DNA from: Anaerolineae bacterium
GTDB lineage: Bacteria > Chloroflexota > Anaerolineae > DUEN01
Direction of reading: 5' to 3'
Assembly: GCA_025060615.1 (NCBI GenBank)
Contig: JANXBS010000001.1
Location: 1-64,000 of the forward strand
DNA length: 64,000 nucleotides
The position numbers and the translations under genes are program-made. Below are positions 1 to 64,000 of this stretch, one piece after another. How positions within the stretch are numbered: position 1 is the first letter of the stretch; each line of letters opens with the position of its first letter. The notes under the pieces were generated by a model that saw only the letters and a program-made list of their open reading frames with translations, was not told the DNA's origin and did not search any database.

Positions 1-2
1 GC

Positions 3-500
3 GCCAGCATCGCCACCAGTTCCGGCGGCACGATCAAGAACACCATCATCGCCAATAGTGGACCCAGCGGCGACTGCTCCGGCGGCTTGAGCGGCAATCA
101 CAACCTCATCGAAGACAGCACGTACGCCTGCGGCCTGACGCATGGCGTGAACGGCAACATCATCGGCGTGGATCCCGACCTGGGCACGCTGACCGGTTCG
201 CCGGCTTACTTCCCGCTCAACCCCGGCAGCCCGGCTATCGACGCCGGCGACAATGCCACCTGCGCCGCCGCGCCGGTGAACAACCAGTCGCAAAATGGCG
301 TGACGCGGCCCGTGGACGGCGATGGCAACGGTTCGGCGGTGTGCGACATTGGCGCATACGAAGCCCCGGAAGCTCCTACACCCACCCCGACCGCGACGGC
401 CACACCTACGCCCACGGCGACGGCCACGCCGACAACGACGCCAACTACCACCCCAGGGGCAGGAGGCCGGTTTATCTTTTTGCCTCTGGTCCTGAAATGA
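3..500 (+). CDS. Secreted choice-of-anchor Q-type repeat protein, 3' end (5' part outside window)
   Basis: The frame is open from the first complete codon, so the gene begins before the window; the internal TTG at 87 is not a credible start. The visible part has the pattern of choice-of-anchor Q proteins, whose upstream region is usually a parallel beta-helix: NTIIAN, then GHNLIED-like GNHNLIED, then PGSPAIDAGD and finally CDIGAYE. A Thr-Pro-Ala linker (TPTPTATATPTPT type) follows and the protein ends in FIFLPLVLK and a TGA. The same tail recurs in the next genes. Function is unknown; a surface or secreted structural/adhesive role is an inference. Confidence 0.8.
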   Translation, partial: ASIATSSGGTIKNTIIANSGPSGDCSGGLSGNHNLIEDSTYACGLTHGVNGNIIGVDPDLGTLTGSPAYFPLNPGSPAIDAGDNATCAAAPVNNQSQNGVTRPVDGDGNGSAVCDIGAYEAPEAPTPTPTATATPTPTATATPTTTPTTTPGAGGRFIFLPLVLK

Positions 501-573
501 GTCTGCGAGTCCGGCGCAAATGTTAAGCTGCGAAGAGAATTCCGCGTTACGAAGACGCGAGGAGGGTTCCATC

Positions 574-2628
574 ATGCGAGATCTGCGCAAACTGTGGCGG
601 ACGCTGCTGTTCAGCGTGCTTCTGGGCTTCGGCTTCGTGTACGGAAGGCCGGTGAACGTAACGGCCGCAGGCCCAACCTGGATTCAGATCGGCCCGGACG
701 GCGGCATCGTCTACGCGCTGGCCGTTGATCCCACGACGCCCACCACCCTGTACGCCGCCTCCGAAGATTACATGCTCTTTAAAAGCACCGACGCCGGCGC
801 TACGTGGAGCGGCATCCATCTCCCCGGCAGCACAACGATCGCCCTGACTGCACTGGCGATCGCTCCGCAGACGCCCTCAACGGTGTATGCTGGCGGCTAT
901 GGTCGAGTGCACAAGAGCCCCGATGGTGGCACAACTTGGACCAGTGTCGTCCTGCCCTCGTTTAACGTGGTCAGAGCGTTGGCTGTTGACCCCCAGTCCG
1001 CAACTACAATCTACGCCGCGCTCAGCGGAGGCGCTGGCGTTTACAAGAGCACCGACGGTGGAGCGACCTGGAGCGATTCCGGCACCGGACTGCCCAGCAG
1101 CGGCGCCAACCGGTTTGTTTACGCGCTGGCTATCAATCCACAAACCCCCAGCACGCTCTATGCCGGCACTTTCCTCGGCGTTTACAAGAGCACCAACAGC
1201 GGCGCAAACTGGAGCGCGGTCAACAGTGGCCTTCCCGCCCTGCGGACCATCAACGCCATCGTTGTGGACCCGCAGACGCCAGATGTGCTCTACGCGGCCA
1301 GCGACACAGGGCAGATCTTCAAGAGCAGCAACGGCGGTGTCAACTGGAGCGCGGTCTATACGCCATCCGTAGTGGCTGCGGTGAACGGTCTTTACGCGCT
1401 GGCGATTGACCCGCAAACCCCAGCGACCCTGTATGCGGGCGGTCGGCCTGGGAACGTCCTCAAGAGCACCGATGGCGGCGCAACCTGGAGCCCGGCTACC
1501 ACAGGATTCCCCAATACCATCGTTCGCGCCCTGGCAATCAACCCTCAAGCCTCAGCGACCGTGTACTCCGGCACCCATCTTGGTGTGTACAAGAGCGTAA
1601 ACAGCGGTGGCTCTTGGAGCGCCAGCAGCCGAGGGCTGAACACGCTGGACATCCGTCAGCTGGCGATTGACCCGCAGACTCCTGCCACGCTCTACGCCGC
1701 CGCAGAATACAGCGGCGTCTTCAAGAGCACCGATGGCGGCGCAACCTGGAGCCCTGTCACCGCCGGACTGAACAACCTGTATCTGTCCTTCAACGCACTG
1801 GCGCTTGCGCCCTCTGCGCCGGCGACGCTGTTTCTGGGCGGCATTGGTGGCGGCGTCTTCAAGAGCACCGATGGCGGAGCGAATTGGAGCGCGGTCAACA
1901 CCGGCTTTCCGAGCGGCGTGCGCATCTACGCGCTGGCCGTCCATCCGCAGAACGCCGACATCGTCTATGTCGGGACGAACGTCGGCGGAACCACGGCGAA
2001 GGTCTTCAAGACGACCAACGGCGGCGCCAATTGGAGCGAGGCAAGCACAGGCATCACCATCGGCAGCGCCGTCACCGCGCTGGCAATTAATCCGCAAACA
2101 CCGGATACCCTCTATGCTGCGGCGAGCGGCAGGGTGTTCAAGAGCACAGACGGAGCGACCAGTTGGAACGTTCTCAACAGCGGTTTCCAGCTCAGCAGTA
2201 GCATTCCGGCACTGAAGATTGACCCGCAGACGCCGGCCACCCTTTATGCCGCCACCGAGGGCAACGGCGTTCGCAAGAGCACCAACGGTGGCACAAGCTG
2301 GAGCGCAGCCAACACCGGTTTGCCCAACGACCCGGTGTTCGGAATCCCCGTCACTGACATCGCGGTCAACCCGATGGCGCCGGCCACGCTCTATGCGTCC
2401 ATTACTCTCCGCGGTATCTATCGCAGCACGGACGGCGGCGCGAGCTGGAGCGCCCTCAACGATGGTTTGTCAGGCTCGCATGCCCTAGAAGTTTCGACAC
2501 TGGCAATCAACCCGCAGGCACCGGATACTGTGTACGCCGGAACCTTCGGGAACAGCGCATTTGTCCTGCGAGCAACGGAGGGGCCTGTCCAGAGGATCTT
2601 CCTGCCGCTCGTGCAACGAGGCCAGTAG
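574..2628 (+). CDS. Secreted Asp-box (BNR/sortilin-like) repeat beta-propeller protein
   Basis: ATG at 574 is preceded by GGAGGG (561-566) at good spacing, so the in-frame ATG at 520 is not used. The 684-aa protein has a signal peptide (about residues 1-34, ending VTAAGP) and then 13 repeats of about 45-50 residues, each carrying an Asp-box such as FKSTDGGATWS, separated by units of the type IDPQTPATLYAA. This is the Vps10/BNR-type propeller repeat, also found in Ycf48-like proteins and sialidase-type folds. No sialidase catalytic residues are evident, so binding or scaffolding is more likely than hydrolysis. The C-terminus is RIFLPLVQRGQ, the family-wide tail seen in the neighbours. It is followed 55 nt later by another secreted-protein gene. 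Confidence 0.85.
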   Translation: MRDLRKLWRTLLFSVLLGFGFVYGRPVNVTAAGPTWIQIGPDGGIVYALAVDPTTPTTLYAASEDYMLFKSTDAGATWSGIHLPGSTTIALTALAIAPQTPSTVYAGGYGRVHKSPDGGTTWTSVVLPSFNVVRALAVDPQSATTIYAALSGGAGVYKSTDGGATWSDSGTGLPSSGANRFVYALAINPQTPSTLYAGTFLGVYKSTNSGANWSAVNSGLPALRTINAIVVDPQTPDVLYAASDTGQIFKSSNGGVNWSAVYTPSVVAAVNGLYALAIDPQTPATLYAGGRPGNVLKSTDGGATWSPATTGFPNTIVRALAINPQASATVYSGTHLGVYKSVNSGGSWSASSRGLNTLDIRQLAIDPQTPATLYAAAEYSGVFKSTDGGATWSPVTAGLNNLYLSFNALALAPSAPATLFLGGIGGGVFKSTDGGANWSAVNTGFPSGVRIYALAVHPQNADIVYVGTNVGGTTAKVFKTTNGGANWSEASTGITIGSAVTALAINPQTPDTLYAAASGRVFKSTDGATSWNVLNSGFQLSSSIPALKIDPQTPATLYAATEGNGVRKSTNGGTSWSAANTGLPNDPVFGIPVTDIAVNPMAPATLYASITLRGIYRSTDGGASWSALNDGLSGSHALEVSTLAINPQAPDTVYAGTFGNSAFVLRATEGPVQRIFLPLVQRGQ

Positions 2629-2683
2629 TTGTTGGCACGTGTGGACTGCGGCGACCTGTCGCCGCCTTTGCGGAGGGCACGCA

Positions 2684-5600
2684 ATGAGACGCATCGTCTA
2701 CTACAGGTCGAAAGTCATGTCGCTATTGCTCATCCTGTTCACGATGCTGGCGGCGCCGGGCATGATCCCGGCTGCGGCCGCAGGCCGAAGTTTTGACGGC
2801 ACGGAAGTCAGCCCAAGCCAGCACAACCGGCAGGCGCGCCGCGCCGCCCTCGGCAACGACATGGCCAACAACCCCCTCCATGGCAGCACGGCCGCAGCGC
2901 CGCGGTACACCGTCACCGACCTGGGCAGCCTGGGGGGCGGTACCACTGTGGCTCGGAAGATTAACGACCTGGGGCAGGTCGTCGGCTGGGCGACGACACC
3001 AGAAGGCCCTTCCCACGCCTTTCTCTGGAGAGACGGCACGTTGACCGACCTGAATCCCGCCAACGCCTATTCCAGCGGCGCGTTGGACATCAACGACGCC
3101 GGTCACGTCGTCGGGAGCCTCCAGATCACAGGCCTCCCCACGAAGGGCTTCGTGTGGCGAAACGGCGCGCTGCAGGTATTGAACAGCGGAGACTACTTTG
3201 CTGTAGCGTCCGCCATCAACAACAGTGGTCTTGTCGTAGGAACCTCACCGCGGCCTGACTGCGATGTGTGCTGGTGGTACGGCGTCGCCGTGCTGTGGCT
3301 GGGTGGCCAGATGCGGATGCTGGGCATTACTGACGAAAGCAGGGCTACCGATGTCAACGACGGCGGCCAGGTGGTTGGCTACATCCTGTATGATGACCGT
3401 GAAACCGAAGCCTTCCTGTGGCGGGCCGGTCAGGACGGCGCCGGCCAGACGACCCTGCTGGGCGCGCTGGGCGGCCAATGGAGCCGGGCCAACGCCATCA
3501 ACGAGGCCGGCCAGGTGGTCGGGACGGCACAACTCCCGAACGGCGTACTCCATGCCTTCCTCTGGGAGAACGGGGTCATGCTCGATCTGGGCACGCAGGC
3601 CGACCTGGCCAGCGAAGCGCACGACATCAACGACTTAGGGCAGGCGGTGGGATACGAGAGGAGTGGTAACACCTACCGCGCCGTGCTGTGGGACGACCTG
3701 CAGATGTGGGATTTGAACTCGCTGATCCCTGCCGGCTCCGGCTGGGAGCTGCGCATCGCCTACGGCATCAACAACCGGGGGGAAATCGTCGGCGAAGGCC
3801 GTCGCAACGGCCAGACGCGGGCCTTCCTCCTGAGGCCGCTGCCGGCCATCACCGACCTGCGGGCCGAACCGGGCGTGCTGCCCGGCCAGGTAGACCTGCG
3901 CTGGACCGCGCCCGAGAGGGCAGGGAGCGCTCCTGCGACCGCTTACGACATCTGCTACAGTCGCTCCCCCATTGACGAGACCACGTGGCACGCAGCAACG
4001 CAGGCGCAGGGCGAGCCCGCGCCGTCGGCGCCGGGAGAGGAAGATGCGTACACCACAGCGCAGCTGGGCACCGGCGTGCGCTGGTACTTCGCGGTCAAGG
4101 TCCGGTACCGTGATGGCTCGTGGTCGCCGCTCTCCAACGTGCCCTCGCTGTTGGACCTGGGCTTCCGGCCCGCGCCGGATGGCTACGCCTTCGCCAACTT
4201 CAGCGGCAGCCTGGACACCGACCTCACCTATGACGACATGATCCGCATGTTCGACAGCCAGACTGCCGTGTGCTACAACGCGACCGGGCCGTGCCAGCCC
4301 CGGGAGACCGCGGCCGCCTGGCGCGTCCAGGCCCTCAGGACGGCATCCGCCGGACGTTGTCTAGGGTTCAGCACCACCGCGCTGCGTTTCTTCAAGGGGA
4401 TTGACGACCTGGCAGCATTCCAGCGCGGTGCAACCAACGTGTATGACCTGACCAGGCCGAACCTCCGCGGAAGCCTGACCTTCTATCAGATCCGCCAGTA
4501 CAACATGCCGTGGTCCGGGTACCGCAACGCACAGCTCGCCAGGCCGCCCTCAGCGCACCTGGCGGAACTGAGGGATGCCCTGTCCGGCAGCGCGTCGGAC
4601 CCGGTGACGGTGTCGGTGTTCGGGACGGTGCGCGGGGGTTTCACCGGGCATGCTGTCGTGCCCTACGCCGTGGAGGAACGCCAGGACGACTGGCAGGTGT
4701 GGCTGTACGACAACAACTCGCCCGGGATGAGCGCGACGATGCTGATCACGCCCACGGCCGAGAGCTGGCTCTACCACGACCTGACCGGGAGCCTCCGCTT
4801 ATCGGGGAACGCTGGCACCAAGAGCCTCGCCGTGACGCGCATCTCGGAGATGGCGAAGCCTTCGGTCTGCCCGTACTGCCCTCCCCCGGCCGCGCCGAAC
4901 GCCCCGGCGGCCGGCTCAGCCGCGAGCGAGACAACGGCTGCCGGGGAAGCCCAGGTGTGGCTGACCGATGCCGGACGGCTGCTCATCCGCGACAGCCAGG
5001 GGCGGCGCATCGGCCATGTGGGGGATGATCTGGTCAACGAGATCCCCGGCGCCAGCGCCAACCTTATCCCTGGTGGGTTGGATATTCCCACCGAGCCGAT
5101 CTACACCCTGCCCCTGACCGAGACCTACGAGATCACGCTTGAGGGCGCCGGCGTCGCCGGGGTGAAGCCCGCCTCGCTGGTGCAGTTCGGGCCGGGCTAT
5201 GCCACGGGCGCCGAGGCCATCCCGGTCTCCGGGAGCACCCTGGACCGCGTCGTGATCGCCGGGGACGGCCGCCGGGTAACGTACCGGGCCAACGCCGCGA
5301 AGCAGGTGGACCTGTTGCTGGCAGCGGACGAGAGCAGTAGCCGGGGATATCGCCTGGAGCTGCAGGGGGTAGACCTGGCAGCCGGGGCAGCGGTCGCCGC
5401 GGAGATAGATGCGGCAACTGGCCGGCTGGTCTATCGCCACCACGGCGCCGGGGCCGGCCAGTACGCCGTCTCCGTTCGGCGCAGCGATGCGACGGGGCAG
5501 CGCCGCTTCTTCCACGGCGGGGTGGCGGTCGCGGCGGGCGACGTCCACCGGCTGGACGTGGCGGGCTGGGATGGCAACGGCGCCCTCCGGTTGGAGATTG

Positions 5601-5689
5601 ACCGCGGCGGGGACGGCACGGTGGATGCGACGGTGATGCTGGAGAATCGCCTGGGGCGCGTGTTCCTGCCGCTGGTGCTGCGACGGTGA
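2684..5689 (+). CDS. Secreted HAF-repeat protein with fibronectin-III-like and predicted papain-like cysteine-peptidase domain
   Basis: The start is ATG 2684 after GGAGGG (2672-2677); the longer frame upstream lacks a ribosome site. The product is 1001 aa with an N-terminal hydrophobic signal. Residues about 80-380 hold seven HAF repeats (motifs INDLGQVVGW and HAFLWRDG). A fibronectin-III-like segment follows (about 385-490; VDLRWTAP, SPLSN). Residues about 500-720 contain GRCLGFSTTALRFF (Cys559), about 97 residues later GHAVVPYA (His656), then VWLYDNNSP (Asp676/Asn677). This order and spacing resemble a C1/C39-like Cys-His-Asp/Asn triad; the assignment is an inference. The remaining about 280 residues are beta-rich and end in RVFLPLVLRR. 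The substrate is unknown. Confidence 0.8.
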   Translation: MRRIVYYRSKVMSLLLILFTMLAAPGMIPAAAAGRSFDGTEVSPSQHNRQARRAALGNDMANNPLHGSTAAAPRYTVTDLGSLGGGTTVARKINDLGQVVGWATTPEGPSHAFLWRDGTLTDLNPANAYSSGALDINDAGHVVGSLQITGLPTKGFVWRNGALQVLNSGDYFAVASAINNSGLVVGTSPRPDCDVCWWYGVAVLWLGGQMRMLGITDESRATDVNDGGQVVGYILYDDRETEAFLWRAGQDGAGQTTLLGALGGQWSRANAINEAGQVVGTAQLPNGVLHAFLWENGVMLDLGTQADLASEAHDINDLGQAVGYERSGNTYRAVLWDDLQMWDLNSLIPAGSGWELRIAYGINNRGEIVGEGRRNGQTRAFLLRPLPAITDLRAEPGVLPGQVDLRWTAPERAGSAPATAYDICYSRSPIDETTWHAATQAQGEPAPSAPGEEDAYTTAQLGTGVRWYFAVKVRYRDGSWSPLSNVPSLLDLGFRPAPDGYAFANFSGSLDTDLTYDDMIRMFDSQTAVCYNATGPCQPRETAAAWRVQALRTASAGRCLGFSTTALRFFKGIDDLAAFQRGATNVYDLTRPNLRGSLTFYQIRQYNMPWSGYRNAQLARPPSAHLAELRDALSGSASDPVTVSVFGTVRGGFTGHAVVPYAVEERQDDWQVWLYDNNSPGMSATMLITPTAESWLYHDLTGSLRLSGNAGTKSLAVTRISEMAKPSVCPYCPPPAAPNAPAAGSAASETTAAGEAQVWLTDAGRLLIRDSQGRRIGHVGDDLVNEIPGASANLIPGGLDIPTEPIYTLPLTETYEITLEGAGVAGVKPASLVQFGPGYATGAEAIPVSGSTLDRVVIAGDGRRVTYRANAAKQVDLLLAADESSSRGYRLELQGVDLAAGAAVAAEIDAATGRLVYRHHGAGAGQYAVSVRRSDATGQRRFFHGGVAVAAGDVHRLDVAGWDGNGALRLEIDRGGDGTVDATVMLENRLGRVFLPLVLRR

Positions 5690-5878
5690 AAGAGGCAGGC
5701 GGGCTCTGGATCGGTCTTCTCTTCACAGCGCTACTATTCCGCCACGGCGAGTGCGTCCGGCCTGCGTGTGGTCTTGTGTCTCTCTGTGTCTTCGACCAGC
5801 CTGTCCTGCAGTGCCGGCTTGACGACACGCAGCAAAACGGCAGCCTCATCGTGATGGTCTATTGACGAAAGGAGAGCG

Positions 5879-6275
5879 ATGATGTGCACCGGTATTGTCC
5901 ACGGGTTGGCGATTTTGCTCTTGGGCCTGGCGGCACTCAGTGCTCTAAGCGGAGAAACGCTCGCCGGCGGTAACTTCTTGCTGGCACTGGAAGCCATTCG
6001 CGGCGGCCTCTATGTCATTGCGGCTGGCGGCGGCACCAGCACCGGCGAGCCCTTCACCCTACAGGGCACCATCGGCTAGCCGGCGGCAGTGGTTGCTGCC
6101 GGTGGGCCCTACCAATTGATCGCGGGGTTCTGAATCGTCGGTATGCATCCAGCTAACACCCCGACGGTGACGGCCACGTCCATGCGCACTTTCACTCCAA
6201 CGGCAACCCAGGTCCACGCAAACGTCCACAGTTGCCTACCCCAGTCTCTACCCGCTGGTGATCCTGAAACACTGA
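5879..6275 (+). pseudogene. Decayed remnant of a small secreted FLPLVLKH-tail protein
   Basis: A good ribosome site (AAGGAG, just upstream) and ATG-ATG start lead into a signal-peptide-like sequence and the motif EPFTLQGTIG, after which TAG interrupts at 6077-6079. Translating on in the same frame gives PAAVVAAGGPYQLIAGF and a second stop (TGA) where such proteins normally read GFW. A Thr/Pro-rich linker-like stretch follows (PTVTATSM, FTPTATQ). In the next frame, 6237-6275 encodes YPSLYPLVILKH and a stop, the expected tail. The gene therefore carries two nonsense changes and one frameshift. The first 66 codons might still be translated as a fragment. Confidence 0.75.
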
Positions 6276-6435
6276 CCTTCGGCTGGCGACGCAGAAAAAC
6301 AGTCCGCTCCTCGATCAGAGGACAGCAGCCTGCCCTCGCTCGCTTTTATCACTCGATGCTTTGGACTGTGATGGTCCTCAGGGGGATTTGCCCACGAAGA
6401 CGGGCTAAGGCCAAGACCCAGCCTGGTGTCAGGTA

Positions 6436-6444
6436 TGGTATAAT
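6436..6444 (+). promoter_or_regulatory. Extended -10 promoter for rarA fusion gene
   Basis: TGGTATAAT matches the TGn-TATAAT extended -10 consensus and lies just upstream of the rarA start. No convincing -35 is visible. The predicted transcript leader is very short (about 15 nt to the ATG at 6466). Confidence 0.55.
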
Positions 6445-6465
6445 TCGGTGGAGGCTTCTCCAAGG

Positions 6466-8712
6466 ATGAAGACGTCTACCAGCCTGTTCGATACCCGTCG
6501 CGAGGTGTTAGAGGAGAAAGAGGCGCCGCTGGCTGCCCGGATGCGGCCGCGTACGCTGGATGAGTTCGTTGGCCAGGAGCACATCGTGGGACCCGGCCGG
6601 CTGCTTCGCCGCGCCATCCAGGCCGATCAGCTCTCTTCCCTCATCTTCTACGGGCCGCCTGGCACCGGCAAGACCACCTTAGCCCGCATCATCGCCCACA
6701 CCACCCGCGCCCATTTCATCGCCATCAATGCCGTGTTGGCCGGCGTCCAGGATATCCGTAATGCCATTGAGGAGGCCCAACGCTATCGAGGTGAGTATGG
6801 TCGCCGGACCATCCTCTTCGTGGACGAGGTGCACCGCTTTAACAAGGCGCAGCAGGACGCCCTCTTGCCCTGGGTAGAGAACGGCACGGTCATCCTCATC
6901 GGCGCCACAACCGAGAATCCGTATTTCGAAGTCAACAAGCCGCTGATCTCCCGTTCCCGGATTTTCCAGCTTAAGCCGCTGACGGAGGATGAGCTCCGCC
7001 GCATCGCAGGGCAGGCGCTACAGGATCCCGAGCGGGGCTACGGCCGGTTGAAGGTCCAGGTGGACAAGGAGGCGCTGGACCATCTGGTCAACGTCGCCAA
7101 TGGAGATGCCCGCGCTCTCCTCAATGCACTGGAGTTAGCTGTGGAGACCACCCCGCCTGGTCCCGACGGCGTGATCCACGTGGACTTGGCCGTGGCAGAG
7201 GAGTCCATCCAGCGCCGAGCTGTCCTTTACGATAAGGAAGGGGATGCCCACTTCGACACCATCAGCGCCTTCATCAAATCGCTACGCGGGTCTGACCCTG
7301 ATGCTGCGCTCTACTGGCTGGCGCGTATGGTCTACGCCGGCGAGGACCCTCGCTTTATCTTCCGTCGCATGCTGATCTTCGCCAGCGAGGATGTGGGCCT
7401 GGCCGATCCCGACGCCATCCGCGTGGTGACGGCCTGCGCCCAGGCCTTCGACTACGTTGGCCTGCCCGAAGGGTGCTTTCATCTGGCTGAGGCCGCTCTC
7501 TACCTGGCGACTGCGCCTAAATCCAATAGCGTGATGGGATTCTTCGACGCGTTGGCGACGGTGGAAAGGGAGCGAGAGGCGGAAGTGCCCACCCATCTGC
7601 GAGACGCGTCCCGCGATGCGAAAGGGTTCGGGCACGGGCAGGGCTACCTGTATCCTCACGCCTATCGGGATCACTGGGTGGCTCAACAGTATCTGCCTGC
7701 GGCCTTGCAGGGTCGCCTCTTCTATCAACCATCTGACCAAGGCTATGAGGCCAGGATCCGAGCGGAGGTAGCACGCCGCCGAGAGGCGCAACTGGCTGCG
7801 ATGATGGAAGGGCAAGGCCTGGCGATGCCGGAGGCCCTCACCTTCACCGGAGAGGTCTTGGGCCGTGCGCGCGATGGCTGGCTGCAGCGGGCGATGGGTC
7901 GCATCGAGCAGTCATTGGTCGCCGTACGCGATCGGATCCTGGCAGGCGCGCGACTGCAGCGCCACCATCTGGTGCTGGACTTAAACGCCGGCAGTGGGTT
8001 GCTCACTTGGGAGGCGTTACGGCGCGTGCCGGAAGGGGGTGTTTGGGCTCTGGTGCAGACTGCTAGGGAGGCGGAGGCTATCACTGAGATGGCTGAGCGA
8101 CTCCCTGGGCCAGAGCGGCCTATCGTGCTCACCGGTGAGCTAGAGGACCTTCCGAAGCTCATGGCGCTGCGTGGGGAAGATGAGGTCCGGTTCGAGGCCA
8201 TCATCGGCCGCCATGCGCTGACCCATCTGGCGGACAAGGTGGAGGCTATGCGCCTGCTGGTCGCGTGGCTGCGGCCGGGGGGAAGGCTCAGCCTGGCGCA
8301 ACTCGTCCCGCGGCGCTCGCAGCGGATCTACTCGCTCCTTCCGTTGGAACAGCTGGATGAGAAGCTTCGGGAACGCGTCGTGCAGGCTGAGGAGGCGATT
8401 TACGAGCGCCCAGATGACCCGATGGTCAACTGGGATGTCCCGGAGCTCGAAAAGTCCTTAGAGGCTGCTGGACTGGCGGAGGTGCAAGTCGAGGTGGAGA
8501 AACAAACCTCAGAGGTGCCCATCACGCGGCAGCTGGTGGGGCGCTGGTTTGGGTTGCGGGCGGATGGGCGTCCCAGCTATGCGCAGCACCTGAGGCAGTG
8601 TCTCACCGCAGAAGAGGTAGAGGTCATCAAGGGCCTGGTAGAGCAGGCGTTGGTCGGGCGAGAGGTCCTCTGGCATTCGACGGTGGCTTTCGTAACGGCC
8701 CGTAGGCCATAA
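6466..8712 (+). CDS. rarA: RarA/MgsA-type AAA+ ATPase fused to a methyltransferase-like domain
   Basis: The 748-aa product starts with a RarA/MgsA recombination-factor ATPase: Walker A GPPGTGKTTLARI (about residue 63), Walker B ILFVDEVHRF, sensor 1 GATTENPYFEVN, arginine-finger region LISRSRIF, sensor 2 GDARALLNALE, and the C-terminal tetramerisation region. Ordinary RarA ends near residue 440. Here about 300 more residues follow, with a Rossmann methyltransferase motif I-like VLDLNAGSGLLTWEAL (about 503). RarA acts at stalled replication forks; the extra domain has no established role. Fusions of this type are known from cyanobacteria and Chloroflexota, so the architecture is not new. ATG 6466 is preferred, with GGAGG upstream; GTG 6448 overlaps the presumed transcription start. 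Confidence 0.9.
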   Translation: MKTSTSLFDTRREVLEEKEAPLAARMRPRTLDEFVGQEHIVGPGRLLRRAIQADQLSSLIFYGPPGTGKTTLARIIAHTTRAHFIAINAVLAGVQDIRNAIEEAQRYRGEYGRRTILFVDEVHRFNKAQQDALLPWVENGTVILIGATTENPYFEVNKPLISRSRIFQLKPLTEDELRRIAGQALQDPERGYGRLKVQVDKEALDHLVNVANGDARALLNALELAVETTPPGPDGVIHVDLAVAEESIQRRAVLYDKEGDAHFDTISAFIKSLRGSDPDAALYWLARMVYAGEDPRFIFRRMLIFASEDVGLADPDAIRVVTACAQAFDYVGLPEGCFHLAEAALYLATAPKSNSVMGFFDALATVEREREAEVPTHLRDASRDAKGFGHGQGYLYPHAYRDHWVAQQYLPAALQGRLFYQPSDQGYEARIRAEVARRREAQLAAMMEGQGLAMPEALTFTGEVLGRARDGWLQRAMGRIEQSLVAVRDRILAGARLQRHHLVLDLNAGSGLLTWEALRRVPEGGVWALVQTAREAEAITEMAERLPGPERPIVLTGELEDLPKLMALRGEDEVRFEAIIGRHALTHLADKVEAMRLLVAWLRPGGRLSLAQLVPRRSQRIYSLLPLEQLDEKLRERVVQAEEAIYERPDDPMVNWDVPELEKSLEAAGLAEVQVEVEKQTSEVPITRQLVGRWFGLRADGRPSYAQHLRQCLTAEEVEVIKGLVEQALVGREVLWHSTVAFVTARRP

Positions 8713-8747
8713 ACTGTTCCGAATACCGCTCAAGGACTACAAGGTGA

Positions 8748-8785
8748 AGGCCAACCGGCCGACTGAAACGCTGGCCGATTGGCCT
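8748..8785. terminator. Inverted repeat between convergent rarA and sodA
   Basis: AGGCCAA-C-CGGCC and GGCCG-A-TTGGCCT form a 7+5 bp stem with one mismatch and a 12-nt loop, in the 87-nt gap between two converging genes. No U-run flanks it on either strand, so it may be a weak bidirectional terminator. Confidence 0.45.
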
Positions 8786-8799
8786 CAATCGCTGAACGA

Positions 8800-9423
8800 T
8801 CACTTCAGGGCAGCTAGGGCTTTGGCGTAACCCTCGGCTACAGCAGCCCAGTTGACGACGTTCCACCAGTTTTGAATATACTCGGGGCGCCGGTTCTGAT
8901 ACTTCAGATAATAGGCATGCTCCCACACATCCAGGCCCAGGATCGGGGTGTAGCCGTCCATGTAAGGGCTGTCCTGGTTGGCGGTGGAATAGACGATAAG
9001 CTTGCCAAAGGCGGTGAGCGCCAGCCAAGCCCAGCCGCTGCCAAAACGAGTGGTAGCTGCCTTGGTGAATTGCTCTTTAAATGCGTCAAAGGAGCCAAAC
9101 GCTTGATTGATTGCGTTGGCTAGCTCCCCACTGGGAGTACCACCGGCGTTCGGCCCCATCCAGGTCCAGAACAGGCTGTGGTTGGAGTGGCCACCGCCGT
9201 TGTTGCGCACGGCGGTTCGGATATCCTCAGGGACACTGTTGATATGGCGCAGCAGTGATTCCAGACTGACGTTCTGCAGCTCGGGGTATTTCTCCAACGC
9301 AGCGTTCAGGTTATTCACGTACGCGGCATGGTGTTTGGTGTGATGAATCTCCATCGTCTGAGCGTCAATGTATGGTTCCAGCGCGTTGTATGCGTATGGC
9401 AAAGAGGGTAGTGTATGTGCCAT
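8800..9423 (-). CDS. sodA: Superoxide dismutase, Mn-type
   Basis: A 207-aa cytoplasmic Fe/Mn superoxide dismutase that converts superoxide to oxygen and hydrogen peroxide. Metal ligands are visible in [18 protein letters not shown] and [19 protein letters not shown]. The region [10 protein letters not shown] places the active-site Gln at the position typical of Mn enzymes, so Mn is more likely than Fe. The start is the ATG at 9423 ([10 protein letters not shown]) with GGAGG upstream (reverse complement of 9431-9435), not the longer frame reaching 9477. It is monocistronic, transcribed from a strong promoter at 9490-9517. Confidence 0.96.
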
Positions 9424-9489
9424 TGGTAGGCCTCCTTCAGAGTATTCTCGGCCCCGATTGGCCCGCGTATTTAGCAACGTTTCTGTTTA

Positions 9490-9517
9490 ATTATATGCCG
9501 GCGTCAATTTTTGTCAA
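9490..9517 (-). promoter_or_regulatory. sodA promoter
   Basis: On the minus strand TTGACA (9512-9517), a 16-bp spacer and TATAAT (9490-9495): perfect hexamers, about 67 nt upstream of the sodA start. Confidence 0.8.
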
Positions 9518-9646
9518 ATTTCGATATCACTATCTTTCTAAATGACCGTTGACAGCGTCTTCATCAGACAGGAAAGGCCGTAATGAGGCCGGATATCCTT
9601 TGGAGCTAGCCGGCTTTTCTGCGCCCCTATAGCCTAGTGCAGGAGG

Positions 9647-12600
9647 CTAATCAAGGCTGTCCAGCCCCATCCACTCTTTTCGTAATGGGAACTCGGCGAT
9701 TCGGCTGTCAATGGACAGTGCCGGCAAGTTGTCAGGTAAGCAAGTTGCCCCTTCAGGGCATTTACGCAAGACGATGTTATCTATGTAGGCACCCTCCGGA
9801 TAATTGACGGACGAATCGCTGTAAAACCACAATAGTACCCACACCTGTGGCTGGCCTAGTAAGTTACCCAATTGGTAGACGTTTGACAGATTTAGGGCTC
9901 GATCTATCCACCCGTTGGAGTTGCCTGCAGTGCAGATTCCATAAAATTCAGTCCCATTAATAGAAGCCATGCGGCAAATATAATCGTAATCCACCTCAGT
10001 ATTCAGCCAAAGTTTGAAGTTGAGGTCGGCGGCAGTCGCCCCTACGAGGCTGAACGGGCCATACACCATTACAGAGTCGGCGTCGTCTGGATAGTTACTG
10101 CCACAGGATAGCCCGGCGCCGTCAGCACCTGCGCCTACCGCCCAACCGCTATAGCTGCCAGCATACGTATGGCAATTCCGCTTACCCCAGTAATACTCGC
10201 CGTTTGTCGTGTCGTTATCATCGTACACTCTCCACGGGCCGGGGAACTCATTTTCAAAATCCGTGCTAACCAAGATTTCCCAGCCAAATGGGGTGGGAGA
10301 TGCAAAGCTGTAGTGCTTGAGCACTAGTGGCAGGTATATGTCTAAAGTAGCTGGGGGTGGAGAAGCAACCGCACGGGCTGCCGCCGGCACATCTAGCTTG
10401 CCGTAGCCCCAGCGATGGTTGGGTATTGTGCCGGTAAACGAATCGGAGCGAGCGTGACGCGTCAACAGCTCTTTCAACTGCATAGCATCTAAGCTGCGGT
10501 TCAGGCTGAGGAGCAAAGCTACAGCGCCGGTCACATGAGGTGCGGACATGGAGGTGCCTTGCGCGATCCCGTGACGACCGTCCTGGCAAACGTAGCTGGT
10601 AGATGGATACATCGAACTGTAGGCGCCGACAGGAGATTGGCCCGAAAAGGTGGAGCAGATCATCTGCCCGGGCGCGGTGATCTCCGGTTTGAGGCGGCCA
10701 TCGCGGGTAGGGCCATCGCTAGAGAAAGCAGCGATAGCCCCGATAGTGGCTGGAATGGATTGGCCGGCTCCAGTCACGTCGGTCCATCGGTTTTTGGTGG
10801 TATAGGCACCTACCGTAATGGCACTTCGCGCTGTACCCGGCATTCCCACCCGCATCTGGTTGTCGGGATTCGTCCAGTCACAACAGCCTTGAATCCATCC
10901 GTCATATCGCCCACTGACCACATTGTTTCCATACAAAATCAATCGCCATGTCCCTGAAGAGAGAGAGATGATCAAAAACAAGATTTCTTTATCTCCATTA
11001 TAGAGATTATTGTCATTATGCATGATGCAAACAAGAGCGGTAGAAGACGTAAAACACTGTTCCTGCCCAGGAGGAACTAGAGCGGGATCAATGCCGCTAC
11101 CACTGGGATCGCGAAAACCCACTCCAAACGTATCGCTGCCTTCATACCAGATATCGGTAAGGAAGAACCCACCGCCGCTGGGCACGTTCACCTGGAGAGC
11201 CACGCTCCTGCCTCGGGAGAGCGTCCCTCCAGCATGGATGGCCTCATCACCTTCGTTGCCGGCGCTCACGACGATGGCCTTGCCAGGCTTGCCAGCACCA
11301 ACCAGGTTATCTATTGCGCGTTCCTCAGGAGAGGTCCCATCGTGAGGGCCTATATGCCCTCCTAAGCTCATGTTTACAACATAGGGGAGTCCCAACTCCT
11401 GAGCCTTTTGATCCACAAAAGTTAAAGCATTCAAAATGTCCGTGGTGCTGAATCCGCCGATGTAGTCTCGCGTTGCACGCACCACAATCAGGTTAGCGCT
11501 GGGGGCCATCCCCTTGAAGGTGCCAGCGGGCAGCCCACCGTTTGTCCCCCGGCCGTTGCCAGCCGCCGTCCCGGCCACATGGGTACCGTGACCATGCAGG
11601 TCCGTCATCCGCACTGGCCGGTTCAGATGAAGACCCCAAAAGAGCAGCGATCCGGTATCTTGAGAGGCATGGTCAGAGACCATTAGACGCCAGGTCCCTT
11701 GTGCGCTCTGCCCGTTACATGCCGTGACGGTGAAGGTGCCAATAATGTCATCTCGGTTGTCGCCGATTCGATTATGTAGGGTTATAGTAGTTCCGGAGGG
11801 ACATGTCAGCACGACTTGGAGATCGCCTATGTAAGGGTGCTCGATATACACATTCACTGCTACGCTAGTGATATTCACCGACTGCGATACCACGATTTGC
11901 GAAGTGGTCCCGCTAGGGGAGTTGTCCGGGATAGATCGAGGGGTATCGGCACTAGGATAGAACCAGCCAGGATCGGCCAGGGCGGCGTTAATCTGGGCCT
12001 CAGTGTACATCGTGCCGCCGAAAACGGGGCCGTTGAGGTTCCCATCGCTGTCGGGATCGCCGGGATCACTGAAGTCAAGCAGGTACTTGATGCGAGTTGT
12101 GCCGTCCGGATTGATGAAATCGGGATGGAAGGGATCAATCCCAGAGTCTATCACAGCCACGATCACCCCAGTTCCGGTGGCGCCATATGTATTCCAAACT
12201 TGGGGGGCTCCAGTCTCTGGCACGCTGACATCATTGGCCAACTGGAGAATATGGCTAGCCTGAACGAAGACTACGGAAGGCAGAGCAGTTACTTCAGGCA
12301 GGCGTGAAAAGGGGATATACGCGGTGGCCACATCTCCAACACGTGCCTGGATAACGATGCCGAGCTTTTCCAATTCTCTAGCATCATCAGTAGTATGGAT
12401 CAGGACATTGGCACCTGGCTCTGGAGCATCCAGATGCAGATCGATTCGCTCAGCCAGGCGAACAGCAATCTCTTCTATTTTGGCTCTCAGACCGATGGCC
12501 TGGGATTTATCGGTTTGTTGGCTCTGAAATCGTATCCTCTCATGCCATAGACGGAAAGCCAAGCGCAATTGGGCATCCAACTTAGCGGCCATAGCTTCAG

Positions 12601-12787
12601 GGATCTCTGTCTGGGCAAACACACTCTGCCAGGTTGTTTCAGAGCGCTGAGGGTCCTGTGCCGGAGGAGTATCCTCAAGTTGACCTTGTGTCATAGATGG
12701 CATTGTGCGAATCGGATGCACGTTGCCTAGTAGCACGAATAGCAGTACTAATGTGGGGATCATTCGCAATCGCCGCTGTGTGGACAT
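9647..12787 (-). CDS. Secreted subtilisin-like S8 serine protease with P domain inserted between catalytic Asp and His
   Basis: The 1046-aa exported protease has a signal peptide (about 1-28), a propeptide region, and S8 motifs: AVIDSGIDP (Asp214), HGHGTHVAG (His400), oxyanion region VVSAGNEGD, and GTSMSAPHVTG (Ser746). Asp-His spacing is 186 residues, far above the usual 30-60. The insert includes a beta-sandwich resembling the proprotein-convertase P domain (VNVYIEHPYIGDLQVVL, CPSGTTITL, GTWRLMVSDHASQDTG, LLFWGLHL). After the catalytic core come IYLPLVLKHY and about 200 residues resembling a MAM/choice-of-anchor-J jelly roll (YIDNIVL). ATG 12787 has CCTCC-complement GGAGG upstream. It lies 43 nt downstream of the GH17 gene, probably co-transcribed. 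Confidence 0.92.
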   Translation of the reverse strand: MSTQRRLRMIPTLVLLFVLLGNVHPIRTMPSMTQGQLEDTPPAQDPQRSETTWQSVFAQTEIPEAMAAKLDAQLRLAFRLWHERIRFQSQQTDKSQAIGLRAKIEEIAVRLAERIDLHLDAPEPGANVLIHTTDDARELEKLGIVIQARVGDVATAYIPFSRLPEVTALPSVVFVQASHILQLANDVSVPETGAPQVWNTYGATGTGVIVAVIDSGIDPFHPDFINPDGTTRIKYLLDFSDPGDPDSDGNLNGPVFGGTMYTEAQINAALADPGWFYPSADTPRSIPDNSPSGTTSQIVVSQSVNITSVAVNVYIEHPYIGDLQVVLTCPSGTTITLHNRIGDNRDDIIGTFTVTACNGQSAQGTWRLMVSDHASQDTGSLLFWGLHLNRPVRMTDLHGHGTHVAGTAAGNGRGTNGGLPAGTFKGMAPSANLIVVRATRDYIGGFSTTDILNALTFVDQKAQELGLPYVVNMSLGGHIGPHDGTSPEERAIDNLVGAGKPGKAIVVSAGNEGDEAIHAGGTLSRGRSVALQVNVPSGGGFFLTDIWYEGSDTFGVGFRDPSGSGIDPALVPPGQEQCFTSSTALVCIMHNDNNLYNGDKEILFLIISLSSGTWRLILYGNNVVSGRYDGWIQGCCDWTNPDNQMRVGMPGTARSAITVGAYTTKNRWTDVTGAGQSIPATIGAIAAFSSDGPTRDGRLKPEITAPGQMICSTFSGQSPVGAYSSMYPSTSYVCQDGRHGIAQGTSMSAPHVTGAVALLLSLNRSLDAMQLKELLTRHARSDSFTGTIPNHRWGYGKLDVPAAARAVASPPPATLDIYLPLVLKHYSFASPTPFGWEILVSTDFENEFPGPWRVYDDNDTTNGEYYWGKRNCHTYAGSYSGWAVGAGADGAGLSCGSNYPDDADSVMVYGPFSLVGATAADLNFKLWLNTEVDYDYICRMASINGTEFYGICTAGNSNGWIDRALNLSNVYQLGNLLGQPQVWVLLWFYSDSSVNYPEGAYIDNIVLRKCPEGATCLPDNLPALSIDSRIAEFPLRKEWMGLDSLD

Positions 12788-12830
12788 GGTAATCCTCCAT
12801 AGGTATAAGACTAGCGATCACCTTGACGTT

Positions 12831-14888
12831 TTATGGCGTCCAGCAGGGATTATCCCGCACGATGCCCACCACCTCATCGGCAACCATCTGTATTCCCGCT
12901 GCGTCGTGCAGAATGGCCCGGATTTTGTGGTTATTGTACACCCCCTGCCCAGCCAAGTAGATGGGACGTGTCTGCCAGGAATTGCCCGGTGGCACCACAT
13001 ACACCAACGGGTCCTGGGAATACCAGCGGCCTGTGTAAACTGCAAAGGTGAGATACCACCCAACGCGCACCTGAGAGGCCGTGCCATAGACGGTGATCAC
13101 GCAATTGCTAGTAGTGGTGAGGCGTGAGCCGCTAGGGGGCCAGGTGATCCTGACCTGCGGCGCAGGGGTAGGGGTCGGCGTGGGGGTAGGTGTGGCCGCA
13201 GGTGTCGCGGTAGGCGTAGGGGTGGAGGTGGGCCGCGGGAAACCTCTCACTACCAGGGGCAATCGGCTCTGATAAGGCACGAAGAGACCGCGAGCCGCTT
13301 TGGGGGTGCGGTCAGCACGGTAAATGCCCCAATGACATTCTACCTGCGGCCAGCCCCTCTCACACTTCCACGGCTCATCGAAGGCCTCGAACCAGTAGAA
13401 GTCGGCCCTCGCCTGGCGCGCCCAGGCCAGAAAGTCCCTGGCAAAGCGGACCTGATCCTCCTCGCCCGGTACAGCCACGCCACACTGCACCTCCCCCGCT
13501 GTCGGCCAGCCCACCTCGCCAATGACCACCCGCTTGTGCGGATAGAGGCCACGAAGCTGCTCATACCTTCTTCGCACAGCATCCACAGCGTTCTCCACGC
13601 GCTGACACTCCCAATAGGGGTGGATGTGCACCAGCAGGTAGTCCACACAGGCTGTCAGCTCGGGATGCTGGATCCACACGCTCCAGGGTTCGGCCGTGGT
13701 GATAGGGATGCCCACCTGCGCCCTCGCTTGAGCGATGATCTGGCAAAGCTGCGTAGCGGTCAGGTTGCCGAAGTAAACGGCCTCGTTGCCGAGGATCAGC
13801 GAGCTGACATGGAGATGGCGTCTAGCCTGCTCGATGGCGCAATTCACCTCCTGTTGATCGGCGAGTGGGTCACCGCTCAACCAGGCCCCCAGGGCCAGGG
13901 GCAGCTCGGCTTCGCCCGTGGCGGTGACTATTGTTTCCAAATGGCGGCAACCGTAGGTGCGGATGCCGTTGGAGACGATCCTGAGCAAGGGCATGTCGGC
14001 CCGCACCTGTTCCAAGGTGGGAAAGATGCCCCGCTCTGGGCTCTGGCCGGCGCGGAAGGGGCCGTAAGCCATACCCTGGAGGAGTTCGCCCGGCGTAGGT
14101 GTGGGTGTGGCGGTTGGAGTAGGGGTGGATGTCCACGTGGGCGTCGGCGTACTGGTGGGTGTTCGCGTGGGAGTGGGTGTCAGGGTTGCCGTTGGTGTGC
14201 GGGTAGACGTCGGTGTAGGAGAAGGTGTTAGCGTAGCCGTAGCGGCCGGTGTACGCGTGGGGGTTGAAGTCGGCGTGGGGGTAGGTGTGGCGGCCGCGAA
14301 AACCACCTGAGCGTACAGGAAATCAAGGATGGCGCCATCGCGCATCTCGATGGCCAGGGTGATCTGGGTCTGGCCGTGCAGAGGCCAGGAGTTGGTGAAC
14401 CGCTCGCACCACTCGTAACGGTAATAGCTGTAGTGATGGTAGGGCATGGTGCTATCAATGGGCTCGAAGCGCGGCTCGCCATCCACCCAGATCACCCCGA
14501 CTGAGCCATCCGGCCCGTGTAGCCCTTCGCCCCAGCCGTTGCAAGGGATCTGGATGGTCACGTCCACTTGAGTGCTGCCGGCTGGCACAGCAAGGGTGGT
14601 ATACATGGTGCCGTAGACCACTGCCTTGAGCGCGGGGGTGGCCCAGCCGCACCAGTTGTCTTCAGGTGTGCAGACGTCGTAGCGGTCATCCCAGGTGAAG
14701 TTATAGTAGTGGAGGAAGGTTTGGGCGGGTTCGGCCGGATTCAACGCTGCCCGCGCCGGCCGGCCCTGGGCTAGGGCAGTCATGAGGTATAGGCAAACCA
14801 ACACCAGCCCGATCCACAAGGCCGGCGCCATCCGGCAGATCACTGGAGCAAGGGTTAAGTGGCTCTTTTGAACATTGTTCTCGTCCAT
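12831..14888 (-). CDS. Secreted GH17-like beta-1,3-glucanase with Thr-Pro linkers
   Basis: A 685-aa exported protein: N-terminal membrane/signal segment (about 20-41), a beta-rich domain, a 60-residue TPTPT linker, a glycoside hydrolase family 17-like TIM barrel (about 265-540), RLPLVVRG, a second TPTP linker, and a final beta-domain of about 85 residues. Likely acid/base Glu369 lies in [11 protein letters not shown] and nucleophile Glu458 in [12 protein letters not shown]17 enzymes cut or rearrange beta-1,3-glucans; the exact substrate is not shown. The internal RLPLVVRG resembles the C-terminal tails of nearby proteins. The start follows GAGGAG, which partly overlaps a perfect hairpin at 14901-14939. 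Confidence 0.85.
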
Positions 14889-14900
14889 AGTATACTTCTC

Positions 14901-14939
14901 CTCAGGTGACAGTCACTTTGCAAGTGACTGTCACCTGAG
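14901..14939. repeat. Perfect 18-bp inverted repeat with 3-nt loop
   Basis: CTCAGGTGACAGTCACTT (14901-14918), loop TGC, then its exact complement (14922-14939). It lies between the HEAT-repeat lipoprotein gene and the GH17 gene. Three bases of the GH17 Shine-Dalgarno (14898-14903) fall in the stem. No U-run follows on the minus strand, so a translation-controlling or repeat element is as likely as a terminator. No second copy was noticed in the window. Confidence 0.85.
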
Positions 14940-14950
14940 TCACTAGGGAC

Positions 14951-16111
14951 TCATTGTCCCTGCTCCTGCCACCACCGTTGCCAGCGCGAGGCATCGGTGC
15001 CAAAATCCTGGCTGGTGATGATCTCCAGCGCCCCGGCTGCGGCCTCGCGCACCGAGGCATCTGCATCTCCCAGGGCCTGGATCAGAGCGGGGACCACTCC
15101 TTCCTCCGGCCCAATCCTCCCCAGCGCCTCGGCTGCGGCCTCGCGCACGGACCATGACTCATCTCCTAGGGCCTGGATCAGAGCGGGGACGGCCTCCTTG
15201 GCCTCCGGCCCAATCCTCCCCAGCGCCCCGGCTGCGGCCTTGCGATCCGCCCAGTATTCACTGGTGAAAGCCCACTTCAAGACCGCAAGGCGTCGGCTCA
15301 GGGGCAACTCTGCGCTTTTCCAATCCAGGCCGCAGGCATAGCCAATAATCGTTTGCAGAATCCCTTCCACCTCCTCGCCTAGATCTCCCAGGGAGTCCAG
15401 TTTCTGAACCGCCCGGTAAACGAGCTCTTCCTCAGAAGAACTCCCTGCGCCCCCTGTTTCCTTTTTCTCTCCAAGCACATAGAACTTGCCCCCCTCCTCG
15501 CCGATCAGACGAACCTCTGTGCTGACCTCTTGTGTCTCGGCTCTAGCAGGAAAGGGCCCCCGCCCCAAGCCACTTCCTCGGGTGTAAGTATAGGTAACGT
15601 ACAGTCTGGTGTACGCATCCCCCTTGCCGAGCTGCAACTGTGGGAAGAGGATCTCCTGGATGTAGAACAGCCTCTCGCTCATGGGGACCAGGATGATCTG
15701 GTGTTTAGCTGCATCCGGGGTTGGGAAGCCATTGGGAGGGGTCTGCGCCTGCTGGAGTTTTGCAACTAGCGGACGCATCGCCTCATCGTACCGACGCAGC
15801 ACTTCCTCCACCGAGGGCAGCGGTACGGTTGTAGGGGTAATAGTCGCCTCGGCCTCCGGCCCTGCTGGCGTGGTGGGCGTCGCGGTGGACGTTGGTGGCG
15901 GCGTCGGGGTATGGGTAGGGGCCTGGGGCGCGGTGGCGGTTGGGGTAGCCGTGGGCATAGCCTGGGCCGTCGCGGTCTGGATGAGCGCTACGGCGGTGGC
16001 CAACTGTTCCGTGGGGTTCGGGATGGGCGTGGCAGCCGACGCGCAGGCGGTTGTCGCGCCCATCAGGGCCAGGAGAACTAACAAGGGAACTATAAGCTGT
16101 TTCGCTTCCAT
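14951..16111 (-). CDS. Lipoprotein with C-terminal HEAT repeats
   Basis: A 386-aa protein with a lipoprotein signal peptide (Cys about residue 23 in GATTACASA) and a Thr-Pro spacer. A central region of unknown fold contains a Lys/Glu-rich patch. From about residue 285 there are two or three HEAT/PBS-lyase-type repeats (GALGRIGPEAKEAVPALIQA, VREAAAEALGRIGP). HEAT repeats usually bind proteins; the partner is unknown. ATG 16111 has an AGGAGG-type site upstream. It is followed 62 nt later by the GH17 gene on the same strand. Confidence 0.85.
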   Translation of the reverse strand: MEAKQLIVPLLVLLALMGATTACASAATPIPNPTEQLATAVALIQTATAQAMPTATPTATAPQAPTHTPTPPPTSTATPTTPAGPEAEATITPTTVPLPSVEEVLRRYDEAMRPLVAKLQQAQTPPNGFPTPDAAKHQIILVPMSERLFYIQEILFPQLQLGKGDAYTRLYVTYTYTRGSGLGRGPFPARAETQEVSTEVRLIGEEGGKFYVLGEKKETGGAGSSSEEELVYRAVQKLDSLGDLGEEVEGILQTIIGYACGLDWKSAELPLSRRLAVLKWAFTSEYWADRKAAAGALGRIGPEAKEAVPALIQALGDESWSVREAAAEALGRIGPEEGVVPALIQALGDADASVREAAAGALEIITSQDFGTDASRWQRWWQEQGQ

Positions 16112-16314
16112 CTTGCACCTCCTCTTTTGCTTGTCGTTGGGGTAGGGCGAATTTAAAGCAGAAGGATAAGCTGGCCTTGCCCCGCTGAGCGAGATTACGA
16201 AGGCGTACTAGAAAGCAGCGAGGCCATGGTCTATGTGGCCATGTTCCATCGAGTGGCCAAGCGTCTGGCTTGCACTCAAGCCGCCAACTCACGCTAGGAA
16301 TCTTCTGCCTGGCT

Positions 16315-17691
16315 CTATCTCAGGCGCGGGAATTGCCCTTTGTTCACCATCTCCACTGGCTCAGGTCCCTCACCCAGCGTAATCGTCCATTGCGTATATT
16401 CCACCCCGCCTGGAATATCTCTAGTCGTGAATTGGTAAGTGTTGCTGGCGCGGAAATATATAGCCCTCCGGGTGAACTCGGACCGACCGCTGTCCCAGTC
16501 CTCCCCACTGGCGAAATAGAAGGTATATGTCCCGTCCCGGATCCCAGACATGGTGCAGGAGTTCCCTGTAGAAACGTAGAAGGAAACCACAGCCATGTTG
16601 TCCGGCGTCGCCAGCACGGCTACAGCGTCTTGGCCCCGGCGGTTTATGACAGTGAGCTCGCCTCGCCCATCCCGCCAGCCCGCATCCTGGACCACGGTGC
16701 AATTGGGCAGGCGGCGGGTGAGCAGAGGAGTGGGGCTAGGGGTAGGCGTAGGTGGGATAGGAGCCGCTGGGATGAGCGTGCAGGATCGATAAAGTGTCAC
16801 GTACTGGAGATTGCCCGACACCCAGCCGGTGATGCCTTTAGGGGTAACCACCTTCAGCCAGCCGCAGTTGTAAGCCTCGCCGATCACTCGTAGCGCGTCC
16901 CCTGCACGCACACTAGAGATGACAGGATAGATTGTCCCCGGTCCGGCGCGCACGTTTAGGATACGCACTTTGACCAGGCAGTCAGGGGATGGAGTAGGCG
17001 TAGGTGTGCGAGTGGGCGTTCGCATGGGCGTAGGCATGCGGGTCGGTGTCCGAGAGGGAGTCGAAGTTAGCGTCGAGGTAGGTTGCGAGACATCGGACAG
17101 GAACCGGAAACTTTCCATCATAGCCCGGAAAATCCCTCGGCGCAGGTCGAAGAGCTCGCTGTGAGCAGCTCCCACGACAAAATATAACGCCTCTTCGTGA
17201 AGGGTTATGAACATGACCATGGTGAGGGGCATCTGCTCATAAGTGCCAGTCATCTCCACAATACCCCACTCTATGTTGTTGAGCACCTCAGTCCCGGTGC
17301 TCGTGATCTGAACATCGCCAAATTGACTCCCCAGCAACAAAGCGATCACCGAGCTGAGGACAGAAGGGGTGACGGAGAAGCCGATCCCTGGCGCCTTTCC
17401 TACCATGGCCATAGTTAACAGAGCCTCTGAAGTGAACGTCACGGTGTCTTCTGTTGTCTCCTCTATCTTCCAGTCAGCCGGATAGCCGATTGAGAAGCCG
17501 AGATCAGGGTTGGTATAGGGGATCAACTCAGTGATAGGCCTGGTTGGGGTCAGAGTGGGTAAAGGCACTCCACGGCCTGGCCGTGCTCGAGGTGTTGCCT
17601 CCGCTTGAACGCCGATGGCCGGCTGCCAGGCTGCTAGTAGGACGGTTACAAGTAACCAGCACGCCATTCGAGTCAAAAGTTTCGTTTTCAT
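16315..17691 (-). CDS. Exported protein with PsbP/DUF1795-like region and bacterial SH3 domain
   Basis: A 458-aa exported protein. The true start is ATG 17691 (MKTKLLTRM) behind a long AAGGAGGAGGAAG site; the frame reaching 17802 lacks one. After the signal peptide comes a region like PsbP/DUF1795 (NPDLGFSIGYPADWKIEE, about 55-205), a TPT linker, an SH3b domain (VRILNVRAGPGTIYPVISSV, GWVSGNLQYV) and a beta-rich C-terminus. SH3b domains often bind peptidoglycan; the overall role is unknown. It is the first of four minus-strand genes for exported proteins, 203 nt ahead of the HEAT lipoprotein. Confidence 0.82.
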   Translation of the reverse strand: MKTKLLTRMACWLLVTVLLAAWQPAIGVQAEATPRARPGRGVPLPTLTPTRPITELIPYTNPDLGFSIGYPADWKIEETTEDTVTFTSEALLTMAMVGKAPGIGFSVTPSVLSSVIALLLGSQFGDVQITSTGTEVLNNIEWGIVEMTGTYEQMPLTMVMFITLHEEALYFVVGAAHSELFDLRRGIFRAMMESFRFLSDVSQPTSTLTSTPSRTPTRMPTPMRTPTRTPTPTPSPDCLVKVRILNVRAGPGTIYPVISSVRAGDALRVIGEAYNCGWLKVVTPKGITGWVSGNLQYVTLYRSCTLIPAAPIPPTPTPSPTPLLTRRLPNCTVVQDAGWRDGRGELTVINRRGQDAVAVLATPDNMAVVSFYVSTGNSCTMSGIRDGTYTFYFASGEDWDSGRSEFTRRAIYFRASNTYQFTTRDIPGGVEYTQWTITLGEGPEPVEMVNKGQFPRLR

Positions 17692-17749
17692 TGCTTCCTC
17701 CTCCTTGGCTTTCGCTTCGTCCACGTCTAGCAAGATGAGACAGGGCTTA

Positions 17750-17769
17750 TTTGTTACAATTATAACAAA
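17750..17769 (-). promoter_or_regulatory. Palindrome with embedded -10 box upstream of the SH3b gene
   Basis: TTTGTTA-CAATTA-TAACAAA is a 7-bp inverted repeat. Its minus strand contains TATAAT (17759-17764), placing a candidate operator over the -10 box, 59-78 nt before the start at 17691. No convincing -35 is seen. Confidence 0.45.
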
Positions 17770-18096
17770 CCAGGCCAGTCTGTGACGCATGTTGTTAAGC
17801 AAATCCTATCAATATTGCTGTATAGGCTAGACCGATCATTAGCGTATCGGAGAAAGGAGTGGTAGGCCGTGGACCAGGATAGGGACTGTGGCGCTACCTG
17901 GCTATGCCTGGCTTATAATCCGGCCACCGACCAAGGGCGCCAGCAGCAGCGGCCGTATTCATGCTGAATCCTATTGGCTGATCTGTCTCAAGGCCATGGT
18001 AGATCCTCTTTGGCGAGAATCGTCTAGATAGCGCTTCTGGCTTCCTCCGTGTATAATTCAATCCTTGAAGAGTCTTCCCCCGCTTTCGAGGTGTCC
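17770..18096. other. Divergent intergenic region before the ABC permease operon
   Basis: No gene is seen. A TATAAT at 18052-18057 on the plus strand, with only a weak -35, could start transcription about 35 nt before the dppB-like ATG. TTATAATCC near 17910 is another, weaker, -10-like match. Confidence 0.35.
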
Positions 18097-19044
18097 ATGA
18101 CCCGATACATCGCTAGACGGGTGCTCAGCCTGATCCCGGTATTGATCGGTGTGACTTTGCTCGTCTTCTTGGTCATGCAGTTGGCCCCAGGCGATCCGGC
18201 CCAGATCATGCTGGGGCCTAAAGCCACCGAGACCGCCGTAGCCCAACTGCGGCATGAGCTAGGCCTAGACCAGCCGCTGCACGTCCAATACGGCCGCTGG
18301 CTGATCCATATCCTACAGGGCAATTGGGGCCGCTCTATCCAGCTCAAGCGAGAAGTGTTGCCCTTTCTCTTGGATCGCTTCAGGAACAGCGCCTATCTGA
18401 TGGCCTTCGCCATCCTCCTAGCTTGCTCTGTGGGCATCCCAGCCGGTATTCTTTCCGCGGTCAAGCAGTACTCGCTGGGCGATCGCGTGGTCATGGTTCT
18501 GGTGTTGATTGGCTTCTCAACGCCGATCTTTTGGTTAGGGATCATTCTGCAAATCCTCTTCGGCCTCAGGCTTGGAATCCTGCCGGTATCCGGTTTGCAA
18601 TCGCCTGGACGTACTGACCTGGGCGATCTGATCGTCCATCTGATCCTGCCATCCCTGACCTTAGCCACGGGCGCCACCGCCATCATCGCCCGTATGACCC
18701 GATCCAGCATGCTGGAGGTGATCCGGCAAGACTACATCCGCACCGCTCGCAGCAAGGGGCTGAGCGAGCGCCTAATCATCAGCCGCCATGCCTTGAAGAA
18801 CGCGCTGATCCCCGTAGTCACCGTTGTCGGCATGCAGGTGGGTTACCTGCTGGGAGGGGATGTGCTCGTCGAGATGGTGTTCTCCTACCCGGGTATCGGC
18901 CTGGCGATGGTGAACGGGATTCTGGCCAGAGATTTCCCTCTCGTGCAAGGGGCCATCCTCCTGGTCGCCACCTCTTACGTGCTGGTCAACCTAGCCGTAG
19001 ACATCGCTTACGCCTACCTAGATCCCCGAATTCACTACGAGTAG
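18097..19044 (+). CDS. ABC transporter permease, DppB/OppB family
   Basis: A 315-aa inner-membrane permease of the peptide/nickel-type importers. It starts MTRYIARRVLSLIPVLIGVT and has about six membrane segments. The binding-protein-dependent permease loop is seen around RTARSKGLSERLIISRHALKN, and the C-terminus LAVDIAYAYLDPRIHYE is typical of DppB. ATG 18097 has GAGGTG (18088-18093) upstream. It pairs with the DppC-like gene 12 nt downstream. The ATPases and binding protein are not in the window, so the substrate (peptide, glycoside, or other) cannot be assigned. Confidence 0.93.
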   Translation: MTRYIARRVLSLIPVLIGVTLLVFLVMQLAPGDPAQIMLGPKATETAVAQLRHELGLDQPLHVQYGRWLIHILQGNWGRSIQLKREVLPFLLDRFRNSAYLMAFAILLACSVGIPAGILSAVKQYSLGDRVVMVLVLIGFSTPIFWLGIILQILFGLRLGILPVSGLQSPGRTDLGDLIVHLILPSLTLATGATAIIARMTRSSMLEVIRQDYIRTARSKGLSERLIISRHALKNALIPVVTVVGMQVGYLLGGDVLVEMVFSYPGIGLAMVNGILARDFPLVQGAILLVATSYVLVNLAVDIAYAYLDPRIHYE

Positions 19045-19056
19045 TGGGGGGAGAGC

Positions 19057-19971
19057 ATGCGCACTGAAGCGATAGACGCGCTACATCAGACTTCTCAAGT
19101 GGCCCAAGCGGAGCTAGCGGTATCGGCGCGCAGCCCGACCTGGGAGGCCCTGCAACGGCTGCGGCGAGACCGAATGGCTATGGCTGGCGCCGGGCTTTTG
19201 CTGTTCGCGATCACGGTGAGCCTGCTGGCGCCGGTATTGGCCCCTCAGGATCCCACCCAGACCAACCTAGCTCAACGGTTGGCCCCTCCAGGCACGCCGG
19301 GCTATCCGCTGGGGACAGACGAGCTAGGCCGAGACCTCCTGAGCCGTTTGATCTGGGGTGGGCGCGTCTCCTTGCTAGTTGGTTTCAGCGCCGTGATCGT
19401 GGCGATGGCCTTCGGCGTGCTCGTAGGGCTGGTTGCTGGCTACTTCGGCGGATGGGTGGACTCGCTGATCATGCGGCTGATTGACATCTTAATGGCCTTC
19501 CCAGCCATCCTGTTGGCTATCGCGATCGTGGCCTCCCTGGGACCTGGGTTGCGCAACGCGATGCTCGCGGTCAGTATCGTCGGCATCCCCTATTACGCGC
19601 GGATCATCCGGGGAAGCGTGCTCTCTCTACGAGAGCAGGAATTTATCCACGCCGCCCGGGTCATCGGCGTGCCTGACTTTCAGATCCTGACGCGGCACGT
19701 GCTGCCCAACTGTATTAGCCCCCTGATCGTGGCCGCTACCCTAGATGTGGGCTGGATGATCATGGCGGCAGCCGGCTTGAGCTTTTTGGGCCTGGGCGCT
19801 CAGCCTCCTACCGCCGAATGGGGGGTCATGCTCAGCGATGGCCGCCAGTTCATCCGGGTCGCCCCTCATCTCTCCGTGCTGCCAGGGGCGGCTATCTTCC
19901 TCGTCGTGTTAGCGCTCAATTTCCTTGGTGATGGATTGCGCGACGCGTTGGACCCGCGTTTGCGCCAGTGA
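19057..19971 (+). CDS. ABC transporter permease, DppC/OppC family
   Basis: A 304-aa partner permease. It has an N-terminal cytoplasmic stretch, a first membrane segment, and the DppC-specific GTDELGRDLLSRLIWGGRVS before the five-segment core. The permease loop is HAARVIGVPDFQILTRHVLPN and the C-terminus is FLGDGLRDALDPRLRQ. It forms a heterodimer with the upstream DppB-like protein. A GGGGAG site precedes ATG 19057. The next gene, glcD, starts 12 nt after its stop, so the transporter and the glycolate-oxidase-like genes probably form one operon. Confidence 0.93.
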   Translation: MRTEAIDALHQTSQVAQAELAVSARSPTWEALQRLRRDRMAMAGAGLLLFAITVSLLAPVLAPQDPTQTNLAQRLAPPGTPGYPLGTDELGRDLLSRLIWGGRVSLLVGFSAVIVAMAFGVLVGLVAGYFGGWVDSLIMRLIDILMAFPAILLAIAIVASLGPGLRNAMLAVSIVGIPYYARIIRGSVLSLREQEFIHAARVIGVPDFQILTRHVLPNCISPLIVAATLDVGWMIMAAAGLSFLGLGAQPPTAEWGVMLSDGRQFIRVAPHLSVLPGAAIFLVVLALNFLGDGLRDALDPRLRQ

Positions 19972-19983
19972 TGGGAGGTTTCC

Positions 19984-21420
19984 ATGCCCCTCTCTCGGGA
20001 CCAACTGATCGCTGCCTTGATCGAGGCATTAGGCCCGGATGCGGTGTTGCATCGGCCTTATGATCTCATGCTCTACGAATACGACGCCTACATCGAGCGC
20101 GCTGTCCCTGCCGTTGTAGTGCTGCCGACGACCACCGAACAGGTCGCTACGGCCGTGCGTCTGGCTAACCAGGCCGACATGCCCTTCCTCGCCCGCGGCG
20201 CCGGCACCGGGCTCTCCGGCGGCGCCATCGCATCTGATGGCGGCATGGTGATCAGCCTGGCGCGCATGAGGCAGATCCTTAGCATAGATCCGGTGAACCT
20301 GCGCGCCGTGGTGCAGCCAGGCGTCGTCAACAGCGATCTAAGCGAGGCCGCCGCGCTCTATGGCCTCCAGTACTTGCCTGATCCCTCCTCGCAGCGCGCT
20401 TGTACCATCGGCGGCAATGTGGCCGAGAACAGCGGCGGGCCGCATTGCCTGGCCTATGGAGTAACCTTAAATCACGTGCTCGGCGTTGAGATGGTGCTGC
20501 CTAATGGCGAAATCGTCACTTTGGGCGGTGCTGCCCTCGATCCCCCAGGATACGACCTGCTCGGCTTGGTAGTGGGCAGCGAGGGGACGCTAGGCATCGT
20601 CACCCAGATCACTGTGCGCCTGGCCCCATTGCAGGAGGATGTGCGCACACTGCTGGCCGTATTCGACAGCCTAGAGGCAGCCTCGCGCGCGGTATCGGCC
20701 ATCATCGCCGCCGGCATCATCCCCGCCGCCTTGGAGATGATGGATCAGCTCGCTCTGCAGGCGATCGAGGCTTACGTGCATGTCGGCTACCCGCTCGACG
20801 CGGCAGCGGTGCTGCTGGTCGAGGTCGAGGGACTGCGCGAAGGGCTAGACGAGCAGGCAGCCCAGATCGAGCACATCTGCCGAGCTGAGGGGGCGCGCAG
20901 CGTGCGGCGGGCGAGGACCGCTGACGAGCGGGCGCTCCTCTGGCGAGGGCGCAAAAGCGCGTTCGGCGCTGTTGGGCGGCTGGCCAAAGCCTATTTCACC
21001 CAGGACGGCGTCGTGCCCCGCACGAAGCTCCCAGAAGTGCTGGGGGAAATCCAAGAGATCGGCCGACGACATCGCCTGCGCATCCTCAACGTGTTTCACG
21101 CCGGCGACGGCAATTTGCATCCGCTGATCCTGTTCGACCCTAACGATCCAGATGAGGTGGCCCGCACTTGGAAGGCAACGGACGAGATGATGGCGGCGTT
21201 CGTCAAGGCCGGCGGCACGATCACAGGTGAGCACGGTATCGGCCTGGAGAAGCGCGACTACATGCCACTCCTGTTTAGCCCGCGCGAGCTGAACCTGATG
21301 CGCGATCTGCGCCGCGTGTTCGACCCCGCCGAACGCTGCAACCCTGGCAAAATCTTCCCCACTGGCCGTGCCGTGACTGGCGAAGCAACGCCGCTGCACA
21401 AGCCTCAGCCACCTATGTGA
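19984..21420 (+). CDS. glcD: FAD-binding oxidoreductase, glycolate oxidase subunit GlcD-like
   Basis: A 478-aa FAD subunit of the FAD-linked oxidase (PCMH) family, which oxidises glycolate or D-lactate-type 2-hydroxy acids. The FAD-binding region includes PFLARGAGTGLSGGAI, SQRACTIGGNVAENSGGPHC and GSEGTLGIVTQITVRLAP. The C-terminal domain has NVFHAGDGNLHP and GEHGIGLEKRDYM, with a PAERCNPGKIFP ending. Neighbouring glcE and glcF make the three-subunit glycolate oxidase interpretation best, though D-lactate or other 2-hydroxyacids cannot be excluded. GGGAGG precedes ATG 19984. Confidence 0.93.
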   Translation: MPLSRDQLIAALIEALGPDAVLHRPYDLMLYEYDAYIERAVPAVVVLPTTTEQVATAVRLANQADMPFLARGAGTGLSGGAIASDGGMVISLARMRQILSIDPVNLRAVVQPGVVNSDLSEAAALYGLQYLPDPSSQRACTIGGNVAENSGGPHCLAYGVTLNHVLGVEMVLPNGEIVTLGGAALDPPGYDLLGLVVGSEGTLGIVTQITVRLAPLQEDVRTLLAVFDSLEAASRAVSAIIAAGIIPAALEMMDQLALQAIEAYVHVGYPLDAAAVLLVEVEGLREGLDEQAAQIEHICRAEGARSVRRARTADERALLWRGRKSAFGAVGRLAKAYFTQDGVVPRTKLPEVLGEIQEIGRRHRLRILNVFHAGDGNLHPLILFDPNDPDEVARTWKATDEMMAAFVKAGGTITGEHGIGLEKRDYMPLLFSPRELNLMRDLRRVFDPAERCNPGKIFPTGRAVTGEATPLHKPQPPM

Positions 21421-21480
21421 GCGCGAGGGAAATGTGTATCGGCGCTCTGTGAGCCGGGCGCCAAGGAGGACGGAAGTGCT

Positions 21481-22779
21481 ATGGAGGGGTGGTCGGTTTG
21501 GCTGCAGGAGCGCTTGGGCGTCGGCGGCATGAGCGATGATCTAGAAGTCTGCTGCAAATATGCCCTCAACGGCATCGCCCCGGCTGCGGTGGCGTGGCCG
21601 GATGACGCCCAGGCTGTGGCGGACGTGCTGGGGTGGGCGACCGCGCAAGGGCTGGCTGTGGTCCCCTGGGGTGGGGGCACGCAACAACAAGCGCTGCCCA
21701 CGCCCGCGCGCTACGATCTGGCGCTGTCGACTGCGCGCTTGTGCCGCGTCCTCGAGTACGAGCCGGCCGAGCTGGTCATCACTGTAGAGGCAGGTATCAC
21801 CTTGGCCGAGCTAGCCGTAGTCTTAGCCTCTGCGGGACAGTTCTGGCCGATTAGCCTCCCTGATCCTGAGCGGGCCACCGTGGGCGGGGCGATCGCTACT
21901 AACGCGGCCGGCCCAGAACGGCTACGCTACGGCGCCGCACGCGATCTAGTGCTAGGCGTCACCGTGGCGCTGGCCGATGGCTCCCTGGTGCGCTGCGGCG
22001 GCAAAGTGGTTAAGAACGTCGCAGGTTACGACCTCACGCGGCTGTTCACTGGCTCGTGGGGCACGCTCGGTGTGATCACCTCGGCCTCACTTCGCCTTTA
22101 TCCGATCCCATCGGTTCGCCAGACCCTAGTCGTGCACTGTGACTCCTGGATGATGGCCCAGGCCGCAGCGCTCAAGCTGCACAGTTCTCCTTTGGGGCCG
22201 CACGGGCTGACCATAGCGCCGGCTGCTGAGGATGAAGGAGGCCGCTCGCCGTCGCTGAACCTTTTCGTGCGATTCGGCGGTCTACCGGCCACCGTCGCCC
22301 GTCAGCTCGACGACGCGCGTGCCTTGGTCCAAGATGTTGGCGCTCAACCGGTAGAAATCTTAGAAGGATGGAGGGACGCGACATGCTGGGAAGGGCTGGT
22401 ACGCGTTGCGCAGCGCGCACCCGGCCTGCTTCTGCGAGCCAGCGTGCTCCCTTCGCAAGTGGCTGAGGCCGCCCAGATGCTCTCGACGACGGCGGAGGCG
22501 AAAGGTTGGCCGAGTTACGTGATGGCCCATGTGGGAGCGGGGACGGTGTTGGCGGCATGGAATGCTCCTCCCGGTCCCACCTTGGCCTCAGCGGTCGTCT
22601 CCGCCCGAACGCAGATCACTGCTCTAGGCGGCTGGCTGATCCTTCAACGCGCCGCGCCCCAGGAGCCTCCGCTCGACTACTGGGGGCCTACCACGCCTGG
22701 CGCGCATCCGTTGATGCAAAAGATCAAAGCTGTGCTCGATCCCACGGGCACGTTAAACCCTGGGCGATTCGTGGTGTAG
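21481..22779 (+). CDS. glcE: Glycolate oxidase FAD-binding subunit GlcE-like
   Basis: A 432-aa second FAD/PCMH subunit, shorter than GlcD: VPWGGGTQQQ, ATVGGAIATNAAGP, GKVVKNVAGYDLTRLFTGSWG and the terminal TGTLNPGRFVV. In the glycolate oxidase complex GlcD and GlcE form the flavin core and GlcF transfers electrons. GGAGG lies upstream of ATG 21481; the gap from glcD is 60 nt. The middle region diverges from Escherichia-type GlcE, as is usual in distant phyla. Confidence 0.9.
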   Translation: MEGWSVWLQERLGVGGMSDDLEVCCKYALNGIAPAAVAWPDDAQAVADVLGWATAQGLAVVPWGGGTQQQALPTPARYDLALSTARLCRVLEYEPAELVITVEAGITLAELAVVLASAGQFWPISLPDPERATVGGAIATNAAGPERLRYGAARDLVLGVTVALADGSLVRCGGKVVKNVAGYDLTRLFTGSWGTLGVITSASLRLYPIPSVRQTLVVHCDSWMMAQAAALKLHSSPLGPHGLTIAPAAEDEGGRSPSLNLFVRFGGLPATVARQLDDARALVQDVGAQPVEILEGWRDATCWEGLVRVAQRAPGLLLRASVLPSQVAEAAQMLSTTAEAKGWPSYVMAHVGAGTVLAAWNAPPGPTLASAVVSARTQITALGGWLILQRAAPQEPPLDYWGPTTPGAHPLMQKIKAVLDPTGTLNPGRFVV

Positions 22780-22865
22780 ATGTGAGTATGGACAATGGAC
22801 GGAAATGGCCTCGAAACGAGAGCCGCTTGCCTCTTGTCCGCCGCCCAGCTTGACTTGGAGGATGG

Positions 22866-24179
22866 ATGTCTGAAGTTCCCTTTTCTCTGGGTAACTATTT
22901 GCCCGGGGAAGCTCCTGACCTGGCCGGATTAGAGAAATGCACGCATTGCGGGCTGTGCCTGAACCAATGCCCGACCTACCGCGTGCTCGGCGTGGAGATG
23001 GATTCGCCGCGCGGGCGGATTTACCAGATGAAGGCGGTAGCTCAAGGACGAATCGAGATCACCCTCGAGTTCGCCCTGCACATCAACCGGTGCCTGGATT
23101 GCCGGGCATGTGTCACCGCCTGTCCAGCGGGCGTGCCCTACGGTAGTTTGGTGGAAAAAGCGCGCGGGCAAATCGAGCGCGCGCTGCCACGCCCGCGCTG
23201 GCAACGATGGGCGCGCCAGTTGATCTTCGCTCATCTATTCCCATATCCAGAGCGACTACGACTGGTGGCAGCCATATTGCGGCTGTACCAGCGCAGCGGG
23301 GCGTCTCAGATCTTTCGTTGGTTGGGACGGCGCAGGTTGGTGCCCCAAGCCTTGGTACACGCCGAGAGCCAGGCTCCCACGATGCCGCGTCGCTTCTTCA
23401 CGTTGGAGGAAGCGCCGCACACGCCGGCCCACGGACCCCAGCGAGCGCGCGTGGCCCTGTTCGTTGGCTGCATCATGCCACTGGCCTATGCTGACACGGT
23501 GCGGGCGACGATTCGCGTGCTTGCCCGCAATGGCTGCGCAGTGGATGTGCCGCGCGATCAGCGATGCTGCGGTGCACTTCACATCCACGCCGGCGAGCGC
23601 GAGCTGGCTCGCCGACTAGCCCGTCAGAACATGGCTGCCTTCGCTAACGCCGAGGTGGTCATTGTCAACGCCGCAGGGTGCGGCGCAGCCCTAAAGGAAT
23701 ACCCCGAGCTGTTCGAAGACCCAGTGGAGCGCGCGCGGGCACAGGCCTTCACGGCCAAGGTGAAAGACGTGACCGAGTTCCTGGCTGCATTGCCGTTGGT
23801 GCCGCCGGCCGGACGGATCGCCGCGCGGGTGACATACCAGGACGCCTGTCACCTGGCACACGCGCAGGGGATCCGCAGCCAGCCTCGACAGCTCCTGCGC
23901 GGGATCAAAGGCCTGGAGCTGATTGAGATGCGAGACGCCGACCGATGTTGTGGGAGCGCTGGCATCTACAACCTAATTCACCCGGAGCTCTCTCAGAAGG
24001 TGTTAGCCGAGAAGTTAGAGGCCATCCGTGCCGTCCAGCCCGACTTTGTGGTAAGCGCCAACCCGGGCTGTATACTGCAGATTGAGGCTGGCTTGCGAGG
24101 CGCGGGGGATGGCATTCGCGTGATCCACATCGTAGACTTACTGGACAGGGCTTACACGGACGAGGACAGATGGCGTTGA
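22866..24179 (+). CDS. glcF: Glycolate oxidase iron-sulfur subunit GlcF-like
   Basis: A 437-aa protein with two 4Fe-4S ferredoxin motifs, CTHCGLCLNQCPTY and CLDCRACVTACPAGVP, followed by two CCG domains (RCCGALHIHAGE and RCCGSAGIYN). This is the layout of GlcF, the electron-transfer subunit that passes electrons from the flavin subunits to the membrane quinone pool. ATG 22866 follows GGAGG; an earlier ATG at 22862 runs into TGA at once. The stop codon overlaps the -35 box of the next promoter. Confidence 0.93.
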   Translation: MSEVPFSLGNYLPGEAPDLAGLEKCTHCGLCLNQCPTYRVLGVEMDSPRGRIYQMKAVAQGRIEITLEFALHINRCLDCRACVTACPAGVPYGSLVEKARGQIERALPRPRWQRWARQLIFAHLFPYPERLRLVAAILRLYQRSGASQIFRWLGRRRLVPQALVHAESQAPTMPRRFFTLEEAPHTPAHGPQRARVALFVGCIMPLAYADTVRATIRVLARNGCAVDVPRDQRCCGALHIHAGERELARRLARQNMAAFANAEVVIVNAAGCGAALKEYPELFEDPVERARAQAFTAKVKDVTEFLAALPLVPPAGRIAARVTYQDACHLAHAQGIRSQPRQLLRGIKGLELIEMRDADRCCGSAGIYNLIHPELSQKVLAEKLEAIRAVQPDFVVSANPGCILQIEAGLRGAGDGIRVIHIVDLLDRAYTDEDRWR

Positions 24180-24204
24180 CATCCGGCTGCTCGCGTGTTA
24201 CAAT
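24176..24204 (+). promoter_or_regulatory. Sigma-70 promoter for nfeD-slipin
   Basis: TTGACA (24176-24181), exactly 17-bp spacer, TACAAT (24199-24204). The -35 box overlaps the glcF stop codon, so the nfeD unit is transcribed separately, with a leader of about 125 nt. Confidence 0.75.
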
Positions 24205-24335
24205 AGAGGTAGGTTGTTGCCTCTTGGACGCATCTTGAGTCCTCTTCTCGCCGTTGATCCTCACCACAGCACCCAACATACCTCTTCCCACCGACATCTA
24301 AGCAAGAAGAGGCAGCGCTTCGACTGGGATTCGTC

Positions 24336-25751
24336 ATGTCACCTGGCAAGCAGATTACGAACCTCAGATGGCCTCGGGGAAGCCGGGACCGGCTGAGATT
24401 TTCTGAAAATCCTCTTAGAAGGTCCGTCCTGCGGGCTACGACTGCTGTCCTGCTCACGGTTGCGATGCTGATGCTGGGAAGGGGTGAACCGACGTATGCC
24501 ACGCAGCCAGGAGCCGTGATGGTGCTCGAGGTGCGTGGCGTGATTGATCCAGTGGTCGCCCAATACGTCGAGCGCGGCATTCATACCGCCGGCCAGTCCA
24601 ACGCCAGCCTGATTGTTATCCAACTGGATACGCCAGGCGGCCTCGACACCGCTATGCGGAAGATCGTGCAGGCGATCCTGAACTCGGATGTGCCTGTAGC
24701 GGTATTCGTTGCCCCCTCGGGTGCGCGGGCTGCCTCGGCCGGCCTCTTCATCACCATGGCTGCCCACATCGCTGCAATGGCCCCTGGCACCAATATCGGC
24801 GCGGCCCATCCGGTGGACATCAGCCAGGGCGAGATCCCATCTACCTTGCAGGATAAGGTGACCAACGACGCGGTGGCTTACATTCAGGCCATCGCTCAAC
24901 AGCGTGGCCGCAACGCCAAGTGGGCTGAGGAGGCGGTGCGGAAAAGCGTCTCACTGGCTGCCCAGCAGGCTCTGGAAAAAGGAGTGGTAGATCTGCTGGC
25001 ACGGGATTTGAACGATCTGCTCAACCAGCTAGATGGACGCAAGGTAAAGGTGAATGGGGAGGAGATGACGTTACAGATCGAGGCGAGCCCGGTGGAGCGA
25101 TATCCAATGACCTGGCTGGAGGTGATCCTCCATGGCATCGTAGATCCCAACATCGCCTACATCCTGCTCTCGCTGGGCACCATCGCCCTCATCGCCGAGT
25201 TCTACAACCCCGGCTCCCTCCTCCCTGGCGTGACAGGGATCATCTCCCTCATCTTAGCCTTCGTCGCCCTGGGCAGCTTACCGGTGAACTGGGGTGGCAT
25301 CGCCCTGATCGTGCTCGCCTTCATTTTTTTCATCGCCGACGTCAAAGTCTCCGGGGTCGCGTTGAGCGTCGCTGGCGTCATCAGCTTTGTGTTAGGCTCG
25401 CTGTTGCTCTTCAGTCCGTTCACTGCCTCCCCACCGGTCATGCCGAAGTTATCAGTTAGCCCCTGGCTGTTGGCAGGCATGACAGTGCTCATCGTCGCCT
25501 TCTTCGGCCTTGCGGTGACCGCGGGGCTGCGCGCCCAGAAGAGCGCCGTGCTGATGGGCCCACACGCCTTGATCGGCAAGACCGGCATTGCTGTCTCCGA
25601 TCTTGCCCCTCTGGGGATCGTCCAGGTACAGAGCGAGACGTGGACGGCCGTAGCCGTGGACGGCTTGATCAGGAGCGGTGAGGCCGTCGAGGTGGTCAGC
25701 AGCGATGGCCTACGCCTGCAAGTGCAGCGATCCCAGCAAGAACAGGAGTGA
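24336..25751 (+). CDS. NfeD family membrane-bound serine protease (long form)
   Basis: A 471-aa membrane protein. After a signal anchor (about 30-55) comes a ClpP-class serine protease domain: IQLDTPGGLDTAMRKIV, candidate nucleophile Ser in ARAASAGLFITMAAH, TNIGAAHPV and the Lys-bearing DKVTNDAVAYIQ. Four or five membrane segments follow, then the NfeD OB-fold (LIGKTGIAVSDLAPLG, VQVQSETWTAVAV). Long NfeD proteins cleave stomatin-like partners and are nearly always paired with them, as here. No strong ribosome site is seen before ATG 24336; a nearby alternative start is possible, but the signal segment fixes it roughly. Confidence 0.9.
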   Translation: MSPGKQITNLRWPRGSRDRLRFSENPLRRSVLRATTAVLLTVAMLMLGRGEPTYATQPGAVMVLEVRGVIDPVVAQYVERGIHTAGQSNASLIVIQLDTPGGLDTAMRKIVQAILNSDVPVAVFVAPSGARAASAGLFITMAAHIAAMAPGTNIGAAHPVDISQGEIPSTLQDKVTNDAVAYIQAIAQQRGRNAKWAEEAVRKSVSLAAQQALEKGVVDLLARDLNDLLNQLDGRKVKVNGEEMTLQIEASPVERYPMTWLEVILHGIVDPNIAYILLSLGTIALIAEFYNPGSLLPGVTGIISLILAFVALGSLPVNWGGIALIVLAFIFFIADVKVSGVALSVAGVISFVLGSLLLFSPFTASPPVMPKLSVSPWLLAGMTVLIVAFFGLAVTAGLRAQKSAVLMGPHALIGKTGIAVSDLAPLGIVQVQSETWTAVAVDGLIRSGEAVEVVSSDGLRLQVQRSQQEQE

Positions 25752-25756
25752 TCCCC

Positions 25757-26653
25757 ATGCAAGAGACCCTCGGCCTTTTAATCCCTATCCTCATCGTAGT
25801 GATCCTGCTGGTCCCGTTGCTATACTTAGCCATCAAGATCGTGCGCGAGTATCAGCGGCTGGTGGTGTTCCGGCTTGGCCGTTGCATTGGTCAGAAGGGG
25901 CCAGGCCTGGTGTTCCTGATCCCGCTCATTGATCGTCCAGTATGGGTGGACTTGCGCGAGGTGTACCTAGAGGTCCCTAAGCAGACCTGCATCACTAAGG
26001 ACAACGCGCCGATTGACATTGACTTCCTGATCTACTGGAAAGTGGTGGACCCGGTGGCCAGCGTGATCCAGGTGGGCAACTTCGCAGGAGCGTCCCAAGG
26101 TATCGCCACCACCACGCTGCGCGCGGTCATCGGCGATATCATGCTGGATGACGTGCTGGCCAAGCGCGAGCAGATCAACCAGGTGCTACGGGTGAAGCTG
26201 GACGAGGTGACCGAACGCTGGGGCGTCAAGGTGACTACGGTCGAGATCCGGGAGATCTTGCCGCCGCGTGAGGTCCAGACGGCGATGAACCGGCAGCTCG
26301 CCGCCGAGCGCGATCGCCGCGCCATGGTGACCGAGGCCGACGGCAAACGGGAGGCTGCGATTAAGGTCGCCGAAGGGGAGCGACAAGCCACCATCCTGCG
26401 CGCCGAGGGAGATCGCCAGGCGGCGATCCTGCGTGCAGAGGGGTTTGCCCTGGCGCTGGAAAAGATCTACAGCGTGGCGCGCACGATAGACGACAAGACG
26501 ATGAGCCTGCAATATCTGGATGCGCTACGGGCGATCGGCACCGGCCCTGCTACCAAGTTTGTCCTGCCTATGGAGTTCACTACGCTATTGCGGCCGTTTG
26601 TGGCCCACGCGGGCCAGGCTGTTGGGGGAGATCGCGAGGAGAAAAGCCCGTAA
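25757..26653 (+). CDS. SPFH/Band 7 slipin (stomatin-like) membrane protein
   Basis: A 298-aa stomatin-like protein: one N-terminal membrane segment, then the SPFH domain (REYQRLVVFRLGRCIGQKGP, GLVFLIPLIDRPVWVDLR, TTLRAVIGDIMLDDVLAKRE) and a long coiled coil rich in Ala-Glu (VAEGERQATILRAEGDRQA). It forms oligomers on membrane microdomains and is the expected partner of the NfeD protease just upstream. The start is taken as ATG 25757, 8 nt after CAGGAG; a GTG at 25748 would overlap the nfeD stop. Confidence 0.92.
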   Translation: MQETLGLLIPILIVVILLVPLLYLAIKIVREYQRLVVFRLGRCIGQKGPGLVFLIPLIDRPVWVDLREVYLEVPKQTCITKDNAPIDIDFLIYWKVVDPVASVIQVGNFAGASQGIATTTLRAVIGDIMLDDVLAKREQINQVLRVKLDEVTERWGVKVTTVEIREILPPREVQTAMNRQLAAERDRRAMVTEADGKREAAIKVAEGERQATILRAEGDRQAAILRAEGFALALEKIYSVARTIDDKTMSLQYLDALRAIGTGPATKFVLPMEFTTLLRPFVAHAGQAVGGDREEKSP

Positions 26654-26657
26654 ACGG

Positions 26658-27134
26658 TCAGCCTATGGCTTCCGATGGAACGCTCTGAGCATCTGTCCTA
26701 ATAGAGGTCACAGACGGGCTCTCCGGCCTTTTGTACTCAGCTTCCACTGTGATGGAAATTCCGCCCCGCACGTTAAACGCGCCGGTGACGTGACAATACC
26801 AAGGATCCAAGGCTTTCACCAGATCGTCCAAGATCTGATTGGTTACGTGCTCGTGGAAGACCCCTTCCTCCCGATACGACCATAGGTACAGCTTGAGTGA
26901 TTTGGACTCGAGGATGCGCTGATCCGGGATATAGCGGATCGTAATCGTGGCAAAATCCGGCTGCCCGGTGGCCGGACACACGCACGTGAACTCCGGGCAC
27001 ACCAGGGTCACCATGTAACGCCGGCCAGGGTGAAGGTTGGGAAACGTCTCCAGCTTGCGGACCGGCTGCTGCACCTTACGTCCCAAAAGGGTCAACCCCG
27101 CGGTGATCTCTTCAGTGGTCATTTGCTTCGCCAT
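26658..27134 (-). CDS. queF: NADPH-dependent 7-cyano-7-deazaguanine reductase
   Basis: The 158-aa single-domain enzyme reduces preQ0 to preQ1 in queuosine biosynthesis. The catalytic Cys53 sits in [13 protein letters not shown] with the general acid Asp60. The family motif [20 protein letters not shown] and terminal [11 protein letters not shown] are present. It belongs to the short (type I) class by length. ATG 27134 is preceded by a GAGGTGGAGAG site. It lies 9 nt after the queuosine-precursor transporter gene, so the two are co-transcribed and functionally linked. Confidence 0.95.
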
Positions 27135-27143
27135 CTCTCCACC

Positions 27144-27842
27144 TCACGCCTCCAGCTTGAACGGGTTGAAATCCGTGTCATAATCGTAGTAATCCTCACG
27201 TTCAACGCGCTTCAGATAATTGACGATCACATAGGTAATGGGCGTAGCCACAGCCTCGTAGATGCACTTAAAGAGCCATTGGGTGACGATCACGCGGGCG
27301 AGTTGGCCGCCTGACATGGTACCTACAAAGGCTAAAGTGATGAAGACCAGCGAGTCAGCTCCCTGTCCGACGAGGGTGCTGCCGATGGTGCGCATCCACA
27401 GCCAGCGCCCCTTCATGAGGACCTTCATCCGCGCCAACACGAATGAGTTGAGAAACTCACCTACCAGATACGCCACGAATGAGGCGCCGAGCAGCCGCGG
27501 CGTATAGCCCAGGATGCGCACGTACGCCTCCTGTCCATCCCAAAAGCTGGCGGAAGGTAACTCTCCGCCGATCCAGATGGCCAGCACCGCTAGCGCATTA
27601 CAAGCGAAGCCGATCCAGATCACCTGCCGCGATCGCGCGTAGCCGTACACTTCGGTCAAGATGTCGCCGAAGATGTAACTGATCGGGAAGATGATCACGG
27701 CTGCGGGCACGATGATGCCGCCGATATCCACAATCTTTACCGCGATGATATTGGCGATGATCAAGCAGGTGACAAAGACTGCGGTCACCAGGTTAAGATA
27801 GCGATAGCCTGAGCTTCGTGATAGGGTGTTCGCGCGTTCCAT
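27144..27842 (-). CDS. Queuosine precursor transporter, YhhQ/VUT family
   Basis: A 232-aa inner-membrane protein with about six membrane segments. Family features are NLVTAVFVTCLIIANIIAVK, PISYIFGDILTEVYGYARSR, SFVAYLVGEFLNSFVLARMK and a KxIYEAVATPITY motif. YhhQ-type proteins import preQ0/preQ1 for queuosine salvage; the adjoining queF supports that role. The start is set at ATG 27842 (MERANTL); a TTG at 27851 would add three residues. Neither start has a clear ribosome site. Confidence 0.9.
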   Translation of the reverse strand: MERANTLSRSSGYRYLNLVTAVFVTCLIIANIIAVKIVDIGGIIVPAAVIIFPISYIFGDILTEVYGYARSRQVIWIGFACNALAVLAIWIGGELPSASFWDGQEAYVRILGYTPRLLGASFVAYLVGEFLNSFVLARMKVLMKGRWLWMRTIGSTLVGQGADSLVFITLAFVGTMSGGQLARVIVTQWLFKCIYEAVATPITYVIVNYLKRVEREDYYDYDTDFNPFKLEA

Positions 27843-28108
27843 CTTCGTCAAGGGTGAGCGTTTGGTTTAATGGTCATGCTAGCACCGTCACGGAACTAGG
27901 GGAGGTCTAGAGGGGCGAAACGCCCCTTCAGAAAAACCTTTTCTCAGCTTACCTGTCCATCTTGGCTTTCAACTTGCCAGATGAAGCGAAATATAGACAG
28001 GCGAACGACTAATAAAAAGAGCTTTGTACGGAGGTTTTCCCTACACGCCACCCCCTTCGGGCCGAGAATAGCTAAAAAAGAGACATTCACCTTCCCATGA
28101 AGCTGATT
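27843..28108 (-). other. Leader region between the microgene hairpin and the queuosine transporter gene
   Basis: About 265 nt without a supported gene. A 7-bp hairpin AGGGGCG-AAA-CGCCCCT lies at 27911-27927. The A/T-rich stretch at 27945-28090 has no recognised preQ1 riboswitch consensus that I could align by eye. A 72-codon frame here (27944-28162) translates the upstream hairpin and has no ribosome site, so it is not called. Confidence 0.4.
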
Positions 28109-28160
28109 GCTACAAAGCCAGAGGCCCTTCCAAGTGGAAGGACCTCTGGTGCGCCGTAGC
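28109..28160 (-). terminator. Strong hairpin downstream of the microgene
   Basis: Inner stem CCAGAGG-x-CCTTCC / GGAAGG-x-CCTCTGG (28118-28149) with a 4-nt loop and one mismatch, plus an outer GCTAC/GTAGC pairing (28109-28113, 28156-28160). On the minus strand it follows the 18-codon frame and is trailed by CTTTGT. It may be a terminator or a structured RNA. Confidence 0.55.
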
Positions 28161-28162
28161 AT

Positions 28163-28219
28163 TTAGCGGATGATCCGAGGTGATGCTACGGCGCCGTAAC
28201 TACTGCTACTATGCTCCAT
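28163..28219 (-). CDS. Predicted 18-aa microprotein with strong promoter and ribosome site
   Basis: The minus strand has GGAGGAGGTGAT, close to a perfect anti-16S match, 8 nt (from the GGAGG core) before ATG 28219. The frame reads MEHSSSSYGAVASPRIIR and TAA. A full promoter lies upstream (28317-28344) and a strong hairpin downstream. The reading frame is too short for homology-based recognition and I do not recognise it. It could be a regulatory leader peptide, a small secreted or signalling peptide, or part of a structured RNA in which GAGGTGATGC (28177-28186) pairs with GCATCACCTC (28222-28231) and hides the ribosome site. Confidence 0.5.
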   Translation of the reverse strand: MEHSSSSYGAVASPRIIR

Positions 28220-28316
28220 GGGCATCACCTCCTCCGTTTAAGATAGCGACGGAAGAGGCAGCAAAGCTGCCAATTTTTGACCCGATCTCAGCGACCAAGG
28301 GCTGAACTTCATCCCG

Positions 28317-28344
28317 ATTATGCACACATATCAGGGTCTGTCAA
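28317..28344 (-). promoter_or_regulatory. Promoter for the microgene unit
   Basis: Minus strand TTGACA (28339-28344), 16-bp spacer, CATAAT (28317-28322). It begins directly after the rluD stop codon. Its transcript carries a GGCAGC-TTT-GCTGCC hairpin in the leader before the ribosome site. Confidence 0.7.
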
Positions 28345-28345
28345 A

Positions 28346-29284
28346 TCACCCCAGCTTTCTCTCGCGGCGCAGCCGCTCTAATACCTCTTCCAGATCGGCC
28401 GGCAATGGCGCTGTGAACTCGGCCCACATCCCGCTGCTGGGGAGCCGAACCCCGATCCGAAATGCGTGCAAAAACTGGCGCGGACAATGCAAGCGCGGGT
28501 GTTTCCGCCCATACACTGGATCTCCCACCAGCGGATGGCCGATACTGGTCAGGTGCACCCGGATCTGGTGCGTGCGCCCTGTACGGGGGCGGGCCTCGAT
28601 CAGCGTATAGCCGGAGAAACGCTCGAGCACGAGGAACTCCGTCACCGCAGACCGGCCTCTGTGTTCTGGCACGACGGCCATTCGCTGGCGATGGCGCGGG
28701 TCACGGCCAATAGGGGCTTCGATCCGCCCATGCGTTGTGGGCAGCTCTCCCTCGACCAGGGCTAGATAGGCTTTCTCCACCGTTCGAGCCTTAAACTGCG
28801 CCTGAAGATCGCGCAGAGCTGCGTCATTTTTGGCGACCAGGATCACCCCTGAGGTGTCCTTGTCTAGCCGATGCACGATGCCAGGGCGCTGCTCGCCGCC
28901 GATAACGAGGTCAGGCACATGGGCCAGCACCGCGTTCACTAACGTGCCCGTGCGGTGGACGCGGCCAGGTGCAGGATGCACCACCATGCCGGCCGGCTTA
29001 TTGATCACCAACAGGTCATTATCCTCGTAGAGGATGTCGAGCGGGATCGGCTCAGGCAGGGCCATAGCCGGCAAGGGCGGCGGAATCTGCACTATGACCG
29101 TATCGCCAGGCCGGACCTTATAGCTGGCTTTAGGCGAGATGCCGTCTACCCGAACATGCCCCTCTTTGATCCAGCGCTGAATCTCCGCACGCGAGCGGTC
29201 CGGCAACGCCATTGCCAGCCAGCGATCTATTCTCTCTCCACCCTGGGTGACGGTAAAGGTCAGTATGTGCTTGCGGCTGTTCAT
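28346..29284 (-). CDS. rluD: RluA-family 23S rRNA pseudouridine synthase
   Basis: A 312-aa enzyme with an N-terminal S4 RNA-binding domain (IDRWLAMALPDRSRAEIQRW) and a pseudouridine synthase domain with the catalytic Asp in GIVHRLDKDTSGVILVAKN. Further family motifs are RTGRTHQIRVHL and GHPLVGDPVYG. It most resembles RluD, which modifies helix 69 of 23S rRNA, but exact site specificity is not provable here. The start at ATG 29284 (MNSRKHILTF) fits the S4 domain. It lies only about 10 nt beyond the terminator of the upstream binding-protein gene and has no clear ribosome site. Confidence 0.88.
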   Translation of the reverse strand: MNSRKHILTFTVTQGGERIDRWLAMALPDRSRAEIQRWIKEGHVRVDGISPKASYKVRPGDTVIVQIPPPLPAMALPEPIPLDILYEDNDLLVINKPAGMVVHPAPGRVHRTGTLVNAVLAHVPDLVIGGEQRPGIVHRLDKDTSGVILVAKNDAALRDLQAQFKARTVEKAYLALVEGELPTTHGRIEAPIGRDPRHRQRMAVVPEHRGRSAVTEFLVLERFSGYTLIEARPRTGRTHQIRVHLTSIGHPLVGDPVYGRKHPRLHCPRQFLHAFRIGVRLPSSGMWAEFTAPLPADLEEVLERLRRERKLG

Positions 29285-29294
29285 GTCCGAGCGC

Positions 29295-29331
29295 AAAAGA
29301 CAGGGGGTAAGGCTCATCCTTACCCCCTGTC
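29295..29331 (-). terminator. Rho-independent terminator of the sugar-binding-protein gene
   Basis: A perfect 14-bp stem GACAGGGGGTAAGG / CCTTACCCCCTGTC (29299-29312, 29318-29331) with a 5-nt loop, followed on the minus strand by TTTT (29295-29298). It ends the transporter operon just before rluD. Confidence 0.85.
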
Positions 29332-29355
29332 GGCGTGAATTCAGCCGAGCCAATC

Positions 29356-30729
29356 CTACTTCTGGTATTCGGCCTTGATCTGTTGCAGCGTCTTGACCAG
29401 GTCTTGCTGGGCCTGAGGCAACACCTCGGCTGCGGTCTTCTCGCCGAGGAAGACGGGATCCAAGGCGGCGCTGACCACGTTGTTGATCTGATCAAAGCGA
29501 ACCAGCAAGTGGTTAGGCGATTCCGCGCCGTGCCGTACGCCACCCAGGAAGCACGTCTCCGCCTCCTCCGGCGTCATGCTGGGATAGAGCTTAAAGAATT
29601 CTGGCAGCAGGGACTTGCGGACGGGCGGCGCACCGACAGCTTGCATGTAAGCCCGCTGAGCCTCCGCGCTCACCAGATACTTGAGGAACTCCCACGCCTC
29701 ATTGGGATGCTTACTGGTCGCCGACAGCATCCAGGGGTCAGTGAAGATTACGGCCTTGGCGTTGGGAGCCCCTTTGGGCAGCGCGGCGCAGCCGAACGGG
29801 AACTGCTCCTCAGCCCCTTTGAACACCCACCAGCCCCAGACGCCGATGGGCTTCATAGCGACCCGACCGGTGAGGAAGGGATCGCCACCTGCGGCCAACG
29901 CCTGCTCAGCGGCCGGCGATGGAGCTACCTTATACTTCCAGGTCAGATCCGCCCGCGCCTGGAAGGCCTGAATCGCCTCGGGCGAGTCCAGGTAAGCTGT
30001 GTCCGCAAAGCCGGTCTGGTACGCCTCGGGTGGATACAGATCCTTGCCGAACATCCAGGCCCAGGCGTCGTTGGGCCAGATACCGAAGTGCAGGCCCCAG
30101 ATCGCCTTGGTTGGATCGTCCACATCCTTGGTCAGCTTTTGGGCGGTCTCCACGAACTTGTCCCACGTCCAGGTTTCGTCATCCCAGTCGGCCGGCGGAT
30201 AGGGCACCCCTGCCTCGTCGAACAGCTTCTTGTTGTAGAAGATATACGAGGCGCCTGTGAGCAGAGGCAGGCCGTAGATCTTCCCCTCGACCTTGTACAG
30301 GTCTAGCACCTCGGGGATGAAATCGGACAGGTCGAAGTTGTCCCGCTCGATAAAGGGCGTCAAATCTTGGATTAGCCCGCGGATGCGATAGTCGGCGAAG
30401 CCGCTGGGGCCCCAGTGCGACCAGATGTCCGGGCCCTCGCCGGCGGCGAACATAGCGTTCATCTTGGTGTCGAACTCATCCCAGTTCACGATCACCAGGT
30501 TGATCTTGATGTTGGGATGTAGCTTTTCGAACTCAGGGATGACGATGTTCTGCTCCCACGGCTGCTCGTTGGGCTGCGAACGGACGTACCAGGTAATCGT
30601 GACTTTCTCTTCGGCTGGCTTCTCTGCGGCCTTCTGGGCTGGCGCTGGAGCCGTCGCCGGGGCACATGCGGCCACCATCAGGCTGGTTACGAGCAACACG
30701 CTGATAAAGGTGAATACTTTGAACTTCAT
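29356..30729 (-). CDS. ABC transporter extracellular sugar-binding lipoprotein (family 1)
   Basis: A 457-aa lipoprotein with signal peptide and lipobox VAAC at Cys21, then an Ala/Pro/Lys-rich spacer and a family 1 solute-binding fold: ITWYVRSQPNEQPW, FEKLHPNIKINLV, GPDIWSHWG, YNKKLFDEAGVPYPPADWDDE and HPNEAWEFLKYL. It captures an oligosaccharide or glycoside and delivers it to the two permeases encoded just upstream on the same strand. The substrate cannot be read from sequence; the nearby beta-glucosidase suggests a beta-glucoside. AAGGAGGG precedes ATG 30729. It ends at a strong terminator. Confidence 0.92.
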   Translation of the reverse strand: MKFKVFTFISVLLVTSLMVAACAPATAPAPAQKAAEKPAEEKVTITWYVRSQPNEQPWEQNIVIPEFEKLHPNIKINLVIVNWDEFDTKMNAMFAAGEGPDIWSHWGPSGFADYRIRGLIQDLTPFIERDNFDLSDFIPEVLDLYKVEGKIYGLPLLTGASYIFYNKKLFDEAGVPYPPADWDDETWTWDKFVETAQKLTKDVDDPTKAIWGLHFGIWPNDAWAWMFGKDLYPPEAYQTGFADTAYLDSPEAIQAFQARADLTWKYKVAPSPAAEQALAAGGDPFLTGRVAMKPIGVWGWWVFKGAEEQFPFGCAALPKGAPNAKAVIFTDPWMLSATSKHPNEAWEFLKYLVSAEAQRAYMQAVGAPPVRKSLLPEFFKLYPSMTPEEAETCFLGGVRHGAESPNHLLVRFDQINNVVSAALDPVFLGEKTAAEVLPQAQQDLVKTLQQIKAEYQK

Positions 30730-30881
30730 GGCTGTTCCCTCCTTGCTTTAATGGGTCGAGAGCTGAACACAAACAAGCGATCTGCTTCCGGCTCAGAAAA
30801 TGTAGTGATCACCCCCCTTCCTTCGGCATAGGATCAAGGCTTTTGATAGAATCCCAACCAGCTTGATCCGCCCTTAGACAT
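30730..30881 (-). other. Spacer between sugar permease and binding-protein genes
   Basis: It holds an 8-bp inverted repeat GGATCAAG / CTTGATCC (30831-30838, 30862-30869) with a 23-nt loop, possibly setting relative expression of the binding protein or an operator. No separate promoter is clear. Confidence 0.35.
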
Positions 30882-31787
30882 CTACCCCTTGACCCCGGTG
30901 ATCACGATGCCTTGGATGAAATATCGTTGAGCGGCAAAAAACAGCAAGATCAATGGCGCCACAGCAGCCAGCGAGGCAGCCATCAGCCAGTGCCATGGCG
31001 TCCCACCGTATGCGGCCGTGAAGCGTGAAAGCCCTACTGATACCGGCAGCTTTTCTGTGCTGTTGAGATAGATCAGTGGCCCCAGGAAGTCATTCCAGTG
31101 ATAGACAAACGAGAGAATCCCTACTGCGGCGAGGGCGGGTCCAGATAGGGGGACGAAGATGCGCCACCAGACCCCTAGGTGCGAACAGCCGTCAATACGC
31201 GCGGCGTCCACCAGATCCTGATGGATGCTCAAATAGAACTGGCGTAACAGAAAGATCAGATAGGCGCTGCCGAAGAAGGGCGGCACCATTAGTGGCTTCC
31301 AGCTATCTCGCCACCCCAGCCATTTGGTGAACATCACGTACTGGGGAATCATCGTCACCTGGTACGGCAGCATCATGGTGCCCAAAACCAACAAGAACAG
31401 CACATTGCGCCCCGGCGCGCGCAGGCGTGCAAAGCCGAAGGCTACCAGCGAGCAGGAGAGCATCTCCGCAAAGGCCACCACGGTGGCATACATAAAAGTG
31501 TTGCGGAAGAAGAGGTTAAACGGCATAAAGGTCAGCGCGTCGCGGTAATTATGCCATTGCGGATTTTTGGGGATCCATTCCGGGGGTAACTGAATGGCCG
31601 TAAACCGGGTTTTTAAGGATGTGGAGATCATCCAAGCTACAGGGATCAAGATAATGATCGCCCCCACGATGGCGATAAGGGTAGCGAGGGCACGAGTAAC
31701 CTGTTGGCGGAAAGACTTGGTCTTATACCAGGGGATGTGGTAGGCGCGGACAGCTCTCTGAGGACCGACTATCACCTGCTCAGCCAT
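30882..31787 (-). CDS. Sugar ABC transporter permease, MalG family
   Basis: A 301-aa carbohydrate-type (CUT1) permease with six membrane segments: PVAWMISTSLKTRFTAIQLP, the EAA loop DAARIDGCSHLGVWWRIFVPL and the C-terminal FFAAQRYFIQGIVITGVKG, all MalG-like. It forms the channel with the MalF-like protein encoded 39 nt upstream. No ATPase gene lies in the operon; CUT1 systems commonly share a distant MsmK-type ATPase, which is an inference here. Start at ATG 31787. Confidence 0.93.
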   Translation of the reverse strand: MAEQVIVGPQRAVRAYHIPWYKTKSFRQQVTRALATLIAIVGAIIILIPVAWMISTSLKTRFTAIQLPPEWIPKNPQWHNYRDALTFMPFNLFFRNTFMYATVVAFAEMLSCSLVAFGFARLRAPGRNVLFLLVLGTMMLPYQVTMIPQYVMFTKWLGWRDSWKPLMVPPFFGSAYLIFLLRQFYLSIHQDLVDAARIDGCSHLGVWWRIFVPLSGPALAAVGILSFVYHWNDFLGPLIYLNSTEKLPVSVGLSRFTAAYGGTPWHWLMAASLAAVAPLILLFFAAQRYFIQGIVITGVKG

Positions 31788-31826
31788 CGAGTCCCATCCT
31801 CCCTAAATGTTGATATCTCGTCCCGG

Positions 31827-32756
31827 CTACAAAGCCTCCGTGGGGGCCTCGTAATGGACCCGGCTCCGAGATGCGCGCAACGCCAACAAGGTCAACCCGA
31901 AGATGATCAGGAAGAGGATCCAGGCTTGCGCGGAGGCGAACCCCATGCGGAAATTGCGGAATGCCTGCTGATAGAGGTAGAGCACATAAACCAGCGTTGC
32001 ATAGTTAGGGCCTCCACGCCCTGTGGTCACCACGTAGATCTGGGTGAAAGCCTGGAACGATCCGATAATCCCCGTGATGAAGGTGAACAAGATCACAGGC
32101 GAGATCATCGGCAGCGTGACGTGGCGGAAACGGTGTATCGCGTTAGCGCCATCCAATTCCGCTGCCTCATATAGCTCCGTAGGTACGCTTTGTAAGGCGG
32201 CCAGATAAATCACCATGGGCCCTCCCAGACCCCAAAGATTCATCAGCACAAACGAAGGGATAGCCCAATAGCGATCGTAAAACCAGCCGGGGCCTTTGAT
32301 ATGAAAGAGCTTAAAGAGCAGATAATTGACCAGCCCAAAGTCGGGATTAAGGATCCATTGGAAAAGCAGGGCAACCGCCACGCCTGTGATCACCGAGGGC
32401 AAATAATACACGGTGCGGAACACCGAGAGGGCCGGCACTTTTTGGTTGAGCAGTACGGCTAGCCCCAACGAGGCTGCAATCCCCAAGGGGACGCTGAGAG
32501 CCGTAAAATAGACCGTAACCTTGATGGACTGCCAGAAGAGCCTATCTGTGAAGAGCTCTCGGTAATTGCCTGCTCCAACCCATTTGGGTGGATTCACAAT
32601 GTCATACTGGGTGAGGCTGTAATAGAAGGAGGCCAGAATAGGATACAGGGTGAAGGCGAGAAATCCAAAGATCCAGGGGGAGATAAAACCGTAAAAAGCT
32701 AAGGCCTCACGACGTGCCAACTTTGACCGGGGCAAAAACCCTCCCCATAGGGCCAT
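31827..32756 (-). CDS. Sugar ABC transporter permease, MalF/UgpA family
   Basis: A 309-aa CUT1 permease: LAFYGFISPWIFGFLAFTLY opening, a periplasmic loop with QYDIVNPPKWVGAGNYRELF, PSVITGVAVALLFQWILNPD, and EAA loop YEAAELDGANAIHRFRHVTL. ATG 32756 has GGGAGGG just upstream. It is the first gene of the MalF-MalG-binding-protein operon, read from the promoter at 32975-33003 with a leader of about 210 nt. The binding protein is last in the operon, which is less usual for this family. Confidence 0.93.
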   Translation of the reverse strand: MALWGGFLPRSKLARREALAFYGFISPWIFGFLAFTLYPILASFYYSLTQYDIVNPPKWVGAGNYRELFTDRLFWQSIKVTVYFTALSVPLGIAASLGLAVLLNQKVPALSVFRTVYYLPSVITGVAVALLFQWILNPDFGLVNYLLFKLFHIKGPGWFYDRYWAIPSFVLMNLWGLGGPMVIYLAALQSVPTELYEAAELDGANAIHRFRHVTLPMISPVILFTFITGIIGSFQAFTQIYVVTTGRGGPNYATLVYVLYLYQQAFRNFRMGFASAQAWILFLIIFGLTLLALRASRSRVHYEAPTEAL

Positions 32757-32974
32757 ATTACCCTCCCTACTGATGGGATTGAAAGCCGATCATCGCCAAA
32801 CGCAAGACCACCCACTTTTCGACAAGATGGGCTAACACACAGACGAAGGCTTAAATATGCCGGGTAACTCCGGGTGGGAATTTAGCCTGTACCTCTAGGC
32901 ACCCAGCTACGGCTATGGCTATATAGCGGACTTGAAAGCAAACGGGAAGTTAGGAAACGAAATCACTCTGCATA

Positions 32975-33003
32975 AAAATAGCACAAAGTCAGGGGATTGT
33001 CAA
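32975..33003 (-). promoter_or_regulatory. Promoter of the sugar transporter operon
   Basis: Minus strand TTGACA (32998-33003), 17-bp spacer, TATTTT (32975-32980). The leader to the first gene is about 210 nt and could hold control elements; I saw no palindromic LacI-type operator near the -10. Confidence 0.65.
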
Positions 33004-33049
33004 TCGCTTCTACTGAATCGCCAAACTGCCAAGAGGTGGTAAGCCGACG

Positions 33050-33568
33050 TCACGCCTTTTGGACGTCGGTAACATCACTGCGTGGGCTTTCTTTCTCAGT
33101 AAACACGATGAACGCCAGGATAATGACGCCAATCACAATGGCACTATCGGCCACGTTAAACGTAGGCCATTTCAAATCGTCAATACCGATGGTGATGAAG
33201 TCGGTGACATGCCCGAATCGTAACCGGTCAATCAGATTGCCAACAGCTCCTCCTAGCTGCAAACCTAAGCTGAAGCGCACCCAGAACCGCCCTTGCGGCA
33301 GATAGCGGCTATAGATCACAATGCCCACCGAAACGGCAATCGCGATCAGGATGAACAACATTCCTTGATCTTTGAAAAGCCCAAAGGCGGCCCCTGTATT
33401 CGTCACATGGGTGATGGTCAGAAAGCGGGAAAGCGCCGGGATGGGCACCCACACCGCGTTTTCCGGGAGCGTGCGCAAGACCCAGGCCTTGCTCATCTGG
33501 TCTAAAATAAGCACTACGGCTGCAACGACTGGGACCGTCCATCCACCGAGTTTAGTCCGAATCGGCAT
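33050..33568 (-). CDS. lspA: Lipoprotein signal peptidase (signal peptidase II)
   Basis: A 172-aa membrane aspartic peptidase that removes the signal peptide of diacylglyceryl-modified prolipoproteins. It has four membrane segments and the conserved motifs DQMSKAWV, VTNTGAAFGLF, GNLIDRLRFGHVTDFI and FNVADSAIVIG, the last two carrying the two catalytic Asp residues. ATG 33568 is used; a GTG at 33595 would add nine residues. Its own promoter is at 33737-33765. It would process the several lipoproteins encoded in this window. Confidence 0.95.
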   Translation of the reverse strand: MPIRTKLGGWTVPVVAAVVLILDQMSKAWVLRTLPENAVWVPIPALSRFLTITHVTNTGAAFGLFKDQGMLFILIAIAVSVGIVIYSRYLPQGRFWVRFSLGLQLGGAVGNLIDRLRFGHVTDFITIGIDDLKWPTFNVADSAIVIGVIILAFIVFTEKESPRSDVTDVQKA

Positions 33569-33736
33569 ATAACCGTCCTGATCTCCTAGATTCACAGGTG
33601 ATCAGCTCGATGGCTCTTACGGGACTTGTTAAAGGCATCGTTCAATACAGCTCTGACAGTTAATGCGATGCACCGGGTGAGGGATCACTTTCAACCAGGC
33701 AAGAGCACAAGCTATTCTACTTAGAATGCACACCCT

Positions 33737-33765
33737 ATTGTACCCTGACTTGGCTGAATCGCCAA
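33737..33765 (-). promoter_or_regulatory. lspA promoter
   Basis: Minus strand TTGGCG (33760-33765), 17-bp spacer, TACAAT (33737-33742). The leader to ATG 33568 is about 160 nt. Confidence 0.6.
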
Positions 33766-33832
33766 GCCTTTCCAGATATCTTTTTGATAGGTAAAGAGCT
33801 TCTTGGCCTTCTTGAACTCGACGAATGCATAT

Positions 33833-33855
33833 GGGACGCAGCAATGCTGCGTCCC
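33833..33855. terminator. Hairpin downstream of the beta-glucosidase gene
   Basis: A perfect 10-bp stem GGGACGCAGC / GCTGCGTCCC with a 3-nt loop. There is no U-run on the minus strand, so termination is only a possibility. Confidence 0.45.
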
Positions 33856-34000
33856 TGTTTACGTTACTTCCTCTCTCTCGGATGTGGTGAAGAGGCGTCC
33901 ACCTCTGGCCAAGATTTAGGGCTTGTCAGACCACCGGGCTAGAGACTGGTTTCAGATCAGTGGCTGGGGTCGACGTGGGCGAGCATTCCCATTCTCCTGG

Positions 34001-36437
<2,437 letters not shown>

Positions 36438-36470
36438 AACGGGCGGCCTCATACTAGTGCGGGTGTGGAA

Positions 36471-36511
36471 GGGGAGGTGCGACAGAGCATTTCGTCTCAG
36501 GACACCTCCCC
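36471..36511. terminator. Inverted repeat between convergent Uma2 remnant and SIMPL gene
   Basis: GGGGAGGTG (36471-36479) and CACCTCCCC (36503-36511) form a 9-bp stem with a 23-nt loop. There is no U-run; it is plausibly a bidirectional terminator. Confidence 0.4.
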
Positions 36512-36589
36512 AAGCTCGTGAGATAGCCAACATGGCTACCGTCATGCGGAGATTCCCCGATTAAAAGGACAATGATCAATGGGAGAGGC

Positions 36590-37360
36590 TCATTGGACCT
36601 CGAAAACCACCTGAAGAGAGGCTTGGAAGTCGAGTTCACCAGGTGAAATAGGCCCACTCCCTCCCACTCCAATGCGCTCCATCGCTGCAAAGGCCATCAC
36701 AGGGTAAGGGCTACTGATGGATTCGCTTATGCTTACCACCTCGCCCAGCTTCAGGCCGGCTAGCTCAGCTAGCTCCGTCGCTTTAGCACGGGCATTGGCC
36801 ATGGCCTTGGCTCGTGCCTCCGACTCAGCAGCGCTCGAGTCCTCTAGGCTAAAGTTGACCCCCCAGATATTATTGGCGCCAGCCTCAATGGCCGCATCCA
36901 AGACTGAGGCGACTGCGTCGAGATCTCGGATCGTTACCTGGACCATATTAGAGACTCGATAGCGGCCTTGCAGTTCACCGGGTATCCCCTCCGCTGTAGC
37001 CGGCATGGGTATACCCGGCTCTCGTTCAAAGAAGATGCTATAGTTGGAGGTTTGAATATCCCGATCGGCGATTCCCGCCTTGCGAAGAGCAGCCAATACG
37101 GCTGTCATCTGTTCGCGGTTTTTCGCTGTGGCCTCCTTCACGGTAGGAGCGAACACTTCCACGCCGATCTGAGCCTGAGCTATATCGGGCCTGACATGGA
37201 CTCTTCCCTGCCCGATCACAGTAATAGTACGATTCACATTGGTGGACGAAGTGGATTGCGCCTTTGTCTCTCGAGGAGAGGATGCGAAGGCCAACCCACC
37301 TAACGTGGCGCTGAGCAGCACAAGGCTCAATGTCAAGGTAAAACCGATTTTGCGCGACAT
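36590..37360 (-). CDS. Exported SIMPL-domain (DUF541, YggE-like) protein
   Basis: A 256-aa exported protein: signal peptide (about 1-27, ending LAFASSP), then a SIMPL domain with ITVIGQGRVHVRPDIAQAQI, the repeating Ala/Lys segment ARAKAMANARAKATELAELA and a terminal beta-strand LQVVFEV. YggE-like proteins are linked to stress resistance, by an unknown mechanism. ATG 37360 has GGAGG upstream at a somewhat long spacing. It stands alone on the minus strand. Confidence 0.88.
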   Translation of the reverse strand: MSRKIGFTLTLSLVLLSATLGGLAFASSPRETKAQSTSSTNVNRTITVIGQGRVHVRPDIAQAQIGVEVFAPTVKEATAKNREQMTAVLAALRKAGIADRDIQTSNYSIFFEREPGIPMPATAEGIPGELQGRYRVSNMVQVTIRDLDAVASVLDAAIEAGANNIWGVNFSLEDSSAAESEARAKAMANARAKATELAELAGLKLGEVVSISESISSPYPVMAFAAMERIGVGGSGPISPGELDFQASLQVVFEVQ

Positions 37361-37535
37361 GGTTCATGTACCTCCAAGAAGATGTTATCCCTGCCTTGGG
37401 GGACACCTTTTAGACGATAGGTGATTTCGAAAGGTTCCCAGCCTTGTTGAGGAAGACTACTTCCCGGCCCACTAGGAGCTTGTTCTTTTCAGCCCCTGAG
37501 AACTTCGGGAGATTTAAGTGAAACCTGACGATCAA

Positions 37536-37565
37536 TTGCCAATCCTCAGGAGGGTATGCTATACT
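37536..37565 (+). promoter_or_regulatory. Promoter of the archaemetzincin-like gene
   Basis: TTGCCA (37536-37541), 18-bp spacer, and extended -10 TGC-TATACT (37560-37565), 53 nt before the start. Confidence 0.6.
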
Positions 37566-37617
37566 CACCTTGGTTGGGGTCTTGAAGGGAGATCCTGTCC
37601 ACACGGAGGGTGTTGGG

Positions 37618-38325
37618 ATGAAGCCCTTTTCGATCATGTGGTCAGAAGGGATCACGGAGGAAGAAGCCACTCAAGCCGTGTTGACCGTTCAGGAGATCGT
37701 TACCTCAGCCTTTCGAATCGAAAAATGGAAACGCGTTTCACCGTTGATGCCTGAGATCCGCCCCTTTGGGACCTGGGTAATCCCCGCCGTGCCGCGCGGG
37801 GCCGCTTATTGGGGGACCCAATGGTATATCGAGCGATCGCTAGACCCTAAGCTGAAGCGCGTGCGCGGCTACGACTTTTTGCGACTCGTGCAGTTCGAGC
37901 CGTGGCAGTTTCAAGCGCCGCATTTCGACCTAGCGTTGTTAGACCACGAGCTGATCGGTGATCCTGATGACGCGCCGGAGACCCTAACGTTAGGTCTCAC
38001 CTTGCCGGGCACGGCCACGGTTATCTCCGTCGCCCCATTGCGAGCGATCCGCAATCGCTCGCGACGTCTCGCGGCGCTGCGCCGGTTGATCGCGCATCAC
38101 TTAGGCCACATGGTGCGGGTGCCACGACCGGGTCGAACTAAGAGCGTAGATACCTCCGGGCCAGAACCCCATTGTACAGCGGTCTGTGCCATGCGCCACG
38201 CTGAAAACATCTTTGAGCTCCTGAAACTTACCCGAGAGGAAGCGGAGGCCGGGGTCACTTACTGCGACGAATGCCAGCGCGATCTACGGGTGCAATTAGT
38301 GAGCGCCCAGTTCAGCCTGAACTAG
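37618..38325 (+). CDS. Archaemetzincin-like protein with altered zinc/catalytic motif
   Basis: A 235-aa protein; ATG 37618 is 7 nt after GGAGGG (37605-37610). Family resemblance lies in VRGYDFLRLVQFEPW, in a short His-rich helix and in cysteine pairs HCTAVCAM (185-192) and CDEC (216-219). Archaemetzincins carry HEXXHXXGXXH followed by CX4CXM and CXXC. Here the helix reads AHHLGHMVRVP: the catalytic Glu is replaced by His161, and the Gly and third His are not at the usual spacing (His185 is about 21 residues on). It may be an inactive zinc-binding relative or a variant peptidase. No partner gene is adjacent. Confidence 0.6.
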   Translation: MKPFSIMWSEGITEEEATQAVLTVQEIVTSAFRIEKWKRVSPLMPEIRPFGTWVIPAVPRGAAYWGTQWYIERSLDPKLKRVRGYDFLRLVQFEPWQFQAPHFDLALLDHELIGDPDDAPETLTLGLTLPGTATVISVAPLRAIRNRSRRLAALRRLIAHHLGHMVRVPRPGRTKSVDTSGPEPHCTAVCAMRHAENIFELLKLTREEAEAGVTYCDECQRDLRVQLVSAQFSLN

Positions 38326-38343
38326 CGCCTGGCCTCCTTCCCT

Positions 38344-40134
38344 TTATGAGGATAGACTCTCTGACGGAGCACTTGCGAATCCGGAAGATGCTGAGTCCGA
38401 CGAGGAGATCAACCGCTCGAGGGGAACCTCCAAACGTACCAATGAGCCCTTTTGACCGTTGGGACGCGGTGACAGGACCGTAAGGCGGGCACCCAGTAGC
38501 TCAGCCCGCTCTCGCATGCCCAACAGGCCCAAGCTGCCTTGCTCCTCTGAGGCGCGCTCTACATTGTTCACATCAAACCCCAATCCGTCATCTTCGATTT
38601 CTACCAGCAGGTAGCCTCCCATCTCTTGGACCTTGCTTTCTGCTTTCGTCCATCGGATGCGCAGCCAGCAGTGCTGAGCCTGAGCATGTTTGCGCACATT
38701 GTTGATCGCCTCCTGAATAACCACAAACACGGCCTCGGCAGCCTGCGGCGTTAAATCGGGCAGAGTCCTTGGCAGTTCTAGAGTCATGTTCAACTTGCTA
38801 ATCTCGCGCAGATAGGAGGCATAGGATTGTAGCGCAGCTAACAGCCCCTTCGTGCGCAAGACCACCGGACGTAGCTCAAATAGACGCTGACGCAGTTCGC
38901 GGTACGCCGCGCGCACTGCATTGGTCAGATACGCTAGCTCTTCACCGGCGCGGCTTGGATCTTGCGCGAGCATGCGCTGAACGTTCTCCAAGCTCATGAT
39001 TACCGCCCCCAGCGTCGCTACGGGGCCGTCATGCAGCTCCTGAGCAAGCGTGTGACGCTCCTGCTCCTGCACGCGAATGATCCGCTCTTGCTCCTGCCGC
39101 AACCCCTCATAGAGACGGGCGTTCTCGATGGCGATGGCTGCCTGCGACGCGATGGTGCTCAACCACTCTAGATCCTGCTGGGTGAACCCTTCAGGCTGCT
39201 GCTTGTTCAGGACCTCCAGCACACCGATGATTCGCCCCTTGACCTGTAACGGCACGCAGGCCACCGAACGGGTCACGTAACCAGTCATTGCATCCACCAG
39301 CGAGCTAAAGCGCGGGTCCTTGCTCACGTCATTGCAAAACGTGGGCACGCCATGTGTGGCTACCCATCCGGCAATCCCCTGTGTAATCGGAATGCGCTGC
39401 TGGCGCAAGATGCCCCCTGCGCTGCCCACTGGGATCTCAAAGACCAATTCCTGGGTTTTCTCATCCACCAACATCAGCGTCGAAGCGTCTGCCGCCAATG
39501 CCGAGGCGGCTAGAGCCGTCGTCTCTTGCAGCACAACGGAGAGATCCAGGCTGGAGGTGAGCTTCTGGCCGATATCGTAGAACAGAGTGAGATGGGTGAG
39601 CCGTTGTTGCATGGAGTGCAATCGCTCGCTTAATGTTGCGAGGTGCACTACGGCCTCTACCAGGGCGAGGCCTGTCCAGGTGGCATCCATAGAAAACCGC
39701 CAGGCGGACCAGTGATCGCCGCGCCAGATCAAGGTCAGGCCGCCTATCAGCGTGTTATCTTCCCACAGTGGGATCGCCTGCAGATGCACATCGGCCATAG
39801 GCGATTCGATCGAAGGCAAAGGGGGGCGCGTAGAAATGGGCGAGGCAGCCGGTGGCACCCAACCCCATAAGCGAGTCACTTCCTGCTCCCACGCAGCGAT
39901 GACGGAACGCACGGTATCGGGAATCTCGCCCTCCTGAAGTTGAAGGGGGTGAACTCCACCATAGACCAAAGAAGCGGCCTGCGCGTGGAGTACCTGGCAA
40001 AGCCATGGGAGGGCTTCCGCCCATACTGCGGCTGCGCCCTCAAATTGCCCGATGCGGCTGAGCCGGGCAAGAAACGCGCTATGAAAGTGAGGGTCTTCCA
40101 AATTGGCTAAAGCCTTTGAGAAAAGATCAGACAT
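38344..40134 (-). CDS. GAF-domain sensor histidine kinase, NarL-partner (HisKA_3) type
   Basis: A 596-aa soluble kinase without membrane segments: an N-terminal sensory region, a GAF domain (about 190-340; TTALAASALAADASTLMLVD, QGIAGWVATHG), a coiled coil, then HisKA_3 with phospho-His in LAQELHDGPVATLGAV. The ATPase domain shows N-box IQEAINNVRKHA and G-box EIEDDGLGFD with GLLGMRERAELLGARL. Kinases of this class signal to LuxR/NarL-type regulators; none is adjacent. The promoter lies at 40199-40226. Confidence 0.92.
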   Translation of the reverse strand: MSDLFSKALANLEDPHFHSAFLARLSRIGQFEGAAAVWAEALPWLCQVLHAQAASLVYGGVHPLQLQEGEIPDTVRSVIAAWEQEVTRLWGWVPPAASPISTRPPLPSIESPMADVHLQAIPLWEDNTLIGGLTLIWRGDHWSAWRFSMDATWTGLALVEAVVHLATLSERLHSMQQRLTHLTLFYDIGQKLTSSLDLSVVLQETTALAASALAADASTLMLVDEKTQELVFEIPVGSAGGILRQQRIPITQGIAGWVATHGVPTFCNDVSKDPRFSSLVDAMTGYVTRSVACVPLQVKGRIIGVLEVLNKQQPEGFTQQDLEWLSTIASQAAIAIENARLYEGLRQEQERIIRVQEQERHTLAQELHDGPVATLGAVIMSLENVQRMLAQDPSRAGEELAYLTNAVRAAYRELRQRLFELRPVVLRTKGLLAALQSYASYLREISKLNMTLELPRTLPDLTPQAAEAVFVVIQEAINNVRKHAQAQHCWLRIRWTKAESKVQEMGGYLLVEIEDDGLGFDVNNVERASEEQGSLGLLGMRERAELLGARLTVLSPRPNGQKGSLVRLEVPLERLISSSDSASSGFASAPSESLSS

Positions 40135-40198
40135 GTCCCGTTCCGATCCCTCACGGCCTACAGTTGGATGAGTCTGAGGCCCTCGCTACTAAATCCAA

Positions 40199-40226
40199 AT
40201 TATGACCTATCTTTTCAGGATGTCAA
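40199..40226 (-). promoter_or_regulatory. Promoter of the GAF histidine kinase gene
   Basis: Minus strand TTGACA (40221-40226), 16-bp spacer, CATAAT (40199-40204), about 65 nt before the start. It is arranged back-to-back with the cupin-gene promoter. Confidence 0.7.
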
Positions 40227-40261
40227 TTCTGGCTGCATCTTGTATCGGCTTGCGAACATAC

Positions 40262-40290
40262 TGGACAGCCTGTAGGAGTTGCGCTATACT
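40262..40290 (+). promoter_or_regulatory. Promoter of the cupin-DUF362 operon
   Basis: TGGACA (40262-40267), exactly 17-bp spacer, TATACT (40285-40290). The leader to ATG 40409 is about 110 nt. Confidence 0.7.
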
Positions 40291-40408
40291 CGGCACGCAC
40301 TCCTTCTAATGAGAATCCCATCGAGTGAGAGAAGGCTTTGTTCGTCCACTCGATATGTGGGTTTCGTGAAACTTGGGAGGGATTAGCTTTCCGACAAGGG
40401 AGAACCAG

Positions 40409-40756
40409 ATGACAGAGCCCGACATCTTTGCGGCTACCAAAACGCTGATCGGACGGGTGATCAGGCCAGCTGACTTGCTGGCTTATCAAGACGGCGCCGT
40501 AGTCAGCCGAACGCTTATCGATAAGCCAGCTGGCACGGTAACCCTGTTCGCTTTCGATCAAGGGCAAGGATTGAGCGAACATACGGCTCCCTTTGATGCC
40601 TTGGCCTGCCTGTTGGATGGCGAGGCCGACATCACCATCGCCGGCGACACGCAACGCGTTCGGGCAGGCGAGATGGTGATCATGCCTGCTAACAAACCGC
40701 ACGCCTTGAGGGCCGTGACGCCGTTCAAGATGATGCTGGTGATGATCCGTTCGTAA
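40409..40756 (+). CDS. Small cupin-domain protein
   Basis: A 115-aa single-domain cupin: QGLSEHTAPFDALACLLDGE, ITIAGDTQRVRAGEMVIMPA and NKPHALRAVTPFKMMLVMIR. It has the two beta-barrel motifs, with few metal-binding His residues (His in SEHTAP and KPHAL), so catalytic activity is uncertain. Such proteins often bind small ligands or metals. The start at ATG 40409 follows AAGGGA. It is the first gene of a tightly packed plus-strand series running to 45.1 kb. Confidence 0.88.
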   Translation: MTEPDIFAATKTLIGRVIRPADLLAYQDGAVVSRTLIDKPAGTVTLFAFDQGQGLSEHTAPFDALACLLDGEADITIAGDTQRVRAGEMVIMPANKPHALRAVTPFKMMLVMIRS

Positions 40757-40784
40757 CCCGTGAGACGCGCTGGAGGTTGAGGTT

Positions 40785-41996
40785 ATGATCCCGAAGAATT
40801 TCCCCGGCCGTGGACGAGTTGCCATTCTTCGCACCCGGCCGGAGACTGTGCTGGATGATTACGCCCGCTTGATGGAGCTAGCCGGCTTTCAGCAAGCGCT
40901 TCCTAAGGACAAGGACACCATCCTGAAGATCAACATCTCCTGGCAGACGTGGTATCCTGCCTGTTCGACCGCTCCGTGGCAATTGGAGGGGGTGATCCGC
41001 GCCCTGCAGAACGCAGGATACCAGAACCTGATCGGCGCGCACAACCGTACCGTTGTTGTGGACGCCTATGTGGGCGAGCGCAACAACAAACACAAGCCGA
41101 TCGTGGACAGATACGGCGTCCGCAACGTCCACTTATACGAGCCAGAAGTCAAGTGGGTGCGCTACGAGCCCAAAGCGCCGATGCTCGTCCTGGACAAGAT
41201 CTATCCAGAAGGGGTTTTAATCCCCGAGATGTTCATCGGCCGTAACATAATCCAGTTGCCAACCGTGAAGACCCATGTCTTCACAACCATTACCGGTGCT
41301 ATGAAGAACGCCTTTGGCGGGCTACTGGCCGAGAAACGCCACTGGACTCACGCTCAGATTCACGAGACGCTAGTAGACCTGCTTACCATCCAGCAGGAAA
41401 TTCACACCGGGCTTTTCGCCGTGATGGATGGCACCTTTGCAGGGGATGGACCGGGGCCGCGCGCCATGCGCTGGCACGAGAAGGATGTGATCCTGGCCTC
41501 GGCTGACCAGGTGGCGATTGACGCCATCTCGGCCAAGATCCAGGGCTTCAACCCCATGGATATCCCCTTCATTCGTATCGCCCATGAGATGGGGCTGGGC
41601 GTGGGCGATCCCCGGGAGATCGAGGTCGTCGGTGAGCCACAGATCGCGGATGAGAGTTGGGGATTCGTCCAAGAGGATACCTTTGCCAGCCGCGGGCAGA
41701 AGATGATCTATCATGGCCCGCTCAAGCCTTTTGAGAACCTGCTATTGCGTTCTCCCTTAGTGCCATGGAGTTATTTCGCCTCCAACTTCTACCACAACGT
41801 CTACTGGTATCCGTTCGTAGGCCGGAAACGGGTTGAAGCAGCGCTGCAGACCAAGTGGGGACGCCTCTTCCAGAGTTACGGCGATGGCACCGTGGTCATG
41901 CCGGGCGTGGAGCCGCGCACCACAGCGATTGCAGGGGCTGGCCTAATGGCAGGGCTCGTGCTCTTCGGGCTGCTTCTGCGCCGGGCACGCCGCTAA
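40785..41996 (+). CDS. DUF362 domain protein with C-terminal membrane anchor
   Basis: A 403-aa protein of the DUF362 family: DTILKINISWQTWYPACST, LIPEMFIGRNIIQLPTVKTH, GAMKNAFGGLLAEKRHW, AVMDGTFAGDGPGPR and DQVAIDAISAKIQGF. DUF362 proteins are uncharacterised, often linked to iron-sulfur metabolism. This one lacks any ferredoxin CxxCxxC motif and ends with a hydrophobic segment and basic tail (GLVLFGLLLRRARR), implying membrane attachment. It starts 28 nt after the cupin gene and is followed after 36 nt by the PHP gene. Confidence 0.85.
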   Translation: MIPKNFPGRGRVAILRTRPETVLDDYARLMELAGFQQALPKDKDTILKINISWQTWYPACSTAPWQLEGVIRALQNAGYQNLIGAHNRTVVVDAYVGERNNKHKPIVDRYGVRNVHLYEPEVKWVRYEPKAPMLVLDKIYPEGVLIPEMFIGRNIIQLPTVKTHVFTTITGAMKNAFGGLLAEKRHWTHAQIHETLVDLLTIQQEIHTGLFAVMDGTFAGDGPGPRAMRWHEKDVILASADQVAIDAISAKIQGFNPMDIPFIRIAHEMGLGVGDPREIEVVGEPQIADESWGFVQEDTFASRGQKMIYHGPLKPFENLLLRSPLVPWSYFASNFYHNVYWYPFVGRKRVEAALQTKWGRLFQSYGDGTVVMPGVEPRTTAIAGAGLMAGLVLFGLLLRRARR

Positions 41997-42032
41997 GGCC
42001 CTATCTGTCTATCACTCCAAGAGAGGCTTCTG

Positions 42033-42710
42033 ATGACACGGCTTTGGCGTGTGGACCTTCATTGCCATACCTGGTTTTCGTGGGATGGGCTCTCATCACC
42101 GGAGGCTGTGGTCGCGATGGCGCGGCGGCGAGGATTGGACCGTCTGGCGATTACCGACCACAACACCATCGCCGGCGCGCAAGCCGCGCAACAACTCGCC
42201 CCCGATCTGATCATCGTCGGTGAGGAGGTCAGCACCGATCGCGGTGAACTATTAGCCTACTACGTGCAGGAAGAGATCCCCGCTGGCCTTCCCCTACATG
42301 AAGCATTGTGCCGGCTGCGGGCACAGGGATGCGTGATCAGTGTCTCGCACCCGCTGGATCGCTATCGGCGCGGGTCCGCCATGGGCCGGGAGACGCTGTT
42401 GCAGATCATCCACCAGGTGGACGCTATCGAAGTGTTCAACAGCCGCTGCCTGTGCTCTGCCGACAACCAACGGGCAGCAGAAGTCGCCCGGGAGTTCGGC
42501 TTGCCCGGCACGGCCGGCAGCGACGCTCACTCGGCCATGGAGGTCGGACGCTCTTGCTTAGAGCTTCCCCCCTTCTACGACGCCGAGGGCTTCCGTCGCA
42601 GCCTGAAAGAGGCTCGCTTGATCGGCCGGCTGAGCAGCCCAGGTGTTCACGCCTATAGCCTGTACGCGCGCTGGCGTAATGACCTGCGTGCTCGTCATAT
42701 CCTGCCATGA
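42033..42710 (+). CDS. PHP-domain metal-dependent phosphoesterase
   Basis: A 225-aa PHP-family protein. Metal ligands appear in VDLHCHTWFSWDG, DRLAITDHNTIAGA, VGEEVSTDRGELLAYYV, VISVSHPLDRYRRG, AIEVFNSRC and TAGSDAHSAMEVG. Stand-alone PHP proteins of this size (YciV/TrpH-like) hydrolyse short nucleic acids or nucleoside 3',5'-bisphosphates; the actual substrate is unknown. The stop overlaps the next start (ATGA at 42707-42710), so it is translationally coupled to the PrsW gene. Confidence 0.9.
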   Translation: MTRLWRVDLHCHTWFSWDGLSSPEAVVAMARRRGLDRLAITDHNTIAGAQAAQQLAPDLIIVGEEVSTDRGELLAYYVQEEIPAGLPLHEALCRLRAQGCVISVSHPLDRYRRGSAMGRETLLQIIHQVDAIEVFNSRCLCSADNQRAAEVAREFGLPGTAGSDAHSAMEVGRSCLELPPFYDAEGFRRSLKEARLIGRLSSPGVHAYSLYARWRNDLRARHILP

Positions 42711-43702
42711 TCCTGGCCATCGGACTAGCGCTGTCCATCCTCGCTGCGGTGATCCCCACCGTTCTTTACGCCATGCTCGTGTGGTGGTGCGATCGCTTCG
42801 AGCGCGAGCCGTGGCCGTTGTTGACCGTCACGTTTCTGTGGGGCGCTCTCCCGGCCGTCATCTTCGCCTTGCTCGCCGAGCTCGTCCTAGACATCCCTTT
42901 AAGCGTGCTAGGCTCATCCGTTGCTTACGAGCTAATCTCCTCCGGCGGCGTCGCGCCTATCGTAGAAGAGCTCGTGAAGGCGGCAGCCTTGCTGGGGTTG
43001 TTCCTCCTGGTTCGCTCCGAGTTTGACGGCGTGCTGGATGGCATCATCTACGGGGCGCTGGTCGGATTCGGCTTTGCCATGACGGAAAACTTCCTCTATT
43101 TCATGGCGGCCCTTCAAGAGGAGGGATGGAGCACGTGGGCCACCGTGATCTTCCTGCGCACGGTGATCTTCGGCTTCAACCACGCCTTCTTCACCAGCTT
43201 GACCGGCATTGGGCTGGGCATCGCCCGCATGGCAAGGGATCGTTGGCTGCGCTGGATTGCCCCGCTTCTAGGCCTGGGAAGTGCGATCTTCTTCCACGCG
43301 ATCCACAATGTGGGGGCTTCACTGGCAGATGTAGCCTGCCTGACGTTGGGCATCAGCACATTGACGGATTGGGGAGGCGTCTGGGTGATCGTAGTCATCA
43401 TCCTGCTATCATGGGAGCAGGAGCGGCGCATCTTGCGCGAGTTCCTCGCGGATGAGGCGATCCCAACGGAGGTTCGACAAGCAGTGACCTACGCTCGGCT
43501 TTGGCAACGTGTGCCCGTCGCAGCACAAGTGGCTGGCCGGGCTCATCCCGCTATCTGGCGGGAATACCACCAACTCTTGGCTGAGCTGGCCTTGCGCAAG
43601 TATCGCTTGGCGCGCCTGGGCGAAGAGCCAGAGCTGCGCCAGGAGATCGACCAAATCCGAGAGCGATTGCAAGCACTGCAGCGCCAGATGCATTCCCCTT
43701 GA
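42707..43702 (+). CDS. PrsW-family intramembrane metalloprotease
   Basis: A 331-aa membrane protein with about eight membrane segments and the PrsW motifs: PIVEELVKAAALLG (EExxK), YGALVGFGFAMTENFLYF, GFNHAFFTSLTGIGLG and SAIFFHAIHN. PrsW cuts anti-sigma factors within the membrane in Bacillus. The C-terminal about 100 residues form a soluble helical tail (QEIDQIRERLQALQRQ). A possible target would be the membrane anti-sigma encoded at 52.2 kb, which is speculative. It is translationally coupled to the PHP gene and followed 14 nt later by the dehydrogenase gene. Confidence 0.9.
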   Translation: MILAIGLALSILAAVIPTVLYAMLVWWCDRFEREPWPLLTVTFLWGALPAVIFALLAELVLDIPLSVLGSSVAYELISSGGVAPIVEELVKAAALLGLFLLVRSEFDGVLDGIIYGALVGFGFAMTENFLYFMAALQEEGWSTWATVIFLRTVIFGFNHAFFTSLTGIGLGIARMARDRWLRWIAPLLGLGSAIFFHAIHNVGASLADVACLTLGISTLTDWGGVWVIVVIILLSWEQERRILREFLADEAIPTEVRQAVTYARLWQRVPVAAQVAGRAHPAIWREYHQLLAELALRKYRLARLGEEPELRQEIDQIRERLQALQRQMHSP

Positions 43703-43716
43703 TCTAGGAGGACATC

Positions 43717-44706
43717 ATGCCCAAACCGAAGGTCTACGTCACGCGCCTGATCCCCGAAGAGGGCCTGCAGATGATCCTGGAAGCCTGCGACGCAGAGGTG
43801 TGGGAGGGCGAGCTCCCCCCGCCGCGTGAGGTGCTTCTAGAGAAGGTCAAAGGCAGAGACGGACTGCTCTCGCTCCTGACTGATCAGGTGGATGCAACGC
43901 TGATGGACGCGGCCGGCTCCCTGCGCGTCATCAGCAACTACGCCGTCGGCTATGACAATATTGACGTGCAAGCGGCCACCGAGCGCGGCATCCCGGTGGG
44001 AAATACCCCTGGCGTCCTCACCGAGACCACTGCGGACCTGGCATTCGCGTTGTTGATGGCGGTCGCCCGCCGTGTGGTAGAGGGGGTGGATTACGTGCGC
44101 GCAGGCCGGTGGAAGACGTGGGGACCGCGGCTGCTATTAGGGCAGGACGTCCACGGGGCCACGTTGGGGATTATCGGCTTTGGGCGCATTGGCCAGGCGA
44201 TGGCGCGCCGCGCTCGTGGCTTCGATATGAGGGTGCTCTACTACGATCGCACCCGACGAGAGGGGCTGGAGGCGTCGCTGGGCGTAAGCTACGCAGATCT
44301 GGACACGCTGTTGCGAGAGGCGGACTTCGTCAGCATCCACACGGATCTCAACCCGAGCACATATCACCTGATGAATGCTGAAGCGTTGGCGAAGATGAAG
44401 CGGACAGCCATCTTGATCAATACCGCGCGCGGCCCCATCGTGGACCCGGCCGCGCTGGCGGAGGCCTTAGAGAGGGGGATCATCGCCGGCGCCGGGCTAG
44501 ACGTCACTGAGCCAGAGCCGATTCCGCTGGACAGCCCTTTGCTCAAATTCCCCAACTGCGTGATCGTGCCACATATCGCGTCGGCCAGCGTGGCCACGCG
44601 AGGCCGGATGGCCCGCATGGCCGCAGAGAATCTTCTGGCGGGATTGCGTGGCGAACGGTTGCCCCACTGCGTCAATCCGGAAGTGTATGAACGGAAGGAG
44701 GTGTGA
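43717..44706 (+). CDS. D-2-hydroxyacid dehydrogenase, glyoxylate/hydroxypyruvate reductase type
   Basis: A 329-aa NAD(P)-dependent dehydrogenase. The Rossmann motif is GATLGIIGFGRIGQAMARRA; catalytic residues are Arg in LINTARGPIVDP, Glu in LDVTEPEPIP and His in VIVPHIASAS. ISNYAVGYDNIDV and GNTPGVLTETTADLAFALL are typical of GyaR-type glyoxylate reductase. It would convert glyoxylate to glycolate (or hydroxypyruvate to glycerate), which connects with the glcDEF cluster elsewhere in the window. GGAGG precedes ATG 43717. The terminal codons lie just before the cyclophilin-like gene. Confidence 0.92.
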   Translation: MPKPKVYVTRLIPEEGLQMILEACDAEVWEGELPPPREVLLEKVKGRDGLLSLLTDQVDATLMDAAGSLRVISNYAVGYDNIDVQAATERGIPVGNTPGVLTETTADLAFALLMAVARRVVEGVDYVRAGRWKTWGPRLLLGQDVHGATLGIIGFGRIGQAMARRARGFDMRVLYYDRTRREGLEASLGVSYADLDTLLREADFVSIHTDLNPSTYHLMNAEALAKMKRTAILINTARGPIVDPAALAEALERGIIAGAGLDVTEPEPIPLDSPLLKFPNCVIVPHIASASVATRGRMARMAAENLLAGLRGERLPHCVNPEVYERKEV

Positions 44707-44711
44707 TCGCC

Positions 44712-45086
44712 ATGCGTCGCATTCGGATCACAGCAGGCTCGGTATCAGCGGAAGCGGAGTTGAAGGACACAGTAACGGCCAACGCCATCTGGTCAGCTTT
44801 GCCCATCACAGCCGAGGCCAACACCTGGGGCGATGAAGTTTACTTCAGCATCCCAGTTCGCCTGGGAGCCGAAGACCCTCAGGAGATTGTAGAGCCGGGC
44901 GACCTGGGATATTGGCCACCCGGCCAGGCTTTCTGCATTTTCTTCGGCCGGACCCCGGCCAGCATAGGGGACGAGATTCGACCGGCAAGTCCGGTCAATG
45001 TCTTCGGGCATCTCCTCGGGGACCCGACCGTGTTCAAGGCTGTACGGGATGGGGAGAAGGTAACAGTAAGAGCAGTAGAGCCTTAA
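44712..45086 (+). CDS. Cyclophilin-like fold protein (TM1367/DUF3830-like)
   Basis: A 124-aa protein with the cyclophilin-like beta-barrel signature: ITAGSVSAEAELKDTVTANA, IWSALPITAEANTWGDEVYF, LGYWPPGQAFCIFFGRTP and INVFGHLLGD-like VNVFGHLLGD. These small proteins lack demonstrated prolyl isomerase activity and their role is unknown. ATG 44712 is set by GGAGG at 44698-44702, which overlaps the end of the dehydrogenase gene. It is the last gene of the 40.4-45.1 kb series. Confidence 0.82.
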   Translation: MRRIRITAGSVSAEAELKDTVTANAIWSALPITAEANTWGDEVYFSIPVRLGAEDPQEIVEPGDLGYWPPGQAFCIFFGRTPASIGDEIRPASPVNVFGHLLGDPTVFKAVRDGEKVTVRAVEP

Positions 45087-45274
45087 ACCTTATGCGAAAA
45101 TCGGCTAAGTAGGACGGGGGCTGACGTAGGCAAAACTGCGGGGGCAAACATCGTCAAGCCCCAGCTATATTTCATGCTGGCGTGCTGACCATGGTAGCTA
45201 CCAAGTAGATACACCGGGCGCAGGGACTCATCCTCGCTTAACAGCAACTCATCGGTAGAGGACGTAGGCTGAGA

Positions 45275-46322
45275 TCACGGGAGATATACTCGCCCGGTAC
45301 GCATCTTCCACAAGTAGTATCTCTCAAACAGTACTTTAGCCCAATGTGACCAGGGGCCAGGGATCAAGATTTCAAACTTGCGAGGCGCAAAGATCCGGTC
45401 AGAGATCATGATAACGCCTTGTTTGCCCGCGTCCATGATGCATTGCGTAGATGTTTGGATAGGCTGAATGTTGATAGCGTGCATTGACCGGCACAAAGCC
45501 GCGTTCATCACCTAAACCGGGCGAATTGCGAATAGCTTCAACCCCCTTGAAGGGCGGAATAACGATAGCGTACTTGAACGGTATTCGCCGGCCATCCTGT
45601 AAGTGAATCTCCCCTGATGTCACTTTGTCGATAGCCACATTGACGATCGGCTCGATTTTCAAGAACTTGTAGAACAACTCTAACATCTGTTGCCCTTTGC
45701 CCGTTCCGCCGATGCCAAAATGTCCCAAGAAAGGCTCTGCGGTAATAAAAGTAATCGGAGCTCGGTCACGTGCCCTAGCCTCGCGCAGCGCGCGATCGAT
45801 GTTAAAGACCATTTCGTATTCTGCACCGAAGCAACTGGCATATTGGGTTGCGCCTAACACCACCGGGCCAGGGTCTTTCAGGAATTCGCGCCATGCTTGG
45901 GCGGCCTTAAGCGCATGGGGTAGGGAACAGATGGACCGCGTATAACCGTCGTCCAGCCCCATTCCAGGCACAGCTCCCCAGTCAAAATGCGGACCGGTTG
46001 CGATGACAAGGTAATCGAAGAGGAATTCGCCCTTATCGGTAATGACCCGTTTTTGATCAGGTTCAATCTGGTTGGCACGCACATGGATAAAGCGGATACC
46101 CTTAGGCTCAAGGGCCAATCTAAGATCAAAGGTGATCTGCTCCGGTTTACGCCAGCCTGGCACAATCCAGATGAGCGATGGAATGAAGACAAATTGCTCT
46201 TGCCGCGCGATCACTGTAATATCAATATCGCCCTTGTCTCTTAGCAGGCGCTTGAGCTCGAATGCTGCAGTGAGGCCTGCAAAACCTCCGCCAAGGATGA
46301 GAACACTGGGCTTTGATCTCAT
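45275..46322 (-). pseudogene. Sulfide:quinone oxidoreductase-like gene with internal deletion and frameshift
   Basis: The intact part (46322 to 45399) is an FAD/NAD(P) oxidoreductase of the SQR/NDH-2 type: SVLILGGGFAGLTAAFELKR, VIATGPHFDWG, and cysteines in SICSLPHA and YASCFGAEYE. After AYPNIYAM it shifts frame and ends at once. The other frame continues CIMDAGKQGVIMISD, LIPGPWSHWAKVLFERYYLW and GRVYLP, the normal C-terminus of this family. About 70-100 residues between these points, including the second FAD-binding motif and the third redox Cys region, are missing. The gene is therefore non-functional or remodelled. It is coupled to osmC by an ATGA overlap. Confidence 0.75.
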
Positions 46323-46789
46323 TGGGATACTCCTTGTCGCAACAATGCGTTTCCTTCCGGATCAAGTACCAGTACATTCACCTCGATACCCTTGCGGACA
46401 CTAGCAGTAACCACGCAATAGTCCTCAAAGATCTCGAGACATCGGCTGATGCGCGGCAGCTCTTCCTTAGGCATATCAAGAATGATCTTAACGTCTAACC
46501 GCACGACGCGCCATCGCCCTTGCTCGTTTCGTCCTAAAAAGCCAGTCACAAGTGTCTTAAGCCCCTTCACTTCCAAGCGCGCCTTTTGTAGGCAAAACAA
46601 CAGACTAGCGCTGAGACAATTCCCCACTGCTGCACCCAAGAGGCGCGCAGCGTTTGGCCCTTTTCTCTTGCCTAGAGGCTCGGGCTCGTCGAGGGTTAAC
46701 GGCGGGAGATGAGTCCAATCAAAAGAGGCCTTGAACTCAAAGTCTTGAACGCGTTCTAACTCAAGCGAGAAAGTACCTTCCTGGGACAT
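46319..46789 (-). CDS. OsmC family peroxiredoxin-like protein
   Basis: A 156-aa OsmC/Ohr-fold protein. The two redox cysteines are present in GAAVGNCLSASLLFCLQKA and IFEDYCVVTASVRKGIEV. OsmC-type proteins reduce organic hydroperoxides; a distinct subgroup occurs next to sulfur-metabolism genes. Here the stop overlaps the start of the SQR-like gene (ATGA), pointing to a joint role in reactive sulfur or thiol chemistry before the partner decayed. The N-terminus is ordinary, with start ATG 46789. Confidence 0.88.
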   Translation of the reverse strand: MSQEGTFSLELERVQDFEFKASFDWTHLPPLTLDEPEPLGKRKGPNAARLLGAAVGNCLSASLLFCLQKARLEVKGLKTLVTGFLGRNEQGRWRVVRLDVKIILDMPKEELPRISRCLEIFEDYCVVTASVRKGIEVNVLVLDPEGNALLRQGVSQ

Positions 46790-46886
46790 AGCGTTTACCT
46801 CTCTATGGCGCTTGGAAGATGTGCTTCAGGAAATGCGATTCAGATCGCTCCCTAAAAGGGCCTGAGAGGGATGAAGCCAACAATGT

Positions 46887-47636
46887 TCACGCTAGCTCGC
46901 GCAGTGCCTCATCCACCGTGGCGTTGTGGTGCACGATTGCGACCAGCGCTGCAGTCATGCGGTCCGGCCGAGGATGACCCCACACGTTGCGTCCGATGGC
47001 GACCCCTGCGGCGCCGGCCTCCATCGCCTGTTTGATTGTAGACAGAAAAGCCCTATCATCGTCGGTACGCGGCCCACCTAGGACGACAATGGGCACGGGG
47101 CTACCTTGGGTGATCGAGCGGAACGTCTCCGGATCGCCCGTGTAGTGCACTTTCAGACAGTGCGCACCCGCCTCAACGCCGTGCTGTGCGGCTTGAGCGA
47201 TCTTCTCCGGGGTATGCGCGTCATACGCCTCAAAGGAAACCGGGATCATTTCCGCCAGCAGAGGCATGCCCCAGTCCCGGCAAGCCGCAGCTAGCCGCGC
47301 CAGCCGATTGAGCGCCGCTGTCTGATCCGGGCGGTGGGTATAAATGATCGCCTTGACTCCATCGGCGCCCAGCCGCAGTGCCTGGATCACGCTCCCTTCC
47401 GCGTCATCCCGCTCATCGGTCAGGCTGAGGAGCAGGCCACAACGTCTCAACAGATGGCCAAAATGCACCGCCAGCCCGTATGTCATCAGCACTGCGTCGG
47501 CCCCGCCTGCTACGATTTGGGAGACTTTGACCTGGGGCTCTGGGATGGCACAGCCGGTTAGACCATAATCCAGAGCGACGATTACAGCCCGCCCATTAGG
47601 GCCGAAAATCCGTCTCAATCGCAAAGTGTCTAGCAT
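46887..47636 (-). CDS. DhnA-type class I aldolase (FbaB/AroA'/LsrF family)
   Basis: A 249-aa TIM-barrel aldolase: VIVALDYGLTG, GADAVLMTYGLAVHF, GADGVKAIIYTH, AEMIPVSFEAYD, the Schiff-base Lys in AHCLKVHYTGDP, PIVVLGGPRTDDDRAFL and AAGVAIGRNVWGHPRP. The family includes archaeal-type fructose-bisphosphate aldolase, ADTH synthase (AroA') and LsrF; the reaction cannot be fixed from sequence. The start ATG 47636 follows AGGAGG (reverse complement near 47642). It is 35 nt after guaB and likely co-transcribed. Confidence 0.88.
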   Translation of the reverse strand: MLDTLRLRRIFGPNGRAVIVALDYGLTGCAIPEPQVKVSQIVAGGADAVLMTYGLAVHFGHLLRRCGLLLSLTDERDDAEGSVIQALRLGADGVKAIIYTHRPDQTAALNRLARLAAACRDWGMPLLAEMIPVSFEAYDAHTPEKIAQAAQHGVEAGAHCLKVHYTGDPETFRSITQGSPVPIVVLGGPRTDDDRAFLSTIKQAMEAGAAGVAIGRNVWGHPRPDRMTAALVAIVHHNATVDEALRELA

Positions 47637-47671
47637 GATGCCTCCTATTAAAGATCGCCTGGGGAGAGGCA

Positions 47672-49111
47672 TCAGAGCAGCTCCACGTCATGTGGGCCGG
47701 ACTCACGCTGGCCTGCCGGGGTGATGCGGATGAACTCGGCGTTCTCCTGAAGCTCCCGGATGGTAAAGGCGCCCGCGTAGCTGAGGGCCGAACGCAGCCC
47801 GCCCACCAATTGCGCCAACACATCGCTCACTGGGCCTCGATAAGGAACAGCGGCTTCCACGCCTTCCGGCACCACCTTCTCCCAATCCACCTCTTGGCCG
47901 GTCTCCGCATACTCCCCTTCGGCGCGCTGACGGCTGAATGCCGCCCCCAACGAGGCCATCCCCCGCACGACCTTATAACGGCGGCCGCCTCGGATCACGA
48001 CGATGCCTGGACTTTCCGTAGTTCCGGCCAGCAGGCTGCCTAACATCACTGAGGAGGCCCCGGCCGCCAGTGCCTTCACCAAATCGGCCGAGTTGCGTAT
48101 GCCGCCATCGGCAATGATAGGCACGCCGGCCTCGCGTGCCGCTTCAGCGCACTCCATAATCGCTGACAACTGCGGGACGCCGAAGCCGGTAACAAGCCGG
48201 GTGATGCAGATCGAGCCCGGTCCCACGCCTACTTTAACCGCGTTCACCCCCTCAGCGATCAAGTCACGCACGCCTTGAGCAGTGGCCACGTTCCCAGCGA
48301 CCAACTCCACGTCGCCGAAGACGCGACGGATCTCGCGGATGGCGCGAATCGCGTTGTCAGAATGCCCGTGCGCGATGTCAATCACTAGCAGATCGGCGCC
48401 GGCTTCCAGCAACAACCGGGCGCGTTCCAAGTAGCCCGGTCGTACCCCGATAGCTGCGCCGACCCGCAGCCGGCCTTTGCTATCGCGCGTGGCCTGCGGA
48501 TACCTCTCCCGCTTCACGATGTCTTTGCTGGTGATCAGGCCATGCACTGTCCCGTCCGCGTTGACCAGCGGCAACTTCTCGATACGATGCTGCCACAGGA
48601 TACGTTTGGCCTCCTCGATGGTGGTCCCTACGGGTGCGGTGATCAGGCGCTCTCGGCTGGTCATCGCCGCGCTCACCGGCTGGTCAAGGTTCTCGACGAA
48701 AAGCAGATCGCGCGTGGTCAGAATGCCAGCCAGCTTCCCGTTTTCATCCATGATGAGGATGCCGCCAATCCCCTCGCGGTCCATAAGCTGCTGGGCCTGG
48801 CGTAGCGTAGCCGTCAGCGGCAACATCAGCGGCTGCTCTACGACGTAGCTCTCGCCCCGCTTCACTCGAGCCACCTCGGCGGCCTGGCGCTGAGGCGACA
48901 TGAAACGGTGGATGATGCCGATGCCGCCCTCACGTGCCATGGCGATCGCCATCTCTGACTCGGTGACGGTGTCCATATTGGCGCTGACGATGGGGATGTT
49001 GAGAGTGATGTGCTGAGTCAACTGGGTCGCAGTGCTGACGTCCCGCCGTGACACCACAGCCGAGCGGCGCGGGACCAACAGCACATCATCAAAAGTCAGG
49101 CCTTCTCTCAT
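47672..49111 (-). CDS. guaB: Inosine-5'-monophosphate dehydrogenase
   Basis: The 479-aa enzyme oxidises IMP to XMP, the committed step of GTP synthesis. N-terminal [20 protein letters not shown], two CBS domains (about 90-200), catalytic Cys302 in [20 protein letters not shown], and the mobile flap [20 protein letters not shown] are present. ATG 49111 (MREGLTFDD) is preceded by a GGAGGGAGGG site; the upstream GTG/ATG extension is not needed. It is the middle gene of a three-gene operon driven from 49509-49537. Confidence 0.96.
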
Positions 49112-49165
49112 CTCCCCTCCCTCCTCCAACCGCCAACAGGACGAGCTCACCCGCTAGCCTCCCAC

Positions 49166-49447
49166 TTACTTGATCACCCCATCTAAGACCCGCAACACGC
49201 CCACGATCCGCCCGTCCGGGGTGATGGCCTCGTACTGCATGAGGACGGAGAGCTCACGGCCATCCTCCAGGCGTAGTCGTAAAGGGACGTCTCGGTATAG
49301 CTCTAGTCCCTTTCGCAGGCGTTCTTGACAGGTATACAGGACGCGAACGCTGTGATCACGGTCGCCTGGCCGGCGGTACTCGGTGAACTGGCATTCCAGT
49401 ACGGCAGCTGGCTTAGTGTCTTTAGGGAGAAACAGCTCGCCTCTCAT
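49166..49447 (-). CDS. Small unknown protein upstream of guaB
   Basis: A 93-aa protein not recognised. It is mixed alpha/beta with charged segments: VLECQFTEYRRPGDRDHSV, CQERLRKGLELYRDVPLRLR and a C-terminus VGVLRVLDGVIK. AAGGAGT precedes ATG 49447, and a good promoter lies further upstream. It is 54 nt ahead of guaB, so it is probably the first gene of the operon. No signal peptide or membrane segment is seen. Confidence 0.7.
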   Translation of the reverse strand: MRGELFLPKDTKPAAVLECQFTEYRRPGDRDHSVRVLYTCQERLRKGLELYRDVPLRLRLEDGRELSVLMQYEAITPDGRIVGVLRVLDGVIK

Positions 49448-49508
49448 CCCGACTCCTTGCTATGCCTGAAACGTTTGCATGATTTGGCTCGCTCACTGCG
49501 CGCGTGCG

Positions 49509-49537
49509 ATTGTACCAGAGCCAAGAATGTGTGGCAA
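49509..49537 (-). promoter_or_regulatory. Promoter of the guaB operon
   Basis: Minus strand TTGCCA (49532-49537), 17-bp spacer, extended -10 TGG-TACAAT (49509-49514). Confidence 0.7.
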
Positions 49538-49698
49538 GCGAAAGCATTGTGGCCGGACGCGCGCATGATCGGCCGCACAAAAGCTTTCTTGCGGGAAGGG
49601 AGGCTTAGAGGGCATTCCCTGTCGACATTGGCGAGGAATGCTCTGAAAACTCACAGAATGTGCATGCTCCTAGGAGCCTGCGCAACGGACGGCATGCA

Positions 49699-49729
49699 TT
49701 GTGCAAGGTGAGGGAGGTTATGCTACAAT
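49699..49729 (+). promoter_or_regulatory. Candidate promoter of the metallophosphoesterase gene
   Basis: Extended -10 TGC-TACAAT (49724-49729), with a poor -35 (TTGTGC, 49699-49704, 19-bp spacer). It lies 48 nt before the start. The rest of 49540-49700 shows no gene. Confidence 0.4.
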
Positions 49730-49776
49730 CCTGACGTCGTCCGTCATCCATCACTTATCTAGCTGAGGAGGTTCCC

Positions 49777-50274
49777 ATGCGCATTGCAGTGCTCTCAGAC
49801 ATTCACGACCATATCTGGAACCTAGAGAAGGCCTTGCAGAGGATCGGCCAGATCGGAGTGGAGGCGCTTATCTGCTGCGGTGATTTCTGCGCTCCCTTCA
49901 GCCTAAAGCAAATCGCCGACAGCTTCCCCGGACCGATCCACGTGGTGTTTGGCAATAACGATGGTGATCCGCTGTTATTGTCACGGGTGGCTGGGCAGTA
50001 TGATGGGCGCGTGCTGTTACATGGCCTATATGTAGAGCTGGAGTTAGGCGGACGACGGATCGCCGCCATTCACTACCCTGAGCCAGCGCGCCGCATCGCT
50101 CAGGCTGGTGTGTTCGACCTGGTGCTATATGGCCATGATCACCAGATACACCTGGAGCAGGTCGGTCGTACGCTGCTCGCCAACCCTGGTGAGGTGATGG
50201 GACGCTGGGGAAAACCTTCGTTCGGGCTATACGACACCGAGACAGGCGAATTCACTCAGGTGGAAATCATCTAG
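49777..50274 (+). CDS. YfcE/MJ0936-type metallophosphoesterase
   Basis: A 165-aa calcineurin-like phosphoesterase. Metal ligands: MRIAVLSDIHDHIWNLE, LICCGDFCAPF, VFGNNDGD, AIHYPEP (His) and LYGHDHQIHLE. Members hydrolyse phosphodiesters in vitro; the cellular substrate is unknown. ATG 49777 follows GAGGAGG. It is a monocistronic gene facing the kinase-MazG gene. Confidence 0.93.
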   Translation: MRIAVLSDIHDHIWNLEKALQRIGQIGVEALICCGDFCAPFSLKQIADSFPGPIHVVFGNNDGDPLLLSRVAGQYDGRVLLHGLYVELELGGRRIAAIHYPEPARRIAQAGVFDLVLYGHDHQIHLEQVGRTLLANPGEVMGRWGKPSFGLYDTETGEFTQVEII

Positions 50275-50304
50275 GCCGTAGGCTTGGCGCAGCCCGCAAT
50301 GGCC

Positions 50305-51360
50305 TTATACTGTGCTGTCCGTCCGCAAACCGGGCTGCTGCCACGAGCGTTGCCAGTTCTTCCCCATCTTCTCTACGTAAGCCGCCTCCAGGTCAATCCC
50401 CGCCGAATTGGCGATCTTCAAGACGAAGGCCAGGACATCTGCTAGCTCCTCGCGCAGGCGTGGCAGATGCGCCTGCAATGCCTCACCTTGAGCCTGTCGT
50501 CGATTGCCAACCTGGGCCAGTCGCGCCTGCTCGTCCAGCCATATGGCCTTCAGCTCGCGACTCACCTCACCCACCTCCTCTACCAGACAGATGAAGTTGA
50601 GATACAGGTCCGAGATGAACCCCTTCTCCCGATCGAGCACATGGTGAAATCGCTGGAAGTCGCCCAGGCGTCGCCTTCCCTCCGTCAAGATCGGTGGGCC
50701 TCCGCTGGGAAGGCTGGCCGGCATCTCCGGCAATGGGGGTTGGAACGTGCCCTCCTCTAGCGCTGCCCGGATGCGGCCGATGCCTTCCGCCCGATCGCGA
50801 GGATTGTGCACGAAATCAAGACAATCTGTGTCCATGACCAATAGAGGAGCTTCACCATAGGTGCTGAAGAACCGTTCGTATGCTTGACGCACCTCCTCGA
50901 TGTACTCGCGCGGCATGGTGCGCTCGTAAGGCCGGTCCCGTAGGGCGATGCGTTGCATCAACACATCGGTGCTGGCCCGCAGGTATACTACCAGATCGGG
51001 GATGATGATCCGCTCGCTCAGAGCGGTGTAGAGCTGCTCATAGATGGCCAGCTCGTCGTCATGCATATTGAGATGGGCGAACAGCCGGTCCTTGGCGAAG
51101 AGGTAATCGCTCACCAGTAAGCCGCGGGCGAGCGCGGCTGGTACCCTCTGACTTTGCTGGCGATAGCGGCTGAGCAAGAAGAAGATCTGGGTCTGGAACG
51201 CGTAGCGCTCACGGTCCACGTAAAAGCTGCTGAGGAAGGGATTTTCCTCAAAAACCTCCAGCAGCACCTCGGCGTTCAGGGCATCGCCCAGGATGCGTGC
51301 TAGCGTGGTCTTGCCTACGCCGATGGGGCCTTCAATCGCAATGTACAGATTCCGTCTCAT
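50305..51360 (-). CDS. Deoxynucleoside kinase fused to MazG-like nucleotide pyrophosphohydrolase
   Basis: A 351-aa two-domain protein. Residues 1-210 are a deoxynucleoside (dAK/dGK-type) kinase: P-loop IAIEGPIGVGKTTLARIL, LLVSDYLFAKDRLFAHLNM, and LID-region ALRDRPYERTMPREYIEEV. Residues about 230-340 are an all-alpha NTP pyrophosphohydrolase of the MazG/dUTPase-2 superfamily, with EExxE in CLVEEVGEVSRELKAIW and ExxD in LREELADVLAFVLKIANSAG. One half makes deoxynucleotides by salvage, the other removes (aberrant) NTPs; coupling the two in one chain suggests nucleotide pool cleaning. Start ATG 51360. Confidence 0.88.
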   Translation of the reverse strand: MRRNLYIAIEGPIGVGKTTLARILGDALNAEVLLEVFEENPFLSSFYVDRERYAFQTQIFFLLSRYRQQSQRVPAALARGLLVSDYLFAKDRLFAHLNMHDDELAIYEQLYTALSERIIIPDLVVYLRASTDVLMQRIALRDRPYERTMPREYIEEVRQAYERFFSTYGEAPLLVMDTDCLDFVHNPRDRAEGIGRIRAALEEGTFQPPLPEMPASLPSGGPPILTEGRRRLGDFQRFHHVLDREKGFISDLYLNFICLVEEVGEVSRELKAIWLDEQARLAQVGNRRQAQGEALQAHLPRLREELADVLAFVLKIANSAGIDLEAAYVEKMGKNWQRSWQQPGLRTDSTV

Positions 51361-51456
51361 GTCTGACTCCCGCCTTTACGCCTAGGCTTTCCCAGAATCA
51401 AGCCAGCAGCCTATTTAGCTGAGGATACCGCCGAGCTGGCCAAAAGTCAAAGCTCG

Positions 51457-51483
51457 TGAAACTTTCGCCTGTGTCTATCCGTA
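51457..51483 (+). promoter_or_regulatory. Candidate ECF-type promoter of the sigma/anti-sigma operon
   Basis: TGAAACTTT (51457-51465) and CGTA (51480-51483) with 17 nt between AAC and CGT resemble the AAC/CGT boxes recognised by ECF sigma factors, 45-72 nt before the sigma gene. This would allow self-activation. Confidence 0.45.
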
Positions 51484-51528
51484 TGATTAAGATGGACACA
51501 GGGCACCAGCGCTTTCAGGACGCAGACG

Positions 51529-52143
51529 GTGAGCGATCAGGAGCTAGCTTGGATCCAGCAAGCTCGAGCAGGCGATCATGCCGCTTTCAGCCGATTGGTC
51601 GAAGCCTACCAAACGCCGGTCTACAATCTGGCTTATCGGATGCTCGGCAACCCGGCCGAGGCGGAGGATGCTGCCCAGGAGACATTTCTGCGCGCCTATG
51701 CACAGCTGCATACCTATCGTCCTGAGTACAAATTCTCCACGTGGATCCTCTCCATCGCCTCACACTATTGTGTGGATCGCCTACGACGACGGCGGTTTAT
51801 CTGGCTCTCCACCGATGCGGAGCCCATCCAGCAGATCCTACACGCACGCGCAGCGGGCGAGGAGCCGGAGGCAATAGCATTGGAGGCGGAGACTCGGGCC
51901 GAGATCCAGACAGTACTGGATCGGCTGGACCCGATGTATCGTGAGCCGATCATCCTACGTTATTGGCATGATCTCTCTTATAAGGAGATCGCCGAGGTGA
52001 TGGGGATCACGGAGGCAGCCGTGAAGACGCGGCTGCACCGCGCCCGGCTGCAACTGGCCGCTTCCATGGCTACTGACTCACGGATGTGTGACGGCCTGAA
52101 CCAAGCTTCTACAACGAGGATAGCTACAGACATAGAATCGTGA
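51529..52143 (+). CDS. ECF-subfamily RNA polymerase sigma factor
   Basis: A 204-aa group 4 sigma factor. Region 2: FSRLVEAYQTPVYNLAYRML, AEDAAQETFLRAY and YKFSTWILSIASHYCVDRLR. Region 4: LDPMYREPIILRYWHDLSYK, EIAEVMGITEAAVKTRLHRA. It starts with GTG 51529, with AGGA at 51517-51520. The gene is followed by a zinc-finger membrane anti-sigma factor and a polymer-forming membrane protein. This three-gene order is typical of envelope-stress ECF systems. Confidence 0.95.
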   Translation: MSDQELAWIQQARAGDHAAFSRLVEAYQTPVYNLAYRMLGNPAEAEDAAQETFLRAYAQLHTYRPEYKFSTWILSIASHYCVDRLRRRRFIWLSTDAEPIQQILHARAAGEEPEAIALEAETRAEIQTVLDRLDPMYREPIILRYWHDLSYKEIAEVMGITEAAVKTRLHRARLQLAASMATDSRMCDGLNQASTTRIATDIES

Positions 52144-52152
52144 GGGTACAAG

Positions 52153-52692
52153 ATGGCCCATAGGGATTACACGTTTTGGATGTCTTTGGCGCTAGATGCC
52201 ATGTTGACTCCAGATGAAGAGCGTCACTTACAGGAACACCTGCAGGGGTGTTCGGATTGCCGTGCGACTTGGGCGTTATGGCAGCAACTCGATCGGCAAT
52301 TACGCGCAATGCCGATGGCTACACCGGCGCCCGGGTTCGCCATGCGGGTGAGCAGCAGGCTACGTGCGCGGATGTTACGACGTTGTAGTATTGCCGGTGG
52401 TTTTCTGCTGACCTTCGGGGCCATCTTTTTGTGGATTATCCTGCTTCTAGGCGTTCTGGTAGCGGCTAGTTGGTGGCTGGCCCATCATCTTTCGCTGCTC
52501 GTCCAGGGCGTAAACTTCGCTATCCAGCTTTTATCTACCGTGTTTGCCCTGTTACGAGGCATCCGATTGGCCTGGGAGAGCCTGTTGGCCCCTTCCGCGC
52601 AACCGATTCTGCTCGGATGTCTTGCCATCTGGATGGGCCTGACCATCCTGTGGGCTCAAATCATGTCTCGACAGAGACGGCCGGCTCCCTAG
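52153..52692 (+). CDS. Membrane anti-sigma factor with zinc-finger (zf-HC2) domain
   Basis: A 179-aa protein: an N-terminal ZAS-type motif ERHLQEHLQGCSDCR (HxxxCxxC) for binding the sigma factor, then membrane segments at about 75-105 and 150-172, with a hydrophobic helix between. It starts 9 nt after the sigma gene. The expected role is to hold the sigma factor inactive until an envelope signal triggers release, possibly by intramembrane proteolysis. The family function is known; the signal is not. Confidence 0.88.
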   Translation: MAHRDYTFWMSLALDAMLTPDEERHLQEHLQGCSDCRATWALWQQLDRQLRAMPMATPAPGFAMRVSSRLRARMLRRCSIAGGFLLTFGAIFLWIILLLGVLVAASWWLAHHLSLLVQGVNFAIQLLSTVFALLRGIRLAWESLLAPSAQPILLGCLAIWMGLTILWAQIMSRQRRPAP

Positions 52693-52737
52693 GGCGATGG
52701 GACGTTGAGCTCATTGCAAGTCAAAGTGGAGGTCTCT

Positions 52738-53736
52738 ATGAGACGATGGTGGTGGATAGCGCTGGCGATCCTCTGGCTGTCGCCTTCGACTGTGCTGGCT
52801 CAGACGGAGATAGGAGATCGCACGATCTTGGGGCAGTCCTACACGCTCCCCTCAGGACACCGCCTTGAAGGCAACCTAGCGGTTTTCGGTGGCTCAGCCA
52901 CGCTAGAAGAGGAATCTGTCGTTCGGGGTGATGTCATGGTGGCTGGGGGGAGCTTAGATATCGCCGGACGGGTTGAGGGAGATGTCGTCGTCATGGGCGG
53001 CAGCCTCACCCTGCAAGAGAGCGCCTATGTGGACGGCGATGTCTCTGTATTAGGTGGGAGTGTCTCGCGTGCGCCTGGCGCGACGGTCACCGGGGAGATG
53101 ATCACCGGTTTAATGCTGGGCCGGCCTGGGCTGCCCACTCTCATCCAGCCGCCCATTTCGCAGGCACCCTGGATGGCCGCTCGTGTGTCTGGGCCGGAAT
53201 TACTGCTGCGAGTCGTCCTGCGCGTTTTCGCAGGGTTCCTGCTGGCCACATTAATGGCCGCCTTAGCGTTGGCCGTGCTCTCCTTTGCACCTGATGCTAC
53301 CCGCCGCGTGGGAGATGCTGTATTCGCCGTGCCTGGCCTGGCATTCATCGTCGGCCTGATCACCCTCGTCTTAGCGATAGGATTGGCCCTGTTCTTGGCC
53401 ATCACCATCTGCTTTATCCCGATTGCATTTTTGTTGGTGATGGCCCTGGCGCTGGCGATGGCGTTTGGCTGGATTGCGCTTGGGTGGCTTTTGGGTGATC
53501 GGCTGCTACGGGCGCTGAATATCGGCGAGCCTCACCTGTTGCTCTCCGGTGTGATCGGCGTAGCGTTAATCACGCTGGTGGCTCAACTGCCTTGTCTGGG
53601 AATCGCGCTGGCAGCGCTGGCGAGTAGCCTGGGATTAGGAGCCATCGTTCTCACCCGGGCGGGGACACAGCCGTATCCAACGCCGCCACGGCCTGGTGTT
53701 CCTCCAATGGCCGCAAGCTCCTCCACAGGCCTGTGA
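52738..53736 (+). CDS. Exported polymer-forming (bactofilin-like repeat) membrane protein
   Basis: A 332-aa protein with a signal peptide (about 1-22, ending VLAQ). A right-handed beta-helix-like repeat region follows (RLEGNLAVFGGSATLEEESV, VRGDVMVAGGSLDIAGRVEG, DVVVMGGSLTLQESAYVDGD), then four or five C-terminal membrane segments. The repeat resembles the polymer-forming cytoskeletal (bactofilin) fold, here outside the membrane. The start ATG 52738 follows GGAGG; the frame from 52705 lacks one. As the third gene after sigma and anti-sigma, it is a probable sensor or effector of that system. Confidence 0.82.
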   Translation: MRRWWWIALAILWLSPSTVLAQTEIGDRTILGQSYTLPSGHRLEGNLAVFGGSATLEEESVVRGDVMVAGGSLDIAGRVEGDVVVMGGSLTLQESAYVDGDVSVLGGSVSRAPGATVTGEMITGLMLGRPGLPTLIQPPISQAPWMAARVSGPELLLRVVLRVFAGFLLATLMAALALAVLSFAPDATRRVGDAVFAVPGLAFIVGLITLVLAIGLALFLAITICFIPIAFLLVMALALAMAFGWIALGWLLGDRLLRALNIGEPHLLLSGVIGVALITLVAQLPCLGIALAALASSLGLGAIVLTRAGTQPYPTPPRPGVPPMAASSSTGL

Positions 53737-53739
53737 AAC

Positions 53740-53778
53740 AGGGAAAGGCTTACTTTCTCTTCCACAGAGCCGTTCCCT
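53740..53778. terminator. Hairpin between convergent operons
   Basis: AGGGAA-x-GGCT / AGCC-x-TTCCCT (6+4 bp, one mismatch) with a 17-nt loop. Two smaller stems follow: GTTCGT-GGG-ACGAAC and AGCATA-AAGC-TATGCT. No U-run is present. Confidence 0.4.
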
Positions 53779-53869
53779 ATGTTCGTGGGACGAACAGCCT
53801 TAGCATAAAGCTATGCTCCTGGACATTCGGGCGTGTTTGAATGTGTTTGAGGAGACTCGAAGTCGCTTC

Positions 53870-54676
53870 TCATTCAGCGTGTATCGGGGTGGCGTCTACG
53901 CTTTCCGAGATAAAGCGCAGCAGCACTTGTGCGAATGTTGCTGGCGCTTCGACGTGTGCTGAATGCCCTACGCCATGGAGTACCTCCAGATAGTTGGCCC
54001 CGGGGATGGAGAGGAGCATCTCGGTCACGGAAGCGCGATCTACGATGATGTCAAGCTCCCCCCAGACCAGAAGCACTGGCAGGCGTAGGCTTCCCAAGCG
54101 ATGTGCCACTTGCCAGTGGGCGAGAGCAAGGGCCGGACCCGTAAAAGCAGCCGGAGATTGCCGATAGGCGTCCTCCACCAGCGAGTGGAAGAAGGCATCA
54201 GCGGGACGGGCCGGCATGGTAGCGGCCAAGGCCCTGGCCAACAGATCTCGGTCAGTGCGCATGCGATCGAGATACTCCAATGCCTCAGCCGGGGTCTCCA
54301 CACCGTAAGCGGAGGGAGGGTCCAGCAGGGTCAGGCTACGCACTGGCCATGGCCGGTCCAGCGTCATCTGCAGCGCAATGGCCGCGCCATAGGAATGCCC
54401 GACCAGATGTAGCTCCTCCAGCGCCAGGGCTTCCGCTAGCGCCCACAGGTCAGCGGCTTGGGCGGGCACTGCATATGCTTCTGGCGAGTCGGCTGGCTGA
54501 CTTTGCCCACAGCCGCGCAGGTCCGGCGCAATCGCTCGATAGCCGGCAGGCAGGAGAGCCAGCACCGGCTCCCACCAGCGAGCCGTTGCGAAGGAGCCGT
54601 GAATGAAGAAGAGAGTTTCCCCCTCGCCTCGTTCAATGTAGTGTTGGCGAAGGCGAGTCGTTTCGACAAACGGCAT
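53870..54676 (-). CDS. Alpha/beta hydrolase
   Basis: A 268-aa alpha/beta-fold hydrolase: oxyanion region FFIHGSFATARWW, nucleophile Ser in LHLVGHSYGAAIALQM, acid Asp in LLVWGELDIIVDRAS and His in HGVGHSAHVEAP. This is an esterase/haloperoxidase-like group; the substrate is unknown. The start is set at ATG 54676 (MPFVETTRLRQ), where the domain begins; the frame runs on to 54784 through the end of the upstream gene. It is the last gene of the lepB-led minus-strand operon, 29 nt after the MBL gene. Confidence 0.9.
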   Translation of the reverse strand: MPFVETTRLRQHYIERGEGETLFFIHGSFATARWWEPVLALLPAGYRAIAPDLRGCGQSQPADSPEAYAVPAQAADLWALAEALALEELHLVGHSYGAAIALQMTLDRPWPVRSLTLLDPPSAYGVETPAEALEYLDRMRTDRDLLARALAATMPARPADAFFHSLVEDAYRQSPAAFTGPALALAHWQVAHRLGSLRLPVLLVWGELDIIVDRASVTEMLLSIPGANYLEVLHGVGHSAHVEAPATFAQVLLRFISESVDATPIHAE

Positions 54677-54705
54677 AATACTGACCTTGGCCGGAGATCT
54701 TTCGA

Positions 54706-55413
54706 TCAACCGGCTCCTAGACTTTGACATAGCTGTCGAAGCTTGGCCTGAGCTTCGCGAAGGATTGGCTCGCCGTGGCCACAACAGAGAATCTCTACGT
54801 CAAGGCGCGCCAATCTGGCCAGGCTTCGAAGCGCAGCGACGTGGTCTTCGATGAAAAGGGCCGGCCCAAGCGCTAGGCGACCGTTATGATGGCTCAAGGC
54901 ATCTCCGGCGATGAGCACCCGAGCCTCCGGGTGATAGAATGCCAAATGCCCAGCGCAATGTCCAGGCGTGTAGATCGCTTTGAAGCCGCCAGGCAAGGCG
55001 GCCCCATCTATCACTAGCTCGTCCGCCCTCACCGGGATGCTGTGGAAAATCGGCCCCATCAGGACGCGCGAAATCAGGCCGGGAAGGGTGCCCACGAAGC
55101 CGAGGCCGAACGTCCGCTGCAGCCGCCCTTGCATTATCGCCCCGGTCACCGCATGGCATACCAAGGCAGCTCTTGTGGCTTCCTTCAGCGCTCGAGCGCC
55201 GCCGATGTGATCTATATCGCCGTGGGTGATTAGGATATAGCGCACCTGGGTTGGGGCGAATCCAGCCTGGGAGAGGGCGGTCAGGATAGCGCGGGCATGC
55301 CAGGGCATCCCGCAATCGAACAGGATCAGCCCATCGACATCCTGCCAGAGATACACACCTGCCGCGGGGGCAAGCTCATTTATCCACCATAGCTGTCCGG
55401 TCAGTTGGCGCAT
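54706..55413 (-). CDS. MBL-fold metallo-hydrolase
   Basis: A 235-aa metallo-beta-lactamase-fold hydrolase: LILFDCGMPWHARAIL, ILITHGDIDHIGGARAL (the HxDxDH variant of HxHxDH, common in this family), YTPGHCAGHLAFYHPEARVL, IAGDALSHHNG and CCGHGEPI. The zinc site is complete apart from the known His-to-Asp variant. Glyoxalase-II-like thioester or lactone substrates are possible but not shown. It begins 15 nt after the small CxxC gene and is followed by the alpha/beta hydrolase. Confidence 0.92.
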   Translation of the reverse strand: MRQLTGQLWWINELAPAAGVYLWQDVDGLILFDCGMPWHARAILTALSQAGFAPTQVRYILITHGDIDHIGGARALKEATRAALVCHAVTGAIMQGRLQRTFGLGFVGTLPGLISRVLMGPIFHSIPVRADELVIDGAALPGGFKAIYTPGHCAGHLAFYHPEARVLIAGDALSHHNGRLALGPALFIEDHVAALRSLARLARLDVEILCCGHGEPILREAQAKLRQLCQSLGAG

Positions 55414-55428
55414 GGCTGAAAAGCCTGT

Positions 55429-55680
55429 CTAGAAATGACGCAAACGAGCGCGGGCGTGGTTCATCACCTCGTACAGATCGCTCACGCGGACCTCTAAAGC
55501 CTGGGCCAGAGCCGACACGCTGGCGAAATGCTCCGCTCGCAACTGGGTCAGGCGCTCGCGCTCGCTAGCGTTGAGCGGTCGCCCGCTCAAAACCCTCTCG
55601 GGTGCATCCAGCAACAAGCGACGACAATCCGGGCATTGCCACGCATGTCCGACCAGAATGAGCAGCTCTTGACTTGCCAT
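55429..55680 (-). CDS. Small CxxC protein with NHLP-like sequence pattern
   Basis: An 83-aa protein, start ATG 55680 with AAGGA upstream. It has a CPDC motif (HAWQCPDCRRLLLDAPERVL) followed by SGRPLNASERERLTQL and a helical C-terminus (VSDLYEVMNHARARLRHF). The run R-x-LL-x-D-PE-x-x-L-x-G with a later E-R-x-x-L is reminiscent of Os1348/NHLP-clan small proteins known in Chloroflexota; this similarity is judged by eye. CPDC could bind zinc or form a redox pair. It sits between lepB and the MBL gene; no modification enzyme is adjacent. Confidence 0.65.
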   Translation of the reverse strand: MASQELLILVGHAWQCPDCRRLLLDAPERVLSGRPLNASERERLTQLRAEHFASVSALAQALEVRVSDLYEVMNHARARLRHF

Positions 55681-55741
55681 GTGCTGGGTCCTTAGGGATA
55701 CTGACACATCTCGAGGGGACGGGCCTGAATAGAATCGGGCC

Positions 55742-56332
55742 TCACGGCCTTATCTCCAGGGTGTAACGCGGGATCACGGACCAGTAACGAGGGGGCCAAT
55801 AGGAGATCCAGGCCTTGCCAACGATCAGATCCATAGGTAAGTTGCCCCATGTATGAGAATCGCTGGAGTTATTGCGATTATCGCCCAAGACATACACCTC
55901 GTTGGGCCCGACGGTCACAGGAGGTGCGCTGTAAGTGCCCAGCAGCAGCGGATACGGCTCGTGAATGGGAACGCCGTTGATGAGCACCTGTCCCTGCCGT
56001 ACTTCCACGGTATCTCCGGGCAGGCCGATAACCCGTTTGATGAAATCACGGCTGGGATCGCGCGGATAGTGAAAGATGACCACATCCCCCCGGGCGGGCC
56101 GGCCCAGCTTGTACGCCAGCTTGTTGATGATTAAAAACTGCCCGTGGTGGAAATTAGGCTCCATACTGATGCCTTCGATCCGAAAGTTCTGAACTACAGA
56201 ACGAATCAGAAGGAAGATGAGCAGCGCAAGAGCGAGGGTTTCGATGAGCTCTCGCAGAGGGCTTGAAGCGCGCTCCTTCACAGGCTGAGGCTGGACTGCT
56301 TGAGAGGCATCCAAGGAGCGTGCGTTTTCCAC
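55742..56332 (-). CDS. lepB: Signal peptidase I
   Basis: A 196-aa membrane serine peptidase that removes signal peptides of exported proteins. One N-terminal membrane segment (LIETLALALLIFLLIRSVV) is followed by nucleophile Ser in FRIEGISMEPNF, general-base Lys in RDFIKRVIGLPGDTVEV, and the box VYVLGDNRNNSSDSHTWG. The start is GTG 56332 with AAGGA upstream. Its promoter is at 56383-56411 and the leader contains a tandem 11-bp repeat. It would serve the many secreted proteins encoded here. Confidence 0.95.
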   Translation of the reverse strand: MENARSLDASQAVQPQPVKERASSPLRELIETLALALLIFLLIRSVVQNFRIEGISMEPNFHHGQFLIINKLAYKLGRPARGDVVIFHYPRDPSRDFIKRVIGLPGDTVEVRQGQVLINGVPIHEPYPLLLGTYSAPPVTVGPNEVYVLGDNRNNSSDSHTWGNLPMDLIVGKAWISYWPPRYWSVIPRYTLEIRP

Positions 56333-56360
56333 GCTGACGTCCTTCCAGCATAGAGTGCAT

Positions 56361-56382
56361 AAAGTAAAACTAAAGTAAAACT
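56361..56382. repeat. Tandem 11-bp direct repeat in the lepB leader
   Basis: AAAGTAAAACT occurs twice, back to back (56361-56371, 56372-56382), directly next to the minus-strand -10 box of lepB. It may be an initial-transcribed-region element or a regulator site. Confidence 0.7.
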
Positions 56383-56411
56383 ATTATAGCACCGGAGGCC
56401 AGGGGCGACAA
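56383..56411 (-). promoter_or_regulatory. lepB promoter
   Basis: Minus strand TTGTCG (56406-56411), 17-bp spacer, extended -10 TGC-TATAAT (56383-56388). Confidence 0.65.
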
Positions 56412-56453
56412 ATAGAGGCAGCCCTTATGCCTATCCAACTGTAGCAGAAAGAT

Positions 56454-56482
56454 TTGCGAAAAGCCAGCGGTTCGGGTATCAT
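56454..56482 (+). promoter_or_regulatory. Promoter of the GAF histidine kinase gene
   Basis: TTGCGA (56454-56459), 17-bp spacer, TATCAT (56477-56482), 57 nt before the start; divergent from the lepB promoter. Confidence 0.55.
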
Positions 56483-56538
56483 CGCTTTAAGGCCCCCTGC
56501 GGCTGTGTAACCAACCAGTCGCTTTAGGAGAGCCAGGT

Positions 56539-58245
56539 GTGAGTGTCCAGGATCCTCATATACAGCTCATGATCCAGGTTGTGGTCAAGACAAGTCAGTC
56601 CGATAACACTGATGAGATTTTAGTTCACCTGGCACAGACGCTAACAGAAAGATTGAATCTTCGGGCATGCTGGGTGGGACTTGTAGATTCGGCTCAGAAC
56701 ATTCTAGTGGAAAGGGCCAGTGTCGGCGGGAAAAGCGCCGCCGAGCTTCCGCGTATATCGCTGGAAGCCTCTGCTTCCGATCCGGCGATCCAGGTGATCC
56801 GTACCAATCGTGTGCTGGCCATATCCCCGGATAATCCAGACGGTGCCTCTCTGGCCTATGTGCCCATCCCAGGGCAAACGGGCGCCCTGGGCGTGATCAA
56901 GCTTGTCTCCGACGCTTCCCGACCGCTTACCGAGGATGATCTGCTAATAGTGGAGGCCTGTGCTCGGCAGGTGGCTGTGCGCATCGAAAGCACTTGGCTA
57001 CTGGAGGGCTTACGTCGTCGGCTACGCCGTTGGGCGGGAGCCGTAGCCGCTTGCAAAGCGCTCCACCGGAGCCTAAGCCTGCCGCAGGTATTTGAGGCCA
57101 TCGCGCAGGGGATCGTCGAAGCGCTGGGATTTCGCATGGCTGCCATCAACGTGCGCGAGGGCGCTGTATCTCGCGTAGCCGCTGTCGTTGGCCCACCCGA
57201 GGCCGTGCAAAAGCTCTCCGGATTGCGAGTACCCTGGGAGGCCTGGGCAGAAGTGATGCAGGAACGGTATCGGATTAGCCGTTCGTACCTTATCCGGCAT
57301 GAATACGTGAATTGGGACCAAGTGGCGCTATCGCCCTATCTCTATCGGCCCGATCTGCCTGAGCGTCCGTCAGGTTGTTGGCATCCAGAGGACATGCTAC
57401 TAATTCCCATATACCAAGATGAGCAAGTCATCGGCCTTATCTCCGTAGATGACCCAGAAGATGGGCTTTTGCCGGACTTGGACACCATTCAGATGCTGGA
57501 GGTCTTCGCCGATCAGGCGGCCTTGGCTCTGCTTAACGCGCAGCTTTTTGAGGCTCTGGAGGCGCGCAATCGCGAGCTAGACGCCTTCGCATATTCGATT
57601 TCCCACGATTTGAAGGTCCCCCTGACAATGGTGCGTGGCTACGCGGAGGCGCTGCTTCTGCTCTTCAGCGAACGGATGGACGCCGAGGAGCAAGAGCTGG
57701 CTAAGCGCATCTTGAATGGGGCTGATCGCATGACAGCTCTCATCAATGACTTGCTTCTGCTGTCACGGGCCAGCCGCATTACAGATCCTCCCGAAGCCGT
57801 CAACACTTATGAGGCTGTCCAGACGGCTATCAAACGTCTATGGGACGGGATCGTTGGGCGGGACGTGCATATCGAGGTATCTCCAGACCTGCCATCAGTG
57901 TGCGGTTACAGTGTCTGGGTTGAACAGATCTTTGCTAACCTGATTAACAATGCCATCAAGTACATCGGGCGGCACAATCCCAACCCGCGCATCGTCATCG
58001 ACGGCCGACGAGAGGGAGAGATGGTGCATCTGTGGGTACAGGACAACGGGCTGGGATTTAGCGCTGAACAGCTCGCCCATCTCTTCGAGATGTTTAGCCG
58101 TTTTCACCCGGGTGAAGGCGAGGGAACTGGGCTGGGGCTAAGCATCGTCAAACGATCAGTGGAAAGCATGAAGGGACGCATTTGGGCGGAAAGCCCGGGC
58201 CCCGGGCTGGGCACGACCTTCCACATCCTCTTGCCCGCTGCCTGA
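56539..58245 (+). CDS. GAF-domain sensor histidine kinase (cytoplasmic)
   Basis: A 568-aa soluble kinase with two GAF-like sensor regions (about 10-155 and 175-340) and no membrane segment. The HisKA box is DAFAYSISHDLKVPLTMVRG (phospho-His). The ATPase domain shows N-box FANLINNAIKYIG, G1 VQDNGLGFSAEQ, F-box LFEMFSRFHPGEG, and G2 EGTGLGLSIVKRSVE. The pattern near the His resembles phytochrome-type kinases. It starts at GTG 56539 with a GGAG site. No response regulator is adjacent, so its partner is unknown. It stands alone with its own promoter. Confidence 0.92.
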   Translation: MSVQDPHIQLMIQVVVKTSQSDNTDEILVHLAQTLTERLNLRACWVGLVDSAQNILVERASVGGKSAAELPRISLEASASDPAIQVIRTNRVLAISPDNPDGASLAYVPIPGQTGALGVIKLVSDASRPLTEDDLLIVEACARQVAVRIESTWLLEGLRRRLRRWAGAVAACKALHRSLSLPQVFEAIAQGIVEALGFRMAAINVREGAVSRVAAVVGPPEAVQKLSGLRVPWEAWAEVMQERYRISRSYLIRHEYVNWDQVALSPYLYRPDLPERPSGCWHPEDMLLIPIYQDEQVIGLISVDDPEDGLLPDLDTIQMLEVFADQAALALLNAQLFEALEARNRELDAFAYSISHDLKVPLTMVRGYAEALLLLFSERMDAEEQELAKRILNGADRMTALINDLLLLSRASRITDPPEAVNTYEAVQTAIKRLWDGIVGRDVHIEVSPDLPSVCGYSVWVEQIFANLINNAIKYIGRHNPNPRIVIDGRREGEMVHLWVQDNGLGFSAEQLAHLFEMFSRFHPGEGEGTGLGLSIVKRSVESMKGRIWAESPGPGLGTTFHILLPAA

Positions 58246-58250
58246 GAGAG

Positions 58251-58282
58251 ATGATGAGCAAGACCCTTAAAAGGCTCGTCAT
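58251..58282 (+). terminator. Weak hairpin after the histidine kinase gene
   Basis: ATGATGAGC / GCTCGTCAT (9 bp with one U-G pair) and a 14-nt loop, 6 nt after the stop codon. No clear U-run follows. Confidence 0.35.
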
Positions 58283-58438
58283 TGAAAGGTGCAACTGGTT
58301 GGTCGATGGGAATGTGGATGTCGCCAAGTTTTTGCGAACGGTGGGCTATCCTAAGAGCCTAGTTGGATAGTCAGCAACAGGGCGACAGGTCGCTGCGATC
58401 ACGTTTCTACATTTTCGTATAAGGAGGTCCTGATAAAC

Positions 58439-58921
58439 TTGTCCTCTCCGGCTGTTGATATCACCTTTCATGTTCGGTATGCCGAGACCGATGCTATGGG
58501 GATTGTGCACCATGCATCGTACATTATCTGGTTCGAAGAGGGGCGAAGCGCTTACATGCGAGCCTGCGGCCTTCCCTACTCTGAGATAGAGCGACGCGGT
58601 TATTGGTTTACCGTGACCGAGGTGACTGCCCGCTTTCACGCTCCAGCTCGCTATGATGATCTCGTGCTCGTGCGCACGCGCTTAGTCGAGTTGCGCAGCC
58701 GTAGTCTCACCTTCGCCTATGAGATCCGTCGCGCCGTAGATGACGCTTTACTGGTCACTGGCGAGACCCGACATGTCTGTACGGACCGTACCGGTGCCGT
58801 GCGCCGCATCCCAGATGACTTATTGGCTGCCTTACGTACTCAGGAAAGGCATGAGGGACAGTACTGGGCAACCACTGGTCTTCAGCTCCCCATCTCTGTC
58901 AAGGAGAGGAACAACCTATGA
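58439..58921 (+). CDS. Acyl-CoA thioesterase, YbgC/FadM (4HBT) family
   Basis: A 160-aa hotdog-fold thioesterase: FHVRYAETDAMGIVHHASYI with catalytic Asp in ETDAMG, IWFEEGRSAYMRACGL, YWFTVTEVTARFHAPARYDD and LTFAYEIRR. It would hydrolyse acyl-CoA thioesters. The start is TTG 58439, 11 nt after AAGGAGG (58421-58427); no ATG or GTG precedes the conserved region. The stop overlaps the RidA ATG (ATGA), so the two are translationally coupled. The C-terminal about 30 residues extend past the core domain. Confidence 0.9.
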   Translation: MSSPAVDITFHVRYAETDAMGIVHHASYIIWFEEGRSAYMRACGLPYSEIERRGYWFTVTEVTARFHAPARYDDLVLVRTRLVELRSRSLTFAYEIRRAVDDALLVTGETRHVCTDRTGAVRRIPDDLLAALRTQERHEGQYWATTGLQLPISVKERNNL

Positions 58922-59295
58922 AACAGGTCATTCGCACCGAGCGAGCACCGCGTCCGGCCGGACCCTATTCGCAAGGAATCATTACCAGCGGACGTACGTT
59001 ATACATCGCTGGTCAAGGTCCGGCCGATCCGGCTACAGGCCAGATCCCGGAAGGGATCGAGGCCCAGATCACGCGCTGTCTGGAGAACGTGAAGGCCATC
59101 GTGGAAGCCGCCGGCGCGTCCATGGCTGACGTGATCAAAGTGAACGCTTATCTGAAGGACATGGCTCATTTTTCGATCTATAACGAGATCTACCGACGAT
59201 ATTTCCCTGAGCCATATCCGGCACGCACGACTGTTCAGTCAGATCTGCCCGGCTTCTTGATCGAGATAGATGCCATCGTGGCGCTGCCCGGATGA
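58918..59295 (+). CDS. ridA: RidA/YjgF family enamine/imine deaminase
   Basis: A 125-aa trimeric RidA protein that hydrolyses reactive 2-aminoacrylate and other enamines released by PLP enzymes. Family motifs: APRPAGPYSQGI, LYIAGQGPADPATGQIPEGI, VIKVNAYLKDM, and the catalytic Arg in PYPARTTVQ. It is coupled to the thioesterase gene upstream and lies near a PLP-dependent enzyme (59.6 kb) that could generate its substrates. Confidence 0.95.
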   Translation: MKQVIRTERAPRPAGPYSQGIITSGRTLYIAGQGPADPATGQIPEGIEAQITRCLENVKAIVEAAGASMADVIKVNAYLKDMAHFSIYNEIYRRYFPEPYPARTTVQSDLPGFLIEIDAIVALPG

Positions 59296-59434
59296 GCCGC
59301 GCAGCCTCGCTTATGCGCTGCCGATGTCGGCGGGAGAGGGGCAGGGGGAGTTCTCTGCGCAAAAGGCTTTCTTTCGGCCCTCTCTGGCTTTTCCCGGTTT
59401 AAACTGCTTTCCGAATGGCCAAGAAGCCCAGAGA

Positions 59435-59454
59435 AAAGGCTGTGAAAAGCCTTT
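59435..59454 (+). terminator. Candidate terminator after ridA
   Basis: AAAGGCT-GTGAAA-AGCCTTT: a 7-bp stem with a short T-containing tail (CTTTCTG region), 140 nt after the ridA stop. Confidence 0.45.
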
Positions 59455-59568
59455 CTGTGAGGAGTAAGCCCTTTCGAACTTCTCCGTTTCCCTTATCGTG
59501 TGCCGTTTTGTTTAGCTTTAGGAGCAAAATCTGAAGTCGAAAGAGGGCAGTAAAGTCCAGGAGGAGTC

Positions 59569-60612
59569 ATGCACCGAGACGATCTGGACACGCCTGCGCT
59601 AACCGTTGACCTGGACATCATGGAGGACAACATTCGGCGACTCCAAAGCTATTGCGACGCTCACGGACTTCGTCTGCGCCCTCATATCAAGACGCATAAG
59701 GTGCCGGCCATCGCCTACCGACAGATGCGGGCGGGTGCACAGGGCATTGCTTGTCAGAAACTGAGCGAGGCTGAAGTCTTCGTTGCGGCTGGCTTCGATG
59801 ATATTCTGATTCCGTACAACATCGTCGGGCCGGCCAAGCTGGAACGGCTGGCCCGTCTGATGCGCCAATGCCATCTGATCGTGGCCGCCGACTCTGCGAC
59901 GACGGTGCATGGGCTAGCACAAGCCGCGGCAATAGCTGGCAAGCCGCTGGATGTGATCCTGGAACTGGAAGGTGAAATCCAACGGACGGGCATCCCTACG
60001 CCAGAAGAAGCAGTAACACTGGCTCGGCTAATCGCGAAGACGCCGGGATTGCGTTATCGCGGCGTGATGACTTACCCCAGCAGCCCGGAAAGCGCCCCGC
60101 GGCTGCAGAGGTTCCTCGAGGCACTGACCGATGCTGGATTGCCGCCTGAGATCGTGAGCGGCGGCGGCACTGGGGCGGCCTATCGGTCGCATGAGGTGCC
60201 GGGATTGACAGAGATCCGGGTGGGCACGTATGTATACAATGACTGGACCACTGTGCAGCGCGGCTTGTGCACAATAGAGCAATGCGCGCAGAGGGTGATC
60301 TGCACCGTTGTGAGTCGGCCTACGTCCGATCGGGCCATCCTGGACGGCGGCAGCAAGACCTTTTCCAACGATGGCACATTCCCGATGGGACATATCGTGG
60401 AGCATCCTGAAGCGGTTATCTATCGTCTCGACGAGGAGCACGGCTATGTGGATGTCAGCCGTTGTGCCCGTAAACCGGAGGTGGGCGAAAGGGTGACAGT
60501 GATCCCCAACCACGCCTGTGCAGTGACCAATTTGCATGATGTGGTCTACGGTCTGCGTAAGGATCAAGTGGAGACGATATGGCCGATTCTGGCGCGCGGA
60601 AAGATCACTTGA
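59569..60612 (+). CDS. D-threonine aldolase / D-serine dehydratase-like PLP enzyme
   Basis: A 347-aa enzyme with an alanine-racemase-type TIM barrel: LDTPALTVDLDIMEDNI, PLP-Lys in RLRPHIKTHKVPAIA, YRGVMTYPSSPES and SGGGTGAAYRS. The C-terminal beta-domain carries metal-site residues in VTVIPNHACAVTNLHD and the SKTFSND-region. Members cleave D-threonine or dehydrate D-serine or related hydroxy-amino acids, with a divalent metal. GGAGG precedes ATG 59569. The end overlaps the following sensor kinase gene by 34 bp. Confidence 0.9.
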   Translation: MHRDDLDTPALTVDLDIMEDNIRRLQSYCDAHGLRLRPHIKTHKVPAIAYRQMRAGAQGIACQKLSEAEVFVAAGFDDILIPYNIVGPAKLERLARLMRQCHLIVAADSATTVHGLAQAAAIAGKPLDVILELEGEIQRTGIPTPEEAVTLARLIAKTPGLRYRGVMTYPSSPESAPRLQRFLEALTDAGLPPEIVSGGGTGAAYRSHEVPGLTEIRVGTYVYNDWTTVQRGLCTIEQCAQRVICTVVSRPTSDRAILDGGSKTFSNDGTFPMGHIVEHPEAVIYRLDEEHGYVDVSRCARKPEVGERVTVIPNHACAVTNLHDVVYGLRKDQVETIWPILARGKIT

Positions 60613-62504
60613 CAAATGCGTTGAGCGGCCCTGCTCAAGAGGCTGTGAAGGGCGAGCCTCACTCGGCCCTCGATTTGGACGCTGGTGTGCACCGTCAGAA
60701 GGCCGAGCTGGAGAAGCGCGCCCGTGAGCTTTCCATCTTGCTGCGGATCGCTCAGATGGCTGCATCTTCGTTAGAGTCATCTGCCCTCGCCCAGGCGGTG
60801 CTCAACGAAGTGATCCAGGCTTTCGACGCCGAAGTGGGTGCCATCTTTGTCCGTGATGATGAGACCGGCTTTCTGCGCATGTTGGGCAATTTTGGCCTTT
60901 CCCCAGGCTTCGTGCAGGCTTTTCAGGCTATCCCATTCGATCATCCCAATGCTCTGCCAGCGCGGGTGGCGCGTACTGGTGAGTCCTTGCTGGTGGAAGA
61001 CACGGCCTACTTGTCGAGCGCCGTGCTCCCAGAGTTCCGGGCGGAACTCCCACGGATGGGCTTGATCGCCCCCCTCCGAGCGCGTAACTCCATCATCGGT
61101 ACCCTCGCAATTGGACGCCTATCGGATCACCCCTTCACGGCTCAGGATCTCTCCCTGTTGACCATTGTTGGCCAACTGATTGGGGTGGCGATCGAGAATG
61201 CCTATCTCTTCGCGCGCACCCAACAGCAAGTGCAGGAGTTGAGCTTCCTGGTCGATCTGAGCGCCCGTCTGAACAGCGCCTACGGCATCGAGGAAACCGC
61301 TGAGATCGCTCTGGAGGCGGCTTGTGCCCTAGTCAAGGCCACGCAAGGGGCGCTTTTCTTGCTTGACGCCTCTCGTCAAGTACTGCAATTAGGCGCGCAT
61401 TATCACTTGCCGGCCCAGACAGTAAAATGGCTCCAATCGCAGCGGCTGCCGTTAACAACTGGCCTTTTTCAACAGGTCGCCGAACAGGCCCGTCTGGTCG
61501 AGATATCAGATGCGACAACGGAGCCGCGCTGCCAGTATGCGCCGGGCCGCACCCTCCGAGAAGCATGTTATCTGCCGTTACAGACAGGAAGCCGCGTCAT
61601 TGGCATTCTCGAGCTCGAAGCGCGGCTTCAGTCGGAAAGAGTGCGGCGCATCCTGTACACGCTGGGTGATATGGCTGCTGTAGCCATCGAGCGGGCTCGC
61701 CTGATCTCCACTTTGCAGCACTATGCTGATGGGTTAGAAGCTCAAGTGGCGGCGCGAACGGAGGATCTGCAGCGAGCGCTGGCACGTGCCCAGGAGGCAG
61801 ATCGACTGAAGAGCGTGTTTTTGTCCACGATCTCTCACGAGCTGCGCACGCCCCTGGCTGCGATCAAGGGGTTCGCCTCCACACTGCTGCAGGAGGACGT
61901 CGAGTGGGACCCAACAACCCAGCGCGAGTTTCTCTCTATTATCGAGCGCGAAAGCGATCAGCTAGAGAGGTTGATCAGTCAGTTGCTGGATATATCCCGC
62001 CTGGAGGCCGGCATACTGAACATTGAACAGGTCGCCTGCAGCCTGAGCGAGATCGTGCAAGGAGTGGCCAGCCGGCTGAAAGTGATAGCCCGTGCTCACG
62101 AGCTGCAGGTGCATATCCCACTGGACTTGCCGCTGGTATACGCAGATCGGCAACGGATAGGACAGGTGCTCTCCAACCTGGTGGAAAACGCAGCCAAATA
62201 TGCTCCGCCCCACACCGCCATCGTGATCAGCGCCTCCGCTGTTGAAGATCAGGTTCAGGTGAGCGTATCCGATCAGGGCGCTGGCATCCCGCCCGAACTG
62301 CGGGAGCGCATTTTCGATCGCTTTTTCCGGGCGGATCCTCGCGATGGACGCCCTGGGACGGGGTTAGGACTGGCAATCTGTCAAGGCATTGTGGAAGCTC
62401 ACGGCGGCCGCATCTGGGTAGAAGGAAAGCCGGGGCAAGGTAGTGTGTTCGTGTTCACGCTTCCCATTGCCCAAGGTCCGAACGGAAGGGGAGAAGGGAA
62501 TTGA
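60579..62504 (+). CDS. GAF-domain sensor histidine kinase
   Basis: A 641-aa soluble kinase. It has an N-terminal coiled coil (HRQKAELEKRARELSILLRI), GAF1 (about 50-205), GAF2 (about 220-375), a second coiled coil, HisKA VFLSTISHELRTPLAAIKGF with the phospho-His, and the ATPase motifs NLVENAAKYAPPH, SDQGAGIPPELRERIFDRFF and GTGLGLAICQGIVEAHGGRI. ATG 60579 lies inside the end of the aldolase-like gene, so translation is probably coupled. Its TGA overlaps the TTG start of the response regulator. Confidence 0.92.
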   Translation: MADSGARKDHLTNALSGPAQEAVKGEPHSALDLDAGVHRQKAELEKRARELSILLRIAQMAASSLESSALAQAVLNEVIQAFDAEVGAIFVRDDETGFLRMLGNFGLSPGFVQAFQAIPFDHPNALPARVARTGESLLVEDTAYLSSAVLPEFRAELPRMGLIAPLRARNSIIGTLAIGRLSDHPFTAQDLSLLTIVGQLIGVAIENAYLFARTQQQVQELSFLVDLSARLNSAYGIEETAEIALEAACALVKATQGALFLLDASRQVLQLGAHYHLPAQTVKWLQSQRLPLTTGLFQQVAEQARLVEISDATTEPRCQYAPGRTLREACYLPLQTGSRVIGILELEARLQSERVRRILYTLGDMAAVAIERARLISTLQHYADGLEAQVAARTEDLQRALARAQEADRLKSVFLSTISHELRTPLAAIKGFASTLLQEDVEWDPTTQREFLSIIERESDQLERLISQLLDISRLEAGILNIEQVACSLSEIVQGVASRLKVIARAHELQVHIPLDLPLVYADRQRIGQVLSNLVENAAKYAPPHTAIVISASAVEDQVQVSVSDQGAGIPPELRERIFDRFFRADPRDGRPGTGLGLAICQGIVEAHGGRIWVEGKPGQGSVFVFTLPIAQGPNGRGEGN

Positions 62505-63196
62505 GAGAGGCTACGATTTTAACCGTGGACGATGATCCCAACCTGCTGCGCTTTCTAGAGGTGAATCTGACCCGGCGCGGATTTCAGGTGATTCAGGCCA
62601 GCAATGGCGCTGAGGCGCTCGAAAAGTTCGCCACCCAGGTGCCAGACTTGATCATTCTGGACTTAATGATGCCGGAGGTAGATGGTTGGACGGTATGTCG
62701 CAAAATCCGAGAGATCTCTATCGTGCCGATCATCGTCCTCAGCGCACGTGGGGACGAGGATGGCAAGGTAGAGGCTCTATATCTGGGGGCAGATGACTAT
62801 CTAACGAAGCCATTTGGTGTACAGGAGCTTCTGGCGCGTGTACATGCTGTGCTTCGCCGCTCCACGCCGGCCGCGCTCGAGCGGCGGATCAGCGATCGAG
62901 ACATTCGGCTAGGGCCGTTAAAAATTGACGGCGAGAAGCATCGAGTGGAATGGAAGGGACAATCGGTCCACCTTACGCCGACCGAGTATAGCTTGCTATA
63001 TGAGCTTGCCAGCAATGCCCCTCGTGTCCTCTCACACAGTGAGCTGTTGACCAAAATCTGGGGGCCGGAGTACGAGGGGGCCCATCACTACGTGCACATC
63101 TACGTGGGACGGCTCCGCGCTAAGCTAGGGGAACAGGCCATCATCACCACGCCAGGCATTGGCTATCGGTTTGGCATCCGTCCGCTGGAACGATGA
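62501..63196 (+). CDS. OmpR-family response regulator
   Basis: A 231-aa response regulator: acidic pocket LTVDDDPN, phospho-Asp in PDLIILDLMMPEVDGW, Lys in YLTKPFG, then a winged-helix DNA-binding domain with LTPTEYSLLYELASNAPRVL, SHSELLTKIWGPEYEGAHHY and IITTPGIGYRFGI. TTG 62501 follows AAGGGGAGAAGGGA and overlaps the kinase stop, marking a cognate pair. The two-component pair overlaps the D-threonine-aldolase-like gene, so that gene may be part of its sensory pathway or a target. Confidence 0.95.
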   Translation: MREATILTVDDDPNLLRFLEVNLTRRGFQVIQASNGAEALEKFATQVPDLIILDLMMPEVDGWTVCRKIREISIVPIIVLSARGDEDGKVEALYLGADDYLTKPFGVQELLARVHAVLRRSTPAALERRISDRDIRLGPLKIDGEKHRVEWKGQSVHLTPTEYSLLYELASNAPRVLSHSELLTKIWGPEYEGAHHYVHIYVGRLRAKLGEQAIITTPGIGYRFGIRPLER

Positions 63197-63233
63197 AACG
63201 GGCGGCTCGCTTCCACCCTGCGTCGTGTTATCT

Positions 63234-64000
63234 TCAAAGGGGATCTGGCTCATAGAAGCCCCTGGCTTGCGAAAGGTCTCGCCAAGCGGACTGGAGCCCC
63301 TTCTCGGCTAAATAGAGTAGAAGCGGATGAGCATCGGGACGGGCATCTCGTAGATGAGCGGCCGTCCACATAGCCAGTTGGGCGAGCTCCATCTCCTGGG
63401 CCCAAAATAGCCACCGCCCCATACGTCGAAGACGAGCAGCCAACGTTTGCAAGGCCGATTCGGTGAATGCCCGCGTGGCGATCTCCTTCGCCATTTCTCT
63501 AGACATCCGCTGACCAGCTTGCTGAAAGCGTCTGATCAGGTCAAGCATCCACGTCTCCCGAACCTCCCAACTGTGGAAGGCTGGGTATTTCATCAGGTCC
63601 AGAGTACGGGCCAACGCCCAGTTTGAGCTTTCAAGCTCCAATTCTGGCCACGCCTCCTGAAGGTGGACCCAGGGAGTTTGCCAAAGGCGCACGCTGCAAA
63701 GCCGATAGGCCATCGGCAGAGGTTGCCCTCGCGTATGGTGCAGGGCAACAACATCCGCCAGCATGGCCCGGCCCAGATCGAAGGGGGCTTCCAGCAGCAG
63801 GAAAAGGCCGGCTTGAGGCAGACGCACAAAATGGACATGTCCGACCGGGCTAGCTGTGGGCAACTGTTCGGTAGGGACTGTAGTGACCAGGATGTCTTGG
63901 ATACCTGTCTGGTCGTTTAACCAGAGGCTGATGACCTCGCTTTCAGGGTTTGAAGGATTCGGGCAGAGGAAGAGGATAGATTGATCGCCGCTTCCGCTGA
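63234..64000 (-). CDS. Unknown protein, 5' end beyond the window
   Basis: The frame is open without a stop from 63234 to the window edge, so the TTG at 63863 is not the real start; no ATG is seen in the upstream part. About 255 residues are visible. The N-terminal part is beta-rich (SILFLCPNPSNP, LWLNDQTGIQDILVTT, HFVRLPQAGLFLLL) and the C-terminal half is helical and rich in Arg, Leu and Trp (MSREMAKEIATRAFTESA, RRMGRWLFWAQEM). No family is recognised. It converges with the response-regulator gene, 37 nt apart. Confidence 0.7.
   Translation of the reverse strand, partial: SGSGDQSILFLCPNPSNPESEVISLWLNDQTGIQDILVTTVPTEQLPTASPVGHVHFVRLPQAGLFLLLEAPFDLGRAMLADVVALHHTRGQPLPMAYRLCSVRLWQTPWVHLQEAWPELELESSNWALARTLDLMKYPAFHSWEVRETWMLDLIRRFQQAGQRMSREMAKEIATRAFTESALQTLAARLRRMGRWLFWAQEMELAQLAMWTAAHLRDARPDAHPLLLYLAEKGLQSAWRDLSQARGFYEPDPL

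Follow-up and report, generated by a model that had tools for sequence, protein, structure and literature searches.

Dual-function small RNAs such as SgrS/SgrT, SR1/SR1P and VcdRP also encode a small protein (e.g. PMC8501984, PMC8672173). The unit described here occupies 236 bp (28344-28109) on the minus strand of a 64,000-nucleotide stretch of an Anaerolineae contig, the whole of which was analyzed and is called the window. Like the dual-function RNAs, it is predicted from its sequence signals to be an independently transcribed RNA gene of about 190-200 nt, in which a strong promoter precedes a short frame equipped with a ribosome site, and a hairpin closes the 3' end. It differs from them in that frame and structure are interwoven, the stop codon sitting next to a helix arm whose partner lies within the frame. 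With the attenuator leaders of the trp, leu and thr type the unit shares a short frame in which codons recur, as well as helices that exclude one another and could be rearranged by a ribosome, but no conserved gene lies downstream of it, and its 3' hairpin takes no part in the competition between helices. As in Shine-Dalgarno/anti-Shine-Dalgarno riboregulators and RNA thermometers, the ribosome site pairs with a segment of the same RNA; unlike in those systems, the anti-Shine-Dalgarno segment lies inside the controlled frame, and this segment, or the stretch beside it, is also the partner of a segment past the stop codon.

Chloroflexi-1 RNA (RF01698) is a candidate RNA from the same phylum, Chloroflexota, listed for Chloroflexus aggregans only (PMC2864571); no RF01698 match was found at the locus or at the units of its relatives. 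A search of the whole window against Rfam 15 returned no match at gathering scores, and a search of eight loci, with relatives, returned none on the unit. Open-licence papers on Chloroflexi RNAs and short frames yielded no description of it. The RNA family is absent from Rfam 15 and previously uncatalogued, and it is found across Chloroflexota. A tmRNA was considered and rejected, ARAGORN having reported no tRNA or tmRNA gene in four unit-bearing loci.

The unit is confirmed to be a real gene and not a chance arrangement, and the finding is stronger than was claimed by the sequence-only reading, which had proposed a regulatory small RNA or a microprotein gene with a self-occluded ribosome site, lying between rluD and the queuosine genes. 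That proposal is supported by conservation of the frame, the pairing, the promoter and the 3' hairpin, and the location is as described: the 5' gene encodes a pseudouridine synthase with an S4 domain (the rluD of that reading), while 3' of the unit lie genes for a Vut_1/YhhQ-type transporter and then QueF, the next gene being on the same strand as the unit. The features of the window copy, from 5' to 3' along the RNA, are these.

28317-28344, minus strand: sigma-70-type promoter, TTGACA-N16-CATAAT, consensus score 11/12
28242-28247, minus strand: conserved box GC[CT]ATC, seen in two alignments, about 7-12 nt 5' of the ribosome site
28222-28235, minus strand: ribosome site GGAGGAGGTGATGC, near-invariant in 100 aligned sequences
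28222-28231, minus strand: p1, the pairing arm GAGGTGATGC of the ribosome site
28163-28219, minus strand: 18-codon frame MEHSSSSYGAVASPRIIR plus TAA, open in 99 of 100 relatives
28199-28210, minus strand: AGT AGC AGT AGT run, a GUA/AGU repeat early in the frame
28185-28194, minus strand: p2, GCGCCGTAGC, 5' arm of the main covarying helix, pairing with p4
28177-28186, minus strand: p3, GCATCACCTC, in-frame anti-Shine-Dalgarno segment, able to pair with p1 by complementarity
28151-28160, minus strand: p4, GCTACGGCGC, 3' arm, beginning two bases after the stop codon
28114-28149, minus strand: GC-rich 14-bp hairpin (stem 28149-28118) with a short T tail, a candidate terminator

Promoter, ribosome site and frame were found where they had been claimed, at 28344-28317, 28235-28224 (GGAGGAGGTGAT) and 28219-28163, respectively, and the TTGACA-16-CATAAT site is the only promoter-like site of the region. 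Other claims needed revision. The pairing between ribosome site and frame exists, but its two arms had been interchanged: GAGGTGATGC is in the ribosome site and GCATCACCTC in the frame. The strongest helix had been overlooked altogether, namely that of GCGCCGTAGC (28194-28185) with GCTACGGCGC (28160-28151), or p2:p4. The 3' stem is present, at 14 bp including one G-U pair where 13 bp had been given. The GGCAGC/GCTGCC leader hairpin can be formed at 28271-28257, but the aligned relatives do not have it, and it is ruled out as a part of the conserved unit.

By DNA search, matches to the unit occur in 18 of 40 related genomes, its own aside, and nearly all of them fall within the part that begins just 5' of the ribosome site and ends with the 3' hairpin. 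Of 396 genomes of the class, 243 contain a match to a covariance model that was derived from the unit and represents the majority form, and nearly all of these have a single match; the window's own genome has one, with a strong score. The same model has no match in 38 genomes of other phyla, chosen for holding a similar Shine-Dalgarno/anti-Shine-Dalgarno pattern. Weaker matches in the rest of the phylum revealed a second form, and the model of that form makes strong matches in many other Chloroflexota, where weak matches were not counted and chance matches in other phyla reach at most 28 bits. Units read from the phylum-wide matches have the same anatomy as those of the class. By pattern scan, the full anatomy occurs, among the matches listed, in Anaerolineae, Chloroflexi, Caldilineaceae, Thermoflexus and similar lineages, and Chloroflexus aurantiacus J-10-fl, C. 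aggregans, Herpetosiphon aurantiacus, Sphaerobacter thermophilus and Thermobaculum terrenum appear to be carriers. One exact pattern of the unit, searched in viral contigs, had no match. A usually single-copy small RNA gene with a near-consensus promoter and a phylum-wide distribution is a rare combination.

Loss of the frame or the stems in close relatives had been named as evidence against the unit; frame, ribosome-site pairing, promoter and 3' hairpin are kept across the class and beyond. A promoter scoring at least 9/12 precedes 139 of 151 units, compared with 12 of 151 shuffled sequences, and a strong hairpin lies 3' of p4 in 145 of 151 units, compared with 7 when shuffled, the shuffles in both cases preserving base content and nothing else. 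The hairpin is a probable transcription terminator with a weak T tract, and in the window the T tail falls short of a strict T-tract terminator rule. The ribosome site (p1) is near-ideal throughout, with the shared sequence GGAGGTGATG. The GC[CT]ATC box is near-invariant in the majority form, and a covariation scan detected no partner helix for it.

Support for the main helix comes from covariation. In the majority form p2, which lies just upstream of p3 and runs into it, pairs with p4. Over 100 aligned majority-form sequences, 99.6% of p2:p4 cells are paired, with double changes in eight of the ten pairs and in 122 cells, compared with 20 cells in shuffles; the alignment was fitted to a model that already contained this helix. 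Controls with the arms slid all collapse, and the p2:p4 pairs also top an unguided covariation ranking made on the model-fitted alignment. The ten core pairs of p1:p3 behave differently: 998 of 1000 cells pair, nearly all changes in p3 opposite p1 are G-U compatible, and the helix is almost fixed because the ribosome site is fixed. Since two of the variable positions of p3 are third codon positions, the constraint on this pairing may partly reflect coding. Duplex energies are -17.0 kcal/mol for p1:p3 and -19.8 kcal/mol for p2:p4.

In the second form (25 sequences) p4 pairs with p3 itself. Its p3:p4 cells are 94.5% paired, with double changes in 13 cells compared with 2.6, and its p1:p3 cells are 96.8% paired; these two helices are mutually exclusive because both use the same p3. 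In the majority form the partners of p1 and p4 adjoin and overlap by 2-4 nt, and p1:p3 and p2:p4 could coexist as an H-type pseudoknot, a static lock and not a switch. In nearest-neighbour folding without pseudoknots the ribosome site is predicted to be paired in every state, and adding p4 shifts this only slightly, and such partition-function folding does not support a clean thermodynamic on/off switch. Single cases, such as the unit at locus L181, do fold as a switch.

In 99 of 100 sequences the reading frame that follows the ribosome site runs uninterrupted to a stop at p4, compared with one of 100 for each of the other two frames. A first stop counted if it fell no more than 12 nt before, or 6 nt after, the beginning of p4, and the position of p4 was taken from the covariance model and not from the stop codon. 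Frame lengths are 14-21 codons except for one broken copy of 9. This copy belongs to a single-contig Anaerolineae SSC4 genome (loci L009/L120), in which the frame ends early, after 9 codons, although every RNA element is still present; a sequencing indel is possibly the cause. The segment p3 is read in the same frame in 95 of 100 majority-form sequences, and in other frames in the remainder and in the second form. The shared frame opens with Ser codons of the AGU type, and in most units GUA/AGU repeats keep a constant phase relative to the codons; 134 of 153 units contain GTA, compared with 49 expected from shuffles, and 234 of its 239 occurrences are in the same codon phase.

What comparison establishes, at the level of sequence, is the set of parts, both helices, the open frame, its stop at p4 and, in the second form, the sharing of p3 by p1 and p4. 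From these a cycle can be proposed. The ribosome site p1 would be held shut by p3, the anti-Shine-Dalgarno segment within the short frame, and p4, just past the stop, would pair back into the frame, either with p2 beside p3 or with p3. The 3' end of 16S rRNA, whose sequence is general knowledge, is the natural competitor for p1; no match to it was found in the window's assembly. Only the ribosome, through this 16S end, would be able to compete p1 off p3. While translating, it would melt p2/p3:p4; at the stop codon it would cover p4, and p3, re-emerging behind it, could close p1 again. Translation of the unit thus probably refolds the RNA, and with each round of translation doing so the RNA would act as a sensor or a limiter of translation initiation. 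The reading we favor, a mini-mRNA or regulatory RNA whose ribosome site is gated by the internal anti-Shine-Dalgarno segment and reset by translation, has in our judgment an even chance of being correct. Because conservation of the peptide is weak, the event of translation, or capture of a 30S subunit, is suggested to matter more than the product. More speculative, and on balance somewhat unlikely, is an extension of this reading in which the unit would be a housekeeping RNA, common to the whole phylum, that senses translation by setting the 16S 3' end against the in-frame anti-Shine-Dalgarno segment, each passage of a ribosome resetting the fold, and that gauges or buffers free 30S subunits with neither a conserved peptide nor a target gene in cis. 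The design, with a perfect ribosome site, an in-frame anti-Shine-Dalgarno lock and a post-stop arm that competes for the lock or adjoins it, would give a compact and testable case of translation controlling RNA folding without a downstream gene.

A frame kept open in 99 of 100 sequences might instead mean that the 14-21 residue peptide is the product and that RNA structure merely limits its synthesis. The N-terminus does recur, as MD.SS or MSS, and codon 2 is GAY in 91 of 153 units with both Asp codons equally used. The 5' part of the frame has a slight synonymous excess (33 of 91 single changes, compared with 23.7 expected, p = 0.02), which leaves room for a functional peptide; in the tail the excess is not significant. 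Against a peptide product, the C-terminal half is set by RNA-constrained segments read in different frames by different lineages, giving VASP, GIT, HHL and RITS forms, and the use of AGY for 250 of 273 Ser codons is a preference at the nucleotide level. Constraint on the amino acid sequence is weak, and we consider a microprotein gene unlikely. The same shortage of peptide constraint, together with the very long Shine-Dalgarno complementarity and the near-consensus promoters, would suit a decoy that titrates excess free 30S subunits, its short frame letting captured ribosomes exit cleanly. Titration alone does not explain the conserved helix past the stop, and we regard this reading as improbable.

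A further reading is pairing in trans. Strong ribosome sites are complementary to p3 (ATCACCTC), which in the majority form sits in the loop of the p2:p4 hairpin, and from there it could pair with the ribosome sites of other mRNAs, making the unit a dual-function or antisense small RNA. Yet p3 is perfectly complementary to the ribosome site of its own RNA, it is itself part of the p4 stem in the second form, p2 and p4 covary fast, which argues against their being seeds for target pairing, and the selected open frame is left unexplained. An Hfq-bound small RNA, suggested by the fit of the AGU run to the ARN motif, was rejected: in 26 related genomes no Hfq scored over the Pfam cut-off, with three weak matches, while control genomes were positive. 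An antisense role is accordingly quite unlikely. A strong ribosome site, a short frame with a run of codons for one amino acid, alternative helices and, in the window, a next gene on the same strand would all fit a leader peptide or attenuator for that gene, here YhhQ-QueF. This explanation is largely refuted and very improbable: neighbor families differ between genomes, the closing hairpin has no sequence in common with p4, and, as judged by a simple longest-frame gene caller, the downstream neighbor is on the same strand in 80 of 148 loci and convergent in 68, an orientation near random. Because its neighbors vary, the unit is a free-standing gene and not a leader, and the link to YhhQ-QueF that had been suggested from the window finds no support. 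As for a chance intergenic arrangement, nothing beyond the low prior of a reading made in a single genome speaks for it; conservation and covariation across hundreds of genomes, and the lack of matches to the majority-form model in the genomes of other phyla, refute it, leaving it a negligible probability.

Some features of the surroundings may be recorded. The commonest convergent downstream neighbor, at about 27 Anaerolineae loci (e.g. L015 and L007), is an HNH-endonuclease-like gene. At locus L187, in what is probably the Herpetosiphon aurantiacus genome, the unit points towards an rRNA operon, whose 3' end (5S/23S) converges on it. A T-box leader (L181:839-1081) lies about 1.9 kb from the unit at that locus. 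In the window itself, positions 24336-26653 encode an NfeD1b-type protein followed by a Band_7/SPFH protein, a typical gene pair.
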